From NCBI GenBank assembly GCA_017463205.1, contig JAFTPQ010000065.1, forward strand, positions 1 to 53,158: a DNA stretch of 53,158 nucleotides. The letters run 5' to 3'. The DNA comes from Clostridia bacterium. Lineage in GTDB: Bacteria; Bacillota; Clostridia; Christensenellales; Borkfalkiaceae. The notes beneath the pieces are model-generated. The model was not told the origin of the DNA. It saw only the letters and a program-made list of their open reading frames with translations, and ran no database searches. Both the position numbers and the translations under genes were made by a program. This document shows, piece by piece, positions 1 to 53,158 of the stretch (position 1 is its first letter; each line of letters opens with the position of its first letter).

Positions 1-2301
1 AAATACCACTGCGCCGTTCAGTTCTTTTACGGTCACTTTATAATTTTTCACACCGTCCAACGTATTTTCCAGTTCGGTCAATTCGTGATAGTGCGTCGAG
101 AACAGCGTTTTTGCCTGTACGTTTTTCGTTAAATATTCGATCACCGCCCAAGCGATGGATAAACCGTCGTAAGTACTCGTCCCCCGTCCCACTTCATCCA
201 ACACCAGCAAACTGTCTTTCGTGGCGTGCAATAAAATGGTAGCCACTTCCATCATTTCCACCATAAAAGTGCTTTGATCGAAAATCAAATTGTCGCTTGC
301 GCCGACACGGGTAAATATACGGTCGGTCAAAGGGACCTCCGCAGCTTTTGCGGGAACAAACGAACCGATATGTGCCATCAGAACGATCAGCGCCACTTGT
401 CGCATATACGTACTTTTCCCCGCCATATTCGGACCCGTGATGATCGCGCAACGGTGATCGCCGTTGTCCAACAATACGTCGTTGGGAATAAAACGTTCTT
501 TGGATATCGCTTCCACTACGGGATGCCGTCCGTCCGTGATCGCCAACGTTTTTCCGCTCTCCAATATTTTCGGGCGAACGTAACGGCGTTCTTTTGCTAC
601 CGTCGCCAAGGAAACAAGGCAATCCAACATGGCAAGCGAAGCGGAAACCGTCTTCAAATTTTCAATGTTTTCAAATAATACATCCAACAGCTGTTTGTAA
701 ATGCGTGTTTCCAACTGCAACGCCTTTTCGCTGCTGTTTAATATTTTGTCTTCCAATTCTTTCAATTCTTCGGTGATATAGCGTTCGCCGTTTGTCAAAG
801 TTTGTCTGCGAACGTAATGCGCGGGAGTTTTGTCTTTAAACGAATTGCTGACTTCGATATAATACCCAAACACACGATTAAAGCCTGTTTTTAAGGTTTT
901 TATGCCTGTTTGTTCCCGTTCTCGAACTTCCAGCTCTTTCAACAAATATTGCCCGTTTGCGCTTATTTTACGCAACTCGTCCAATTCGGGATGAAATCCT
1001 TCCCGTATATATCCGCCGTCTTTCATCAAGGCAGGCGCGTCGGGCGAAATTGCCGACGTCAACAAAGTGGCAAGTTCTTTCATATCCAAAAGCCCCGCGT
1101 CGATGTCTTTGATCGCCGCAGAGGAAAAGCCCGTTAATTGAAATTTGATCGAAGGCAATGCATTTAACGATTTTGCAAGCGCCAAACAGTCTTTCGGCAA
1201 TAAATTGCCATTGGAAATTTTCCCCGAAAGCCGTTCGACGTCGCGCACTTCCTTCAAAATTTCCGCTACACCCACACGTACCACAGAGGAAGCCACCAAT
1301 TCTTCCACACCGTCCAAGCGATAGTCGATATCCTCCACGCTTTTCAAGGGAGAAAGGATCATACGGTTTAACAAGCGCGCGCCCATTCCCGTTTTGGTTT
1401 TATCCAACACCCATAAAAGTGAACCGTAACGTTTATTTTCCGCATTGTTGACTACCAATTCCAAATTACGTACGGCAACGCTATCAAGCTGCATATATTT
1501 ATCTTGATCTACCACCCTCAGCGTGGTGATATTGGAAAGCGCGTGTTTTTGCGTTTCGCGAAGATATTCGATCAAAGCGCCGGAAGCCGCAATCAGATCT
1601 CCCTTCCCTGCGATCCCATAGGCGGCAAGCGAATGCGCGCCAAGCTGTTCCAACAAATTTTTCTCTGCGTGTTTTTCGTTAAACGCCCAAGGCATATAAC
1701 AAGAAAGCGGAGGCAATATACCGTGGCGGATCTCTTTCACCGATTTACTTGCAAGCAACATTTCCTCGTTACAAATAATTTCCGCAACGGACAATTTAAC
1801 AAGCTGCCCAACCGCTTCGCTTACTGCCGTTTCCCCAACAAATCCTTGCGCGAGAAATTCACCCGTGGTAATGTCTGTCCAAGCAATAGAAACCGCATCG
1901 CCGTTTTTAAACAAGCAAGCGATGTAATTGTTTTTATTTTCCTGCAGCATTTCGTCTTCGATCAACGTTCCCGCCGAAACAACACGCACGACGTCACGCT
2001 CCACCAGACCTCGCCCCGCCTCCTTTGGATCGGATAATTGATCGCAAATCGCCACTTTTTCGCCCGCAGCCACCAATTTGGCTATGTAGGTATCCGCAGC
2101 ATGATACGGAACGCCGCACATCGGCGCGCGTTCTTCCAAGCCGCAATCCCGTCCCGTCAACGTAAGATCTAAAATTTTAGAAGCCTTGATCGCATCGTCG
2201 AAAAACATTTCATAAAAATCGCCAAGACGATAGAAAACGATACAATCTTGATACTTTTCTTTCATTCCAAGAAAATGCTTCATCATATTTGAAAGCCCCA
2301 T
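1..2301 (-). CDS. mutS: DNA mismatch repair protein MutS (partial, 3' end beyond window)
   Basis: MutS finds mispaired bases and starts strand-specific repair as an ATP-driven clamp on DNA. The reading frame stays open from the ATG at 2301 to the window edge, giving about 767 residues of a family usually 850-900 long, so only the C-terminal end is missing. The mismatch-reading motif F-Y-E (GDFYEMF) is at about residues 27-33. The ATPase domain shows a Walker A motif (GPNMAGKST, near 391-440 in DNA coordinates), a Walker B region LVLDEVGRGT and the STHYHEL motif close to the left edge. The Phe-Tyr-Glu motif separates it from MutS2, which lacks it. It starts 20 bases after the miaB stop and is presumably co-transcribed with it. 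Family assignment is certain. Confidence 0.97.
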   Translation of the reverse strand, partial: MGLSNMMKHFLGMKEKYQDCIVFYRLGDFYEMFFDDAIKASKILDLTLTGRDCGLEERAPMCGVPYHAADTYIAKLVAAGEKVAICDQLSDPKEAGRGLVERDVVRVVSAGTLIEDEMLQENKNNYIACLFKNGDAVSIAWTDITTGEFLAQGFVGETAVSEAVGQLVKLSVAEIICNEEMLLASKSVKEIRHGILPPLSCYMPWAFNEKHAEKNLLEQLGAHSLAAYGIAGKGDLIAASGALIEYLRETQKHALSNITTLRVVDQDKYMQLDSVAVRNLELVVNNAENKRYGSLLWVLDKTKTGMGARLLNRMILSPLKSVEDIDYRLDGVEELVASSVVRVGVAEILKEVRDVERLSGKISNGNLLPKDCLALAKSLNALPSIKFQLTGFSSAAIKDIDAGLLDMKELATLLTSAISPDAPALMKDGGYIREGFHPELDELRKISANGQYLLKELEVREREQTGIKTLKTGFNRVFGYYIEVSNSFKDKTPAHYVRRQTLTNGERYITEELKELEDKILNSSEKALQLETRIYKQLLDVLFENIENLKTVSASLAMLDCLVSLATVAKERRYVRPKILESGKTLAITDGRHPVVEAISKERFIPNDVLLDNGDHRCAIITGPNMAGKSTYMRQVALIVLMAHIGSFVPAKAAEVPLTDRIFTRVGASDNLIFDQSTFMVEMMEVATILLHATKDSLLVLDEVGRGTSTYDGLSIAWAVIEYLTKNVQAKTLFSTHYHELTELENTLDGVKNYKVTVKELNGAVVF

Positions 2302-2321
2302 GTTTTACCTACCTTCCTCTT

Positions 2322-3662
2322 TTAACACTCTGCGTTTGCGTCTTCGCCTGCAATCTCGCCAAACAACGAAATACCGTTCGCTCGCAAAATTTTCACGTTG
2401 ACAAATTCGCCTACCAAATTTTTCTCGCTCTTAAAATAGCCCATTCGCCCAAATTCATCACGTCCTAAATAAAGGCCCTTTTTCTCGTCGTAGTCCTCGC
2501 ATAAGATCTCTACGATTTTCCCTACGTATTTTTCCGATTTTTTACGCGTTAATCCGTTGACGAGTTCGACAAGGCGCATAATTCGATCTTTTTGCACGTT
2601 TTCGGGTATCTGATTTTCCATCGTCGCCGCTTTTGTTCCCTGACGGGGCGAATATACAAACGTGAACGCCGACGCATAATCGACCGTCTTCACCAAATCT
2701 TCCGTTTGCAGATAATCTTCTTCCGTTTCCCCGGGGAAACCAACGATGATATCCGTTGTCACTTCCGCCTCGGGCAAATGCTTTTTCAGTGTTTCGATCT
2801 CCAACAAATATTTTTCACGCGTATAACGGCGGTTCATTTCCTTTAAAATGGCGTTTGACCCCGATTGAACGGGCAAATGTACCAATCTGCATATTTTCGG
2901 GTGCTTTTTCATCACCAATACGACGTCTTCATTGAAATCCTTGGGGTGACTCGTCATAAAACGCAGACGGAACTTCCCTTCGATCGACGCCACTTCATCC
3001 AATAACTGCGCAAAATTTATTTCCGAGCCGCCGTCCGTTCCGTAAGAATTGACGTTTTGCCCCAACAACGTAATTTCTTTATACCCCTCTGCAACCAACC
3101 GCTTCACTTCGTTTATGATATTTTCGGGTTTGCGCGAACGTTCTCTGCCGCGAACGTACGGTACGATGCAATACGAACAAAAATTGTTGCAACCGTACAT
3201 GATATTGACCCATGCGTTGGGATAGCTCGTGCGGTACGCCTCGATATCTTCTACGATATCCCCCTCTTTTTCCCGTATCTCGATCACTTTTTTCTTTTGC
3301 TGTTTTTTGCGTAAAATCAAAGTTTCGAGTTCTTCCAAATTCAATGTACCGAACATGATATCAATAAAGGGAAACTTCTTTTTCAATACGTCCGTTTTTC
3401 CCTTTTCTTGCGTCATACATCCGCCGACGGCAATGATCAGCGAAGGCTTGCTTTTCTTCAATTTTTTCAACGCTCCGATATTGCCGAATGCGTGATTTTC
3501 CGCATTTTCGCGTATACAACAAGTGTTGAACACGATGATGTCCGCATCCTCCGTTCCCGAACCTTCTTCATAGCCCATTCGGCGTAAAACCCCTGCTATT
3601 TTTTCCGATTCGTGTACGTTCATTTGGCAACCGTAAGTGACGATATGATATTTTTCTTGCAT
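2322..3662 (-). CDS. miaB: tRNA-2-methylthio-N6-dimethylallyladenosine synthase MiaB
   Basis: A radical-SAM methylthiotransferase that adds the 2-methylthio group to i6A at position 37 of tRNAs reading UNN codons. The 446-residue protein has the N-terminal UPF0004 domain with its three cluster cysteines (TYGCQMN, FNTCCIRE, VGGCMTQ), then the radical-SAM CxxxCxxC motif in YGCNNFCSYCIVPYVRGRE at about residues 156-174, and a C-terminal TRAM domain. The PYVRGRERSR sequence is typical of MiaB and differs from the RimO version found elsewhere in this window. It is the first gene of a miaB-mutS unit and has its own promoter at 3707-3735. Confidence 0.96.
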   Translation of the reverse strand: MQEKYHIVTYGCQMNVHESEKIAGVLRRMGYEEGSGTEDADIIVFNTCCIRENAENHAFGNIGALKKLKKSKPSLIIAVGGCMTQEKGKTDVLKKKFPFIDIMFGTLNLEELETLILRKKQQKKKVIEIREKEGDIVEDIEAYRTSYPNAWVNIMYGCNNFCSYCIVPYVRGRERSRKPENIINEVKRLVAEGYKEITLLGQNVNSYGTDGGSEINFAQLLDEVASIEGKFRLRFMTSHPKDFNEDVVLVMKKHPKICRLVHLPVQSGSNAILKEMNRRYTREKYLLEIETLKKHLPEAEVTTDIIVGFPGETEEDYLQTEDLVKTVDYASAFTFVYSPRQGTKAATMENQIPENVQKDRIMRLVELVNGLTRKKSEKYVGKIVEILCEDYDEKKGLYLGRDEFGRMGYFKSEKNLVGEFVNVKILRANGISLFGEIAGEDANAEC

Positions 3663-3706
3663 AATGTTTCTCTATATAATTTAATTTCTGTTTTTTATTT
3701 CCTTAT

Positions 3707-3735
3707 ATTATACACTTTTTTTTGTTTTTTATCAA
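3707..3735 (-). promoter_or_regulatory. SigA-type promoter for miaB-mutS
   Basis: Reading the minus strand: TTGATA, a 17-bp A-rich spacer, then TATAAT. It lies about 45 bases upstream of the miaB start codon. Confidence 0.8.
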
Positions 3736-3831
3736 GCCTTTGCGGGCATTATGCGTAATTTCGTTGCGCATTTACACGTTTTTTCTTTTATTTTTTCGAT
3801 AAAAAAAGAAAAACTGCGAATACTGTTTTCG

Positions 3832-6072
3832 ATGAAACTGATACGTAAAATTATTTGGATCGCTTTTTTGTTATGTCTTGCAGGCGCTTTGTTTTTTGCC
3901 GGCTATTATATCGCCGTCACCAAAAACGTTTCGTTGTGCCCTGAAAAACTGATTTTATCCGAAACACAACTTCGGATTTACGATGATAACGCTCAACCTT
4001 TACAAAACACAAGCGCGTTTTTTAAAAAACAAAGCGTAAATGTTAAAAATATTCCCGCCGTCACCAAAAATGCGTTTATCGCCACCGAAGATAAACGTTT
4101 TTTTACGCATAACGGATTTGACGTAAAACGGATCGTGAAAGCTGCCTATAACAATCTGAAAAGCCGCTCTTTTAAAGAAGGCGCGTCCACTATTTCGCAA
4201 CAATTGATCAAAAACACGCATTTGACGCAAGAAAAAACTTTCAAACGCAAACTGCAAGAATGGAAATTGACGCGGAAATTGGAACAAATGTATACCAAAG
4301 ACGAGATTTTGGAAAAATATTTAAACAGCATTTATTTTGGGCATAATTGCTTCGGCTTGGTTTCGGCTGCGGAATTTTATTTTCAAAAAACCCCCGAAAA
4401 TTTGACGCTTGGAGAATCTGCCATATTGGCAGGATTGGTGAAATCCCCCAATTATTATTCCCCGTTTAAAAATCCCGAGCGGTGTCAAAAACGTAAGCAA
4501 AGCGTTTTGGCTGCTATGCTTTCCAACGGAATGATCACGGAAAAAGAAAGAGCAGACGCTGCCTCCGAAGCGCTACCTTGCAACAACGAAGTTTATCGCG
4601 GCGCAACGGGATATATGCATTTTGTGTTTGAAGAATTGACGGATATCGCCGAACAAAAAGGTTTTTCTATCGGCGGAAATATCGAAATTTTTACCTACTT
4701 GGATCGCTCGTTACAGGAAAATGTGGAAAAAATCGTTCAACAGGCAGACCTTTCCTGTAATAAAAGTATTTTTATCGCAGACAACGAAAAGCTCGCTTTT
4801 AAGGCATGCGTTTCCGATTTCGGCAATACGCCGCGACAACCCGGATCGCTGATCAAGCCGTTGTTGACGTATGCACCGGCTCTTGAAGAAAATCTACTTT
4901 CTCCTGCTACGCCCATTTTAGACGAGAAAATTGATTATAACGGATATACGCCTGAAAATTTCGACCGAACTTATCACGGGTATGTCAGTGCACGCGAATG
5001 CGTGGAAAAAAGCCTGAATATTCCCGCTGTGAAAGTTTTATCTTCTTTGGGGCTCGATAAAGCAAGCGAATATATGCGTCGCATAGGTTTACCGATCGAT
5101 CAAGAGGACAAGTCTTTGGCTTTGGCGCTTGGCGGTATGAAAAACGGATTTACTATGCAAGATATAATACAAGCCTACTCCGTATTTCCCAATCACGGAT
5201 ACTTTGAGCCGACCTGTTTTATTTCGGGAATTCGAATAAACGGGCAATTTGTCTATCGGCGCACACATACGAAAAAACGTGTATTTTCAGAAGAAACCGC
5301 ATTTTTAATGACTGATATGTTGCATTCGACCGCAAAAACGGGAACAGCAAAAAAATTGCGTGACTTGCCTTTTGATATTGCCGCAAAAACGGGAACAACC
5401 GGCACAAAAAACAACGAAAACCGCGATGCGTACGCCTTATCGTATACAACAAAAGACATTGTCGGCGTATGGTTGGGAAATAAGGACAATGCTCCCATTC
5501 CATATACGGGCGGCAGCGTTCCTTGCAATCTTTTACTGCAAATCAATCAAACTTTATTCGATTTATATACCGCAAAAGATTTACCCATCAAGCCCTTTTC
5601 AAAGCCGTCGGGCGTGATCAACGTTGCATTGGATAAAAACGCGTATTATGCCACACATACATTAGAGTTGGCAGATGATCGAGCCCCGATATCCTACCGA
5701 TTGCACGAATGGTTCAAAAAAGACGCTGTCCCCCATAAAAAAAGCACTTTTTTCAGCAATCCTCACATTGTTACCCCCACTTTGCAGTTGTTGAATAACA
5801 AAGTTGTGATTTCCTTTGATAAAACGTCACCCACTTGTTATCAGTATAAAATAGAACGATATGATTATGACACACACAGCACTTTATATTTGGGGGATTA
5901 TACCGAACACTTTGTAGATGAAACGATCGATAAAGATAAAAATTACGTTTACTCGGTAACTCCCATCTATAAAGGAAATTCAGGCGAAAAAATCATACTC
6001 CCCACCGTAAACACCAACGGACTATTCTCCGATCATTCGGAAATATTACAAAAAAATTGGTGGGAATATTAA
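3832..6072 (+). CDS. Class A penicillin-binding protein (PBP1A family), glycosyltransferase and transpeptidase
   Basis: A bifunctional enzyme that polymerises lipid II into glycan strands and crosslinks the stem peptides outside the membrane. From the ATG at 3832 the protein is 746 residues. It begins with one N-terminal membrane anchor (residues 5-27), followed by a GT51 domain with EDKRFF and the GASTISQQLIKN block, then a transpeptidase domain with SLIK (SxxK), SLN (SxN) and KTGTT motifs. The last 110 residues look like a fibronectin-III-type beta domain. An upstream ATG at 3751 would add 27 residues before the membrane anchor and has no ribosome site, so 3832 is preferred. That start also lacks a clear Shine-Dalgarno; a weak -35/-10 pair (TCGATA, 17 bp, AATACT) ends seven bases before it. 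A hairpin terminator follows the stop. Confidence 0.93.
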   Translation: MKLIRKIIWIAFLLCLAGALFFAGYYIAVTKNVSLCPEKLILSETQLRIYDDNAQPLQNTSAFFKKQSVNVKNIPAVTKNAFIATEDKRFFTHNGFDVKRIVKAAYNNLKSRSFKEGASTISQQLIKNTHLTQEKTFKRKLQEWKLTRKLEQMYTKDEILEKYLNSIYFGHNCFGLVSAAEFYFQKTPENLTLGESAILAGLVKSPNYYSPFKNPERCQKRKQSVLAAMLSNGMITEKERADAASEALPCNNEVYRGATGYMHFVFEELTDIAEQKGFSIGGNIEIFTYLDRSLQENVEKIVQQADLSCNKSIFIADNEKLAFKACVSDFGNTPRQPGSLIKPLLTYAPALEENLLSPATPILDEKIDYNGYTPENFDRTYHGYVSARECVEKSLNIPAVKVLSSLGLDKASEYMRRIGLPIDQEDKSLALALGGMKNGFTMQDIIQAYSVFPNHGYFEPTCFISGIRINGQFVYRRTHTKKRVFSEETAFLMTDMLHSTAKTGTAKKLRDLPFDIAAKTGTTGTKNNENRDAYALSYTTKDIVGVWLGNKDNAPIPYTGGSVPCNLLLQINQTLFDLYTAKDLPIKPFSKPSGVINVALDKNAYYATHTLELADDRAPISYRLHEWFKKDAVPHKKSTFFSNPHIVTPTLQLLNNKVVISFDKTSPTCYQYKIERYDYDTHSTLYLGDYTEHFVDETIDKDKNYVYSVTPIYKGNSGEKIILPTVNTNGLFSDHSEILQKNWWEY

Positions 6073-6079
6073 TAAAATC

Positions 6080-6110
6080 AAACGCGCCCGTTGACGTCGG
6101 ACGCGTTTTT
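6080..6110. terminator. Intrinsic terminator shared by the PBP gene (+) and thiI (-)
   Basis: The arms AAACGCG and CGCGTTT pair and are extended by CC/GG with one bulged A. T-rich sequence follows on both strands (GTTTTTC on the plus strand, TTTGATTTTATT on the minus strand). It sits between the convergent ends of the PBP gene (6072) and thiI (6126). Confidence 0.75.
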
Positions 6111-6125
6111 CAATATCGATATTGC

Positions 6126-7283
6126 TTATAATTCTATTTTTTCAATCGAGGCAAATGCTTCTTGGATCAAATCTTCTATATCCAACTTAGCTTCCTCCGC
6201 CAAAATATCTTTCATTTTGGGACGAATTGCGGGAAAATCGGGTAAAAAAACCGTGCAGCAATCTTCAAAAGGTAAGATAGACGTTTCATATGCTCCCATT
6301 TTCACCGAACGATCAATGATCTCGTTTTTGTCAAACCCGACCAACGGCCGCAAAACAGGCAACGTTTCCACAACCGAATTGGAAGACGTCATACCTTCTA
6401 TCGTCTGACTTGCCACTTGCCCCAAGCTTTCCCCCGTAATGATGCATTGTGCACCGATACGCAACGCATGACGTTCTGCGATCCGATACATAAAACGGCG
6501 CAACAGTGTAATCATAAAATCCGGGCGGCATTTTTCGTGTATTTCTTCTTGAATATGCGTTACGCTTACCGTGTACAACTTCGTTCCGCAGGTGTATTCC
6601 GATAAAATCGTTGCCAGATCTACAACCTTTTCTTTCGCTTGCATATTGGTGTAGGGATAGCTGTGGAAATGTAAACAGTCTACGTTCAAGCCACGTTTCG
6701 CCATCATATGACCGGCAACAGGACTGTCGATCCCCCCCGAAAGCAACAACAAACCATGCCCCGCCGTACCGACTGGCATTCCGTTTGCGCCTTCTATAAA
6801 CTCGCCAAACACCAAAGCCTTGCCGTTTTCACGAATATCCACGCGAACTGTAAACGAGGGCGTGTGTACGTCCACTTGCAGTTTGCCTTTGGCATATTCC
6901 AATATTTTTCCGCCTAATACACGGCTGATTTCCACCGAAGTAAGCGGATATTTTTTGTCGCCGCGATGGGATTCTACTTTAAACGTTCCGCTTTCGCGCA
7001 AATGCAATTTTGCCGCTTCAAAAATAGAATCCATATCCGAAGCCGTTTCATACGCTAAACTCAACGTATGCGCCCCAAACACCTTTTTCAATTTTTCAAT
7101 GATTATTTCCGCATCGTCGTCGCAAAAATCCTTCACCAAATATCGTCCGCTTTGTTTGATAAATTGGTGTTCGATGCCTTTCAGCACGCGATGAACGTTC
7201 GTTTCAAACGTCCGCTCGAAAAAGCCCCTGTTTTTACCCTTTAAATATATTTCGGCATATCGAATAATGATCACTTTTTTCAT
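6126..7283 (-). CDS. thiI: tRNA 4-thiouridylation sulfurtransferase ThiI
   Basis: ThiI adenylates U8 of tRNA and transfers sulfur to make 4-thiouridine; in some bacteria it also feeds thiamine thiazole synthesis. The 385-residue protein has the N-terminal ferredoxin-like and THUMP region (about residues 1-165) and the PP-loop ATPase motif SGGIDSPV at about residues 182-189. It has no C-terminal rhodanese domain, as in Bacillus-type ThiI, so it needs persulfide sulfur from a partner. The gene directly upstream encodes a cysteine desulfurase 21 bases away, as expected for the NifZ-ThiI type of pair. A function limited to tRNA is therefore most likely. Confidence 0.95.
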   Translation of the reverse strand: MKKVIIIRYAEIYLKGKNRGFFERTFETNVHRVLKGIEHQFIKQSGRYLVKDFCDDDAEIIIEKLKKVFGAHTLSLAYETASDMDSIFEAAKLHLRESGTFKVESHRGDKKYPLTSVEISRVLGGKILEYAKGKLQVDVHTPSFTVRVDIRENGKALVFGEFIEGANGMPVGTAGHGLLLLSGGIDSPVAGHMMAKRGLNVDCLHFHSYPYTNMQAKEKVVDLATILSEYTCGTKLYTVSVTHIQEEIHEKCRPDFMITLLRRFMYRIAERHALRIGAQCIITGESLGQVASQTIEGMTSSNSVVETLPVLRPLVGFDKNEIIDRSVKMGAYETSILPFEDCCTVFLPDFPAIRPKMKDILAEEAKLDIEDLIQEAFASIEKIEL

Positions 7284-7304
7284 AATTTTCTTTCGCTCCT
7301 CTGC

Positions 7305-8435
7305 TTATTTCATTCGGCGCTTTAAATCTTCCCCGATCGCATTTAAAATGCTCGCCGCCCGATCGATTTCTTCTTCCGTCGTATCATCGGAAAAACTGAC
7401 TCGTAACATTCCGTCCGCTGTTTTTTCATCATAACCGCACGCCAAAACAACTGCGCTAAACCTGCGTTTGCTGTTGGACGAACAAGCCGAACCCGTACCG
7501 ACGAGCAATCCTTGATCGTTTGCCATTTGTTGTAAAATCGCACCGCGTAAACCGACGGCGGATATTGTTAAAATGTACGGCGATCCCGCAACGTCTGACA
7601 GCCGCGTATAAACCGTTTTGTTCAACGCCTGCCAAAGTTTTTCTCGATAGCCTTTTATTTGTTCGTTTTTCTCTGCCAAACGAGAAAACTTTTCCTCTGC
7701 TGCATAGGCAAATTGCATAATTCCGAACGTATTTTCCGTTCCGCTTCGTTTGCCCGTTTCTTGTCCACCGCCGTATATGTACGGTGGCAACGTCAACGTT
7801 TTTCGCTTGATCAAAGCGCCGACCCCTTTCAAACCGCCGATCTTATGCGCGCTGATCGAATACAGATCGACCTCTTTCCCCAGTTTAAACAGGATCTTAC
7901 CGTACGCCTGCACGCCGTCGCTGTGAAAAATAACACGCGGATTTTTTTGTTTTACTCGCTTTGCGATATCGTTGACGTCATTGATCGCTCCCATCTCATT
8001 ATTCACGTGCATAACGGAAACAAAACAGGTTTTTTCATCAACGGATTCCAACAACTTTTCTACGTTGACCCGCCCGTCTTTTTCCAACGGCGCATACCGA
8101 ACCTGCGCTGTTCCGCGCGTTTTTAATTCGGCAAACGGCGCAAGAACCGCAGAATGTTCGCCTTCCGTCGTTATGATATTGCCTCGACGGGCAAAGGAAA
8201 AAATGGCTTGATTATCCGATTCTGTTCCGCAAGAAGTGAACACCAATTCAAATGCGTTTTGATCTGCGATCGGCAAAAGCAAAGCGGAGCGCGCTTTTTT
8301 CAGCTCGCTCTGCAACGCAAATCCTTCTTTATACATCGCGGAAGGATTGTAATATTTTTCGTTTATAAATTCGTATGCGCGATCGACCGCCGCCTTAAAG
8401 GGCTTTGTCGTAGCCGCATTATCCAAATAAATCAT
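7305..8435 (-). CDS. Cysteine desulfurase (NifS/IscS family), probable sulfur donor for ThiI
   Basis: A PLP-dependent class V aminotransferase-fold enzyme that converts cysteine to alanine and leaves a persulfide on its own active cysteine. The 376-residue protein has the N-terminal LDNAATT motif, the PLP lysine in SAHKIGG (K198) and the catalytic cysteine in the mobile loop GTGSACSSN near the C-terminus. Its start codon overlaps the stop of the upstream membrane-protein gene by four bases (ATGA), and thiI follows 21 bases downstream. This context suggests it supplies sulfur for 4-thiouridine rather than acting as the general Fe-S assembly enzyme; no iscU-like scaffold gene is nearby. Confidence 0.92.
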   Translation of the reverse strand: MIYLDNAATTKPFKAAVDRAYEFINEKYYNPSAMYKEGFALQSELKKARSALLLPIADQNAFELVFTSCGTESDNQAIFSFARRGNIITTEGEHSAVLAPFAELKTRGTAQVRYAPLEKDGRVNVEKLLESVDEKTCFVSVMHVNNEMGAINDVNDIAKRVKQKNPRVIFHSDGVQAYGKILFKLGKEVDLYSISAHKIGGLKGVGALIKRKTLTLPPYIYGGGQETGKRSGTENTFGIMQFAYAAEEKFSRLAEKNEQIKGYREKLWQALNKTVYTRLSDVAGSPYILTISAVGLRGAILQQMANDQGLLVGTGSACSSNSKRRFSAVVLACGYDEKTADGMLRVSFSDDTTEEEIDRAASILNAIGEDLKRRMK

Positions 8436-9019
8436 ATCTTCTTTTGTTTCTTTTCCTGCATCACGTAATCGCTTTCCAGCACCGTACGTTTTAAAAATTT
8501 CATCATTTCCAACAACAATTTTTCTCTACATTCCAACACGTACAACTTCCTTCCGTTGTCGTTTGCCAAAATGTACATAAAAAATTTATCTTTTGCCGGT
8601 TCGTCGTTCGACGTACAAACAATCGTTTTGGTGTTGGGATCGGCTTTTAAACGCTCGAACGCGCTGTTATCGATATCCCCCACTTGAATCATTTCGTTGC
8701 AATCCAAACGAGTGATCAATTTTCGCTTGTTGACGTTGATTACACGAGAAATACGCAACTCACCCGTAACAAAAACGTAATCGTAACTGACGTTAAAACG
8801 CGATTTAAACTTAAACAGCGCAAACCAAATGGAGAAAAACCATAAACAGACAAAACCCCATATAAGCCAACCGTCAAGCGGAATGAAATTAAATCCAAAT
8901 AAGATCGCTATGATCCCCAATGTAAGAAAAACATTGGATATAATATGACATATCCTATATTTTACCGCTCCTTTTTTTGCCTCTTGCGCAACGGCGCTTT
9001 CTTCATAAAAAACGTCCAT
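8432..9019 (-). CDS. Small membrane protein, resembles the DUF6106 family of Firmicutes
   Basis: A 195-residue protein of unknown role. Residues about 23-70 form two hydrophobic helices separated by a short turn (around FIPLDGW), with a soluble domain after them. The soluble part is rich in beta-strand-like stretches and contains RLDCNEMIQVGDID and a C-terminal basic tail (QEKKQKKI). The general build, two helices followed by a compact cytosolic domain, resembles DUF6106 proteins of Clostridia; this is recalled resemblance, not a search result. It lies 29 bases downstream of the carB-dapF fusion and overlaps the cysteine desulfurase start by four bases, so it is probably in the same operon. 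No function is proposed. Confidence 0.75.
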   Translation of the reverse strand: MDVFYEESAVAQEAKKGAVKYRICHIISNVFLTLGIIAILFGFNFIPLDGWLIWGFVCLWFFSIWFALFKFKSRFNVSYDYVFVTGELRISRVINVNKRKLITRLDCNEMIQVGDIDNSAFERLKADPNTKTIVCTSNDEPAKDKFFMYILANDNGRKLYVLECREKLLLEMMKFLKRTVLESDYVMQEKKQKKI

Positions 9020-9048
9020 GTCGCCCCTCCCAATCTATTTACTCATCC

Positions 9049-12000
9049 TTAAATTTCCAACATACCTTCATATACGGTTTTCACGTTGCCCATCAACTCA
9101 ACGTCGCCGTCCGAATGATAATTTACCGTCAAATCTCCGCCGCGTAATTTCACCGTTACGTTGGTATCTTTTTCGCAATATCCGCCCAGAACCGCCGCAA
9201 CAACCGCCGCGCATGCGCCTGTTCCGCACGCCAACGTTTCACCGCTGCCACGTTCCCATACCCGCATTTTGATCGTCACTCTATTGACGATGCGGATAAA
9301 TTCGGTGTTGATCCCCTCGGGGAAATATGCGCAGTTTTCAAACTCGGGTCCAACCGTAGCCACGTCGATCGCGTCCACTTTATCGCAGAATACGATGCAG
9401 TGAGGATTCCCTACGTTCACCAACGTTATATCGTAAGAATTGTTGCCGATCGTCACGGTTTTTCCAACGATCTGTTCTTCGTCCCATACGCAAGGAATCT
9501 TTTTTCCTGCAAGCGCCACTTTACCTAGATTTACACTTGAAGACGTTACCGTACCGCTTAACGAATAAACTTTCACGGGACAGATCACGCCCTTCGCCGT
9601 TTCGATCATCATTTCATTTTTCGGTACAATTCCCTTTTCATAAAGGTATTTTCCGATACAGCGGATCGCATTGCCGCCTGTCGGGGCTTCTTTGCCGTCC
9701 GCATTGAAAATACGCATTTTTGCATCGGCAACCGTAGAATTTTCAATCAATACGACTCCGTCGCCGCCGATACCGTAATGAGGCAATACATAATTCACCG
9801 CGATCGATTCGGGACAGGTGATCTTTCCGTCGCGATTATCAAATACGATATAATCGTTTCCGCAAGACTGCATTTTTGTGAAATTTAATTTCAACTTCTC
9901 GCTTCTCAACGCATTGATGTCCACCAATTCGGTGTTATCTTCGGTGAATTTACTTGCAATAATATCTGCCAATGCGTTCGCTGTATCCAACGCCGTCAAA
10001 ACCGTGATCCCCAACAAAATTGCATGGTGATGCAAACGAATAAAGTCGTTGATCGATTCCATATCCGTTTTGCCCGTGTAAACGATATAATCGATCTTTC
10101 CTTCGTCCATCAATTTTATCACTTCTTCCGTTGCCGAAAGACGATCCACCACTTCACAGTCGATCCCCAGATCGTTGATGACTTGCGCCGTGCCTTTGGT
10201 GGCATACATATTACAACCCAAATCGCCAAATTTCTTTGCAATCGTCAACAAATCGAGTTTGTCTTGATCGTTCACCGTCATATACACGCCGACAGGACGT
10301 TTTTCGGACGGGTGACACATCTTAAAGCCCGCCGATACCAAACCTTTGAACATCGCTTCTTCGATGGTTTTCCCGATTCCCAACACTTCGCCCGTCGATT
10401 TCATTTGCGGACCAAGTTGCGAGTTGACGTCGTTCAACTTTTCAAAACTGAACACGGGAACTTTGACCGCTACGTACGGCGAAGACGGGTACAATCCCGT
10501 TCCGTAACCGAGTTTTTTCAATTTAGCCCCTACGATGATCTTGGTTGCAAGCTCTACCATCGGCACGCCCGTCACCTTGGAAATGTAAGGAACGGTACGC
10601 GACGCACGCGGATTGACTTCGATCACGTACAACTGTCCGCGATAGATCAAGTATTGAATATTAATCAAACCTTTTGTTTTCAATTCCAACGCAAGCTGTG
10701 TAGACACTTCGATGATCCGTTCTAACATCGTATCGTCCAAATTATAGGGCGGATACACGGCAATCGAGTCACCCGAATGGATACCCGTACGTTCTATGTG
10801 TTGCATAATACCGGGAATCAATACGTCTTTTCCATCGGAAATCGCGTCTACTTCCAATTCCGTACCCATAAGGTATTTGTCGCAGAGTACCGGATTTTCG
10901 ATCCCTTGCGACAAGATGACGTCCATATACCGACAAACGTCTTCTTGGGTAAACGCGATCGTCATATTTTGACCGCCGATCACGTAAGAGGGACGAAGCA
11001 ATACGGGATATTCCAATCTTTCCGCCGCGGCAAGCGCCTCTTCTTTCGTCATTACCGTAATCGCTTTCGGTCTGGGAATAGAATATTTTTCAAGCAACGC
11101 TTCAAAGCGTTCTCTGTCTTCCGCTCTGTCCACGCTGTCTGCGGAAGTACCCAAAATACGAATTCCGTGCGTATCAAAATATGCGCAAAGATTGATCGCC
11201 GTTTGTCCGCCAAACGTAATGATAACGCCGTAAGGTTTTTCGATATCCAATACGTGTTGCACGTCTTCCGACGTTAAAGGTTCGAAATACAATCTGTCCG
11301 CCGTATCAAAGTCTGTGGAAACCGTTTCGGGGTTATTGTTGATGATCACCACTTCGTAACCAAGTTCTTTCAACGTCCATACGCAATGCACGGAAGAATA
11401 GTCGAATTCGATCCCCTGTCCGATACGGATCGGCCCCGAACCGATAACAACGATACGTTTTTTCTCGCTCTTTTCGACAAACGGTTTCGCTTCATCATGT
11501 TCGTACGGATCGAACGTTGAATAGAAATAAGGCGTTTTCGCAGGGAACTCCGCTGCGCACGTGTCCACCATTTTATATGCAACTTTCTTTCTGTACGGAA
11601 TTTTTTGTCCGCTGAACGTTTCGATATCTTTATCCAAATATCCCAAACGTTTGCCTTCTTCATACAATTCTTTCGTCAATTTTTCCGTCGCCAAACGTTC
11701 TTCGTAAGCAATCAAATTTTTAAATTTATTCAAGAACCAACGGTCGATTTTCGTGATCGCATACACTTCGTCTACCGTTACGCCCTTTTTCAAAGCCGCA
11801 TATACAACAAAAATCCGCTCGTCCGTCATTTCGGGAAGTTTCGCCAACAATTCTTCTTTCGTCGAATGGATAAACTTCTTATAATTGAAGGTACTGCTGG
11901 AAATTTCCGCGCCCCGAACGGCTTTCATCATCGCCATTTCAAATGACGTACCGATCGACATTACTTCCCCCGTCGCCTTCATTCTCGTACCCAATTCACG

Positions 12001-13107
12001 CTTTGCATACAAGAATTTATCAAACGGCCATTTCGGCATTTTTACAACCAAATAATCAATCGTCGGCTCGAAACAAGCATACGTATTGCCCGTTACGTCG
12101 TTGACGATTTCATCCAACGTATATCCAAGCGCGATCTTCGACGTCACTTTTGCAATCGGGAAACCCGTCGCCTTTGACGCCAATGCAGACGAACGGCTGA
12201 CTCGAGGGTTTACTTCGATCACTGAATATTCAAACGAATCGGGATTCAACGCAAACTGTACGTTACAGCCACCCTCGATCCCGAGTTCGGTGATGATGGA
12301 AAGCGCCGCATTTCGCAACATACCGTATTCCTTATTGGAAAGCGTCACCGCAGGAGCAACTACGATAGAGTCGCCCGTGTGGATCCCAACGGGATCGACG
12401 TTTTCCATCGAACATACCGTCAATACGTTTCCTGCGCTGTCGCGCAACACCTCAAATTCGATCTCTTTCCAACCCGCAATATATTTTTCGATCAATACCT
12501 GCGTGATCGGCGACAACATCAACCCATTGTGGGAAATGAGGCGCAGATCTTCTTCGTTATACGCTACGCCGCCGCCTGCACCGCCGAGCGTATATGCGGG
12601 ACGAATAATAACGGGATAACCCAATTTATCAGCGATCGCAACACATTCTTCCACCGTATATGCAATATCGGAAGGAACGCAAGGTTGATGGATCTTTTCC
12701 ATCGTTTCTTTAAACAGCTCTCTGTCTTCCGAACGATCGATCGCGTCCAATTTCGTTCCGATCAATTTTACGCCGTGTTTTGCCAAAAAGCCCGATTTTG
12801 CCAATTTGCAACCCATCGTCAACCCTGTTTGTCCGCCTAAAGACGCCAGCAAACTGTCGGGTTTTTCCTTGATGATAATACGTTTTAGCGTTTCTTCCGT
12901 CAGCGGTTCGAGATAGATTTCGTCCGCCAATGCGTTGTCCGTCATGATCGTTGCGGGGTTGGAGTTGCAAAGCACTACGTTTACTCCTTCGCTCTTCATC
13001 ACGCGGCAAGCTTGCGCGCCTGCATAGTCGAATTCCGCCGCTTGTCCAATGACGATAGGCCCCGAACCGATCACCAAAACTTTCTTTATATCACTTCTTT
13101 TAGGCAT
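9049..13107 (-). CDS. Carbamoyl-phosphate synthase large subunit fused to a DapF-like epimerase domain
   Basis: One uninterrupted 1352-residue frame. Residues 1 to about 1070 are a full CarB: two ATP-grasp halves (EVNPRVSRSS in the first, EVNPRASRTV in the second), the oligomerisation region between them and an MGS-like allosteric domain starting near KRPVGVYMTV. CarB makes carbamoyl phosphate from bicarbonate, ammonia and two ATP. The junction has no linker: the CarB end runs straight into LKLNFTKMQSCGNDY, and residues 1073-1352 match a complete diaminopimelate epimerase (NADGKEAPTGGNAIRC, VGNPHC, ERGSGETLACGTGAC). In active DapF the first motif carries the catalytic cysteine in MCGN; here it is TGGN, with Gly 1144 (codon 9676-9678) in its place. 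The second catalytic cysteine, C1294, is kept. The start overlaps carA by eight bases. Both domains are clearly recognisable; activity of the DapF part is doubtful. Confidence 0.95.
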   Translation of the reverse strand: MPKRSDIKKVLVIGSGPIVIGQAAEFDYAGAQACRVMKSEGVNVVLCNSNPATIMTDNALADEIYLEPLTEETLKRIIIKEKPDSLLASLGGQTGLTMGCKLAKSGFLAKHGVKLIGTKLDAIDRSEDRELFKETMEKIHQPCVPSDIAYTVEECVAIADKLGYPVIIRPAYTLGGAGGGVAYNEEDLRLISHNGLMLSPITQVLIEKYIAGWKEIEFEVLRDSAGNVLTVCSMENVDPVGIHTGDSIVVAPAVTLSNKEYGMLRNAALSIITELGIEGGCNVQFALNPDSFEYSVIEVNPRVSRSSALASKATGFPIAKVTSKIALGYTLDEIVNDVTGNTYACFEPTIDYLVVKMPKWPFDKFLYAKRELGTRMKATGEVMSIGTSFEMAMMKAVRGAEISSSTFNYKKFIHSTKEELLAKLPEMTDERIFVVYAALKKGVTVDEVYAITKIDRWFLNKFKNLIAYEERLATEKLTKELYEEGKRLGYLDKDIETFSGQKIPYRKKVAYKMVDTCAAEFPAKTPYFYSTFDPYEHDEAKPFVEKSEKKRIVVIGSGPIRIGQGIEFDYSSVHCVWTLKELGYEVVIINNNPETVSTDFDTADRLYFEPLTSEDVQHVLDIEKPYGVIITFGGQTAINLCAYFDTHGIRILGTSADSVDRAEDRERFEALLEKYSIPRPKAITVMTKEEALAAAERLEYPVLLRPSYVIGGQNMTIAFTQEDVCRYMDVILSQGIENPVLCDKYLMGTELEVDAISDGKDVLIPGIMQHIERTGIHSGDSIAVYPPYNLDDTMLERIIEVSTQLALELKTKGLINIQYLIYRGQLYVIEVNPRASRTVPYISKVTGVPMVELATKIIVGAKLKKLGYGTGLYPSSPYVAVKVPVFSFEKLNDVNSQLGPQMKSTGEVLGIGKTIEEAMFKGLVSAGFKMCHPSEKRPVGVYMTVNDQDKLDLLTIAKKFGDLGCNMYATKGTAQVINDLGIDCEVVDRLSATEEVIKLMDEGKIDYIVYTGKTDMESINDFIRLHHHAILLGITVLTALDTANALADIIASKFTEDNTELVDINALRSEKLKLNFTKMQSCGNDYIVFDNRDGKITCPESIAVNYVLPHYGIGGDGVVLIENSTVADAKMRIFNADGKEAPTGGNAIRCIGKYLYEKGIVPKNEMMIETAKGVICPVKVYSLSGTVTSSSVNLGKVALAGKKIPCVWDEEQIVGKTVTIGNNSYDITLVNVGNPHCIVFCDKVDAIDVATVGPEFENCAYFPEGINTEFIRIVNRVTIKMRVWERGSGETLACGTGACAAVVAAVLGGYCEKDTNVTVKLRGGDLTVNYHSDGDVELMGNVKTVYEGMLEI

Positions 13108-14182
13108 TTTCGTTCTCCTTTTTCATAAGACCAAAAAATTTGTTGTACAACACGTTTTCGGGATGCCCGATCCCACAGGATTCCGGATCGAATTGAACGG
13201 TGAAGGCTTTCAAATCGGGATAATCGATCCCTTCGCACGAACCGTCGTTGACGTTGATAAAGCTGATTTCACCTTGTTTCACACTTTCGGAAAGCACTTC
13301 ATAGCCGTGATTTTGCGAAGAAATATATACTTTACCGCATTTTACGCACTTGACGGGCTGATTACCGCCTCGATGACCGTATTTCTGTTTTGCCGTTTTC
13401 GCACCGAGCGCAAGAGCCACCATCTGATGTCCCAAACCGATTCCAAGCAAAGGTTTCTTCCCCATCACTTTCCCGATCTCTTCAAGGATCGAACTATTTT
13501 CCGCAGGATTGCCCGGGCCGTCGCTGAGGACTATGCCGTGCGCGCCCGTTGCAAGCACTTCTTCTGCGCTTACCGTCGCAGGAAGACTGATAACGTTGCA
13601 ACCGTGGTTTAATAAATTGTTGATCGTGCTTTGTTTTGCCCCGAAATTCCAAAGCGCAACCGTATATTCGGCGTTTTCCGTTGCAAAGAAGCCTTTTTCA
13701 CGATCCGCAACCTGTTCGATCGCATTCTCGATCTTATAACCGCTTAACGCCGCAACTTCTTCATCTGTCAGCGGTTTCTTGCTGATCCGCGCATTCATTA
13801 CGCCGTTTTCACGCAAAATTTTTGTCAATTGACGGGTGTCTACTCCGTACACGCCCACAACCCCTTCCTCTTTTAAATACGATTCGAGATCTTCTTCCGA
13901 ACGGAAATTGGACGGTTTTTCACAAAACTCTCGCACGATGAACGCCGACGCCCAAGCTTTTTTGCTTTCCGCATCCGCGCGCATTACCCCGTAGTTTCCG
14001 ATCAGCGGAAAAGTTTGCGCGATGATCTGTCCGTAGTTAGTTGGATCCGTCAATGTTTCCACATATCCGACCATACCCGTTGAAAACACCAATTCGCCCG
14101 TAATTTCACCCTCTGCACCAAAGGCATAGCCCTGAAATACGTCGCCGTTTTGTAACGTCAAATAAACTTTTTTCTTCTTCAT
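13100..14182 (-). CDS. carA: Carbamoyl-phosphate synthase small subunit with a dead glutaminase site
   Basis: CarA normally hydrolyses glutamine and passes ammonia through a tunnel to CarB. The 360-residue length and both domains are normal: an N-terminal CPSase domain (TGMVGYVETLTDP) and a class I glutamine amidotransferase fold. The catalytic residues are not normal. The nucleophile motif GICLGHQ reads GIGLGHQ, with Gly 249 (codon GGT, 13436-13438) replacing the cysteine. The catalytic His of the HPE motif is Asp 332 (FDPE, codon GAT, 13187-13189). The GHHGGNHP block is GHRGGNQP. Glu 334 and SQNHGY are kept. The frame is intact and the surrounding sequence is well conserved, so this is probably a structural subunit of an ammonia-using enzyme rather than a decaying gene. 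Mammalian CPS1 is a known precedent for loss of the nucleophile. Confidence 0.95.
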   Translation of the reverse strand: MKKKKVYLTLQNGDVFQGYAFGAEGEITGELVFSTGMVGYVETLTDPTNYGQIIAQTFPLIGNYGVMRADAESKKAWASAFIVREFCEKPSNFRSEEDLESYLKEEGVVGVYGVDTRQLTKILRENGVMNARISKKPLTDEEVAALSGYKIENAIEQVADREKGFFATENAEYTVALWNFGAKQSTINNLLNHGCNVISLPATVSAEEVLATGAHGIVLSDGPGNPAENSSILEEIGKVMGKKPLLGIGLGHQMVALALGAKTAKQKYGHRGGNQPVKCVKCGKVYISSQNHGYEVLSESVKQGEISFINVNDGSCEGIDYPDLKAFTVQFDPESCGIGHPENVLYNKFFGLMKKENENA

Positions 14183-14290
14183 AAACGTTCCTTCTATATA
14201 TGAATTTATTTTTTACTGTTTAACGCCGATCACCTTTATACTTCGCTTGCATTTCTTTTGCATTTCGCTTGTATTATAGCCACCGTCGGG

Positions 14291-14324
14291 ACAAAAAATA
14301 AGACTGATTTAAAAAAAATCAGTC
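14291..14324 (-). terminator. Intrinsic terminator or attenuator in the car leader
   Basis: On the minus strand the arms GACTGATTT and AAATCAGTC (9 bp) enclose a T-rich loop and are followed by TTATTTTTTG. It lies about 150 bases after the predicted transcription start and about 110 bases before carA. Because it falls between promoter and gene, it would act as an attenuator unless bypassed. The stop codon of the leader ORF is inside its first arm. Confidence 0.7.
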
Positions 14325-14450
14325 CCCTAAAGAAAATATTTTCACTGTTGAAAAAAGAGGAAAACGAACAGCCCCGCCGACAAAATAATTTTTCATCTCG
14401 TCACGGTCAACCATTTCGCCTTTCAATTTTCCGTAATTTGTTTTATTCAT
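14319..14450 (-). CDS. Candidate 43-residue leader ORF upstream of carA
   Basis: An ATG at 14450 opens a 43-codon frame ending in TGA at 14319-14321. A partial Shine-Dalgarno (AGGTG) lies about ten bases before the ATG, and the predicted transcription start is only about 20 bases upstream. The peptide begins MNKTNYGKLKGEM and ends KIFSLGD; it has no membrane segment and no run of arginine or other regulatory codons, and I do not recognise it. Its stop lies in the 5' arm of the leader terminator, so a ribosome reaching the end would mask that arm and favour read-through into carA. A frame of this length can occur by chance, so coding status is uncertain. Confidence 0.4.
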   Translation of the reverse strand: MNKTNYGKLKGEMVDRDEMKNYFVGGAVRFPLFSTVKIFSLGD

Positions 14451-14477
14451 CACGTATACACCTGTCTATTTCTACAT

Positions 14478-14506
14478 ATTATAGCACAACCGATTGCGCT
14501 TGTCAA
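14478..14506 (-). promoter_or_regulatory. Strong SigA-type promoter for the car operon
   Basis: Perfect consensus on the minus strand: TTGACA, 17 bp, TATAAT. It lies in the 428-base space between argJ and carA, giving a predicted leader of about 290 bases. That space holds this promoter, the small leader ORF and the terminator. A second TATAAT at 14273-14278 lacks a -35 partner. Confidence 0.88.
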
Positions 14507-14610
14507 CCTTTCAAGCCGTATTTCTTGTGAAAATTGAAAAAAATTTTTATATACTCGCTTTCTTTCTTCTCGTTTCTCGACGTCTGTTTACGGTTTTGGG
14601 AGCGGCTTTT

Positions 14611-15846
14611 TTAAGGCTTTCCCTCGCAAAGATCGCTCCCGAATGCCGTGGATGAATAATTGCCCATACGCAAATCGATCTCGATCTCTCTTTCCATCTC
14701 TTGCACTATCCTTTTTGCCATTTCTTTCGAAAACGATAACGGCATTCCGCTTTCAAACACCACTGTCCTTTCCTTTTCGGACGAAAACGTTATTTCCGCT
14801 TGCGATAAATCGACTTCGACCTCGGCGTTGGAAATTGCGCATATTACGCTTTCCAAATCCAACCGACCGTTCGCCAAACCTTTTTTTAATCCGATACACC
14901 CGACCACCGATCTTGCGACCGCGCGCGAAACTTGTTTGGACTTTCCCCCTCGTACGTGGCAACTGACGATCTTTCCACTCTCCGTTTCTTTCTCGATCAG
15001 CATTTTACAAACTTGCGTCAACACTTCGCGCAATATATACGTAAATTTTTTGTATTCCGTATCCATACAGGAAATTCGATAATTCCCCCCTTTTCCGTTT
15101 GCCATTATACAAACCATATCGTTGGGAGACGCTTGCCCGTCGATATCCAATAAATTGAGCGTTTCCCTCACTTCGGACAATAACGCTTTTTGCAGCATTT
15201 CGGGTGAAATATTGACGTTCGTCGTCAAAAACAACAAAGTCGTTGCCATATTGGGCGAAACGTGCGAACTCCCTTTCAATATCCCGCCAATTTTACAGGA
15301 AAATGCTCCCAAATCGAAAGAATATGAAAATTCTTTCACCGTCTTATCCGTCGTTGTAATCGCGCGCGCGGCAAGAAGACTGTGTTCTTTATCTGCGGAC
15401 AATCCCTCGATCAAATTCGGCATGTTATCGGCAAATTGTTTCAAGGAAATAGTGCCGTCCGTTCTGCCCGTAGACGCAATCACAACGTCTTGCGCGTCTA
15501 CGTTTATATATTTTCCGATCTCACGACAAGCCAATTCCGCAAGTTTTTGCCCGTCTTCGATAAAAACATTGGCAACCCCGCTGTTAATCAAGATCGCTTG
15601 ACCAAAACCTCGTCGCATATGCTTTTTCGTAACGGCGATCGGCGCGCCCTTGATGGCGCTTGTCGAATAAACGCACGCCGTCGGACAAGGTCGATCGGCA
15701 ACAATCAAAGCCAGATCTTCCTTTCCGTTTTCTTGGAATACGAAATCACCGAAACCGCAATAAACCGCATTCGCGCGAAACCCTTCCACTGCGCAAATAC
15801 CACCCTCGATCGGCGTTAATTTTCGATTGATCCCGTTTTTCCTCAC
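14611..15846 (-). CDS. argJ: Divergent ArgJ (ornithine acetyltransferase / N-acetylglutamate synthase family)
   Basis: ArgJ recycles the acetyl group from N-acetylornithine to glutamate and matures by self-cleavage before a threonine. The 411-residue protein matches along its length, including the autocleavage site PNMATT with the nucleophile at T202. It departs from the family at several points: KGSGMI is KGSSHV, NSGNAN is NSGVAN, and the conserved block KTAxFGxDPNWGR is replaced by GCIGLKKGLANGR, losing the usual lysine. The usual C-terminal YVxINAxY(R/H)T is absent; the protein stops at GSDLCEGKP soon after the normally conserved AWGCDL. It starts with GTG behind a Shine-Dalgarno (AGAGGT). 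No other arginine gene is near. It is probably read from the thioesterase promoter. Catalytic ability is uncertain. Confidence 0.85.
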   Translation of the reverse strand: MRKNGINRKLTPIEGGICAVEGFRANAVYCGFGDFVFQENGKEDLALIVADRPCPTACVYSTSAIKGAPIAVTKKHMRRGFGQAILINSGVANVFIEDGQKLAELACREIGKYINVDAQDVVIASTGRTDGTISLKQFADNMPNLIEGLSADKEHSLLAARAITTTDKTVKEFSYSFDLGAFSCKIGGILKGSSHVSPNMATTLLFLTTNVNISPEMLQKALLSEVRETLNLLDIDGQASPNDMVCIMANGKGGNYRISCMDTEYKKFTYILREVLTQVCKMLIEKETESGKIVSCHVRGGKSKQVSRAVARSVVGCIGLKKGLANGRLDLESVICAISNAEVEVDLSQAEITFSSEKERTVVFESGMPLSFSKEMAKRIVQEMEREIEIDLRMGNYSSTAFGSDLCEGKP

Positions 15847-15907
15847 CTGTTACCTCTTTTCTCTGTTGTTTTTTTTGAAGTATTGTTTCACGTTGAACTT
15901 TTTTGTG

Positions 15908-16654
15908 TCAGTTTTCGAACGCAATTCTCGCTTGAACGACCACTTCGTTTTGTTCGTTAAAACCGCCAATCAAATAATTGCCTTTTTCCGTTTCTTTCCG
16001 ATAAAATCGCAGCGTATCATTTTCTTTACATTGCCTTCCGTAAGAAATAGAAAAACTTTTCAACCTCTTTTCGGCAAGTTCCGTCACCGAAAAACAATTG
16101 AAACAATAATCGGCATAACGCGTGTTGTTCACGTGCATATTATGATCGTATTCCGAATTCGCAACGGTGAACGTGAATTTTAATTCGCTTTCTTCCGTGT
16201 TGATCGTCGGAATTTTCCAATTAACGTTTTCCAACACTTTCGATGTATTATACGTGGCATAGTTTTGATTGTCGATCAATTTCGATTGCGCAAGTTTGCC
16301 GCTGTTCATATCGATCAAACACCAACGAGAGCTTGCATTGATCAACACCTCGTTTTGCTCGGACACAAATTGATATTCCCGCCCGAATACGACATGGGTC
16401 GGCGGCGTTGGCCAAGTTTTTGCCAAAACGGTTTGTCCCAATACGATCGGCTGTAAAAATTCCACACAGATATTCGATACCATAAAGGCATACCCTTTCG
16501 GCTTGATATACGAATAGCCGAACCCCAATTCATCTGCGCTGGAGCAAGCAACTTCTTGCATTAAAGCAAGCACGGTGGACGTTTTGATTTCATCTTTAAA
16601 ATCAACGTCGCAATATTTAATTGAAAATTGTTTTACGTGTTCATAAAGTTCCAT
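15908..16654 (-). CDS. Acyl-ACP thioesterase (FatA/FatB-like double hotdog)
   Basis: Releases fatty acids from acyl carrier protein in the cytoplasm, ending chain elongation. The 248-residue protein fits the bacterial acyl-ACP thioesterase family: an N-terminal hotdog (residues about 1-140), a short linker and a second hotdog containing the catalytic NxH motif in YDHNMHVNNTRYADY (residues 169-183). The start codon lacks a Shine-Dalgarno and lies only six bases after a good -10 hexamer, so the mRNA is predicted to be leaderless. argJ follows 61 bases downstream with no terminator between them. Confidence 0.9.
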   Translation of the reverse strand: MELYEHVKQFSIKYCDVDFKDEIKTSTVLALMQEVACSSADELGFGYSYIKPKGYAFMVSNICVEFLQPIVLGQTVLAKTWPTPPTHVVFGREYQFVSEQNEVLINASSRWCLIDMNSGKLAQSKLIDNQNYATYNTSKVLENVNWKIPTINTEESELKFTFTVANSEYDHNMHVNNTRYADYCFNCFSVTELAEKRLKSFSISYGRQCKENDTLRFYRKETEKGNYLIGGFNEQNEVVVQARIAFEN

Positions 16655-16660
16655 AATTTC

Positions 16661-16689
16661 AGTATACTATTTTTTGAGAAAAAAGTCAA
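16661..16689 (-). promoter_or_regulatory. Promoter predicting a leaderless thioesterase mRNA
   Basis: TTGACT, 17 bp, TATACT on the minus strand. The -10 hexamer ends at 16661 and the ATG begins at 16654, leaving six bases between, so transcription should start at or next to the A of the start codon. Confidence 0.75.
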
Positions 16690-16799
16690 TTTGATTGGCA
16701 AATTTTTCCTCTACTTTTTTCATTATTTTTTAAATGGCTGTTTTTTTATGCTTTTTAGAAAGTTTTCCCAATTTTACGCCTATTTTTATCAATAATCTA

Positions 16800-16828
16800 T
16801 TGACTTTTTTATTTATTTGTGATAGAAT
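16800..16828 (+). promoter_or_regulatory. Promoter for the PadR-coiled-coil gene
   Basis: TTGACT, 17 bp, TAGAAT, followed by a leader of about 110 bases before the ATG at 16946. It is divergent from the thioesterase promoter, about 110 bp away. Confidence 0.7.
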
Positions 16829-16945
16829 ACTTTATGTAAAGTTCTTTTACTTTCATATGATGCATAATAAACATTCTCAGTGAAAGAGCTTTGGCAATAT
16901 TTCAGGCACAGTAAAATTTTGTCTGACAAACTACAGGAGGAAACA

Positions 16946-19897
16946 ATGGACGAAAAGAACAACGTTGAGTTGGAAGACGCTTTGACCGGCGGTGAAGAAC
17001 AGATTTTAGACATCAGTTCCGACTTGATCCGCGGGCATATCAACACCATCATTTTACGCAGTTTGTATGACGGCGATAAATACGGTTACGATATCATCAA
17101 CGAGATCGAAAAGAAAAGCGGCGGTATGTATTCTTTAAAACAGCCCACCCTTTACAGCGCGTTAAAACGCCTCGAATCGTTAAAATACGTCACTTCGTAT
17201 TATGGGGATTATTCAAACGGCGGCAGAAGAAAATACTTTTCCCTCACCGATCTTGGCAGAAAGGTTACGGAACAAAATCTTTCCGAATGGGAATTTTCCC
17301 GTACGATTATCGACAGTCTCATTTCCGACGGCGAATCCCACTACGATTTTTCTTTCATCACGGAAAAACAAAAAGAATTGTTGGAATTTAAACGCGCATT
17401 GGCGGCGCGCGAACAAGCGTTGGAAGATGAAAAAACGGCGTTGAAAAACCTTAAAAACGAACTTCAACGCGAACGTTCTTTGTTGTCTGCGCAAAGTTCC
17501 TCTTTGTCCTACCAAAAGTCGGATATCAACGAATTGAGAGAAAAAATCGACGCTCAACGCGCGGAATTGGATGAAAAAGAATTGGAACTCAGCCAAAAAC
17601 AAGGCGAGATCGACGCAAAAGAATTGGAGCTTAACGAACAATCGCACGAGTTGGAAAAAGCAAAAGCCGAATTGGAAAGCAAAAGCGCCGAAATTTTGCG
17701 TTTAAAAGAAAGTCTTGAAGCGCAAAAAGCTGCATTTGAAGACAGATACGAAGACAAAGAACGCGAATTGGAAGAAACGAAACTGCTTTATACCGCCTCC
17801 ACTTCCGCATTGAATGAAGCACAAGAAAGTCTTCGCGAATTGGAAAATAAATACGCTCGATTGCAAGAAGAAGCGCAGTTTATCTCTGAGCAGAGCGCAA
17901 ACAGCGAAGAATTAGAAGCCGCAAAAGCCGAGATTCTTGCCGTTCAAGCCGAACTGGAAGATAAAAAAGCGATCATCGCTTCATTAAATTCCGCGATCGC
18001 CAACCAAGAAAACACCATTCAGTTGTTGAAAAATGAAACGGAAAATAAAACAACGGAATTTTATAACCGTTCGTTAGAGATCCGCGCGCAGTTGGCGCAG
18101 ATGGAAACACAAAAAGAGAAAAACGAAGCCGAACGCCGTGAAATAGAAGCAAAAGCGAACGCTGCGGAAACGTTACGCCTTCAATTGGAAGAAAAAGAAG
18201 CGGCTTTGATCGAACGGGAAACGACGCTTTCCGAACGCGAAGCTTCGTTAAACGAATGGACGGAACATATGCAGACGTTGGACGAAAACGCCTCCACTGC
18301 CCTCGCCAATCTGGAAGACAAGATGCGCGAACTGAGCGAAAAAGAATCGCAACATCGCGAATTGTACGAAAATTGGGAAAATGAAAAGCAAGCTTTAAAT
18401 GAAGAACGTTCTCGTTTAAACGCCGATCGCGAGGCTTTTGAAAACGAACGCAGCGAATTGCAAAACAAATTGGAAACGTTGGAAGTTGAACGTGATTCTC
18501 TTCGCACTGAATACAACAAATTGGAAGAAGCGAAAGAAAATATCGAAAAAGAAAAAGACGCCCTTCGCGAAGCGCAAGACGGCTTAAAATCCGAACGCGA
18601 ACAAATCGAAAAGAAGATTTACGAAGTGACGCAACAAGAATACGCTTTGGAAGAAAAACAACGCGCATTAGAATCAAAAACAACGGAAACGGCAGCCACT
18701 TCCGAAGAAACGCAACGTAAGATCGACGATTTAAAGAAGCGCGAAGACGAATTGAAAGCCAACCTCGAAAAATTGGCAAAAGATCAAACCTCCCTTCAAG
18801 AACAACAAAAAGATTTGATGACAAAACAAACGATCTACAACCAACAACAATTTGATTTTGTCACTCGGAAAAACGCTTTGGCGGCGCAACAATTTGAATT
18901 TGCCGACAAAATGAGCACCTACAACGGTCAGGTAAAGGTCTTTAACGAAAATCTTGAAAAGTTGGAAGCAGAACGCTCCGCCCTCTACACCGAACGTCAG
19001 CAATACGAAGAACAGGCGCGCGCGTTGGAACAGAAAAAGATTGCGTTTATCGAAGAACAATCGAAATTGGAAAAAGAAAAAACGACGTTTGAAAACGAAC
19101 GTATGGAAGCCAATAAAAAGACTTTGGAAGAACGTTCCGGATTGCAAGCAATGCAATTGGATCTGCAAGAACGTGAGCACAATCTTTTATTGCGTGAAAG
19201 CGAATTAAACGGTATGATGCGCGATTTGAACAATCGTCAAATCCGTATGTCGCAAGAAAATAACGGTTATGAGGGATATGAAAATCCACCTCATTACGGA
19301 TATGAACAACCCCGTCCTACGATGCCTTCTATGCCCTATGCGCCTCGTCCTCAGGACGTTCCTTACACCGAATTGCGCGATCGCGCACAAGCAGACCGTA
19401 TCAAATTGAACACGGCGGGCAATATGCACACCTCGTATGCGCAACCGATCAATGAAAACGCAGGAAATACAAAAGGCAGCGAGCGTTATAACGTGGGCTT
19501 AACTTTGTATAAAGCTGCGCTGATCATGTTCTGTATCGTTGCATTCGAGAGCCTTGTGGTATTTTTCCTGAAAGATATTTTACAAATTTCAGCCGCATAC
19601 CCTGCTATCGCTTTCTCCGTTGGGTTCCTTGCATTCTTGATCTGTGTGATCTTGTATGCATACGGTTATCGTCCGCAAGCAAGACGGAAAAAACACCCCT
19701 CGTATATCCCCACCGCCTCCATTATTTTCGTGATCTGCGTGATCATCGTCACAATGGTTGCCGTGTACAGCCAAGCACAGATGTCCGATCCCAAACAGTT
19801 GTTTGCGTATATTATCATCCCTGTGATATATTTGGCTAATATTTTGGTGTTCGTCTTGTTCTATCACACGTTTTCAAAGCGTGACAACAGAAGATGA
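16946..19897 (+). CDS. PadR winged-helix domain fused to a long coiled coil and four membrane helices
   Basis: A 983-residue protein starting at ATG 16946, which follows CAGGAGG by five bases; an upstream start at 16880 would add 22 residues without a ribosome site. Residues about 28-110 are a PadR-type winged helix (DKYGYDIINEIEKKSGG, QPTLYSALKRLE, GGRRKYFSLTDLGR). Residues about 140-790 are an almost unbroken charged coiled coil rich in Glu, Lys, Gln and Leu heptads. A Tyr/Pro-rich linker follows, then four hydrophobic helices from about residue 860 to the C-terminus (LYKAALIMFCIVAFESLVVF and three more). Ordinary PadR regulators are 100-190 residue soluble dimers. This protein would tether DNA to the membrane or sense envelope state; that is inference. 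It is a monocistronic gene with its own promoter and terminator. Confidence 0.9.
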   Translation: MDEKNNVELEDALTGGEEQILDISSDLIRGHINTIILRSLYDGDKYGYDIINEIEKKSGGMYSLKQPTLYSALKRLESLKYVTSYYGDYSNGGRRKYFSLTDLGRKVTEQNLSEWEFSRTIIDSLISDGESHYDFSFITEKQKELLEFKRALAAREQALEDEKTALKNLKNELQRERSLLSAQSSSLSYQKSDINELREKIDAQRAELDEKELELSQKQGEIDAKELELNEQSHELEKAKAELESKSAEILRLKESLEAQKAAFEDRYEDKERELEETKLLYTASTSALNEAQESLRELENKYARLQEEAQFISEQSANSEELEAAKAEILAVQAELEDKKAIIASLNSAIANQENTIQLLKNETENKTTEFYNRSLEIRAQLAQMETQKEKNEAERREIEAKANAAETLRLQLEEKEAALIERETTLSEREASLNEWTEHMQTLDENASTALANLEDKMRELSEKESQHRELYENWENEKQALNEERSRLNADREAFENERSELQNKLETLEVERDSLRTEYNKLEEAKENIEKEKDALREAQDGLKSEREQIEKKIYEVTQQEYALEEKQRALESKTTETAATSEETQRKIDDLKKREDELKANLEKLAKDQTSLQEQQKDLMTKQTIYNQQQFDFVTRKNALAAQQFEFADKMSTYNGQVKVFNENLEKLEAERSALYTERQQYEEQARALEQKKIAFIEEQSKLEKEKTTFENERMEANKKTLEERSGLQAMQLDLQEREHNLLLRESELNGMMRDLNNRQIRMSQENNGYEGYENPPHYGYEQPRPTMPSMPYAPRPQDVPYTELRDRAQADRIKLNTAGNMHTSYAQPINENAGNTKGSERYNVGLTLYKAALIMFCIVAFESLVVFFLKDILQISAAYPAIAFSVGFLAFLICVILYAYGYRPQARRKKHPSYIPTASIIFVICVIIVTMVAVYSQAQMSDPKQLFAYIIIPVIYLANILVFVLFYHTFSKRDNRR

Positions 19898-19932
19898 TCT
19901 ATCGTCTTTAAAAACTTAAATTGTAAAAAAAT

Positions 19933-19968
19933 AAATTCCCTTTTGCGTTTCAGCTTAAGGGAATTTTT
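19933..19968 (+). terminator. Intrinsic terminator after the PadR-coiled-coil gene
   Basis: Arms AAATTCCCTT and AAGGGAATTT enclose a 14-base loop and are followed by TT and AT-rich sequence. Confidence 0.8.
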
Positions 19969-20069
19969 ATATATCGACGTATTTCTATCATCCGAGGCGA
20001 TCTTCCCCCTCGTTTATAAAATTCTTATGGCGATACGCATAAAACTTTGCCTAAATCTTTCAAAAACAA

Positions 20070-20098
20070 TTGACGAACGCCCTGCAATCTGCTATAAT
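20070..20098 (+). promoter_or_regulatory. Promoter of tRNA-Val
   Basis: TTGACG, 17 bp, TATAAT; the mature tRNA begins 17 bases after the -10. Confidence 0.85.
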
Positions 20099-20114
20099 AT
20101 TAAAGTAATGAAAC

Positions 20115-20191
<77 letters not shown>

Positions 20192-20201
20192 GAGAAACTT
20201 G

Positions 20202-20255
20202 ATCCGAACTGCTTTCGTTGGATTTATACCCGTGAATGGTTCGGATTTTTTCTTT
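20202..20255 (+). terminator. Intrinsic terminator of tRNA-Val
   Basis: Arms ATCCGAAC (20202-20209) and GTTCGGAT (20239-20246) are followed by TTTTTCTTTTT. The loop is long, about 29 bases. Confidence 0.7.
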
Positions 20256-20286
20256 TTATTGATCCTATAAAAAATAACACATATGC

Positions 20287-20322
20287 GAAAAGCGGAGCAA
20301 TCTAACGTTGCCCCGCCTTTTT
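20287..20322 (-). terminator. Terminator downstream of the ABC exporter gene
   Basis: Arms GCGGAGCAA and TTGCCCCGC pair with one A-C mismatch. T runs flank both sides, so it could work in either direction. It lies about 55 bases past the exporter stop. Confidence 0.6.
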
Positions 20323-20377
20323 AGTTGTTTTTATGTCTTCATTCGTATGAAACAAACGTTGAAACGCATTTTGCCCG

Positions 20378-22105
20378 TTATTCTTTAAATTGATAGCGGT
20401 ATAATTCCGCATACGTTCCGCCAAGCGCGATCAACTGTTCGTGATCCCCTCTTTCGCAAATTTTTCCGTCTGTCACAACCAATATTTCGTCGGCGTTCTT
20501 CACTGTGGACAATCGATGCGCTACGACAATGGTCGTGCGGCCGATCGAAAGCTCGGACAATGCCTTTTGCACCTGCATTTCCGTCATATTATCCAGCGCG
20601 CTGGTCGCCTCGTCCAAAATCAAAATAGACGGATTTTTCAAAAATGCCCGCGCAATAGAAATCCGCTGTTTTTGTCCCCCCGACAATTTTACTCCGCGCT
20701 CTCCCACTTCCGTATCATATCCGTTGGGCAATCCCATTACAAAATCGTGAATATTCGCACGCTTTGCCGCCTCGATCATTTCTTCTTCCGATTTTTCGGG
20801 CGAACCGTATAAAATATTATCTTTGACACTGCCCGAAAACAAAAATACGTCTTGCGACACGACCGCCATTTTTTTTCGTAACGTTTCCGTCGATACGTCG
20901 TTGATATTCACTCCGCCAATCGTAATCCGTCCATCTTCACAAACGTAAAATCTCGGCAATAGATGACATATCGTCGTTTTTCCTCCACCCGAAGAACCGA
21001 CCAACGCAACCGTCTTGCCCTTTTTTACCGTAAATGAAACGTCTTTTAATACGTCAGCGCCGCTCCCGTCCTGTGTTTTATAACCAAACGAAACGTTCTC
21101 AAAACAAATATCACCGTCCAAATCCGCCGCAACGGCTTTCTTGGGTTGATATTCCGACGGCGTATCCAATAATTCGCAAAACCGATTAAAACCCGTCATA
21201 CCGTCTTGAATTTGCTCAAAAAGATTGATCAACGTTCTGATCGGCGTCAACAGCATTGTTATGTATAAAATATACGCCGTATAATCGGGAATGTCGATCA
21301 TTTTAAAATAACACAGCAATCCACCCGAAACCAATGCGATCAGATATAAGAAATCGTTAAACGCCGTCATGCCCGCATGAAAACCGCCCATAGCCCGATA
21401 CGCTTGTTTTCGCGCATTTTTAAATTGATCGTTTACGTCATCAAATTTTTGCCGTTCGGTTTCTTCCGCATTATAAGCTTTCGTGATCCGTATTCCCGAA
21501 ACGGAAGATTCGATTTCCGCATTCAACTCCGCAACCTTTTTACGGGATTCGTCGAAAGCCCGATTCATTTTTCCTCTTGCTTTCGCCGCAAATAAAATCA
21601 TAAACGGAACGTATAAAAATACGATCAGCGCCAACCAAGGATTGATAAACGCCAACATAACCAACGCACCGATGACCGAAATGAACGAATTGAACAAATC
21701 TTCAGGCGCATGGTGCGCGAGTTCGGACACTTCAAACAAATCGTTGACGATCCTCGACATAATATTGCCCGTTTTATTTTCGTCGAAAAAGGAAAACGGC
21801 AACGTTTCGATATGGCGGAACAAATCGCGCCGCATGTCCCCTTGTATTTTCACGCCAAGTACGTGTCCCCAATATCCGACAATGAACGTTAAAACGCTTT
21901 TTAAGGCATAGATCAACGCCAACACAATTGCCCATACGATTAGTAATCGCAGATTTTTATTGGGAACGTAATCGTTCATGATCGTCCGCGCGATCATAGG
22001 ATAAAACATATTACACACCGAAATGATAAACGAACAGATCAAATCGAAAATAAACATCTTTTTGTGCGGCTTGTAGTATCGGAAAAATCTTTTTATTTTT
22101 TTCAT
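20378..22105 (-). CDS. ABC transporter, fused membrane and ATPase domains (MsbA/multidrug type)
   Basis: A half-transporter exporter that would act as a dimer. From the ATG at 22105 it is 575 residues. It starts with a basic N-terminus (MKKIKRFFRYYKPHKK), followed by six membrane helices over about residues 20-305, then an ATPase domain with Walker A GSSGGGKTT, the signature LSGGQKQR, Walker B ILILDEATSALD and the switch histidine in VAHRLS. The substrate cannot be told from sequence; drugs, lipids or peptides are all possible. A further upstream start at 22168 would put 21 residues before the basic N-terminus and across the promoter, so 22105 is preferred. The gene stands alone between tRNA-Val and tRNA-Thr with its own promoter and terminator, with no paired second half-transporter. 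Confidence 0.92.
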   Translation of the reverse strand: MKKIKRFFRYYKPHKKMFIFDLICSFIISVCNMFYPMIARTIMNDYVPNKNLRLLIVWAIVLALIYALKSVLTFIVGYWGHVLGVKIQGDMRRDLFRHIETLPFSFFDENKTGNIMSRIVNDLFEVSELAHHAPEDLFNSFISVIGALVMLAFINPWLALIVFLYVPFMILFAAKARGKMNRAFDESRKKVAELNAEIESSVSGIRITKAYNAEETERQKFDDVNDQFKNARKQAYRAMGGFHAGMTAFNDFLYLIALVSGGLLCYFKMIDIPDYTAYILYITMLLTPIRTLINLFEQIQDGMTGFNRFCELLDTPSEYQPKKAVAADLDGDICFENVSFGYKTQDGSGADVLKDVSFTVKKGKTVALVGSSGGGKTTICHLLPRFYVCEDGRITIGGVNINDVSTETLRKKMAVVSQDVFLFSGSVKDNILYGSPEKSEEEMIEAAKRANIHDFVMGLPNGYDTEVGERGVKLSGGQKQRISIARAFLKNPSILILDEATSALDNMTEMQVQKALSELSIGRTTIVVAHRLSTVKNADEILVVTDGKICERGDHEQLIALGGTYAELYRYQFKE

Positions 22106-22133
22106 AATCGACCGTCTTCTTGCGTTTTCTTTT

Positions 22134-22162
22134 ATTATAACATTTTTATTGAAAAAATGCAA
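22134..22162 (-). promoter_or_regulatory. Promoter of the ABC exporter gene
   Basis: TTGCAT, 17 bp, TATAAT on the minus strand, 28 bases before the chosen start codon. Its position within the longer possible frame supports the start at 22105. Confidence 0.75.
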
Positions 22163-22262
22163 CAACATCTTCTTTTATCCTTTTATTTATCACAGGAATT
22201 TCATTTATCCTGAAAATCTTTTTAATTGTGAAAACTTTTTTTTAAAAACATGCCTTTTCAGC

Positions 22263-22291
22263 TTGACATTTCTTGAAATTTTAACTATAAT
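22263..22291 (+). promoter_or_regulatory. Promoter of tRNA-Thr
   Basis: Consensus TTGACA, 17 bp, TATAAT; the tRNA starts 24 bases later. Confidence 0.88.
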
Positions 22292-22314
22292 GTCATAGTA
22301 ATGTTTCAATATAT

Positions 22315-22390
<76 letters not shown>

Positions 22391-22418
22391 AAAGAACACC
22401 TTTTCGGTGTTCTTTTTT
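22391..22418 (+). terminator. Intrinsic terminator of tRNA-Thr
   Basis: Arms AAGAACACC and GGTGTTCTT around a TTTTC loop, with a T run, immediately after the CCA. Confidence 0.9.
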
Positions 22419-22503
22419 CGTTCTGCAATTAGCCGATTTGATCATAACCGTATTTTTTCATTGTGATATTTATGTGATATTTCCATATTATCATAGAAAA
22501 AAG

Positions 22504-22532
22504 TTGCAATCCCATATTGTATATGCTATAAT
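22504..22532 (+). promoter_or_regulatory. Promoter of the lipoprotein gene
   Basis: TTGCAA, 17 bp, TATAAT; the start codon at 22556 follows after 23 bases, with an AGGTGG ribosome site between. Confidence 0.75.
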
Positions 22533-22555
22533 GAAGATAGCTTATTGAGGTGGCT

Positions 22556-23206
22556 ATGTATACGCAAAAAAAAGCATGCTCACATTTCGTGATTTATATA
22601 TCGATTGCCTGCGTTTTATGTTGCACGGCTTGCAACAAAACCGATTCCTACGATTGGCAGAACGTCGATCTTCTCATGGAAACAACCGGCGAAGAAAGCA
22701 ACAGCTATACCACCGACGGTTCGCCGGTGATGTTCGGAAAGAAAATCGATATATATTATCATAAAGACGCAGAAGCCGAAACGTTTATTCGCTTACAGAA
22801 ATGGTATGATGATATCGGTGACGATTATTATACGCTGATTTTTGACAAACATTATTATCAGTTAGTCGATCATTACATCGTTACCGTTAAATATTCTTGC
22901 TCGTATCATTACAATACGGAATATTCTTATCAATTTGAAACAGTTGGATTGAATTATTTCAAAGGCGAAGAAGAAACGTTTGATCAATTTTACCGCCATA
23001 TCTTTTGTATGGTGGAAAATAAAAAAATGCAGGACGGCAAATTTTTATCCTGCGATTTCAACGAACAACCTATATTCGGGTTTGAGAAAGACGGAAATTT
23101 TTCTTTCCCCTACGATTTAAATACCTATTGGAACGATTTGATGTCTTTCGGCTTTGAAAAAACAACCGAATTTTTAACGCAAAACCAAATAGAATTATTT
23201 TATTGA
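22556..23206 (+). CDS. Probable lipoprotein of unknown function
   Basis: A 216-residue protein starting at ATG 22556, which follows AGGTGG; an in-frame GTG at 22550 overlaps that ribosome site and is less likely. Residues 1-28 look like a lipoprotein signal: basic start, a hydrophobic stretch (FVIYISIACVLC) and a lipobox-like CTAC just before NKTDSYDWQN. The residue at -3 is Cys rather than the usual Leu, so lipidation is probable but not certain. The mature part is acidic and rich in Tyr, Phe and Asp, with no repeats or recognised domain. It is a single-gene unit with its own promoter and terminator between tRNA-Thr and rny. I do not recognise the family. Confidence 0.75.
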   Translation: MYTQKKACSHFVIYISIACVLCCTACNKTDSYDWQNVDLLMETTGEESNSYTTDGSPVMFGKKIDIYYHKDAEAETFIRLQKWYDDIGDDYYTLIFDKHYYQLVDHYIVTVKYSCSYHYNTEYSYQFETVGLNYFKGEEETFDQFYRHIFCMVENKKMQDGKFLSCDFNEQPIFGFEKDGNFSFPYDLNTYWNDLMSFGFEKTTEFLTQNQIELFY

Positions 23207-23225
23207 CGTAAATCGGCATAAGATT

Positions 23226-23266
23226 ATCCCTCTCTTTGAAACCAAAGAGAGGGATCTGTTTTTTAT
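23226..23266 (+). terminator. Intrinsic terminator after the lipoprotein gene
   Basis: A 13-bp perfect stem (ATCCCTCTCTTTG paired with its complement) around an AAAC loop, followed by CTGTTTTTTATTTT. The same hairpin lies seven bases beyond the rny stop, but without a good T run on that strand. Confidence 0.88.
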
Positions 23267-24879
23267 TTTGCATATTCAACGCCGCGGAATTCGCGAATGA
23301 CGTTGACTTTGATCTGCCCGGGATATTCCAATTCCGTTTCGATCTTCTTCGCAATATCCTTTGCAAGGAACAACGCTTGCGCATCGTCCACCTGTTCGGG
23401 TTTCACGATAACGCGCACTTCGCGTCCCGCTTGGATCGCATAACTCTTTTCTACGCCGTTAAAGCTCGAAGCGATCTCTTCCAATTTTTCCAAACGTTTT
23501 ACGTAATTCGTACCCATTTCGCGTCTTGCGCCCGGACGAGCCCCCGAAATAGCGTCAGCCGCTTGGATCAGCACCGCTTCGATCGTTTTGGGTTCTACGT
23601 CGCCGTGGTGCGCCATGATCGCATTGACAATGTTGGCGTTTTCTTTATACTTCTTCGCCAAATCTGCGCCGATTTGGATATGCGTACCTTCTTGTTCTTG
23701 GTCCACTGCTTTCCCGATATCGTGCAACAAACCTGCTCGTTTTGCAAAATTGACGTCCAATCCCAATTCGGCTGCCATCTGTCCCGCAAGCATCGAAACT
23801 TCCACCGAATGTTTGTATACGTTTTGTCCGTAACTCGTTCTAAATTTCAAACGGCCGATCAACTTGATCAATTCGGGATGCAACCCGAAAATGCCCGCTT
23901 CAAACACTGCCGCTTCGCCCGCTTCCTTGATCTGAAGATCCATTTCACGAGAAACTTTTTCCACCGTTTCTTCAATTCTTGCAGGATGGATACGACCGTC
24001 GTTGATCAATTTTTCCAGCGACAAGCGCGCAATTTCGCGTCTGACCGGATCAAATCCCGACAAAATAACCACTTCGGGCGTATCGTCGATGATCAATTCG
24101 ATACCCGTTGCGTTTTCCAACGCGCGGATGTTTCTGCCCTCTCTACCGATGATACGCGCTTTCATATCGTCATTAGGCAGAGGTACGACGGAAACGGTGA
24201 TTTCCGAAGCTTGATCCGCCGCGCATTTTTGAATCGCCAAAGCAATGATCTTCTTCGCATTGATATCCGCTTCGTCTTTCGCCTGCTGTTCCATATTCCG
24301 AACCTGCACGGCTACGTCGTGGCGCGTGCTGTCGAGAATTTCTTCCGTCAACAAACGCTTTGCTTCCTCTCTGGTAAGCTGCGCCACCTTCTCCAACTCT
24401 TGCACCATCAATTCGTGTTGCGAACTGAGTTTTTCCTGCAATTGCTGCACCTCTTCCTCTTTCTTCAAAAGGTGCGTCTTTTGCTGTTCGAGTGCTTCCG
24501 TCTTTTTGTCAAGCGTGTCCTCTTTTTGCGTCAACCGCTGTTCCATTCGCTGGATTTCGGCTTTCTTTTCTTTGGTTTCACGCTCGAACTCGTTTCGTAA
24601 TTTTAAATCCTGTTCCTTAGCTTCAAGCAGAGCTTCTTTTAAAGCTCTCTTGCTTTCTTCTTTTCCTTGGGCTTTGATGCGTTCGGCTTCCGTTTCGGCT
24701 TCGCTGACGATCTTTTTCACACGGTCGTCTGCCGAGCCGACTTTTTTCTCGGTCGTGTTCTTATACAACAACAAACCGACAAAACCGCCCGCAACCAATG
24801 CTACGACCGCAACTGCGATCGCGATCCACATAGGCATTGTAGCAGAGAGAAACAGGACGCTCAAATTAACATTGTGCAT
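23263..24879 (-). CDS. rny: Ribonuclease Y
   Basis: Membrane-anchored endoribonuclease that starts mRNA decay in Firmicutes. The 538-residue protein has an N-terminal membrane helix (about residues 17-38), a long charged coiled coil (about 45-215), a KH RNA-binding domain with [13 protein letters not shown], and an HD metal-phosphohydrolase domain with the motif LLHDIGKA and AHHGD. Length is close to the usual 520. The ATG at 24879 follows AGGAGG by seven bases. It has its own promoter and follows the recA terminator, so it is transcribed separately from recA although the gene order matches Bacillus. Confidence 0.97.
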
Positions 24880-24971
24880 TTTGTGCCTCCTGTATTAAAA
24901 TTATATTGATAAAACCATTATTCTAACGGATTTTGGATCAAATCCGACTTATAATTTTTTCTATCAAATAT

Positions 24972-25000
24972 ATTTTACAATATATTTTACAAAATGTCAA
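24972..25000 (-). promoter_or_regulatory. Promoter of rny
   Basis: TTGACA, 17 bp, TAAAAT on the minus strand. The spacer and -10 lie within two near-copies of an ATATTTTACAA direct repeat. Confidence 0.75.
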
Positions 25001-25044
25001 ATGTTTGGTTAAAAATAGTTTCCAATATAATGAAATTATTTATC

Positions 25045-25082
25045 AAAATGACAGAGCGAACATTGTTCACTCTGTCATTTTT
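25045..25082 (-). terminator. Intrinsic terminator of the recA operon
   Basis: A long palindrome: AAAATGACAGAG and CTCTGTCATTTT, extended inward by GAACA/TGTTC with one mismatch. It begins nine bases after the recA stop. Confidence 0.82.
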
Positions 25083-25091
25083 CAAAACGTC

Positions 25092-26129
25092 TTATTCTTC
25101 TTCCGCATTTTCCTCGGTTTCTTCCGTTTTTCCTTTCGCGGCATCGCGGATCTTTTGATCGATCTCTGCCATCACTTCGGGATTTTCTTTCAAATACATA
25201 CGCAATTTTTCCCTGCCTTGCGCGATCTTATTCCCGTTATAACTGAAAAACGAACCGCTCTTTGCGATAATGTCGTATTGAACGCCCATATCGATGATAC
25301 AACCTTCGCGAGAGATCCCTTCCCCGAAGACGATATCGAATTCTGCCTGTCTGAACGGAGGCGCTAATTTGTTTTTCACCACTTTCGCTTTGGTTCTGTT
25401 CCCCATTGCGCCATCCGCGTCTTTTAACGTGTCCATTTTCCGTACGTCTAAACGCATACTTGCATAAAACTTCAAAGCTTTACCGCCCGGCGTCGTTTCG
25501 GGATTTCCGAACATTACGCCCACTTTTTCACGAAGCTGGTTGATGAAAATAACGCAAGTTTTCGATTTATTGACGATCGCCGTCAATTTTCTCAATGCTT
25601 GCGACATCAAACGAGCCTGCAAACCAACGTGCGTATCCCCCATATCGCCTTCGATTTCCGCTTTCGGCGTCAATGCCGCAACCGAGTCGATAACGATAAT
25701 GTCCACCGCAGAACTTCTTACCAAGGCATCGGTGATATCCAACGCCTGTTCGCCCGTATCCGGTTGGGATACGTAAAGATCGTCCAAATTTACCCCCAAT
25801 TTCTTCGCATAAACGGGGTCGAGCGCGTGTTCTGCGTCGATAAACGCCGCAACGCCACCCATTTTTTGCGCTTCTGCGATCGCATGCAACGCTACCGTCG
25901 TTTTACCGGAAGATTCAGGGCCGTAAATTTCGATAATTCTGCCGCGAGGGAACCCGCCGATCCCCAACGCCAGATCCAACGTTAAGCACCCCGAAGGGAT
26001 CACTTCGATCTCCGCTTTCCCCGCTTCATCGCCAAGACGCATGATAGAGCCTTTTCCGTATTGCTTTTCAATTTGCAACAATACGGCGTCTAACGCTTTC
26101 ATTTTTTCCGAGTTTTTCTCATTTGCCAT
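25092..26129 (-). CDS. recA: Recombinase RecA
   Basis: Forms filaments on single-stranded DNA for strand exchange and triggers LexA self-cleavage. The 345-residue protein has Walker [10 protein letters not shown] (residues 70-78), Walker [13 protein letters not shown], the L2-loop region ([22 protein letters not shown]) and the acidic C-terminal tail [10 protein letters not shown]. It shows no intein. It is the last gene of the ftsK-rimO-pgsA-cinA-recA unit, 33 bases after cinA. No obvious LexA box was seen directly upstream, which fits with reading from within the operon. Confidence 0.98.
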
Positions 26130-26162
26130 TTGTCTATATTCTCCTATTTATTTTTTTACAAT

Positions 26163-27272
26163 TTATAAATTTTTCAGTTGTTTGTACGCGTGGAACAACG
26201 CATAATTGATCCCCGTTTCCGTGATCGTTTCTCTGTTTCCTTCAAAAACGTAACGGTATACAAACACTCTTTCTTTCATACCGATCGCAATATAACAAAG
26301 CCCGACCGGCAACAGCGAATTATCCGATTTAGGCCCTGCCAAACCCGTTGTTGCTATGCTGATGTCGCAATCTCCCGTTTTCAACAGCCCCGTCGCCATT
26401 TCATACGCCGTTTGATCGGAAACCGCCCCCAACGTTTTCAGCGTATATTCTAAAACCCCCAAACGTTTCATCTTCGACTCGCCGGCATACGTGTTCAAAC
26501 CTTCAAAATACACGTCGCTCGCCCCCGAAACGGAAACGATACGCCGTCCGACGCCGCCGCCCGTAAACGATTCCGTAACGCTGAGTTTTTTTCCGCGCAA
26601 ACGCAACAAACGCACCAACTGTTCTTCCAAGGCAATATCTTCGCCCAACGCGTAAATACATTCTTCCAAGCCTTCCGCAAAGATCCTGATTACGTCGTCC
26701 ACCAACATTTTCGGTGTGTTACCATCGTAAAACATTTCGATACGGTCTTCCCCATATTGACGAACGTGACGAAAACCGATTTTTCCGCCGCTGCAATTTT
26801 TGGCTTCTTGCAGCATCCGTTTTACGTGTTCTTCTTTCGCCCCTACGGCGCATACAACGTATTTATCCGCGCGCATACCGTATTTTCGGTTTAGATAAGG
26901 AATACAAACCTTTGCGGCGCAATCGTTTCCCGTTTCCGCATCGTCGGAAGCGAGTAAAAAACACGTCCCCGTCGCCATATTGTAAATCCCCTCGCCAAAA
27001 CGTCCGCCTTGGTATAAAACGCCGTCAAGCGTATTTTTAATATACGTTTGCGCTTGTAAAAGATCGATTTTTTCGCAGATCACCGCAACATTTTCGCTTT
27101 CTTTTTGAAGCGTCGCAACCGTTTCGCACACTTTCCGCGCATCCGTTTGTAACAGTATGCGGATTTCCTCAAATGCATATCCGTGCGAAACGAACGTTTC
27201 TATTAAAGCAAGATCGTTTTTGCTCAACAACGCGTTTCTTTCGTTTTTCAGCACTATGCACGCATTTTTCAT
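26163..27272 (-). CDS. cinA: CinA-like protein with C-terminal nicotinamide-nucleotide amidase domain
   Basis: The C-terminal part (about residues 215-369) is a PncC/CinA amidase that converts NMN to nicotinate mononucleotide: VTESFTGGGVG with the catalytic Ser, LNTYAGESK with the active-site Tyr and Lys, and TTGLAGP. The N-terminal 200 residues correspond in position to the molybdopterin-binding-fold domain of CinA, but the family start (a GxELLxG-type motif) is absent and is replaced by KNACIVLKNERNALLSKNDL. It keeps a CinA-like middle (IPYLNRKYGMRADKYVV). Total length of 369 is shorter than the usual 410. Location between pgsA and recA is the conserved place of cinA in Firmicutes. The N-terminal enzyme activity (ADP-ribose pyrophosphatase in characterised CinA) is doubtful here. 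Confidence 0.85.
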   Translation of the reverse strand: MKNACIVLKNERNALLSKNDLALIETFVSHGYAFEEIRILLQTDARKVCETVATLQKESENVAVICEKIDLLQAQTYIKNTLDGVLYQGGRFGEGIYNMATGTCFLLASDDAETGNDCAAKVCIPYLNRKYGMRADKYVVCAVGAKEEHVKRMLQEAKNCSGGKIGFRHVRQYGEDRIEMFYDGNTPKMLVDDVIRIFAEGLEECIYALGEDIALEEQLVRLLRLRGKKLSVTESFTGGGVGRRIVSVSGASDVYFEGLNTYAGESKMKRLGVLEYTLKTLGAVSDQTAYEMATGLLKTGDCDISIATTGLAGPKSDNSLLPVGLCYIAIGMKERVFVYRYVFEGNRETITETGINYALFHAYKQLKNL

Positions 27273-27318
27273 TTCCGCAAACTCCTCGTTCGTATATCCT
27301 TATATTTTATATATAACC

Positions 27319-27906
27319 TTAATCGGCGTCTTTTAACACTTGTTTATTTTTCACCACGTAAGAAATACCCGACCAAACGGTTAAAACCGTCGCTATGATA
27401 AACAGAATAAAACCAAACCAAACAACTCCCGCGCCCCAGTTTACGTCCACAGAAAAAATGATAACGAAAATACTGATGTCCTGAAAGGTCGTTTTGTATT
27501 TTCCGAGTTTATCCGCCGCCATAACCAAGCCGCGCGTCGCCGCAATTTGACGGAATGCGCTGATGATAAACTCGCGCGCCATAATGATACAGACGCATAC
27601 AGCCATCACAACATACCATTCGTAACCGAGATAAAACACAATCTGCTCTTTTATCGCAAGCATCAGCAGCATCGCCGTGGAAACCAACACTTTATCTGCG
27701 ATCGGATCGAGGAATTTTCCAAGGTTGGTGACAAGCCCGCGCGAGCGAGCGATATGCCCGTCGATAAAATCGGTGCAAGCCGCAACGGCAAATACGATCG
27801 CCGCGATCATATAATTGTAAGGCAATACGCCGTCCAGAAAAAATATCGCCACAAATACGGGAATCATAAAGATCCGCGTCAACGTAATTTTATTGGGTAA
27901 ATTCAT
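27319..27906 (-). CDS. pgsA: CDP-diacylglycerol-glycerol-3-phosphate 3-phosphatidyltransferase
   Basis: Makes phosphatidylglycerol phosphate at the membrane, the committed step to phosphatidylglycerol and cardiolipin. The 195-residue protein begins MNLPNKITLTRIFMIPVF, typical of PgsA, and has the CDP-alcohol phosphotransferase signature D-G-x2-A-R-x8-G-x3-D-x3-D in DFIDGHIARSRGLVT and the following NLGKFLDPIAD. Several membrane helices follow. It sits 46 bases before cinA in the expected order. Confidence 0.96.
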   Translation of the reverse strand: MNLPNKITLTRIFMIPVFVAIFFLDGVLPYNYMIAAIVFAVAACTDFIDGHIARSRGLVTNLGKFLDPIADKVLVSTAMLLMLAIKEQIVFYLGYEWYVVMAVCVCIIMAREFIISAFRQIAATRGLVMAADKLGKYKTTFQDISIFVIIFSVDVNWGAGVVWFGFILFIIATVLTVWSGISYVVKNKQVLKDAD

Positions 27907-27954
27907 AATATTCTCCTTTTTGCGTTACGTTTTGTAACGCTTTTCTTCTTTTTC

Positions 27955-29283
27955 TTATTCGTAATCTTCCGTTTTTCCGTACAGATCGTAACTGTCTGCG
28001 CTGACAATCTTCACTTTATACCGCTCGCCTTGCATTGCTTCGTAAGCGTTAAAATATACTTTCCCGTCGATATCGGGAGCATTGAAATATGCTCTGCCTA
28101 CAAAACAGCCTTTTTCGTAGTCGATCCCATCGCACAACACCTCGATTTCCCTCCCGATCAACGAAGACAGAAACTGCGCAGATATCTGTTCTTGCGTTTG
28201 ATACAAAGCTTTTACGCGGCGTTGTTTGGTGGCGTGATGGATCTGCCCTTTCATTTTCGCCGCCGCTGTGTCCGGCTCTTTGGAATAAGCGAAAAATCCG
28301 CAATTTAACAGCTTTGCCTCTTGTAAAAACGCTTTCATATTTTCAAATTCTGCTTCCGTTTCGGAAGGAAAACCCGAAATGAAGGTGGAACGAATGGCAA
28401 TTGACGGGATTTTTTCTCGCAATTTTTTAAATAAGGCAAGATATCCTTCCCTTGTCCCCTTGCGGTTCATAAGTTTTAACACTCTGTTTTCGCTGTGTTG
28501 CAGAGGAATGTCCAAATATTTTACAATTTTGTCATTCCGAGCAATTTCTTCAATCAACGAATCGCTGATGACGTCAGGATAACAATATAACAATCGAATC
28601 GTTTGTATGTTTTCCAATTTCGACAACTGTTGCAACAAGGAAACAAAACGGTTTTCGCCGTATAAATCCTCGCCGTATCGCGTGGTATCCTGCGCAACGA
28701 TCACCAATTCGGCAATTTCGCCCAATTCTTCCGCTTCCCGCAATAAATTCTCCATCGGATACGAACGGTATTTCCCGCGAATTTTCGGAATCAGGCAATA
28801 CGTGCAGTGGTTGTAACACCCGTCTGCGATCTTCAAATGAGCAACGTGTTCGTCCGTGGTCAACACGCGATCGAACAAATATCCGTCGTTGCCTTTTCCT
28901 ACGTAATTTTGCCGTTCACCCTTTCGATACGACATCTCCAACGCCTCGAATATCTTTTCGTAATCGGTGATACCGAGGAAAACGTCCACTTCTTGCAACG
29001 TGCCGTACAATTCATCGATGAATTTTTGCGGCAAACAACCCGTTACGATCAGTTTTTCCAATTTCTTATTTTTATACTCTGCACATTCAAGCAAAGTATC
29101 GATCGCCTCTGCGCGCGCAGATTGTAAAAAGGCGCAGGTATTGACGATCACGATCTGCGCTTGGGAAAGATCGTCCGTCGTTACATACCCTTTCTTTTTT
29201 ATCAAACCGATCAATTTCTCGGTATCAACGCGGTTTTTATCACAACCGAGAGAAATGACTCCAAATACTTTTTTCGACAACAT
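27955..29283 (-). CDS. rimO: Ribosomal protein S12 methylthiotransferase RimO
   Basis: Radical-SAM enzyme that methylthiolates an aspartate of ribosomal protein S12. The 442-residue protein has the UPF0004 domain (SLGCDKNRVDTE, NTCAFLQSA, VTGCLPQ), the radical-SAM motif in DGCYNHCTYCLIPKIRGKYRS and a C-terminal TRAM domain. The SLGCxKNxVD start and IPxIRGKYRS are RimO-specific and separate it from MiaB at 2322-3662. It lies between ftsK and pgsA with gaps of 39 and 48 bases. Confidence 0.96.
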   Translation of the reverse strand: MLSKKVFGVISLGCDKNRVDTEKLIGLIKKKGYVTTDDLSQAQIVIVNTCAFLQSARAEAIDTLLECAEYKNKKLEKLIVTGCLPQKFIDELYGTLQEVDVFLGITDYEKIFEALEMSYRKGERQNYVGKGNDGYLFDRVLTTDEHVAHLKIADGCYNHCTYCLIPKIRGKYRSYPMENLLREAEELGEIAELVIVAQDTTRYGEDLYGENRFVSLLQQLSKLENIQTIRLLYCYPDVISDSLIEEIARNDKIVKYLDIPLQHSENRVLKLMNRKGTREGYLALFKKLREKIPSIAIRSTFISGFPSETEAEFENMKAFLQEAKLLNCGFFAYSKEPDTAAAKMKGQIHHATKQRRVKALYQTQEQISAQFLSSLIGREIEVLCDGIDYEKGCFVGRAYFNAPDIDGKVYFNAYEAMQGERYKVKIVSADSYDLYGKTEDYE

Positions 29284-29322
29284 TCGTCTTGCTTTTCCTT
29301 TCTGAACTATTTTCGTTTTTTC

Positions 29323-32300
29323 TTACTGCAAAGGCCCGTATTTTTCTTCAAATTCTTCTTTGGAGATCAACACTTTTCTTGCCTTTGCGCCGTCAAACGG
29401 AGAAATATATCCCATGTCTTCCATCCATTCGATAATCTTACCTGCTTTGTTATAACCTGCGGAACATTTTCTTTGGATCATGGAAATGGAAGCGCTGCCG
29501 CTGAGGATCACATAACGAAGCGCGTCGATATAAACGGGCTCTACGTTATTTTTATCCGTACGCGAGGAAGAATCCCCTGAACTACCCTTCGAATTGTTGA
29601 TATATGCCGTCGCTTCTTCATCGTAATACGCCTCGTTGTTGGCTTTGATGAAATTGACGACTTTTTGCGATTCTTCGGGAGAAATAAACGCGCTTTGCAC
29701 ACGAACAGGCGTATTGATGCCTTGCATTGTGTACAAAAAATCCCCCTTGCCCAGCAATTTCTGCGCGCCCGTTTGATCGAGAATAACACGGGAATCAACG
29801 TCCGTCGCTACGCCAAATGCAATACGCGTAGGCAAGTTGCTCTTGATGACGCCCGTAATAACGTCCGTGGACGGGCGCTGCGTTGCTACGATCAAATGAA
29901 TACCTGCCGCACGCGCCTTTTGCGTAAGGTTTTGTATCCTGTCTTCCATTTCTTTCTTCGCCGCCAACATCAAATCGGCAAGCTCGTCAATAATGATAAC
30001 GATTTTGGGAAGACGTTCGTCTTGCTTCATATGTTCGTTGTACTGATCGAGGTTGACGACGTATTTGCCCGAACGGCTCATTTGTTCAAATAATCCGTAA
30101 CGGCGGTTCATTTCTTCGATCGCCCAATTTAAACTTTGCACCGCTTTGTTTACGTCCGTGATAATCTCATTGATCATCAAATGCGGCAGATCGTTATACA
30201 AAACAAATTCCGTCTTCTTCGGGTCGATCAAGATCAAACGCAATTCTTGCGGCGAATATTTATAAATCAAACTGATGATCAACGCGCCCAAAAATACGCT
30301 TTTACCCGATCCCGAAGCCCCTGCAACCAACAGGTGGATCATTTTTGAAATGTCTCCGTATACTTTATGATTGGCAACGTCTTTCCCCATCGCAAACATC
30401 AGCGACGACCGTTTTGCATTGACAAACGAATCGCCCGACAACATACAGCCAAGCTGCACAAATTGCCGTTCTTTATTCGGCACTTCGATACTGACAACGC
30501 CGTCTTCGTAATTCGGATAAATATTGACGCCGCTCGAATGAAGACTGATCGAAACGGATTGATCGAGCGCAACCACCTTTTTAGGGGAAATACTGCGCGG
30601 CAACGTTACGTTATAACGCGTTACCGTCGGCCCGAACGTCACTGAGGCAATCGTTGCACCCGTCACTTTGAAATCTTCCAACGTAGCAATGATATCTTCT
30701 TTCGTGCGTTCCACTTCGTCTGCGTTTGCCGTGGGCTCGATATCCCGACAATCCAAATCGTCCAAACGCATACGTACGTACGGTTTGATCACACGGGGTT
30801 TTACGGGTTTCGGCTCTTGAACAGGTTTGGAAACAGGCGATTTCGGCGCAACTTCCGGTTCTTGAACAAATCGGCTTTGCGTAAACGGTTCTTCTATCGG
30901 AGCAACCTCGCGGCCTCTTTCCTCTGCAAATAACTGCGTATCCGAACTTCCCCGCTCCCGTTCGTTCGGCAAAGAAGAACTACGCATATCTTCCTCAAAA
31001 TCCGAACGCAACATATACGGATTGTCTTCCGGCATTTCGTCAAAGAGATGCAATCCGTCGCGTAAAGGTTCTGTTTCCTCCTTTTCCGCGCCCCTATCAA
31101 ACGAAACTTCTTCTCTCACGTAGGGCGAACGATCCAATCCCCGTTCCACTTCTTGGTAAACGGGTTCGTCATCTTCCGTACGTCCGAATATATTTGGATT
31201 GGACGTAGAAAACAACTCCATATAATCGTGACGTTTATACTCCGGCGTTTCCTCGTCTTTGACGGTTTCCGCCACGTCTTTATCGAAATCGTTCGGCTTC
31301 TGCTCGTACCGGTCCCCGCCGTACGTTTTTTCTCCGTAAGACTCTCGTCCATACCGATCGTTGCCGTAAGTTTCTTCCGTTCTTTCGCCAAAAGAATACG
31401 GCGAACGCGCGCTTTCGTCATACGCTCCGTAAGGCTCTGCGGGATAAACGGGTTTTTGTTCTTCCATCGGCATCATCGGCTTGATGGGCGTTTCCATCGG
31501 CATTTCCTTGCGTTCATTGCGATCGTAACCGCTTGTATACGGATTGGAATATTCCCTCGACGCATACCCGTCGTTATATCCCGTTTGCGTTTGCGGTTGC
31601 GCAAACGGCGTTTGTTGTGTCGATTGTCTGTAATCTCCATAATCGAAACGGTCTTCCGTGTTCGTGTAAGAAGGCGCTGCGTCCGTTACGATCTTCTTCG
31701 GCGACAAGTCTTCTTCCCGTTCGTTTACGTACGATTGGTACGAATCGACGTAAGAAGGCGTTTGTTGCACTTCTATCTGCGGTTGATTCGGATCGACAGG
31801 CGGAAGTTTATTGACGTTCGCATTCGGATCGAAAATCAAATTCTTTTTATAATTTTCTTGCGGTGATATTCCAAACAAAAACTCCCGACTGTTTGCGTAT
31901 ACATCCTGTTTTTTCGTGTTTGTTTCCGTTTGTTGCGGTAAACCAAAAGGCGAAAACGATTGCGGCACCGTCTTTTCCCGCATCGGTTCTTGCCTCGTAG
32001 GCATAGGCGTATCCGTAAACGTTACCCCCGGACGTTGCGTCACTTTCGGCTCGTTATATCCCCCGTAAACGGGCGAGCGGAAAGGTTCTTGCGGTGTGAT
32101 CGGCGAATATTGCGGTTGCGCCTGCTGTTGAGGCGGCGTTTGCTGCATTGGCGGTATTTGTTGCGATTGAGGTTGCGGCTGAGCTTGCGGTTGGGAAACA
32201 GGCGTCGTAAAAGGAATATCAAACTCCTCTTCTTCCGTCGCGCGTTCTTTTACCGCCTTCTTTTTCCCGCGTTTTGCCGCAACAACCGTCAAATAAATGC

Positions 32301-32823
32301 TAAATCCCAATAAAACGGCAAGGAAAATGATTGCGCCGAGCTTGGACATCAACAACGAAAGTCCGTATACGATCACGCCGCCCAACCAACCGGTTGCCGT
32401 TGCTTTCGGAAAGTTTTCCCCAGCCGCAAAGCATCTTGCAAGATACCCGTCCAACGACCATCGATACGTGCAAGCGATATGTACGATCAGCGCGGTAAAA
32501 ATACAGATAAGCGCAACACAAAGCCCCGCTTTTCTGTTTTTCACCAACCTCTTGCCGATCAAAGCAAACGTCGAAAGATACAAAGCTCCTGCCAAAAGCG
32601 GATAGGCAAAATACCCTAAAAATCCCGTTAAAAAGGCATGGATCGCCCCCCCTGCTTCTCCGAAGATCAAAGAGCGGGTACAAAGTACCAAAAGCGCAAT
32701 AAAGAAAAACAACATTCCCACTGCGCTGACGCTTTCTTTCGTAACCAGCCCCGCCTCCTGTTTGCTTTGTTTTTTATCTGTATTTTTATTGTTTTGATTA
32801 TTTTTATTCTCTTCGTATTTCAA
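29323..32823 (-). CDS. ftsK: DNA translocase FtsK/SpoIIIE
   Basis: Septum-anchored DNA pump that clears the chromosome from the closing division site. The 1166-residue protein has four N-terminal membrane helices (about residues 30-190), a very long Pro/Gln/Tyr/Glu-rich linker (about 200-700), the alpha/beta RecA-like motor with Walker A AGASGSGKSV and Walker B KIVIIIDELADLM, and a C-terminal gamma winged helix (SISMIQRKCSAGYNKAGKIIEWME). The linker makes it longer than the roughly 800 residues of Bacillus SpoIIIE. The start codon is TTG at 32823, with GGGAGG ten bases upstream. It heads the operon ending at recA. Confidence 0.96.
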   Translation of the reverse strand: MKYEENKNNQNNKNTDKKQSKQEAGLVTKESVSAVGMLFFFIALLVLCTRSLIFGEAGGAIHAFLTGFLGYFAYPLLAGALYLSTFALIGKRLVKNRKAGLCVALICIFTALIVHIACTYRWSLDGYLARCFAAGENFPKATATGWLGGVIVYGLSLLMSKLGAIIFLAVLLGFSIYLTVVAAKRGKKKAVKERATEEEEFDIPFTTPVSQPQAQPQPQSQQIPPMQQTPPQQQAQPQYSPITPQEPFRSPVYGGYNEPKVTQRPGVTFTDTPMPTRQEPMREKTVPQSFSPFGLPQQTETNTKKQDVYANSREFLFGISPQENYKKNLIFDPNANVNKLPPVDPNQPQIEVQQTPSYVDSYQSYVNEREEDLSPKKIVTDAAPSYTNTEDRFDYGDYRQSTQQTPFAQPQTQTGYNDGYASREYSNPYTSGYDRNERKEMPMETPIKPMMPMEEQKPVYPAEPYGAYDESARSPYSFGERTEETYGNDRYGRESYGEKTYGGDRYEQKPNDFDKDVAETVKDEETPEYKRHDYMELFSTSNPNIFGRTEDDEPVYQEVERGLDRSPYVREEVSFDRGAEKEETEPLRDGLHLFDEMPEDNPYMLRSDFEEDMRSSSLPNERERGSSDTQLFAEERGREVAPIEEPFTQSRFVQEPEVAPKSPVSKPVQEPKPVKPRVIKPYVRMRLDDLDCRDIEPTANADEVERTKEDIIATLEDFKVTGATIASVTFGPTVTRYNVTLPRSISPKKVVALDQSVSISLHSSGVNIYPNYEDGVVSIEVPNKERQFVQLGCMLSGDSFVNAKRSSLMFAMGKDVANHKVYGDISKMIHLLVAGASGSGKSVFLGALIISLIYKYSPQELRLILIDPKKTEFVLYNDLPHLMINEIITDVNKAVQSLNWAIEEMNRRYGLFEQMSRSGKYVVNLDQYNEHMKQDERLPKIVIIIDELADLMLAAKKEMEDRIQNLTQKARAAGIHLIVATQRPSTDVITGVIKSNLPTRIAFGVATDVDSRVILDQTGAQKLLGKGDFLYTMQGINTPVRVQSAFISPEESQKVVNFIKANNEAYYDEEATAYINNSKGSSGDSSSRTDKNNVEPVYIDALRYVILSGSASISMIQRKCSAGYNKAGKIIEWMEDMGYISPFDGAKARKVLISKEEFEEKYGPLQ

Positions 32824-32853
32824 AAGACTCTTACCTCCCGTTTATACTCTATT

Positions 32854-32882
32854 ATTATAACATTTCTTTTGTTTTTTTTCAA
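32854..32882 (-). promoter_or_regulatory. Promoter of the ftsK-rimO-pgsA-cinA-recA operon
   Basis: TTGAAA, 17 bp, TATAAT on the minus strand, 30 bases upstream of the TTG start of ftsK. Confidence 0.8.
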
Positions 32883-32900
32883 TAGTTTGAACAGAAAAAA

Positions 32901-32944
32901 ATAAGAGAAAAGCGGAGTTTTTTTCATTTTCTCCTCTTTTCTCC
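32901..32944 (-). terminator. Intrinsic terminator of murC
   Basis: Arms GAGAAAAG/CTTTTCTC extended by GGAG/CTCC; on the minus strand it is followed by TTATTTTTTTC. It begins about 24 bases after the murC stop. Confidence 0.8.
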
Positions 32945-32967
32945 ATTTATGATCACTTTTTTGGGCT

Positions 32968-34317
32968 TTATTTCAATTCTTTTAATAGATATTGAGCCGC
33001 ATAATAAATATCGCCTGCACCCAAAAACAATACGACGTCCCCTTCCCTCACCGTCTTTTTTAACCACATTTTCAGTACGTACACGTTTTCGGCGTATAAA
33101 CAACTTCCCAAATGCTGCGCCAAGCGTTCCGCGCTGCCCTCCTCATCAAACTTTTCACGCGCAGGGTACGTTTTATATAACATTAAATTTTTTATCGGCC
33201 GTAAAACGTTTACAAAATCCCCTAATAAAAGCTTGGTACGCGAATAAGTGTGCGGTTGAAACACAACGTACAATTCTCCCCGACATACGCTTGCCACCGT
33301 CGCAAGCGTGGATGATATTTCCCGCGGGTGATGCGCGTAATCGCAAATGAAACTTGCGCCGTGATAACTGCCGATCTTTTCAAAACGGCGGCGTACTGCC
33401 GAAAACGTTTCCAAACCCTTCGCAATTTCCTTTTCGTCAAACCCGTAAGAACGCATCGCCGCAAACGCCGCTAACGCATTGTATACGTTACAACGCCCGA
33501 TCGCCTTTAACCGAACTCGACAAAGAGCTTTTCCGTATTCCTCCACCGTGAAAGAATATCGTTCCCCGTTCGATCGCAATTCTGTTGCGCGATAATCGGA
33601 CAATACGTTTTTGATCCCAAACGTCGCATATTCTCCAAGTCGCAAACATTTTTCGTCATCCGCGCAAATGAAGGCGGTTTTGGCTTGCTCGCAATACGTC
33701 CGAAAACTGTCGATCATGTCCCTCTCGTCTTGATAACATTCCATATGATCGCGGTCGATATTTAATACGATCGCCGCCTCCGCTTTCAGTTTTAATAAAT
33801 TCTTTTTATATTCACACGCTTCCGTGACGATATGATCGAAGCCGCAAGAATAAAAATTGCCAAACGTCTGGTCGTCCCCGCCGATATGCGCCGTAAATTC
33901 TACGTTTGCGCTTTTCAGTACGTGCGCGCACATCGACGTACACGTAGTTTTCCCGTGACTTCCCGCCACCGCCGTCACGTGCGAAAATTCCGCGCAGAGC
34001 ATACCCAAAAATTCTGCGCGACCGTATATTGTTTTTTGCAAGCGTTTCGCCTGCTGCAATTCGGCGTGGTCTTCTGCGATCGCATCCGTATATACCACAG
34101 TATCCGCCGAACAAAGTTCGCCCCTCTCGGCGTCCACGCCAATATACACTTTGATCCCATAAAACGCCAACGCTTCCGTTTGTTCCCCTTTCACTCCGTC
34201 GCTTCCGCTTACTTCATAACCGCAAACCGCCAACAATTTGGCAAGCGCGCTCATACTGACGCCGCCGATACCGATAAAATAAATCTTTTTTCCTTTTTTC
34301 AAACTTTTCAAACGCAT
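32968..34317 (-). CDS. murC: UDP-N-acetylmuramate-L-alanine ligase
   Basis: Cytoplasmic Mur ligase adding L-Ala to UDP-MurNAc. The 449-residue protein has the N-terminal nucleotide-fold motif FIGIGGVSMSALA, the ATP-binding loop GSHGKTTCTSM and the central YAHHPREI motif typical of MurC. It is the last of the dcw-type genes, placed after ftsZ rather than before ftsQ, and is separated from ftsZ by an intergenic region with a small-RNA candidate on the other strand. No clear Shine-Dalgarno precedes the ATG, and no convincing promoter was found for it on the minus strand. Confidence 0.96.
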   Translation of the reverse strand: MRLKSLKKGKKIYFIGIGGVSMSALAKLLAVCGYEVSGSDGVKGEQTEALAFYGIKVYIGVDAERGELCSADTVVYTDAIAEDHAELQQAKRLQKTIYGRAEFLGMLCAEFSHVTAVAGSHGKTTCTSMCAHVLKSANVEFTAHIGGDDQTFGNFYSCGFDHIVTEACEYKKNLLKLKAEAAIVLNIDRDHMECYQDERDMIDSFRTYCEQAKTAFICADDEKCLRLGEYATFGIKNVLSDYRATELRSNGERYSFTVEEYGKALCRVRLKAIGRCNVYNALAAFAAMRSYGFDEKEIAKGLETFSAVRRRFEKIGSYHGASFICDYAHHPREISSTLATVASVCRGELYVVFQPHTYSRTKLLLGDFVNVLRPIKNLMLYKTYPAREKFDEEGSAERLAQHLGSCLYAENVYVLKMWLKKTVREGDVVLFLGAGDIYYAAQYLLKELK

Positions 34318-34404
34318 ATAACATTCTATGACTTTATAAACGCTTATTATGTTATGTATAAAAAATTCTTATACCTTGTTTGGAAATTTTTTTTGTTTAT
34401 ATAC

Positions 34405-34433
34405 TTGATTATTTCGATTGAACGTGTTATAAT
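34405..34433 (+). promoter_or_regulatory. Promoter of a candidate small RNA
   Basis: TTGATT, 17 bp, TATAAT on the plus strand, opposite to both flanking genes (murC and ftsZ). No start codon with a ribosome site follows before the terminator at 34563-34597. Confidence 0.65.
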
Positions 34434-34439
34434 TATTTA

Positions 34440-34597
34440 AAATATCGATTTAGCGAATTGATTTTGCAATAAAATCGATGTATTATTTTACTCATCCTCA
34501 TATCTGATTTATTCTTCCTCGAAAGGGCATCTGCAACGCAGCGGGTGCTCTTTCTCTGTTTCAAAAAAACAGCAACGCCTTATGCGCTGCTGTTTTT
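34440..34597 (+). ncRNA. Candidate structured small RNA, about 158 nt
   Basis: Predicted from a good plus-strand promoter and an intrinsic terminator with no gene between them. Three hairpins can be drawn: H1 (34444-34479, arms ATCGATTT/AAAATCGAT with an inner GCGAA/TTTGC), H2 (34521-34554, a 14-bp stem starting GAAAG and ending CTTTC, with a few wobble pairs) and the terminator. Between H1 and H2 is a single-stranded CU-rich stretch with ATCCTCAT and TTCCTCG, which could pair with AGGAGG ribosome sites of mRNAs. That layout resembles base-pairing small RNAs of Firmicutes; it does not match 6S RNA, tmRNA, SRP RNA or RNase P RNA by eye. Confidence 0.5.
34563..34597. terminator. Bidirectional terminator between ftsZ (-) and the candidate small RNA (+)
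   Basis: Arms AACAGCA and TGCTGTT extended by CGC/GCG past one mismatch; TTTTT follows on the plus strand and TTTTTTT on the minus strand. It lies 20 bases after the ftsZ stop. Confidence 0.85.
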
Positions 34598-34616
34598 CGA
34601 TGATATTATATACTTT

Positions 34617-36119
34617 TTATTGATCGTTATGCTCGTCCGAATTCTTTTTCATAAAGAAATCGACAAAACGAGGACGGTGTTTTCTGTCGCTGTACTCCGT
34701 TTTGGACGCAGACGTGTCGGGAATCGGATCGTCCGGTTCGAACGACATCGGCTGTTGAGGCGCGATCGGTTGTTCTTGTTCCGCTTGCGGATAATTCATC
34801 GGCGCGCCGTAAGGCGTTGCAGGCGCATACGGTTGCTGTTGCTGAGGCATATACGGCGATTGCGTTGCCCCACCGTACGGAGACGTAGAATAGCCGTTAT
34901 TGGCATACGATTGTTGCATCGGCGCATTGTATGCGTTTCTCGGCTGATATTGCCCGTTCATATCGTTTTGAGGATAATACGGTGCGTTTTGTTCTCCGCC
35001 TTGAGGACCGCTCATACGGTCGTAATAAGCGTAATTGATCCGTTTGGAAAGATCGGACGCCTTTTGCGTTGCCGTCGCTCTGTCCATATTCCCCGTAGGA
35101 TGCCCGTCGTTAAAACCCGTCGCAATGATCACGACTTCCACTTCATCCGACATATTTTCGTCTATGCAAGCCCCGAAAATGAGATTTGCCGAATAATCGA
35201 TGATCCCTCTCACCAAATCGGATGCCACAGCCACTTCGTCAAACGTTAGATCTTTGCCGCCGATTACGTTTAAAATAACCGAACTCGCCCCCTCGATGGT
35301 CGTGTTGAGCAACGGGCTGCAAACCGCGCAACGCACGGCATCGGAAATTCTCTTTTCCCCTTTTGCAACGCCGATACCCATATGCGCAAGACCTTTCCCT
35401 TTCAACGTCGTTTTTACGTCGGCAAAGTCCAAATTGATCAACGAACTCTTTACGATCAATTCTGCGATCCCGCGAATCCCTTGGCGCAACACTTCGTCCG
35501 CCACTTTCAAAGCGTCCGTAAACGACGTTCCCTTGGGAACGACTTGCTGAATTTTATCATTGGGAATGGTAATGATCGCATCCACGAATTTTGCAAGTTC
35601 TTCCACGCCGGCAAGCGCATTATCCATTCTGCGTTTCGCTTCAAACGTAAACGGCAACGTTACGACGGCGATCGTCAATATTTTCATATCTTTTGCAAGT
35701 TTTGCGATCACAGGCGCTGCGCCCGTACCCGTTCCGCCGCCCATACCTGCCGCGATAAACAGCAAATCGGTATCTTTTAATGCGTTTTGCAGAGCGTCTT
35801 TATTCTCCTCCGCAGCCGCTCTGCCCACCGTGGGATCTGCGCCTGCGCCCAATCCTTTCGTCAATTTCACGCCGATTTGAACGCGATTTCTCGCTTTAGA
35901 ACGCGCCAACGCTTGATTGTCCGTATTGACAACGATATATTCCGCGCTTTTCAAACCCGATTCGATCAATCTGTCCACCGCGTTGTTCCCCGCGCCGCCG
36001 ACGCCGATCACTTTTATTTTGGCTACGCCCGATAAATTGTTTCCCTCGGGAACAGGCGCCGCTTCGGGCGGCTGATAGCCGTATTGCGCATATTTTTTGT
36101 CTTCACCGTAATCGATCAT
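34617..36119 (-). CDS. ftsZ: Cell division protein FtsZ
   Basis: Tubulin-like GTPase that forms the division ring. The 500-residue protein has a 30-residue N-terminal extension, then the GTPase core (GVGGAGNNAVDR at 40-50; tubulin signature GMGGGTGTGA at 126-135; NLDFADV in the T7-loop region), ending near residue 350. A Pro/Gln/Tyr/Asn-rich disordered linker of about 130 residues follows and leads to a conserved-looking tail RPRFVDFFMKKN, the likely docking peptide for FtsA and other partners. It is longer than the usual 360-400 because of the linker. Its start overlaps the ftsA-like stop by four bases (ATGA). Confidence 0.97.
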   Translation of the reverse strand: MIDYGEDKKYAQYGYQPPEAAPVPEGNNLSGVAKIKVIGVGGAGNNAVDRLIESGLKSAEYIVVNTDNQALARSKARNRVQIGVKLTKGLGAGADPTVGRAAAEENKDALQNALKDTDLLFIAAGMGGGTGTGAAPVIAKLAKDMKILTIAVVTLPFTFEAKRRMDNALAGVEELAKFVDAIITIPNDKIQQVVPKGTSFTDALKVADEVLRQGIRGIAELIVKSSLINLDFADVKTTLKGKGLAHMGIGVAKGEKRISDAVRCAVCSPLLNTTIEGASSVILNVIGGKDLTFDEVAVASDLVRGIIDYSANLIFGACIDENMSDEVEVVIIATGFNDGHPTGNMDRATATQKASDLSKRINYAYYDRMSGPQGGEQNAPYYPQNDMNGQYQPRNAYNAPMQQSYANNGYSTSPYGGATQSPYMPQQQQPYAPATPYGAPMNYPQAEQEQPIAPQQPMSFEPDDPIPDTSASKTEYSDRKHRPRFVDFFMKKNSDEHNDQ

Positions 36120-37306
36120 TTCTTTTTTCCTCCGATATTGTTAAATAATCTGTGTAGCCAACCGCTTTTTGTCGCATCGGACAACGCCATATCCAACAGC
36201 GATATCCTTGCCGAATACATTGGCTTATCATAATAAGGCAGATCCGGATACACAATTTCCGTCAACCGACACAATTGTTGAGAAAGATGCTCCGTTGCGC
36301 CTTTTATATAACTGATTCCTTCCCCCGTGATGCTAAGGGGGTTCACCGTCAGCCCCGTCGTGTTTTTTTCTCGATAGTGTTTGTTGAAAAACCGCTCGAC
36401 TTCTTCACACAACACGTCTAACTCGCTTTTGATAATTTCATTGATATCTTGTAAACGGAAAGATGCGTTTGCCCATTCGCTTGTCCACATCTGGTCTTCG
36501 GGGATCACGCCGCGATATACGCGCGTCGTAGACAAAATTTCTTCCGCCACATAAAAATCGACGTCCAAGCGCACCATCAATTCCGCAATAATTTTCCCGA
36601 CGCCGCAATCAAACGATTGTTCGTGTACGATCCCGTTGCCGTAAACTACGGAAATAGACGTCGTTAAAAAACCGATATCCAATAAAAAAGCGTAGCCTTC
36701 CCGTTTCTTTTCCGACATCAAATATTGCGATTGCGCCAACGTTGACGGGATCAAATGTACTTTGGTGAAACTCAATGACATTAAGATCGAATCGATCAAA
36801 TCACAAAACGCATCCGACACGAAATAATAGCAAATCGCGCCTTTTAAAAGAGTTGTGGGAACTCCGTACAAATCGTTTACGGAAAAGCACTTCCGATTAT
36901 CCCCCAACGTAAAATACATATGCGACCGACGAATACATTTGCCTTGCGCCAACAGTTCGTTTAAACCGCTTTCGTACAAAGCGTCTACGTCCTGCGCCGT
37001 GATCTTCCGTTTGGAAGGATACGAATTGGTGTGCCCCTTGGTATACAAAGACACAAAACCTGTGGGAACGCCTACGTACACTTCGTCCACCGTCCCCTCG
37101 TAATTTTGCCTTACCGAAGTAACGGAAACGCTGATCGCACGGCGCAACGAATCTTCATCGTGAAACCCTTCTTTTATGGAAAAACCTTCATAACGCTCGC
37201 TGTGGCTACCCTTAAAAACGAACGTGCCGTTGACCCCTTTCGAGCCGATCAAAAAGGTCACTTCATCCGACCGTATATCCAAAATTGCCACGCTTTCGTT
37301 TTTCAT
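36116..37306 (-). CDS. ftsA: Divergent FtsA-like division protein (actin/Hsp70 fold)
   Basis: In most bacteria FtsA anchors FtsZ to the membrane. This 396-residue protein sits directly before ftsZ with an ATGA overlap, in the expected position. The N-terminus AILDIRSDEVTFLIGSKG is a phosphate-1-like loop; the region VYVGVPTGFVSLY then LLDIGFLTTSISVVYGNG is a phosphate-2-like loop; the C-terminus SGWLHRLFNNIGG is an amphipathic helix like the FtsA membrane-targeting sequence. Overall identity to classical FtsA is low by eye, and usual motifs such as DxGTTK are altered. FtsA is the most likely assignment; an alternative is a related SHS2-domain pilus or division ATPase. It has its own promoter. 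Confidence 0.78.
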   Translation of the reverse strand: MKNESVAILDIRSDEVTFLIGSKGVNGTFVFKGSHSERYEGFSIKEGFHDEDSLRRAISVSVTSVRQNYEGTVDEVYVGVPTGFVSLYTKGHTNSYPSKRKITAQDVDALYESGLNELLAQGKCIRRSHMYFTLGDNRKCFSVNDLYGVPTTLLKGAICYYFVSDAFCDLIDSILMSLSFTKVHLIPSTLAQSQYLMSEKKREGYAFLLDIGFLTTSISVVYGNGIVHEQSFDCGVGKIIAELMVRLDVDFYVAEEILSTTRVYRGVIPEDQMWTSEWANASFRLQDINEIIKSELDVLCEEVERFFNKHYREKNTTGLTVNPLSITGEGISYIKGATEHLSQQLCRLTEIVYPDLPYYDKPMYSARISLLDMALSDATKSGWLHRLFNNIGGKKK

Positions 37307-37372
37307 AGTTCCCTCTTTCGTTTCGCTGACGTAAATCCGCTTATAAAAACAAATTTCCTTTTACTATCTTTA

Positions 37373-37401
37373 ATTATAAACGATTTCTTGCAAAATGTCA
37401 A
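37373..37401 (-). promoter_or_regulatory. Promoter for ftsA-ftsZ
   Basis: TTGACA, 17 bp, TATAAT on the minus strand, about 65 bases upstream of the ftsA-like start and just after the ftsQ terminator, so ftsA-ftsZ form their own unit. Confidence 0.85.
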
Positions 37402-37420
37402 TAGTTAAAAGGAAAAAAAT

Positions 37421-37448
37421 CAAGAAAAAACACGCAAAAATGCGTGTT
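37421..37448 (-). terminator. Intrinsic terminator after ftsQ
   Basis: Arms AACACGCA/TGCGTGTT around a TTTT loop, followed on the minus strand by TTTTCTTG. It ends the mraZ-to-ftsQ direction of transcription. Confidence 0.85.
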
Positions 37449-37470
37449 CTTTTTCATATATTCGTTTTTA

Positions 37471-38280
37471 TCACGAGAAAACGTCAAACTCATCTTCCTG
37501 CGAATACGTGGCGATCGTCACGCCGCTCTGTCCGGAAACGGCGATCCGTCCCTCCATACGCTGTACGTCCGTAAGCGAAAGATACTTTTCAAAAGCCGTC
37601 TTCGCTTTGTCTTCCGCATAATCCGCCACATTGCGTACGTATATTTTTACGCCTTCTTGCGTATTGACCCGTATCATCGTGTCCGATTCGTCCGACGTCA
37701 TACGAAGCACTTCGATCGAAACTACGTTGCGGCGAATACCGCCCAACAACTCGTCTGCCTTTTCGCAAAAGCGCAACAACGGCGCAACCAATCCGTCGCC
37801 CAACAAAGTTTCCCCTTGTTTTCCCGTTACGGTCAAGCCTTTAATCAGCAAATTGTTTGCTCCGTCAAAACGGTTTTCATAGGAATTGCGAATTCCCAAC
37901 ACCACACCGTCTTTGCTTACGATATAATAGGCGTTTTCCGTTTCCGCCGCAGGTACGGCAAACATTTCCTTATCTTCCGTCACTTTCACAACGATCAAAT
38001 TGGGATACACTTTCTTAAAAGACGTCATACGGAAATAGGGAAACTCTTTCATAATCTCCTCCGCTTCCGCCTTTTTTACGGAAAACGTGCTTTGCTTTTC
38101 ATACGCTTTTTGCAAACGCTGTTGCAGCTCCGCAGTTTCCTCTTTTGCCGCCGCCGAAATGACGGTCGGTTTCAACGTGACCTCATCGATCCGATAGACG
38201 CTGCTGACGCCGAGCAGCGCCGCAGATAAAAACACCAGACAAGTTAATAGGATCACCAATACCGTATTCTTTCGTTTCAT
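37471..38280 (-). CDS. ftsQ: Cell division protein FtsQ/DivIB
   Basis: Bitopic membrane protein of the FtsQ-FtsL-FtsB complex that controls septal wall synthesis. From the ATG at 38280 it is 269 residues: a short basic cytoplasmic start (MKRKNT), one membrane helix (about residues 6-28), a POTRA-like domain and a beta domain (about 60-250). Similarity to FtsQ is weak, as usual in this family, and the call rests on topology and on position between murA and ftsA. The start at 38280 is preferred because AAGAGG lies six bases upstream; a TTG at 38316 would add 12 residues without a ribosome site. Confidence 0.82.
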   Translation of the reverse strand: MKRKNTVLVILLTCLVFLSAALLGVSSVYRIDEVTLKPTVISAAAKEETAELQQRLQKAYEKQSTFSVKKAEAEEIMKEFPYFRMTSFKKVYPNLIVVKVTEDKEMFAVPAAETENAYYIVSKDGVVLGIRNSYENRFDGANNLLIKGLTVTGKQGETLLGDGLVAPLLRFCEKADELLGGIRRNVVSIEVLRMTSDESDTMIRVNTQEGVKIYVRNVADYAEDKAKTAFEKYLSLTDVQRMEGRIAVSGQSGVTIATYSQEDEFDVFS

Positions 38281-38325
38281 TTCATTCCTCTTTTGTTTTT
38301 CCAAAATTTTACGCAACGTAGCCGT

Positions 38326-39582
38326 TTAAATTTTTACACGTTTGATCTTCGCGCCCAATTTTTTCAGTTTGCCTTCAAAATCCGCATAACCGCGATCGAT
38401 ATGGGACAGATCGATAACATTGCTCTGTCCTTCCGCTTTCAGCGCAGCGATCACCAACGCCGCGCCGCCGCGAAGATCGCTCGCCGTCACGCTTGCTCCG
38501 TGCAATTTTTCCACGCCGCGGATCAAAGCCGCTCTGCCCCGCACGGTGATATCTGCGCCCATGCGTTTTAATTCCGCCGCATAGCGATAGCGCGTTTCAA
38601 ATAAATTCTCCACGACCAACGTCGAACCGCTCGCCGTCGTACATAACGCGGCATACTGCGCTTGCATATCCGTGGGGAATCCCGGGAAAGGCATCGTCTC
38701 CACAATGTCTACCGATTTCATCCGTCCGTTGCTCGTTAATAATATTTTATCATTTTTCGTATAGATTTTGCAACCGTTTTCACGCAGTTTATGTAAAAGT
38801 GCCGCAATATTTTCTGCGGGAACTCCGCTCATCTCGATCTCGCCGCCGCAAGTCGCTGCAGCAATCAGATACGTTCCCGCCTCTATCCTATCGCCTATCG
38901 GAGTGTATTCCACTCCGTGCAGGCGTTTCACGCCCTCGATCACGACCGTTCCCCCGCCTGCGCCGCGCACTTTTGCGCCCATCGCGTTTAAAAAACGTTG
39001 CAGATCGACGATCTCCGGTTCTTTCGCGGCGTTTCTAATCACCGTAATACCCTCCGCCTTCACTGCCGCGAGGATAATATTTTCCGTCGCGCCGACGCTG
39101 GGAAAATCAAGCAAAATTTCCGCGCCGACCAATTTATCCGCCACGCAATCGATATACCCGTCTTTTTCAATGATCTGCACGCCCAATCTTTTCAGCCCTG
39201 AAAGATGCAGATCGATGGGGCGCAACCCGATATCGCAACCGCCCGGATAGGAAATTTTCGCACGGTGAAAACGGGTCAACACCGATCCCAACATAAAAAC
39301 AGAAGAACGCAGTTCCTTGGTAAGCCGCGCTGGGATCTCATGGGAAACTGCGTTGGAACTGTCGATCGCGGCACACTCTTTTTGCCTTTTTATCTTACAA
39401 CCGACTTCGCCTAATATATGTATCATATTTTCCACGTCAACGATCGTCGGTATCCCGCGTATCTTCACTTGCTCATCTGTCAAAACTGCCGCGGCAAGCA
39501 ACGGTAGCACCGTGTTTTTGGCGCTCTGTAACGCCACGCAGCCATATAATTTTTCGCCGCCTTCTATCACATATTTATCCAT
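38326..39582 (-). CDS. murA: UDP-N-acetylglucosamine 1-carboxyvinyltransferase
   Basis: Commits UDP-GlcNAc to peptidoglycan by transfer of enolpyruvate from PEP; target of fosfomycin. The 418-residue protein has the active-site loop YPGGCDIGLRPIDLH with the catalytic, fosfomycin-sensitive Cys at 116. The N-terminal Lys-Asn pair (SAKNTVLPLL) is present. It lies between ftsW and ftsQ, where murG is usually found in dcw clusters. Confidence 0.97.
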   Translation of the reverse strand: MDKYVIEGGEKLYGCVALQSAKNTVLPLLAAAVLTDEQVKIRGIPTIVDVENMIHILGEVGCKIKRQKECAAIDSSNAVSHEIPARLTKELRSSVFMLGSVLTRFHRAKISYPGGCDIGLRPIDLHLSGLKRLGVQIIEKDGYIDCVADKLVGAEILLDFPSVGATENIILAAVKAEGITVIRNAAKEPEIVDLQRFLNAMGAKVRGAGGGTVVIEGVKRLHGVEYTPIGDRIEAGTYLIAAATCGGEIEMSGVPAENIAALLHKLRENGCKIYTKNDKILLTSNGRMKSVDIVETMPFPGFPTDMQAQYAALCTTASGSTLVVENLFETRYRYAAELKRMGADITVRGRAALIRGVEKLHGASVTASDLRGGAALVIAALKAEGQSNVIDLSHIDRGYADFEGKLKKLGAKIKRVKI

Positions 39583-39603
39583 ACGTCAAAGCTCCTTTCT
39601 GCT

Positions 39604-40989
39604 TTATTGTATGAATTTGCGTTTACGTTTTGTGTTTTTTTCTTTGGAATGCGATTCTTTTGTGTACGCCGAAACCGAATACAGCGTCCCCATCGACGAC
39701 ATCGTAATAATCAGCGACGTATTGCCCGAACTGATCAACGGCAACGGCAATCCCGTAGGCGGTATACTGCCGCTGACGACCAACGCATTGATCACCGTTT
39801 GTATTCCATACACCAGCGTAATGCCCGACGCCAACAAAAAAGAAAAAAAGTCTTCCGCTTTCGACGCTGCTTTGATCCCGCGGAAAATGAGGATCGCGCT
39901 GAAAAGAAACAACGCCGCAATACCGACAAAACCCAATTCTTCCCCGATGATCGAAAGAATAAAATCGCTTTCGGCAAAAGGCAAAAAACGGTATTTCTGA
40001 CGAGATCTGAACAACCCCGTTCCAAACCAACCGCCGTTTCCCAACGCGTACAGGGATTGTATCAATTGATACCCTTCCCCTCGCGGCGATTCCCACGGAT
40101 CGAGAAATGCGCTTAAACGGGATAAACGATAGGGTTCTGCGATGATGAGCGCGGGGACGGCAAGAAGCGCAGGAATAAATATCAGAAGGAAATGTTTTAT
40201 TTTCATGCCGCCCAAAAAAAGCATCGCCAGCATCAAAAGTCCCACGCACATCGTCACCGACATATTCGGTTCGATAATAATCAGCAAACATACCGCGCCC
40301 CCTGCCGCCAATACGGGCAATACTCCTTTTAACGTACGCATCTTGCCCATATTCTCCGACATATATGCCGATGAAAAGATGACAAAACCGTATTTGGCGA
40401 GTTCGGAAGGCTGGATCGTCACGCCGCCGACGCCGATCCAACGAGTCGCCCCGTAATTTGTCTTTCCCAACCCCGGCACAAAGACAAGCGTAAGCAGGAT
40501 AATCGGAAGAATTAACGCCACCCACCTGATTTTTTTGCCTTGCAACTTTCGGTGATCGAAACGGCAACAACATAACATCGCCGCCGTCCCCAAAACAAAT
40601 CCGATCGCTTGTTTTTTTACGAAATACCATTGATCGCCGTATTGCGTTTCCGCAACGTAACGACTGGCGGAATACACCGCCAATACTCCAAACGCCGATA
40701 AAAACAGCGTAAGGATCACGATCCAAACGTCACCTTTTACCTGTAAGGGATTATTCCGTTTCGGCGTCCAATCCTTCAAACCGTCCAACCGATCTACCGT
40801 CGTTAATACCGTCGTTGCAGTCAACGCCCTTGTCGTCTTCTCCGTCGGCGCTTCTTGTATTTTCTTTTGCGACAATTCGCCCGTTGTCAAATTCGGTTTC
40901 GGGTGGAACGTCTTCTTCCTCTCCTTTTTCTTCTGCGACGTCTTCTTCGGTTTCTTCCGTATCGGCAAACGTTCGAACGATCTCGACAA
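39604..40989 (-). CDS. ftsW: Lipid II polymerase of the SEDS family (FtsW/SpoVE)
   Basis: Membrane glycosyltransferase that polymerises glycan strands with its partner class B PBP. About ten membrane helices follow residue 85; SEDS hallmarks include the loop FLPFAESDFILSIIGEELG, YSASRYVA and SGIT near the end. The start is unclear. The frame is open back to 41028; the best-supported start is TTG at 40989, preceded six bases earlier by AGAGGTG, giving 461 residues. This N-terminus is strongly basic (KKPKKTSQKKKERKK) and is encoded inside murD in another frame for about 240 bases. A much later start just before the first helix would avoid the overlap but has a poorer ribosome site. The C-terminus is also basic (SKEKNTKRKRKFIQ). 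Confidence 0.93.
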   Translation of the reverse strand: MSRSFERLPIRKKPKKTSQKKKERKKTFHPKPNLTTGELSQKKIQEAPTEKTTRALTATTVLTTVDRLDGLKDWTPKRNNPLQVKGDVWIVILTLFLSAFGVLAVYSASRYVAETQYGDQWYFVKKQAIGFVLGTAAMLCCCRFDHRKLQGKKIRWVALILPIILLTLVFVPGLGKTNYGATRWIGVGGVTIQPSELAKYGFVIFSSAYMSENMGKMRTLKGVLPVLAAGGAVCLLIIIEPNMSVTMCVGLLMLAMLFLGGMKIKHFLLIFIPALLAVPALIIAEPYRLSRLSAFLDPWESPRGEGYQLIQSLYALGNGGWFGTGLFRSRQKYRFLPFAESDFILSIIGEELGFVGIAALFLFSAILIFRGIKAASKAEDFFSFLLASGITLVYGIQTVINALVVSGSIPPTGLPLPLISSGNTSLIITMSSMGTLYSVSAYTKESHSKEKNTKRKRKFIQ

Positions 40990-42301
40990 ATTTATCACCT
41001 CTTTCTTCATAGCTTGCAAACTCGTCAAAGCTTGCGCTGGCGGGGCTTAACAAAACCGTTTGCCCTTCTTTTCCTTTTAATGCCGCAACCCGAACGGCAA
41101 AATCGAACCCGTCGCACACCGTAACGGCCTGAAAATCGTTTTCCCGCGCGCTTTTTAACAATGCGTACCGATTTTCACCGTATAACACGGCGTGAACGAC
41201 TTTACTGTTGGATAACGTTGCGAACAGTTTTCGATAATCGTATCCTTTATTCTTTCCGCCCAACAACAAAACCGTTTCCGCTTTCATCGTTTGCACGGCT
41301 TTGATCGTTGCGTCTACGTTCGTCCCCTTCGAATCGTCGATATACGTAACGCCGCCAATCGTCGCAACCGTTTCGATGCGGTGTTTTATCCCTTTAAAAT
41401 CGGAAAGCGCAGAAACGATATCTTCCGTCTTGATACCCATAATTTTTGCCGCAGCGATCACAGCTAAGGCGTTTTGTACGTTATGTAAACCGACCATAGC
41501 CAGATCCTTGACAGACATAATACTCTCTTTCCCGAAATATAAATTTCCGTTTTCGTAAAACGCGCCGTTCACTCGTTCTTTCACGGAAAAATACAAGACG
41601 CGAGCTTTTGTTTTTTCCGCAAAACCGCGCACTGTGAGATCGTCGTAATTTAAAACGGCAAACTCTGTTTCCGAGCTGTTTTTCAGCAGTTTCGACTTTA
41701 AAAATATGTAATTTTCCATATTGTAATGGCGGTTTAAATGATCTTCCGATATATTGAGCACCACCGCAATATGCGGTCTTAACGAATTGAGCGTTTCCAA
41801 CTGAAAACTGGACACTTCCGCAACGGCGATCCCATCCGACGGCATATGGCAAAAATCAGCCATCGGCGTTCCGATGTTGCCGCAAGCATTTGCTGCGTAC
41901 CCCGCCCGTTTTAAAACGTCTTCGATCATCGAAACGGTCGTTGTCTTCCCGTTTGTTCCCGTTACGGCAATCACGGGACAACACATATATCTTGCCGCTA
42001 TTTCCATTTCCCCCAACACTGCCTTTCCGTTCCGTTTAAACGAGATCGCAATCGGATGATCAATGGGGATTCCGGGGCTCAAAACCAATGCGTCGCATAG
42101 TTCAGCCGCCTTTTCCAAATGTTCTTTCTTTATTCGCCTCGCCCCTTTTTCTTGTAACGCCACCGCCGTTTGTTCGATCCGCTCTCCCGTTAAATCGTCG
42201 TAAATATATACGGTTGCTTTCATTGATAACAGCAATTCGGCAACTGCTCGCCCAGAACGGGACAGCCCCAACACCAAAAATGTTTGTTTGGAAGGATACA
42301 T
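40751..42301 (-). CDS. murD: UDP-N-acetylmuramoylalanine-D-glutamate ligase with acidic C-terminal tail
   Basis: Adds D-Glu to UDP-MurNAc-L-Ala in the cytoplasm. The N-terminus FLVLGLSRSGRAVAE, ATP loop GTNGKTTTVSM and DDSKGTN motif identify MurD. The conserved core ends at about residue 445 (SPASASFDEFASYEERGDKFVEIVRTF), the normal end of MurD. The frame then continues for 71 codons with a very acidic tail (EETEEDVAEEKGEEED and on), overlapping the start of ftsW in another frame. The tail is unusual and may be real, or the frame may simply stay open because the same DNA codes for the basic FtsW N-terminus. Confidence 0.95.
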   Translation of the reverse strand: MYPSKQTFLVLGLSRSGRAVAELLLSMKATVYIYDDLTGERIEQTAVALQEKGARRIKKEHLEKAAELCDALVLSPGIPIDHPIAISFKRNGKAVLGEMEIAARYMCCPVIAVTGTNGKTTTVSMIEDVLKRAGYAANACGNIGTPMADFCHMPSDGIAVAEVSSFQLETLNSLRPHIAVVLNISEDHLNRHYNMENYIFLKSKLLKNSSETEFAVLNYDDLTVRGFAEKTKARVLYFSVKERVNGAFYENGNLYFGKESIMSVKDLAMVGLHNVQNALAVIAAAKIMGIKTEDIVSALSDFKGIKHRIETVATIGGVTYIDDSKGTNVDATIKAVQTMKAETVLLLGGKNKGYDYRKLFATLSNSKVVHAVLYGENRYALLKSARENDFQAVTVCDGFDFAVRVAALKGKEGQTVLLSPASASFDEFASYEERGDKFVEIVRTFADTEETEEDVAEEKGEEEDVPPETEFDNGRIVAKENTRSADGEDDKGVDCNDGINDGRSVGRFEGLDAETE

Positions 42302-42338
42302 TTTCCACCTCCGTTTTCTTTTATTTTTTACTATTATG

Positions 42339-43292
42339 TCACACAGATATTGTCACGCAGAGTAATCCCAACACCAGCGTGATCACAAAATATGCATACG
42401 AAATTTTACTTTCCGAATACCCTTTCATCTGAAAATGATGATGGATCGGCGCCATCAAAAACACTCGTTTTCCCTTTGTCGCTTTATAATATATGACTTG
42501 CACGATAACGGATATAACCGAAAAAACGAAAACGATCCCCACGGCAACAATATACAACGCATTACCCGAAAACAGCGCAATCGCCGCCGCAAAACCGCCC
42601 AACGCCAACGAGCCCGTATCTCCCATAAACACCGATGCAGGCGGGGCATTGAATAATAAATACGCGATCAACGCCCCCATCAAACACATCGACAAGGTCG
42701 CCAAAGTCGTATTTCCTTTTTGCAGAACGATCAAAACACCCAAAGTCGCAAAATACGGAACGCACGCGCCTGCCGCCAATCCGTCTAACCCGTCGGTCAA
42801 GTTTACCGCATTCACCGTCGCCACGAAGACAAACACCGACAAGGGCAATATCCACCCTCCGATCGACATCGACGTTTTAGCAAAGGGAATATTTAATACG
42901 GTCAAATCCGCTCGCTTGCAATAGATGCCCGCAAAAATCGCAACGATCAACTGAAAGGAAAATTTTTGCCACGCTTTCAAACCCAAATTCTGTCGATGTT
43001 TTTTCTTCATAAGATCGTCCAACAAGCCGATCACCATATACGATAATCCGATCGCCACCGCCAGAAGAAACGTTCTTTCGATCGATCGAACAAATAGGAT
43101 CGCCGTTAAAACCGCGGCCGTTATAAACGCAAGCCCTCCCATCGTTGGCGTGCCGCTTTTCTTTTTATGCTCTTTTACGTAAGAAAGTATGTTTTGCCCA
43201 GCTTTAAACCGCCGTAAAATCGGGATCGATAACGCGCAAAACAACAACGACACAAAAAACGCCGCAATCACGCAACCGATGTATAACTTCAT
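42339..43292 (-). CDS. mraY: Phospho-N-acetylmuramoyl-pentapeptide transferase
   Basis: Integral membrane enzyme that forms lipid I from UDP-MurNAc-pentapeptide and undecaprenyl phosphate. The 317-residue protein has about ten helices and the family motifs KSGTPTMGGL, LLDDLMKKKH (aspartate pair), NAVNLTDGLDG and the histidine-rich APIHHHFQ near the C-terminus. It lies between murE and murD with gaps of 37-45 bases; murF, usually next to it, is absent. Confidence 0.97.
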   Translation of the reverse strand: MKLYIGCVIAAFFVSLLFCALSIPILRRFKAGQNILSYVKEHKKKSGTPTMGGLAFITAAVLTAILFVRSIERTFLLAVAIGLSYMVIGLLDDLMKKKHRQNLGLKAWQKFSFQLIVAIFAGIYCKRADLTVLNIPFAKTSMSIGGWILPLSVFVFVATVNAVNLTDGLDGLAAGACVPYFATLGVLIVLQKGNTTLATLSMCLMGALIAYLLFNAPPASVFMGDTGSLALGGFAAAIALFSGNALYIVAVGIVFVFSVISVIVQVIYYKATKGKRVFLMAPIHHHFQMKGYSESKISYAYFVITLVLGLLCVTISV

Positions 43293-43337
43293 ATTGTATC
43301 CGCCTTTATTTGTGCTTTTCCATAGGAAAATTTGGGC

Positions 43338-44810
43338 TTAAACGCCTTTTTTTTCCAATGCCCGTTCGATAATATCTTGGTCGTTAAACGGGTATTTTAT
43401 ACCCATTACCTCTTGATATTTCTCACCGCCTTTCCCTGCAACCAATAAGATATCTCCCTTCTTTAAAATTTCCAAAGCGTATTCGATGGCTTTCTTTCTG
43501 TCGGGAACGATCACATACCGAACCGAAAAACGGCGATATCCTTTTTCTATTCCCCCAATAATATCCAGCGGATCTTCATACCTTGGATTATCCGAAGTCA
43601 ATATGGCAAAATCCGCCTTTTTTGCCACCGTCGCCCCCATTAACGGTCGCTTGCCTTTATCCCTGTTCCCGCCGCAACCGAATAAACAGATCAGCCGTCC
43701 CTTACAATGCGCGCGCAACGTTTCCAAAGACTTTTCCAATCCGTCCGGCGTATGCGCAAAATCCACGTATATATTTGCACCGCGCATACAACCGACTCGC
43801 TGTAAACGCCCCTCCACGCCGACCATCGACGTCAGCCCCAAAGAAATTTCCTCGGAACTCACCCCCAACTCCGTTGCGCAAGCCGCAGCAGCCAATGCAT
43901 TGTATACGTTATATCTGCCCGCCATAGACAAGCGAACACGGCTCAATTTATCATTGATGTTTAATACACATTCGGACGCCGACAACGATTCGTCCGTCAC
44001 AACGGCAAACGCATCCGTCGGTGTTGAAATCCCGTAAAAAACAGTTTTGCATATAGGATTATACGCCTCGATCGCGTGACCGATCTCTCTGCCCGTTTCT
44101 TCATCGCCGTTGATAACGGCAATCGGACATTTTTGCGAAGTAAACAACCCGATCTTCGCCTCTTTATATGCTTGCATCGAAGGAAAAAAGTCCAAATGAT
44201 CTTGCGTGAGATTGGTAAAAATGCAAGCATAAAAAACTACGCCGTCCGTTTTATGATACGCCAACGCGTGCGCGGAAACTTCCATCACGACGTATTTAAT
44301 CCCCCGAAGAACCATATCGGCAAGCGTGCGTTGCAGATCGATCGGATCGGGCGTGGTGAGTTCGGTTGGGACTTCTTTCTCTGCGTAACGAATCCCCAAC
44401 GTGCCGATCACCCCGACTTTTTTATTCGCCTTTTTCAATATTGCAGCCAACATATGCGCCGTAGTCGTTTTACCGTTTGTCCCCGTAATACCGATCACCT
44501 GCATTTTTTTTGACGGTTCGCCGTAAAATTTTCCGCTGATCACTCCCAACGCCGCGCGGCTGTTTTCCACGACGATCTGCGGGACGTTCAACGACAATTT
44601 TTCTTCCGTCACCAAAGCAACCGCGCCGTTTTTCACCGCCTCCCCAGCCAGTTTATGTGAATCAAAACGCTCCCCCTTAACGCAAAAAAACAAGCCGTTT
44701 TCTTCTTTTTGACGGCTGTCCATCGCCAAACACGCAATCTCCGTTTCCGAAATATTTCCGTCCGTTCCTTTGATCCCGTCAACGTCTTTTATCAACTCTG
44801 CCAATTTCAT
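43338..44810 (-). CDS. murE: UDP-N-acetylmuramoyl-L-alanyl-D-glutamate-2,6-diaminopimelate ligase
   Basis: Adds the third stem residue to the peptidoglycan precursor. The 490-residue protein has the ATP loop GTNGKTTTAHM and the substrate-selecting motif DNPRYEDP, which in characterised MurE marks meso-diaminopimelate rather than lysine. The organism should therefore need meso-DAP and hence a route to it, which bears on the altered DapF domain at 9049-10000. It lies downstream of the sugar kinase and its terminator, so it probably has its own promoter, though none is convincing in the 149-base gap. Confidence 0.97.
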   Translation of the reverse strand: MKLAELIKDVDGIKGTDGNISETEIACLAMDSRQKEENGLFFCVKGERFDSHKLAGEAVKNGAVALVTEEKLSLNVPQIVVENSRAALGVISGKFYGEPSKKMQVIGITGTNGKTTTAHMLAAILKKANKKVGVIGTLGIRYAEKEVPTELTTPDPIDLQRTLADMVLRGIKYVVMEVSAHALAYHKTDGVVFYACIFTNLTQDHLDFFPSMQAYKEAKIGLFTSQKCPIAVINGDEETGREIGHAIEAYNPICKTVFYGISTPTDAFAVVTDESLSASECVLNINDKLSRVRLSMAGRYNVYNALAAAACATELGVSSEEISLGLTSMVGVEGRLQRVGCMRGANIYVDFAHTPDGLEKSLETLRAHCKGRLICLFGCGGNRDKGKRPLMGATVAKKADFAILTSDNPRYEDPLDIIGGIEKGYRRFSVRYVIVPDRKKAIEYALEILKKGDILLVAGKGGEKYQEVMGIKYPFNDQDIIERALEKKGV

Positions 44811-44909
44811 TATCCGTCATCTCCCTCCGTATTCCACATAATTATTCTATTGTATTCGTAAAAACGTCGCGATATGTTCATAAAAGAGCCTTTTAAGAGA
44901 TTTTCACAA

Positions 44910-44942
44910 ATAAAAAACACGCCCAACATACATTGAACGCGT
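44910..44942 (-). terminator. Intrinsic terminator after the sugar kinase gene
   Basis: A 10-bp stem (ACGCGTTCAA/TTGGGCGTGT, three wobble pairs) around a TGTATG loop, followed by TTTTTATTTG on the minus strand, 18 bases past the kinase stop. Confidence 0.75.
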
Positions 44943-44959
44943 CCTTTTCGTCTTTGTTA

Positions 44960-46423
44960 TTATATTTCTTTCATCAAATCTTTGGTCTGTTCGTATAAAG
45001 CCCGATAAATTCGATAATTTTTATCGTACGACTCTTTCGTTTCAATCCTCGGCGTATACGTCGCCCCGACCTTACAAGTTTTCAACGCCGCATCCCGATA
45101 GGAGGCATACACTCCGCACCCGATCCCCGCAAGCGTTGCCGCGCCCTGCGCGCAAGCCTCTTTACATTCCACCACTTCCACCTCCGTCTGCAAAACATCC
45201 GCGCGGATCTGACACCACAGAGGCACTTGACTGCCACCGCCCAACAATCGCAATTTGCCTATCGACACGTCCTCACGCGCCTTCAAAAGCGATCGAATGG
45301 AAAATGCCACTCCTTCTAAAACGCTTCGGGCAAAATCGCAAATCGTATGCGAAGACTTTACTCCGAAAAAACTGCCTTTGGCGTTGCCGTCCCAAATGGG
45401 CGCTCGTTCGCCGTTGATATAAGGCAAAAAGATCAAGCCGTTACTGCCCGCAGGCGACTGCTTGGCATATTCGATCAATTGTTGAAAATCGATCTTCAAT
45501 ACATTGTTTGCCATCCACAACAAGGAAGCTCCTCCGCTTTGCGTCGGACCAAAACACACCGCTTTTTCTGCCGTCAACGATCGGGGGAATACGTACAATC
45601 CCTCTGCACCCTTTTCGTCTTGAATCGATATCCCTGCCATTTCCGACGTTCCGGCGCTGTTAAACGCAATATCATCCTCCGAAAACAGTCCGGAGGAAAT
45701 CATCGCCGCAAAACCGTCGCTACTGCCGCAAATGATTTTAGTTCCCTTTTTTAAGCCCAACGCCGCCACTTCCTCGTTTGTTATTTCCGCGCAAACGTCA
45801 GCTACTTTATAAATAGGCGGCACAACCTTTTTGTCAAACCCGAAAAAGTTTAACAAGTCTTCATTCACCACTCCCGTTTGCACGTTGGCAAAGCAACGAG
45901 CACTCCATAAATCGGTGGCAAACGTGCCCGAAAGGCGGTGAATCAAATAATCTTTCGGTTGCAACACTTTGTCGATATTTTGCGCGACAAGCGGTTCCTC
46001 CTCCTTTACCCACGCCATACGCAGCGTCGTCCAATTTTCCGATTTCGGAATGGGACAACCCGACATTTTTTCCAATTCCTCAAAAGAGTATTTTTGTTTT
46101 TGCCTTTCCAATTGGTTTTTGGCGCGCGTATCTCGCCACATAATCGCCCGACGCAAAGGCTTTCCGTTTTTATCGACAAAAATATCCGTCGGCGTTTGAC
46201 CGCAAATACAAACCGCGCGCACCAGCGCAAGATACGTTCTATCAATTTGTTTTAAATTTTGCAACAATGCGGCGTAATAATCTTCCGCATCCTGTTCTGC
46301 CCAGCCCTCTTGCTCACTGTAAATGGGATATTCGCTTTTCGCCAATTGCATCAAATTTCCCGCAAGATCGAACACTGCGACCTTTTCCGAACTGCTTCCG
46401 ATATCGATCCCCAATAAATACAT
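44960..46423 (-). CDS. FGGY-family sugar kinase (xylulokinase-like), inserted in the dcw cluster
   Basis: Phosphorylates a sugar or polyol with ATP. The 487-residue protein has both FGGY actin-fold halves: the phosphate-1 loop LLGIDIGSSSEKVAVFD, the metal and substrate region AIMWRDTRA, the second-half loop FNSAGTSEMAG and adenosine motif LRLLGGGSQVPLW. It resembles xylulokinase most, but the substrate loop usually read as GQMHG is GQTPTD, so specificity is unknown. It lies between a class B PBP gene and murE, interrupting an otherwise cell-wall operon, and has its own promoter, a palindrome next to that promoter, an AGCGGAGG ribosome site and a terminator. It thus behaves as an independent unit, perhaps a later insertion. 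Confidence 0.88.
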   Translation of the reverse strand: MYLLGIDIGSSSEKVAVFDLAGNLMQLAKSEYPIYSEQEGWAEQDAEDYYAALLQNLKQIDRTYLALVRAVCICGQTPTDIFVDKNGKPLRRAIMWRDTRAKNQLERQKQKYSFEELEKMSGCPIPKSENWTTLRMAWVKEEEPLVAQNIDKVLQPKDYLIHRLSGTFATDLWSARCFANVQTGVVNEDLLNFFGFDKKVVPPIYKVADVCAEITNEEVAALGLKKGTKIICGSSDGFAAMISSGLFSEDDIAFNSAGTSEMAGISIQDEKGAEGLYVFPRSLTAEKAVCFGPTQSGGASLLWMANNVLKIDFQQLIEYAKQSPAGSNGLIFLPYINGERAPIWDGNAKGSFFGVKSSHTICDFARSVLEGVAFSIRSLLKAREDVSIGKLRLLGGGSQVPLWCQIRADVLQTEVEVVECKEACAQGAATLAGIGCGVYASYRDAALKTCKVGATYTPRIETKESYDKNYRIYRALYEQTKDLMKEI

Positions 46424-46522
46424 ACATCCTCCGCTTGCGCCGACTGTTCATTTTTCCGAAGTCCTCCCCTCGAAATCCTTTTTACAGTTCTTTTGTCTAA
46501 CGCTTTTTTGTAAGATGCTTTT

Positions 46523-46551
46523 ATTATATCATACGACAATAAAAATTTCAA
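46523..46551 (-). promoter_or_regulatory. Promoter of the FGGY kinase gene
   Basis: TTGAAA, 17 bp, TATAAT on the minus strand, giving a leader of about 95 bases. Confidence 0.8.
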
Positions 46552-46553
46552 TT

Positions 46554-46573
46554 AATATTCACCTTTGAATATT
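46554..46573. promoter_or_regulatory. Palindrome next to the kinase promoter, candidate operator
   Basis: Perfect 8-bp inverted repeat AATATTCA-CCTT-TGAATATT ending two bases before the -35 box. A further TTCA...TGAA pair lies beside it (46572-46585). It could bind a sugar-responsive regulator, or act as a weak terminator for the PBP gene. Confidence 0.45.
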
Positions 46574-46618
46574 CATTTTTTGAATGTATTTGCTTTGTTG
46601 AAGCATTGATCTTATAAA

Positions 46619-48376
46619 TTAAATTTCGTTTTCATACGGTTTTATATGTTTCAAATCGATGATCCCTTGAAACACTTCCCCTGCAATAGGCGCGGCAACC
46701 ACACTGCCGTAATACGCGCCCTGCGGTTCGTCCACGACGACAAGCGCAAGATATTTGGGCGCGTTCGCAGGAAAGAATCCCACGAACGATGACACGTATT
46801 TCCCTGCTGCAATATGCCCGTTTTCAAATTTTTGCGCTGTTCCCGTCTTTCCGCCTACTTTATATCCCTCTATATACGCCTTTTTGCCGCTGCCGTCACG
46901 AACTACCCCTTCCAACATTTTCGCCAAGACGTCCGACGCTTCTTTGCTGATTGTCCTGTTTTGCAGTTTTTTCTCCGTTTTCAACACTTCATATCCATCG
47001 TTGGCATAAATGCGTTTCACCAATCGCGGCGTGTAATAGTATCCGCCGTTTACCGCCGCTGCCGTTGCGCACGCAAGCTGTATCCCCGTCACGGCGATCG
47101 TTTGCCCAAAACCGATACGAGCCAAATCGCAAGCGCGCACCGCCGTTTGCGGCATCAACAATCCGTACGCCTCGCCGCTGAAATCGATCCCCGTCTTTTT
47201 TCCAAAACCGAACGCCGATAAATATTCGTAAAATTTTTCCTTTCCCAACGATAATGCAATATCCGTAAAACACGGATTGCAACTGTTATTCAGCGCCTCC
47301 GCAAGCGTTTGATTGCTGTGTTTTCCGTTGGCATGATTACTCCAACATTTCACCGTCGTTCCGTCCACTGCGCGCGTCCGCGAACTTGAAAACACATAAT
47401 TCGTCGAAAACGCTTTCGCATTGCCACGCAAGCTTTCCTCCACGTTTGCCGCAGAAGTGATGATCTTAAACGTAGAACCCGGTTCGTAAATATCGCAAAT
47501 CAAACGGTTGCGCGACAAACGATTCAACGCCTCGCTGTCGTTTCGCGGAACGTCATTCAAATCGTACGAGGGATAATTGGCAAGCGCAAGCACTTCAAAC
47601 GTATTTACATCCAAAACAATACACTCCGCCGATACAGGCGAATATGTCGCCACCGCGCGCTGTAATGCGCTTTCCGCTATTTCCTGTATCCCGTAATCGA
47701 TCGTCAATTCGATATGATAACCGTCCTCCGCAGGCAAATACGTAGCAACGCTCCCCTCGATATCAATGCCGATCAAATCTGTTTCATGTAAAACTTCTCC
47801 GTTTTTCCCCGACAAATATCCGTCGTAATATTTCTCCAATCCGGTCGTCCCAACGTTATCCGACGAAGTAAAGCCCAATACTTGACACAAGGCGTCGTTT
47901 TTCGGATACTGACGAATATTATCCCGCGAATAATAAACCCCGTCCAAAGACAGCGTTGCCAAATTGGCAATTTTCTCTTTTTCAACACGTTTGGCAACCG
48001 TGATTTCCGAAGCCTTTTTTTTCGTCAACTTTTCATACGTTGTTTGCCCGTCCAACGACAATGCATCTGCTAATAAAAACGCCGTTTTCTCCTTATCCGT
48101 CACGGCATTCGACCGCGCATACACCGTGTACGCCGTTCGGTTTTCCGCCAAGACGACACCGTTGCGATCGGTGATCATACCCCGTTGCGCCACGATCGGA
48201 ATTTCGCGCGTCCACTGATCCAACGCGCGATACCCCAATTCTTCGCTCCAAATCACCTGCACGTATAAAAAACGACCGCATAAAACGCAAAAAAGAAAGG
48301 TTATCGCCATACTTACGGCAAATAACCTCTTTCGTAAAATCGATATCGAATAATTTGTATCAGATCGTTTGATCAT
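46619..48376 (-). CDS. Class B penicillin-binding protein (FtsI/SpoVD type)
   Basis: Monofunctional transpeptidase that works with FtsW at the septum. The 585-residue protein has a short cytoplasmic start, one membrane helix (about residues 18-38), the PBP dimerisation region (RGMITDRNGVVLAENR) and a transpeptidase domain with SxxK in GSTFKI, SxN in NNSCNPCF and KTGT in VGGKTGTAQKF. It has no C-terminal PASTA domain, which many SpoVD and PBP2x proteins carry. Position after ftsL supports the FtsI role; a sporulation role cannot be decided. It is 16 bases downstream of ftsL. Confidence 0.94.
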   Translation of the reverse strand: MIKRSDTNYSISILRKRLFAVSMAITFLFCVLCGRFLYVQVIWSEELGYRALDQWTREIPIVAQRGMITDRNGVVLAENRTAYTVYARSNAVTDKEKTAFLLADALSLDGQTTYEKLTKKKASEITVAKRVEKEKIANLATLSLDGVYYSRDNIRQYPKNDALCQVLGFTSSDNVGTTGLEKYYDGYLSGKNGEVLHETDLIGIDIEGSVATYLPAEDGYHIELTIDYGIQEIAESALQRAVATYSPVSAECIVLDVNTFEVLALANYPSYDLNDVPRNDSEALNRLSRNRLICDIYEPGSTFKIITSAANVEESLRGNAKAFSTNYVFSSSRTRAVDGTTVKCWSNHANGKHSNQTLAEALNNSCNPCFTDIALSLGKEKFYEYLSAFGFGKKTGIDFSGEAYGLLMPQTAVRACDLARIGFGQTIAVTGIQLACATAAAVNGGYYYTPRLVKRIYANDGYEVLKTEKKLQNRTISKEASDVLAKMLEGVVRDGSGKKAYIEGYKVGGKTGTAQKFENGHIAAGKYVSSFVGFFPANAPKYLALVVVDEPQGAYYGSVVAAPIAGEVFQGIIDLKHIKPYENEI

Positions 48377-48392
48377 CGTTCTCCCATTGATT

Positions 48393-49088
48393 TTAATCGA
48401 TTACGATCCCCTGCGATTGCGCATATTGGCGGATCGTTTCCTCCGATTTTGCATCTGTGATACGACGCTGAATTTCCGCATTACGTTCGATCAATTCTTC
48501 CCTTTGTGCTTCCAAATTTTGCAATTCTAAATTCTTTTGATCAAGCATACGAGAATTGACGCCGATCCAAGACAATAAAGCCACTACAACAACCGCAAAC
48601 AATACCATTGCCAATTTCGCAAAAATACTCAATTCGTACGATTCAGCCTTTTCCGTCTTTTGGATTTCAGGCGTTTTGTACGTAGTTACGTCCGCAACAA
48701 AAGAAGGTGCTGTGTATGTAGGAGCAATATAAGTGGGCGTCGCATATGTTTCCACTGCTGCAACAGGTTCGTCTGCGATTGCAAAACGTTCAAATTTCTC
48801 GGTCGTAAACAACGGCGAATCGCTCGAACGAACGTACTCTGTTACATGAGGAGCTTGTTCTACGACAGACGCAGAACCAAAATTCGGCATATAGGTGCTT
48901 GTATTTTGCTGCTCAACATACACATCACGTGTTTTCGTCGGCGCATATACAGTATCTTCCGAAGCAAACTGCGTCGCTTCCATACTTTGCAATTTAAGAT
49001 ACCGTTCTCTGATCTGTGCATTGTGCGCTTGCGCTTCTTGGGTTTCGACGGATATTTCCGTCGCCGCGCGCTCTCTTACCAATTCCAT
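48393..49088 (-). CDS. ftsL: FtsL-like division protein with long cytoplasmic N-terminus
   Basis: Small bitopic protein that links FtsQ and the FtsW-PBP synthase. The C-terminal 80 residues have the expected form: a membrane helix (LAMVLFAVVVVALLSWIGV) followed by a coiled coil (NLELQNLEAQREELIERNAEI) and the short tail ETIRQYAQSQGIVID that resembles the FtsL/DivIC end. The N-terminal 155 residues are unusual: hydrophilic, Thr/Ala/Tyr/Pro-rich and probably disordered. Total length is 231, about twice the usual. The call rests on topology and on position between rsmH and the class B PBP gene. Confidence 0.82.
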   Translation of the reverse strand: MELVRERAATEISVETQEAQAHNAQIRERYLKLQSMEATQFASEDTVYAPTKTRDVYVEQQNTSTYMPNFGSASVVEQAPHVTEYVRSSDSPLFTTEKFERFAIADEPVAAVETYATPTYIAPTYTAPSFVADVTTYKTPEIQKTEKAESYELSIFAKLAMVLFAVVVVALLSWIGVNSRMLDQKNLELQNLEAQREELIERNAEIQRRITDAKSEETIRQYAQSQGIVID

Positions 49089-49160
49089 GTTGCTCCTCCG
49101 TATTTTTGTCTTTCCCTTGTTTTCGGCTTTTACGTTATTTCCTTATCATTCGTACTCTCT

Positions 49161-50099
49161 TCAAATTTTTTCCGCTATGCGCAGCTTTGCGCATTTGCTT
49201 CTCGAATTGTTTTGCAATTCTTCTTCGCTTGCCGTGATCGGTTTTTTGTTTACAATTTTGATCTCCGGTTTTTTACCGCATACACAAACGGGAAAGTTTC
49301 CCGGACACGTACACGGCGATTCCATGTATTTAAAGGCTTCTTTCACGATTCTGTCCTCCAACGAATGGAAGGTCAGAATCGCGATTCTTCCGCCCTTTTT
49401 CAACCGTCTTGTCAACGCCAACACCAATTCGTATAACCCATCCAATTCCCCGTTCACTTCAATGCGTATCGCTTGAAAACTTTTTCTTTCGCACGGCGCA
49501 CCGTAACGGAATTTTGCAGGTATACTGTTTTTGATGATCTCGGCAAACTCTCCCGACGTTTTCAACGGCTTGCTCTCTCTGTATTTTACAACGTTGTGCG
49601 CTATTTGCTTCGCAAACGTTTCTTCGCCGTACACTTTTAATATTCTTGTCAGGTCCGCTTCCGAATAGGTGTTGAGGACGATTTCTGCCGTCAAATACGC
49701 CGACGTATTCATACGCATATCCAAAGGCGCATCCGCCATTCGATAAGCAAATCCGCGGTTTTCATCGTCTATTTGATGGGAAGATATGCCAAAATCCAAC
49801 AAAGCTCCGTCGATTTTGTCTACCCCCGCTCTTTCAAAAACACTTTCAAAATCTTTATAATTTGATTTATATATTGAAAACCGATCGCCAAATTCGTTCA
49901 ACCGTTTGGTTGCCGCCGCAATTGCCTCATCGTCGAGATCCGTCGCGATCAATTTCCCCGCGGGCGCAGTCCTTCTCAATATTTCGTAAGAGTGTCCGCC
50001 TCCGCCGATCGTCCCGTCAAACCAAAGCCCACCGTCTTTTAAGGCAAGCCCTTCCATACATTCTTCCAGCATGACCGGTTTGTGCGAAAATTCTAACAT
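49161..50099 (-). CDS. rsmH: 16S rRNA (cytosine-1402-N4)-methyltransferase
   Basis: SAM-dependent enzyme (MraW) that methylates C1402 in the ribosomal P site. The 312-residue protein starts FSHKPVMLEECMEGL, then has the SAM-binding DGTIGGGGHS, the motif DGALLDFGISSHQID, RGFAYRMADAPLDMRM and the C-terminal FHSLEDRIVK. Only three bases separate it from mraZ upstream; ftsL follows after 72 bases. Confidence 0.97.
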   Translation of the reverse strand: MLEFSHKPVMLEECMEGLALKDGGLWFDGTIGGGGHSYEILRRTAPAGKLIATDLDDEAIAAATKRLNEFGDRFSIYKSNYKDFESVFERAGVDKIDGALLDFGISSHQIDDENRGFAYRMADAPLDMRMNTSAYLTAEIVLNTYSEADLTRILKVYGEETFAKQIAHNVVKYRESKPLKTSGEFAEIIKNSIPAKFRYGAPCERKSFQAIRIEVNGELDGLYELVLALTRRLKKGGRIAILTFHSLEDRIVKEAFKYMESPCTCPGNFPVCVCGKKPEIKIVNKKPITASEEELQNNSRSKCAKLRIAEKI

Positions 50100-50102
50100 C
50101 GT

Positions 50103-50537
50103 TTAAATCCCCAATTTCTTCAATTCGGCGTCGTAATCGATTCCTTCAATATATTCATAGTATTTTTCAGCCGCCCAAATTTCCAAACGACTGCCGCGCC
50201 CCAAGGTGATCACATCCTTTTTGATGCCTGCCATCCGTTTTAACGGCGCCGGAAGCACCACCCTACCTTGCGCGTCTTCTTCCGCAGAAAAGATCGAGCC
50301 GAAAAACAACGTTGACGCGTGACTGCTTTCCGATATCGCTTCTTCGGAAATCGAACTGATCTTTTCATCCAACAATTCGTCTTCCATTACACAGATACAG
50401 TTATTCATACCTCTGAAAAAGCTATACGTCTTTTCCCCGTTTTCTCCCGTTAAGGCTTTACGAAACTTCGAGGGAATACGCAAACGATTTTTGTCATCGA
50501 TCTGATGTTCGAACATGCCTTTCATGCTGTACGTCAT
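50103..50537 (-). CDS. mraZ: Transcriptional regulator MraZ
   Basis: AbrB-fold DNA-binding ring protein, usually the first gene of the dcw cluster and repressor of its own promoter. The 144-residue length is normal. It has two copies of the MraZ fold: the first with FEHQIDDKNRLRIPSKFR, the second with FSAEEDAQGRVVLPAPLKR; these DxxGRxxxP-type loops contact DNA. The ATG at 50537 follows AAGGAGG. TGGTT repeats in its promoter look like its own binding site. Confidence 0.96.
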   Translation of the reverse strand: MTYSMKGMFEHQIDDKNRLRIPSKFRKALTGENGEKTYSFFRGMNNCICVMEDELLDEKISSISEEAISESSHASTLFFGSIFSAEEDAQGRVVLPAPLKRMAGIKKDVITLGRGSRLEIWAAEKYYEYIEGIDYDAELKKLGI

Positions 50538-50586
50538 ATTGCCCTCCTTTTCGCTTTTCTAACCTATAACGATAATTTATATAACT

Positions 50587-50615
50587 ATTATACAACCACT
50601 TTTAACCATTGTCAA
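50587..50615 (-). promoter_or_regulatory. dcw promoter with MraZ-like repeats in the spacer
   Basis: TTGACA, 17 bp, TATAAT on the minus strand. The spacer holds two TGGTT units exactly 10 bases apart (ATGGTTAAAAGTGGTTG), the same spacing as MraZ boxes. Binding would block RNA polymerase, giving autorepression. Confidence 0.82.
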
Positions 50616-50665
50616 GACTTTTTTATAAATTTTTTAAAATTTTTTTGAAAATTTTGGGATTTTAG

Positions 50666-50674
50666 ACCACTTTT
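50666..50674 (-). promoter_or_regulatory. Second AAAAGTGGT element upstream of the dcw promoter
   Basis: Exact copy of the AAAAGTGGT at 50595-50603, 71 bases further upstream and just past the murI stop. It may be an extra MraZ contact; a single unit is weak evidence. Confidence 0.35.
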
Positions 50675-50682
50675 GACGTTTT

Positions 50683-51573
50683 TTATTCAAATCCGAACAT
50701 TTGTTTATAAATTGACGCGTTTTTTGACGCATTTTTTCCAAGAAAATAAATCTCTACACCCTCGACCGTATAAGACTTTCCCGATTTTTTTCGGCTTAAA
50801 AAACACGAACGTTTGTTTGTTTTTATTCGACGTACCTTTTCGATGAAAAAAGTGGATAAAAATGGTCGAAAATATCCCTTCTTTCGTCGAGGTGGTCGCC
50901 CGTCCCTATCGTCTGCATTTTGCATCCTGTTTTTTAGGAACAAAACTTCGTTTAACCGCTTTGCCACCCCCTTATTTCCGTCTAAAACACAGCAACTATA
51001 AAAATTAGTTATATATGTTTTCAAATAGCTGTAATGCGTACACCCCAGCACAACGGCGCTCGGTTCGCCGCGCGGCAGAAAAGGCGTATAATCGTGATCG
51101 GAATCTAAAATATGCCGTTCGATCTCCCCCGCCAAGCCATCACACGGAAACACCTTCCATTCGGTTTTCAGCAGATCCGCCCGCGCAAATACATTTTGGC
51201 AGAGCGATTGAAACCTTTTATTATTATATGTCGCGCGCGTAACAAGAACAAACACCTTCCCTTCCGTGTCAATCCCCAGCGAAACAGCGGGTTCGACGCC
51301 AATGATCGGAAAGGAAAATTTTTTCCGCAGCCGATCGATACACAACGCTGTTGCCGTGTTACAAGCCAACACCGCCGCATCGACTTTTAACCGATGAAAA
51401 AGACGAAACGCGCGAAATACGTAACGACGTATCTTTTTCGGAGATAAATTTCCGTACGGAGCGTGATGATTGTCGCCATAATAATAAAACGTTTCGCCTT
51501 GAACGTTTTTTCTACATTCATTTAAAACCGTCAACCCTCCAATTCCACTGTCAAAAAACGCTACTCCCCCCAT
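50683..51573 (-). CDS. murI: Glutamate racemase
   Basis: Makes D-glutamate for peptidoglycan, cofactor-free. The 296-residue protein has the family motifs FFDSGIGGLTV, the first catalytic cysteine in LACNTATALC and the second in LGCTHYSYL. The region after about residue 205 is unusual: instead of a short helical end, it has a basic stretch (GRPPRRKKGYFRPFL, VRRIKTNKRSC) and ends KQMFGFE, making the protein about 30 residues longer than typical. It lies upstream of mraZ with no terminator between them, so transcription may read into the dcw cluster. Confidence 0.93.
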   Translation of the reverse strand: MGGVAFFDSGIGGLTVLNECRKNVQGETFYYYGDNHHAPYGNLSPKKIRRYVFRAFRLFHRLKVDAAVLACNTATALCIDRLRKKFSFPIIGVEPAVSLGIDTEGKVFVLVTRATYNNKRFQSLCQNVFARADLLKTEWKVFPCDGLAGEIERHILDSDHDYTPFLPRGEPSAVVLGCTHYSYLKTYITNFYSCCVLDGNKGVAKRLNEVLFLKNRMQNADDRDGRPPRRKKGYFRPFLSTFFIEKVRRIKTNKRSCFLSRKKSGKSYTVEGVEIYFLGKNASKNASIYKQMFGFE

Positions 51574-51652
51574 TTGAACCTACATTTTACCCCCTAAAAA
51601 ATAATTTTTTAAAAATTTTTATCGTTTTTCGTATTTTTCCACCGAAAAACAG

Positions 51653-51681
51653 TTTACTTTCACAAGAAATTATGCTAAAAT
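51653..51681 (+). promoter_or_regulatory. Promoter of rpsT
   Basis: TTTACT, 17 bp, TAAAAT with an extended TATGC before the -10. It lies in the space between the divergent murI and rpsT. Confidence 0.75.
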
Positions 51682-51732
51682 AATCTACGATATTCAAATC
51701 ATTAGAAAAAATGGAAAAATAAGGAGACAATT

Positions 51733-51996
51733 ATGCCTAATATTAAATCCGCAAAGAAAAGAGTGTTGGTAATTGAAAAGAAAACCATGAGAAACAAAGC
51801 GATCAAATCCGCTTTGAAGACGCAAGTGAAAAAATTCCTTGCTGCTGTTGACGCAAACGACAAAGAAGCTGCAACCAAGCTTTATCCCGAAACCGTTTCC
51901 GCAATCGACAGTGCTGTTACGAAAGGCGTTATCCATAAGAACAACGCAAACAACAGAAAAGCGAAACTTGCGAAAAAGCTTGCTGCGTTAAACTGA
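51733..51996 (+). CDS. rpsT: 30S ribosomal protein S20
   Basis: Primary 16S rRNA-binding protein at the base of the small subunit. The 87-residue, highly basic sequence starts MPNIKSAKKRVLVIEKKTMR and ends NNRKAKLAKKLAALN, as in S20. The ATG follows AAGGAG. It is a single-gene unit with its own promoter and a strong terminator, the usual arrangement for rpsT. Confidence 0.97.
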   Translation: MPNIKSAKKRVLVIEKKTMRNKAIKSALKTQVKKFLAAVDANDKEAATKLYPETVSAIDSAVTKGVIHKNNANNRKAKLAKKLAALN

Positions 51997-52034
51997 GAAA
52001 ACAATTTTTATAATACCACATATTATAAATATGA

Positions 52035-52063
52035 GGGTCTGCCAATTGGTAGACCCGTTTTTT
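52035..52063 (+). terminator. Intrinsic terminator of rpsT
   Basis: 9-bp stem GGGTCTGCC/GGTAGACCC around AATT, followed by GTTTTTT. The 367-base space from rpsT to the next gene also holds the promoter at 52193-52221 and the repeats at 52234-52272; nothing else was seen. Confidence 0.92.
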
Positions 52064-52192
52064 CGTGATTCATTTCCTTTCTTTGTCCCTCTTTCATCCT
52101 TACCTATTCCTAACATTTTTTAAGAGTTTTTTTTCTGCAAACATTTTTTTACGGTTTCTTGTAAAAATATTTTAAAACTATATTGTAAACGT

Positions 52193-52221
52193 TTGACATC
52201 TTCCCCTCTTTTTCATATAAT
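52193..52221 (+). promoter_or_regulatory. Promoter of the XRE-cupin regulator
   Basis: TTGACA, 17 bp, TATAAT. The -35 lies in GTTTGACAT, a string also found in the repeat upstream of potA (52922-52930). Confidence 0.85.
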
Positions 52222-52233
52222 ATTTATCATAGA

Positions 52234-52272
52234 GTTTATTTTAACTAAACTTTTCGTTTATTATTAACAAAC
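52234..52272. repeat. Two near-identical 17-base repeats in the regulator leader, candidate operators
   Basis: GTTTATTTTAACTAAAC (52234-52250) and GTTTATTATTAACAAAC (52256-52272), 22 bases apart start to start, about two helical turns. Each is an imperfect palindrome with GTTT/AAAC ends. They follow the -10 by 12 bases, a position suited to autorepression. Confidence 0.45.
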
Positions 52273-52363
52273 CGCCACGATTGCGGATGTAATGAATGAC
52301 AAAAGGTTTGTTTTATTAAACTCTTATTTCATTATCAAGGCTTGTAAAGCATGGAGAGGCATT

Positions 52364-52897
52364 ATGAATTTAGGTCGTAAAATAAAACAAATGCGCCACC
52401 AAAAAGGCTTAACGCAAGAAGAATTAGCCGATCGATGCGAGCTGACAAAAGGTTATATTTCCCAATTGGAAAATAATTTGAACAGCCCTTCCATCGCAAC
52501 ACTGACGGATATCTTAGCGGCTTTGGGCAGCAATCTCGCTGAATTTTTCCGTGAAGAAACCGAAGAAAAAGTCGTATTTTCCAAAAATGAATTTTTTGAA
52601 AAAGATTCCGACGGTGTGCTATGGCATTGGCTGATCCCCAACGCGCAAAAAAATATGATGGAACCCGTATTGGTAGAACTCGCCGAAAACGTAGAAACGT
52701 CGGGGGATATCCCCCACGAAGGCGAAGAATTCGGTTACGTTTTAGAAGGCAGGATCGCCGTGGTGTTGGGCAATAAACATCATATCTGTAAAAAAGGCGA
52801 AGCCTTTTATTATCCAGCCAATAAACCGCACTCCATCATCAATAAAGGAAGCGGAAAGGCGCGTTTCCTTTGGATTTCTACCCCGCCTAATTTTTAG
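52364..52897 (+). CDS. XRE-family regulator with C-terminal cupin domain, probable control of potA
   Basis: A 177-residue PuuR-like regulator. Residues about 1-62 are a helix-turn-helix (GRKIKQMRHQKGLTQEELAD, then ELTKGYISQLENNLNSPSI); residues about 105-175 are a cupin barrel (HEGEEFGYVLEGRIAVVLG, then FYYPANKPHSIINKG) expected to bind a small ligand. The ATG at 52364 follows GGAGAGG; an earlier in-frame ATG at 52292 would add 24 residues without a ribosome site. The next gene is potA, so a role in sensing polyamines and controlling their uptake is likely, as with similar regulators placed before pot operons. Ligand identity is inference. Confidence 0.9.
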   Translation: MNLGRKIKQMRHQKGLTQEELADRCELTKGYISQLENNLNSPSIATLTDILAALGSNLAEFFREETEEKVVFSKNEFFEKDSDGVLWHWLIPNAQKNMMEPVLVELAENVETSGDIPHEGEEFGYVLEGRIAVVLGNKHHICKKGEAFYYPANKPHSIINKGSGKARFLWISTPPNF

Positions 52898-52898
52898 T

Positions 52899-52929
52899 AT
52901 TATGTCTGACAAAATAATTATGTTTGACA
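52899..52929. repeat. Direct repeat upstream of potA, candidate operator
   Basis: ATTATGTCTGACA (52899-52911) and ATTATGTTTGACA (52917-52929) differ by one base and are 18 bases apart. Each contains TGTCTGACA or TGTTTGACA, a perfect or near palindrome. They occupy the short space between the regulator and potA. Confidence 0.5.
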
Positions 52930-52974
52930 TAGTACCATTTCATAATCATCAATTTGATTTAGGAGATCGCTTAT

Positions 52975-53158
52975 ATGACCACAAAAGCTGAAAAAAACAA
53001 TCACATCATCGAACTGATCGACGTTTGCAAACAATTCGACGGGGTTTCCGTTGTTGAAAACATTAATTTATATGTAAGGAAAGGCGAATTTATAACCTTT
53101 CTCGGCCCTTCCGGTTGCGGAAAAACGACTACGTTACGTATGATCGCAGGTTTTGAAA
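52975..53158 (+). CDS. potA: Spermidine/putrescine ABC transporter ATP-binding protein PotA (partial, 3' end beyond window)
   Basis: Only the first 61 residues are in the window. The ATG at 52975 follows AGGAG by nine bases. The sequence reads as the start of a type I importer ATPase: [20 protein letters not shown], then Walker [21 protein letters not shown]. The Lys-Gln-Phe-Asp-Gly pattern and the XRE-cupin gene just upstream point to PotA of the polyamine importer; other importer ATPases of the same subfamily cannot be excluded from this fragment. Confidence 0.8.

Follow-up and report, generated by a model that had tools for sequence, protein, structure and literature searches.

Where does a bacterial carbamoyl-phosphate synthase (CPS) obtain its nitrogen when its small subunit, CarA, has no glutaminase triad? 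In the textbook view bacteria do not use free ammonia for the carbamoyl-phosphate step, bacterial CPS being regarded as driven by glutamine, and the usual illustration of what glutaminase domains are for is ammonia channelling. The question is raised by a carA gene in the window, that is, the whole stretch of 53,158 nucleotides analysed here, from a Clostridia bacterium of the family Borkfalkiaceae. We consider it likely, from comparison of sequences, that the window encodes an ammonia-dependent CPS in which a dead CarA serves as scaffold, and that this forms part of a broader move of nucleotide synthesis away from glutamine and towards free ammonia. The gene and its two altered catalytic codons are:

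13100..14182, minus strand: carA, CPS small subunit without glutaminase triad (open reading frame, Pfam, NCBIfam, alignment)
13436..13438, minus strand: codon 249, GGT (Gly), at the nucleophile Cys position, equivalent to E. coli Cys269 (alignment and codon reading)
13187..13189, minus strand: codon 332, GAT (Asp), at the catalytic His position, equivalent to E. coli His353 (alignment and codon reading)

The sequence-only reading had described an intact frame, with Gly 249 at the nucleophile and Asp 332 at the catalytic His. Codon reading and alignment with E. coli CarA bear this out: the 360-amino-acid frame is open from an ATG start, and GGT and GAT are each one base away from TGT and CAT. 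Pfam (CPSase_sm_chain, 7.7e-50; GATase, 7.4e-32) and NCBIfam (PRK12838.1, 389.7 bits; TIGR01368, 377.8 bits; both above cut-off) assign the product to CarA, and the small-chain N domain and the class I GATase fold are both present. The protein lacks the Cys-His-Glu triad of glutamine-hydrolysing CPS (CPS II type), of which only the third member, Glu334, is retained. Two further histidine changes that had been counted as part of the loss (GHRGGNQP vs GHHGGNHP in E. coli) do not belong to it, because intact relatives carry them too: GHRG occurs in relatives with intact Cys and His, and NQP in many (e.g., G007, G010, G028, G041, G081).

Among the 45 genus genomes with an orthologous CarA, both residues are lost in 41 and kept in 4. 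A single branch of the CarA tree separates all 41 lost forms from the rest, the triad-loss clade (27 rows) has an SH-aLRT of 98, and both residues are kept in 4/4 sister genomes of the same genus. The check for clade-wide fixation of both substitutions, which had been proposed with the first reading, was thus positive. A broken triad is also present in a CarA copy of 16 further genomes in the rest of the order. The companion check, for a second intact carA, also favoured the first reading, with two exceptions. None was found in the genome of origin (73% complete, 73 contigs) or in seven lost-CarA genus members at least 90% complete (G026, G030, G034, G036, G062, G063, G079), but G011 and G013, both at least 90% complete, have an additional intact carA on a separate contig.

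The changes extend beyond the triad, and three other sites in the window deserve mention:

13160..13174, minus strand: codons 337-341 (Gly-Ile-Gly-His-Pro), a loop remodelled relative to E. coli Pro358-Asp362 (alignment and model)
13520..13522, minus strand: codon 221, Asp for a conserved Asn (E. coli Asn240; Asn in 0/27 lost CarA)
14039..14041, minus strand: codon 48, Thr for Ser (E. coli Ser47; Ser in 11/27 lost CarA)

As judged from the alignment, the damage to CarA is concentrated at the glutaminase site and in the tunnel loop next to it. Among 89 intact CarA, 68 columns are conserved; only ten of these drop below 70% retention in the 27 lost CarA, including Cys269, His353, Ser47, Asn240, Gly359, Pro360 and Asp362, and the 25 conserved columns of the N domain are retained at a mean of 96%. 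The His353 site holds seven different residues among the 27 aligned lost CarA, a diversity that fits loss and not new chemistry. Gly359, Pro360 and Asp362, conserved elsewhere, are replaced in all 27. A structure model of the window CarA (mean pLDDT 86.6) has TM scores of 0.89-0.92 to E. coli CarA chains, with pLDDT below 50 at residues 333-339. The remodelled loop also covers the position of the E. coli G359F mutant (1M6V). At the level of sequence the loss of glutamine hydrolysis by CarA is permanent, and conservation and the model suggest that the protein is retained as a folded partner or scaffold of CarB.

The synthetase subunit and the gene context are as follows:

9049..13107, minus strand: carB fused to dapF, 1352 amino acids (Pfam, NCBIfam, alignment)
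9052..9885, minus strand: DapF portion of the fusion, approximate, from residue 1075 (Pfam, NCBIfam)
14611..15846, minus strand: argJ-like gene upstream of carA (scores under both NCBIfam cut-offs, 298 and 351 bits)

The start of carB overlaps the end of carA by 8 bases and the gene order is common to relatives, as befits operon partners; the argJ-like neighbour points to an arginine-synthesis context. CarB can be aligned to E. coli CarB over nearly its full length, and all 22 sequences compared retain 302 of the 310 invariant columns. The motifs around the ammonia gate, which we take to be Cys232 and Ala251 (E. coli numbering), are retained. The assemblies of G017 and G029 each have carB in separate parts. 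At the sequence level, the locus therefore combines an inactive glutaminase site with a conserved synthetase subunit, as in CPS I-like enzymes.

We propose that CarB would take free cytosolic NH3 to carbamate and on to carbamoyl phosphate, which would feed the ornithine and aspartate transcarbamoylases (family genes are present in 55/57 genus genomes). Since the tunnel loop is rebuilt, the probable entry route of NH3 lies alongside or through the dead subunit and not from the glutamine site.

CarA is not the only glutamine-using enzyme affected. The sequence-only reading covered CarA alone, and in these genomes PurF, GMP synthetase (GuaA) and CTP synthase (PyrG) go the same way. PurF has no N-terminal Cys in 25/25 clade genomes read, the pattern of PurF'-like proteins, and has it in 4/4 intact relatives; the G000 protein matches TIGR01134 purF at 462.5 bits (cut-off 350). 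Most clade genomes have one PurF-size match, and G035 has two. By alignment, both the Cys and the propeptide of PurF are gone. A Cys to Ala change was rejected, as an alignment anchored on VFG puts the start Met at the place of the Cys, with Ala next.

Of the 37 clade genomes with a GuaA match, 35 have a GuaA without the glutaminase domain (frames of 321-352 amino acids), the remaining two being fragments. Most short forms make up one glutaminase-less family, because they form a single clade in the tree; separate losses were rejected, since 26/27 short and 9/10 vestigial forms group together, with G200s and G107 outside. Only 4 of the 41 sequences in that tree are full-length, and a motif filter left out G059, G080, G005 and G042, among others. 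A search for a CTP synthase gene came up empty in 39/41 clade genomes. HisH, PurL (two sequences read) and GlmS retain their catalytic Cys where read. Glutamine is probably available to genus members; a glutamine-synthetase family match is present in 52/57 genomes, with none in G000.

Since the glutamine-using parts of several nucleotide enzymes appear to be disabled, these enzymes probably run on free ammonia. Earlier studies indicate that ammonia use persists in E. coli PurF with Cys changed to Ala or Ser (PMC3261824), that external ammonia is usable by GMP synthetase in vitro (PMC10526850), and that E. coli CPS with a blocked tunnel retains ammonia activity (PMC4655335). However, E. coli CPS requires very high, likely unphysiological ammonia (PMC6245113). 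Other points that run against this reading are the probable availability of glutamine, the persisting Cys of HisH, PurL and GlmS, the invariant CarA pocket residues described below, the extra carA of G011 and G013, the divided carB of G017 and G029 and the 73% completeness of the genome of origin.

Other readings of the locus have to be weighed. A sequencing or assembly error would be easy to imagine, with TGT and CAT only single bases away and the genome fragmented into 73 contigs, but it can be practically discounted. The triad loss is neither chance nor read error, because 40 other species-level genus genomes have also lost both residues, with a variety of replacements. A carA in decay, with CarAB no longer making carbamoyl phosphate and another source or import of arginine and pyrimidines in its place, would fit a GATase domain that evolves faster than the N domain (mean pN/pS 0.248/0.676 and 0.166/0.659, respectively; pN is equal in three intact relatives), the absence of a CarA match from 60/151 order genomes and an early stop that trims a few C-terminal codons in four clade genomes (G004, G013, G014, G029). 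Yet frames are otherwise open across diverged species, CarB identity between species is 94% and the transcarbamoylase genes persist, which leaves decay very improbable. From these rates, selection on the GATase domain appears to be relaxed, not neutral.

That pN lies well below pS in this domain would also suit a CarA turned regulator, binding glutamine or another effector and tuning CarB while ammonia is the donor. So would the pocket residues Lys202, Gly241, Asn311 and His312, which are invariant in 27/27 lost CarA, seemingly more than plain decay predicts. We nevertheless regard a regulator as unlikely: Ser47 and Gln273, which we take to be the glutamine contacts of E. coli CarA, are kept in only 11/27 and 21/27, Gly359, Pro360 and Asp362 are lost, and scaffold constraint would account for the remainder. 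Less likely again is a separate glutaminase that feeds CarB in trans in place of the dead domain. This enzyme class often has two-subunit glutaminases, according to PMC3376133, but the partner expected, CarA, is still present. In our searches for PF00117, PF13522 and PF13507, G079 (96% complete) had no PF00117 match besides the dead CarA, and the PF00117 scan of 57 genus genomes found few further matches at most in other clade genomes, mainly of HisH size. The six HisH read all have the normal Cys and His, and in G036, the sole genome with neighbours read, the gene lies among his genes. Ammonia-dependent CPS with CarA as scaffold thus remains the reading that we prefer, with ammonia as the putative nitrogen donor.

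The closest parallel is vertebrate CPS1. There too the catalytic Cys is lost (Ser in human), the glutaminase-like fold is kept and free ammonia is used (PMC4655335, PMC7657897), ammonia use being the predicted feature in our case; the CarA model has TM scores of 0.83-0.86 to CPS1 chains. CPS1, however, is one chain, requires N-acetylglutamate and serves the urea cycle, whereas the window has separate carA and carB, has lost both Cys and His, and has an argJ-like neighbour. With E. coli-type CarAB the locus shares two subunits, the same domains and the CarA fold, but its triad and tunnel loop are gone and CarB is fused to DapF. Glutamine is given as the physiological donor of E. coli CPSase and, by extension, of all bacterial CPSases in PMC6245113. 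Crenarchaeal PurF' likewise misses the Cys, and its ammonia use is only proposed in PMC3261824; unlike the clade protein it adjoins a normal PurF, whereas clade genomes mostly have one PurF and altered CarA and GuaA as well. Single-domain NadE is also a synthetase without glutaminase, with evidence for free-ammonia use in Salmonella (PMC3376133). Table 1 of that survey has no glutaminase-less arrangement for carAB (600 genomes), guaA (730) or pyrG (800). Our literature search, which covered titles and abstract beginnings with subscription papers mostly outside its scope, met no bacterial CarA without the triad.

The CPS change would be one step of a clade-wide change that also involves PurF, GMP synthetase and CTP synthase. 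Its likely driver is life in the ammonia-rich hindgut, where channelling glutamine-derived ammonia would bring no gain. We lean, by a little over even chances, towards a fuller account in which a whole hindgut Clostridia lineage came to draw its nucleotide nitrogen from free ammonia instead of glutamine: CarA-CarB, PurF and GMP synthetase would work on NH3, the rebuilt CarA loop would be the ammonia entry port, CTP would come from salvage or an unknown ammonia-dependent enzyme, and related families of the order would have made this change repeatedly and independently. Forms with Cys alone lost, with His alone lost or with half a glutaminase domain in GuaA occur in related families and are possible intermediates. 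The locus would be a bacterial counterpart to the vertebrate step from CPS III to CPS I. With the glutaminase dismantled in several enzymes and sister species intact, the clade offers a natural experiment on the worth of channelling, and it leads to a testable prediction, the ammonia dependence of uncultured gut bacteria.

The features concerned are the following:
13100-14182, minus strand: carA, small subunit of carbamoyl-phosphate synthase (open reading frame and family matches)
9049-13107, minus strand: carB fused in frame to dapF (diaminopimelate epimerase)
14611-15846, minus strand: argJ-like gene (NCBIfam match under cut-off)

The sequence-only reading held that CarA had lost its catalytic Cys (to Gly) and His (to Asp), and both replacements were confirmed by GGT at codon 249 and GAT at codon 332, the positions that align with E. 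coli Cys269 and His353. These two residues are named as essential for glutamine hydrolysis in a passage of PMC6245113. Two further His changes had been counted as part of the same loss; they do not belong to it, since the same differences are normal in relatives with intact CarA (both residues present).

CarA loci were traced by searching 61 genomes, of which one is that of the window, 36 belong to its genus and 24 to its order, and a PF00117 search of 57 genus genomes served as a second source. CarA orthologous to that of the window was present in 45 of the 57, and both residues were gone in 41 of these 45: the two losses are fixed across a clade. The 41 genomes, hereafter the clade, comprise 27 whose two sites could be read from a single alignment, G018 and G019 (two contigs each), and 12 more; the four genus members that keep both residues (G007, G010, G028, G080) have CarA 57-59% identical to the window's. 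In the 27 aligned lost CarA, the Cys position is occupied by Gly (25), Asp (1) or Glu (1), and the His position by Ala (7), Thr (7), Asp (5), Val (3), Met (2), Ser (2) or Asn (1). With trait columns masked, a tree built from 56 CarA sequences placed all 41 on one side of a single branch; the sole other lost row, that of G133, stood apart from them. A second, distant CarA type is intact in G001 and G002 and has lost the triad in G031, and the PF00117 search found no CarA in the remaining nine of the 57 genomes. Clade members G011 and G013 each carry an extra intact carA on a separate contig, which may reflect mis-binning or a second gene.

The losses in CarA are sharply placed. A reference of 89 CarA with Cys and His gave 68 columns with at least 95% conservation; at 10 of these, retention in the 27 lost CarA fell below 70% (Ser47, Asp198, Asn240, Cys269, Val350, His353, Gly359, Pro360, Asp362 and Phe367, E. 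coli numbers). Mean retention was 96% in the N domain (25 columns) versus 78% in the GATase domain (43 columns). Conserved members of what we take to be the glutamine-pocket residue set averaged 72%, only slightly below the 79% of other GATase columns; the loss is therefore concentrated at a few residues rather than pocket-wide. Within the clade (351 pairs), mean pN was 0.166 in the N domain and 0.248 in the GATase domain, with mean pS at 0.659 and 0.676, whereas in three intact relatives pN was identical in both domains (0.063); the GATase domain is thus relaxed yet still under selection. Judged by these sequence comparisons, this is a specific loss, not decay. Between clade species CarB is 94% identical, DapF 81% and ArgJ 44%, and 302 of the 310 columns invariant in 14 CarB found beside intact CarA are unchanged throughout the 22 CarB of the clade that were compared with them. 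The motifs around the gate residues, presumably Cys232 and Ala251 in E. coli numbering, were found in 22 of 22 clade CarB. The ammonia gate itself is described in CPS1 numbering in a portion of PMC4655335.

In all 27 lost CarA, other residues stand at the positions of E. coli Gly359 and Pro360, which adjoin the catalytic HPE motif. By its record title, and by the changed letter visible in its sequence, 1M6V is the structure of the G359F point mutant of the E. coli protein. According to a section of PMC4655335, activity with external ammonia was normal in E. coli variants whose glutamine tunnel had been blocked or perforated. An AlphaFold2 model of the window CarA (17 sequences) reached a mean pLDDT of 86.6 and a pTM of 0.88. 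Runs of at least three residues with pLDDT below 50 were limited to 61-63 and 333-339, the latter in the tunnel loop. The model matched E. coli CarA chains with TM 0.89-0.92 and human CPS1 with TM 0.83-0.86. We take alignment and model to mean that the CarA fold is retained and that the glutamine site and its exit are gone. At a guess, the remodelled loop could be an ammonia entry port.

Some other amidotransferases of the clade have changed as well. PurF begins MAV(F/L)G(I/V)(F/Y)G, without Cys or propeptide, in all 25 clade genomes read, and reads EECGVFG in 4 of 4 intact genus members; in the window's genome (G000) its gene lies in the run purE, purF, purM, purN, a helix-turn-helix gene, purD and purL, and the protein matches TIGR01134. 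GMP synthetase (GuaA) was matched by PF00958 in 37 of the 41 clade genomes, 35 of them with open reading frames of 321-352 aa, too short for the glutaminase domain, and two with fragments; G011 and G035 have a full-length GuaA as well, on another contig. The short guaA lies near guaB in G000 and G036. Two GuaA matches of equal score stand on two contigs of the window's genome (G000:C40:1118-1393 and G000:C51:22631-22906) and may stem from a duplication or from another strain binned with it. CTP synthase (PF06418) was found in 9 of 57 genus genomes and within the clade only in G011 and G013, on contigs shared with the full GuaA in G011 and with the intact carA in G013; the 48 without a PF06418 match include 7 of the 12 that are at least 90% complete. 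HisH (6 of 6 read) and PurL (2 of 2 read) still have their catalytic Cys, and the GlmS Cys is kept in all seven clade members whose GlmS was read. Just 7 of the 41 clade genomes gave a class II GATase match of GlmS size, and two intact relatives, G007 and G028, gave no such match; NagB running in reverse on ammonia is a possible substitute. OTCase/ATCase family genes occur in 55 of 57 genus genomes and glutamine-synthetase family matches in 52, mostly partial and in open reading frames of about 700 aa, with no such match in G000.

Across the order, CarA was matched in 91 of 151 genomes. The 60 without any match include G097, G147 and G172, of the same family and 98-99% complete. Outside the genus, 16 genomes hold a CarA copy without Cys, His or both (G038, G042, G044, G059, G091, G093, G098, G105, G107, G133, G139, G158, G164, G188, G194, G206). 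This copy is the only CarA found in 10 of them and stands alongside an intact one in G038, G093, G105, G158, G194 and G206. Only His is gone in G093, G139, G158 and G194, and only Cys in G059, G133, G164, G188 and G206. With earlier loci included, 139 CarA were aligned and six incomplete ones kept out of the tree; the resulting 133-sequence tree, with trait columns masked, implied 12 state changes, or at least six on well supported branches only, the placement of several lost rows being unsure because they sit on long branches. G133, in which Cys is replaced by Asp, looks like a recent loss, its sister species G117 and G160 being intact.

The state of CarA goes with that of GuaA in 37 hand-chosen order genomes, where full length was judged by open reading frame length. 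All six without full-length GuaA (G042, G091, G098, G107, G164, G188) lack an intact CarA, and of the 28 that have both a full-length GuaA and a CarA, 24 carry an intact CarA (Fisher p = 1.6e-4, uncorrected for kinship). A weaker count points the same way: 10 of 16 genomes with a lost CarA copy have a short or vestigial GuaA, versus 3 of the 18 whose CarA are all intact (p = 0.012). Exceptions run both ways: G038, G044, G059, G093, G133 and G139 combine a lost copy with full-length GuaA only, and G084, G088 and G200 an intact CarA with an extra short or vestigial GuaA. In vestigial GuaA the glutaminase domain is reduced to its first part, which lacks the nucleophile. A tree built from 41 GuaA places 26 of the 27 short and 9 of the 10 vestigial sequences in one clade, apart from the four full-length ones. 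In most of these genomes where it was read, PurF has kept its Cys; G042 has lost it, as has one PurF copy in G093. Eleven GuaA loci (L367-L373, L375-L378) have a shortened glutaminase domain in open reading frames of 431-483 aa; some of the genomes concerned carry a full-length GuaA too. On G158:C3 and G194:C2, carA, purF and guaA lie within a few kb of one another as an amidotransferase gene cluster.

Genus loci of the window's carAB type have the CarB-DapF fusion wherever CarB is complete and not split. Outside the genus, G041, G042 and G049, from other families, have it too; it is absent from G043, G050, G052, G058 and second-type loci such as that of G001. A literature search for this fusion gave no match. 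The ArgJ-like protein scored under both NCBIfam cut-offs (249.8 versus 298 and 248.2 versus 351), and its activity is uncertain.

The simplest reading is that CarB would take free ammonia as nitrogen donor and CarA would serve as a scaffold. Enzymes without glutaminase function can use ammonia, as stated in portions of the sources for E. coli PurF (PMC3261824), GMP synthetase (PMC10526850) and E. coli CPS (PMC4655335). However, the ammonia demand of E. coli CPS is high according to a passage of PMC6245113, which argues against free ammonia as the donor for CarB. CarA led to 18 named relatives, not counting a weak match to a Thermodesulfovibrio record, which was excluded. The sample names of 11 of them point to animals, in every case to the caecum, colon or rectum of roe deer, sheep, goat or water deer; CarA is intact in one of the 18, L103. 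Such gut habitats are probably high in ammonia, and the origin of these relatives fits ammonia use by CarB.

In Table 1 of PMC3376133, a survey of ATP-dependent amidotransferases, no glutaminase-less arrangement is given for carAB (600 genomes), guaA (730) or pyrG (800); the survey tallied gene arrangement, not residues. Our literature search listed no report of a triad-less bacterial CarA. An enzyme of this kind is already known in vertebrates; the more unusual part is the joint loss in several enzymes.
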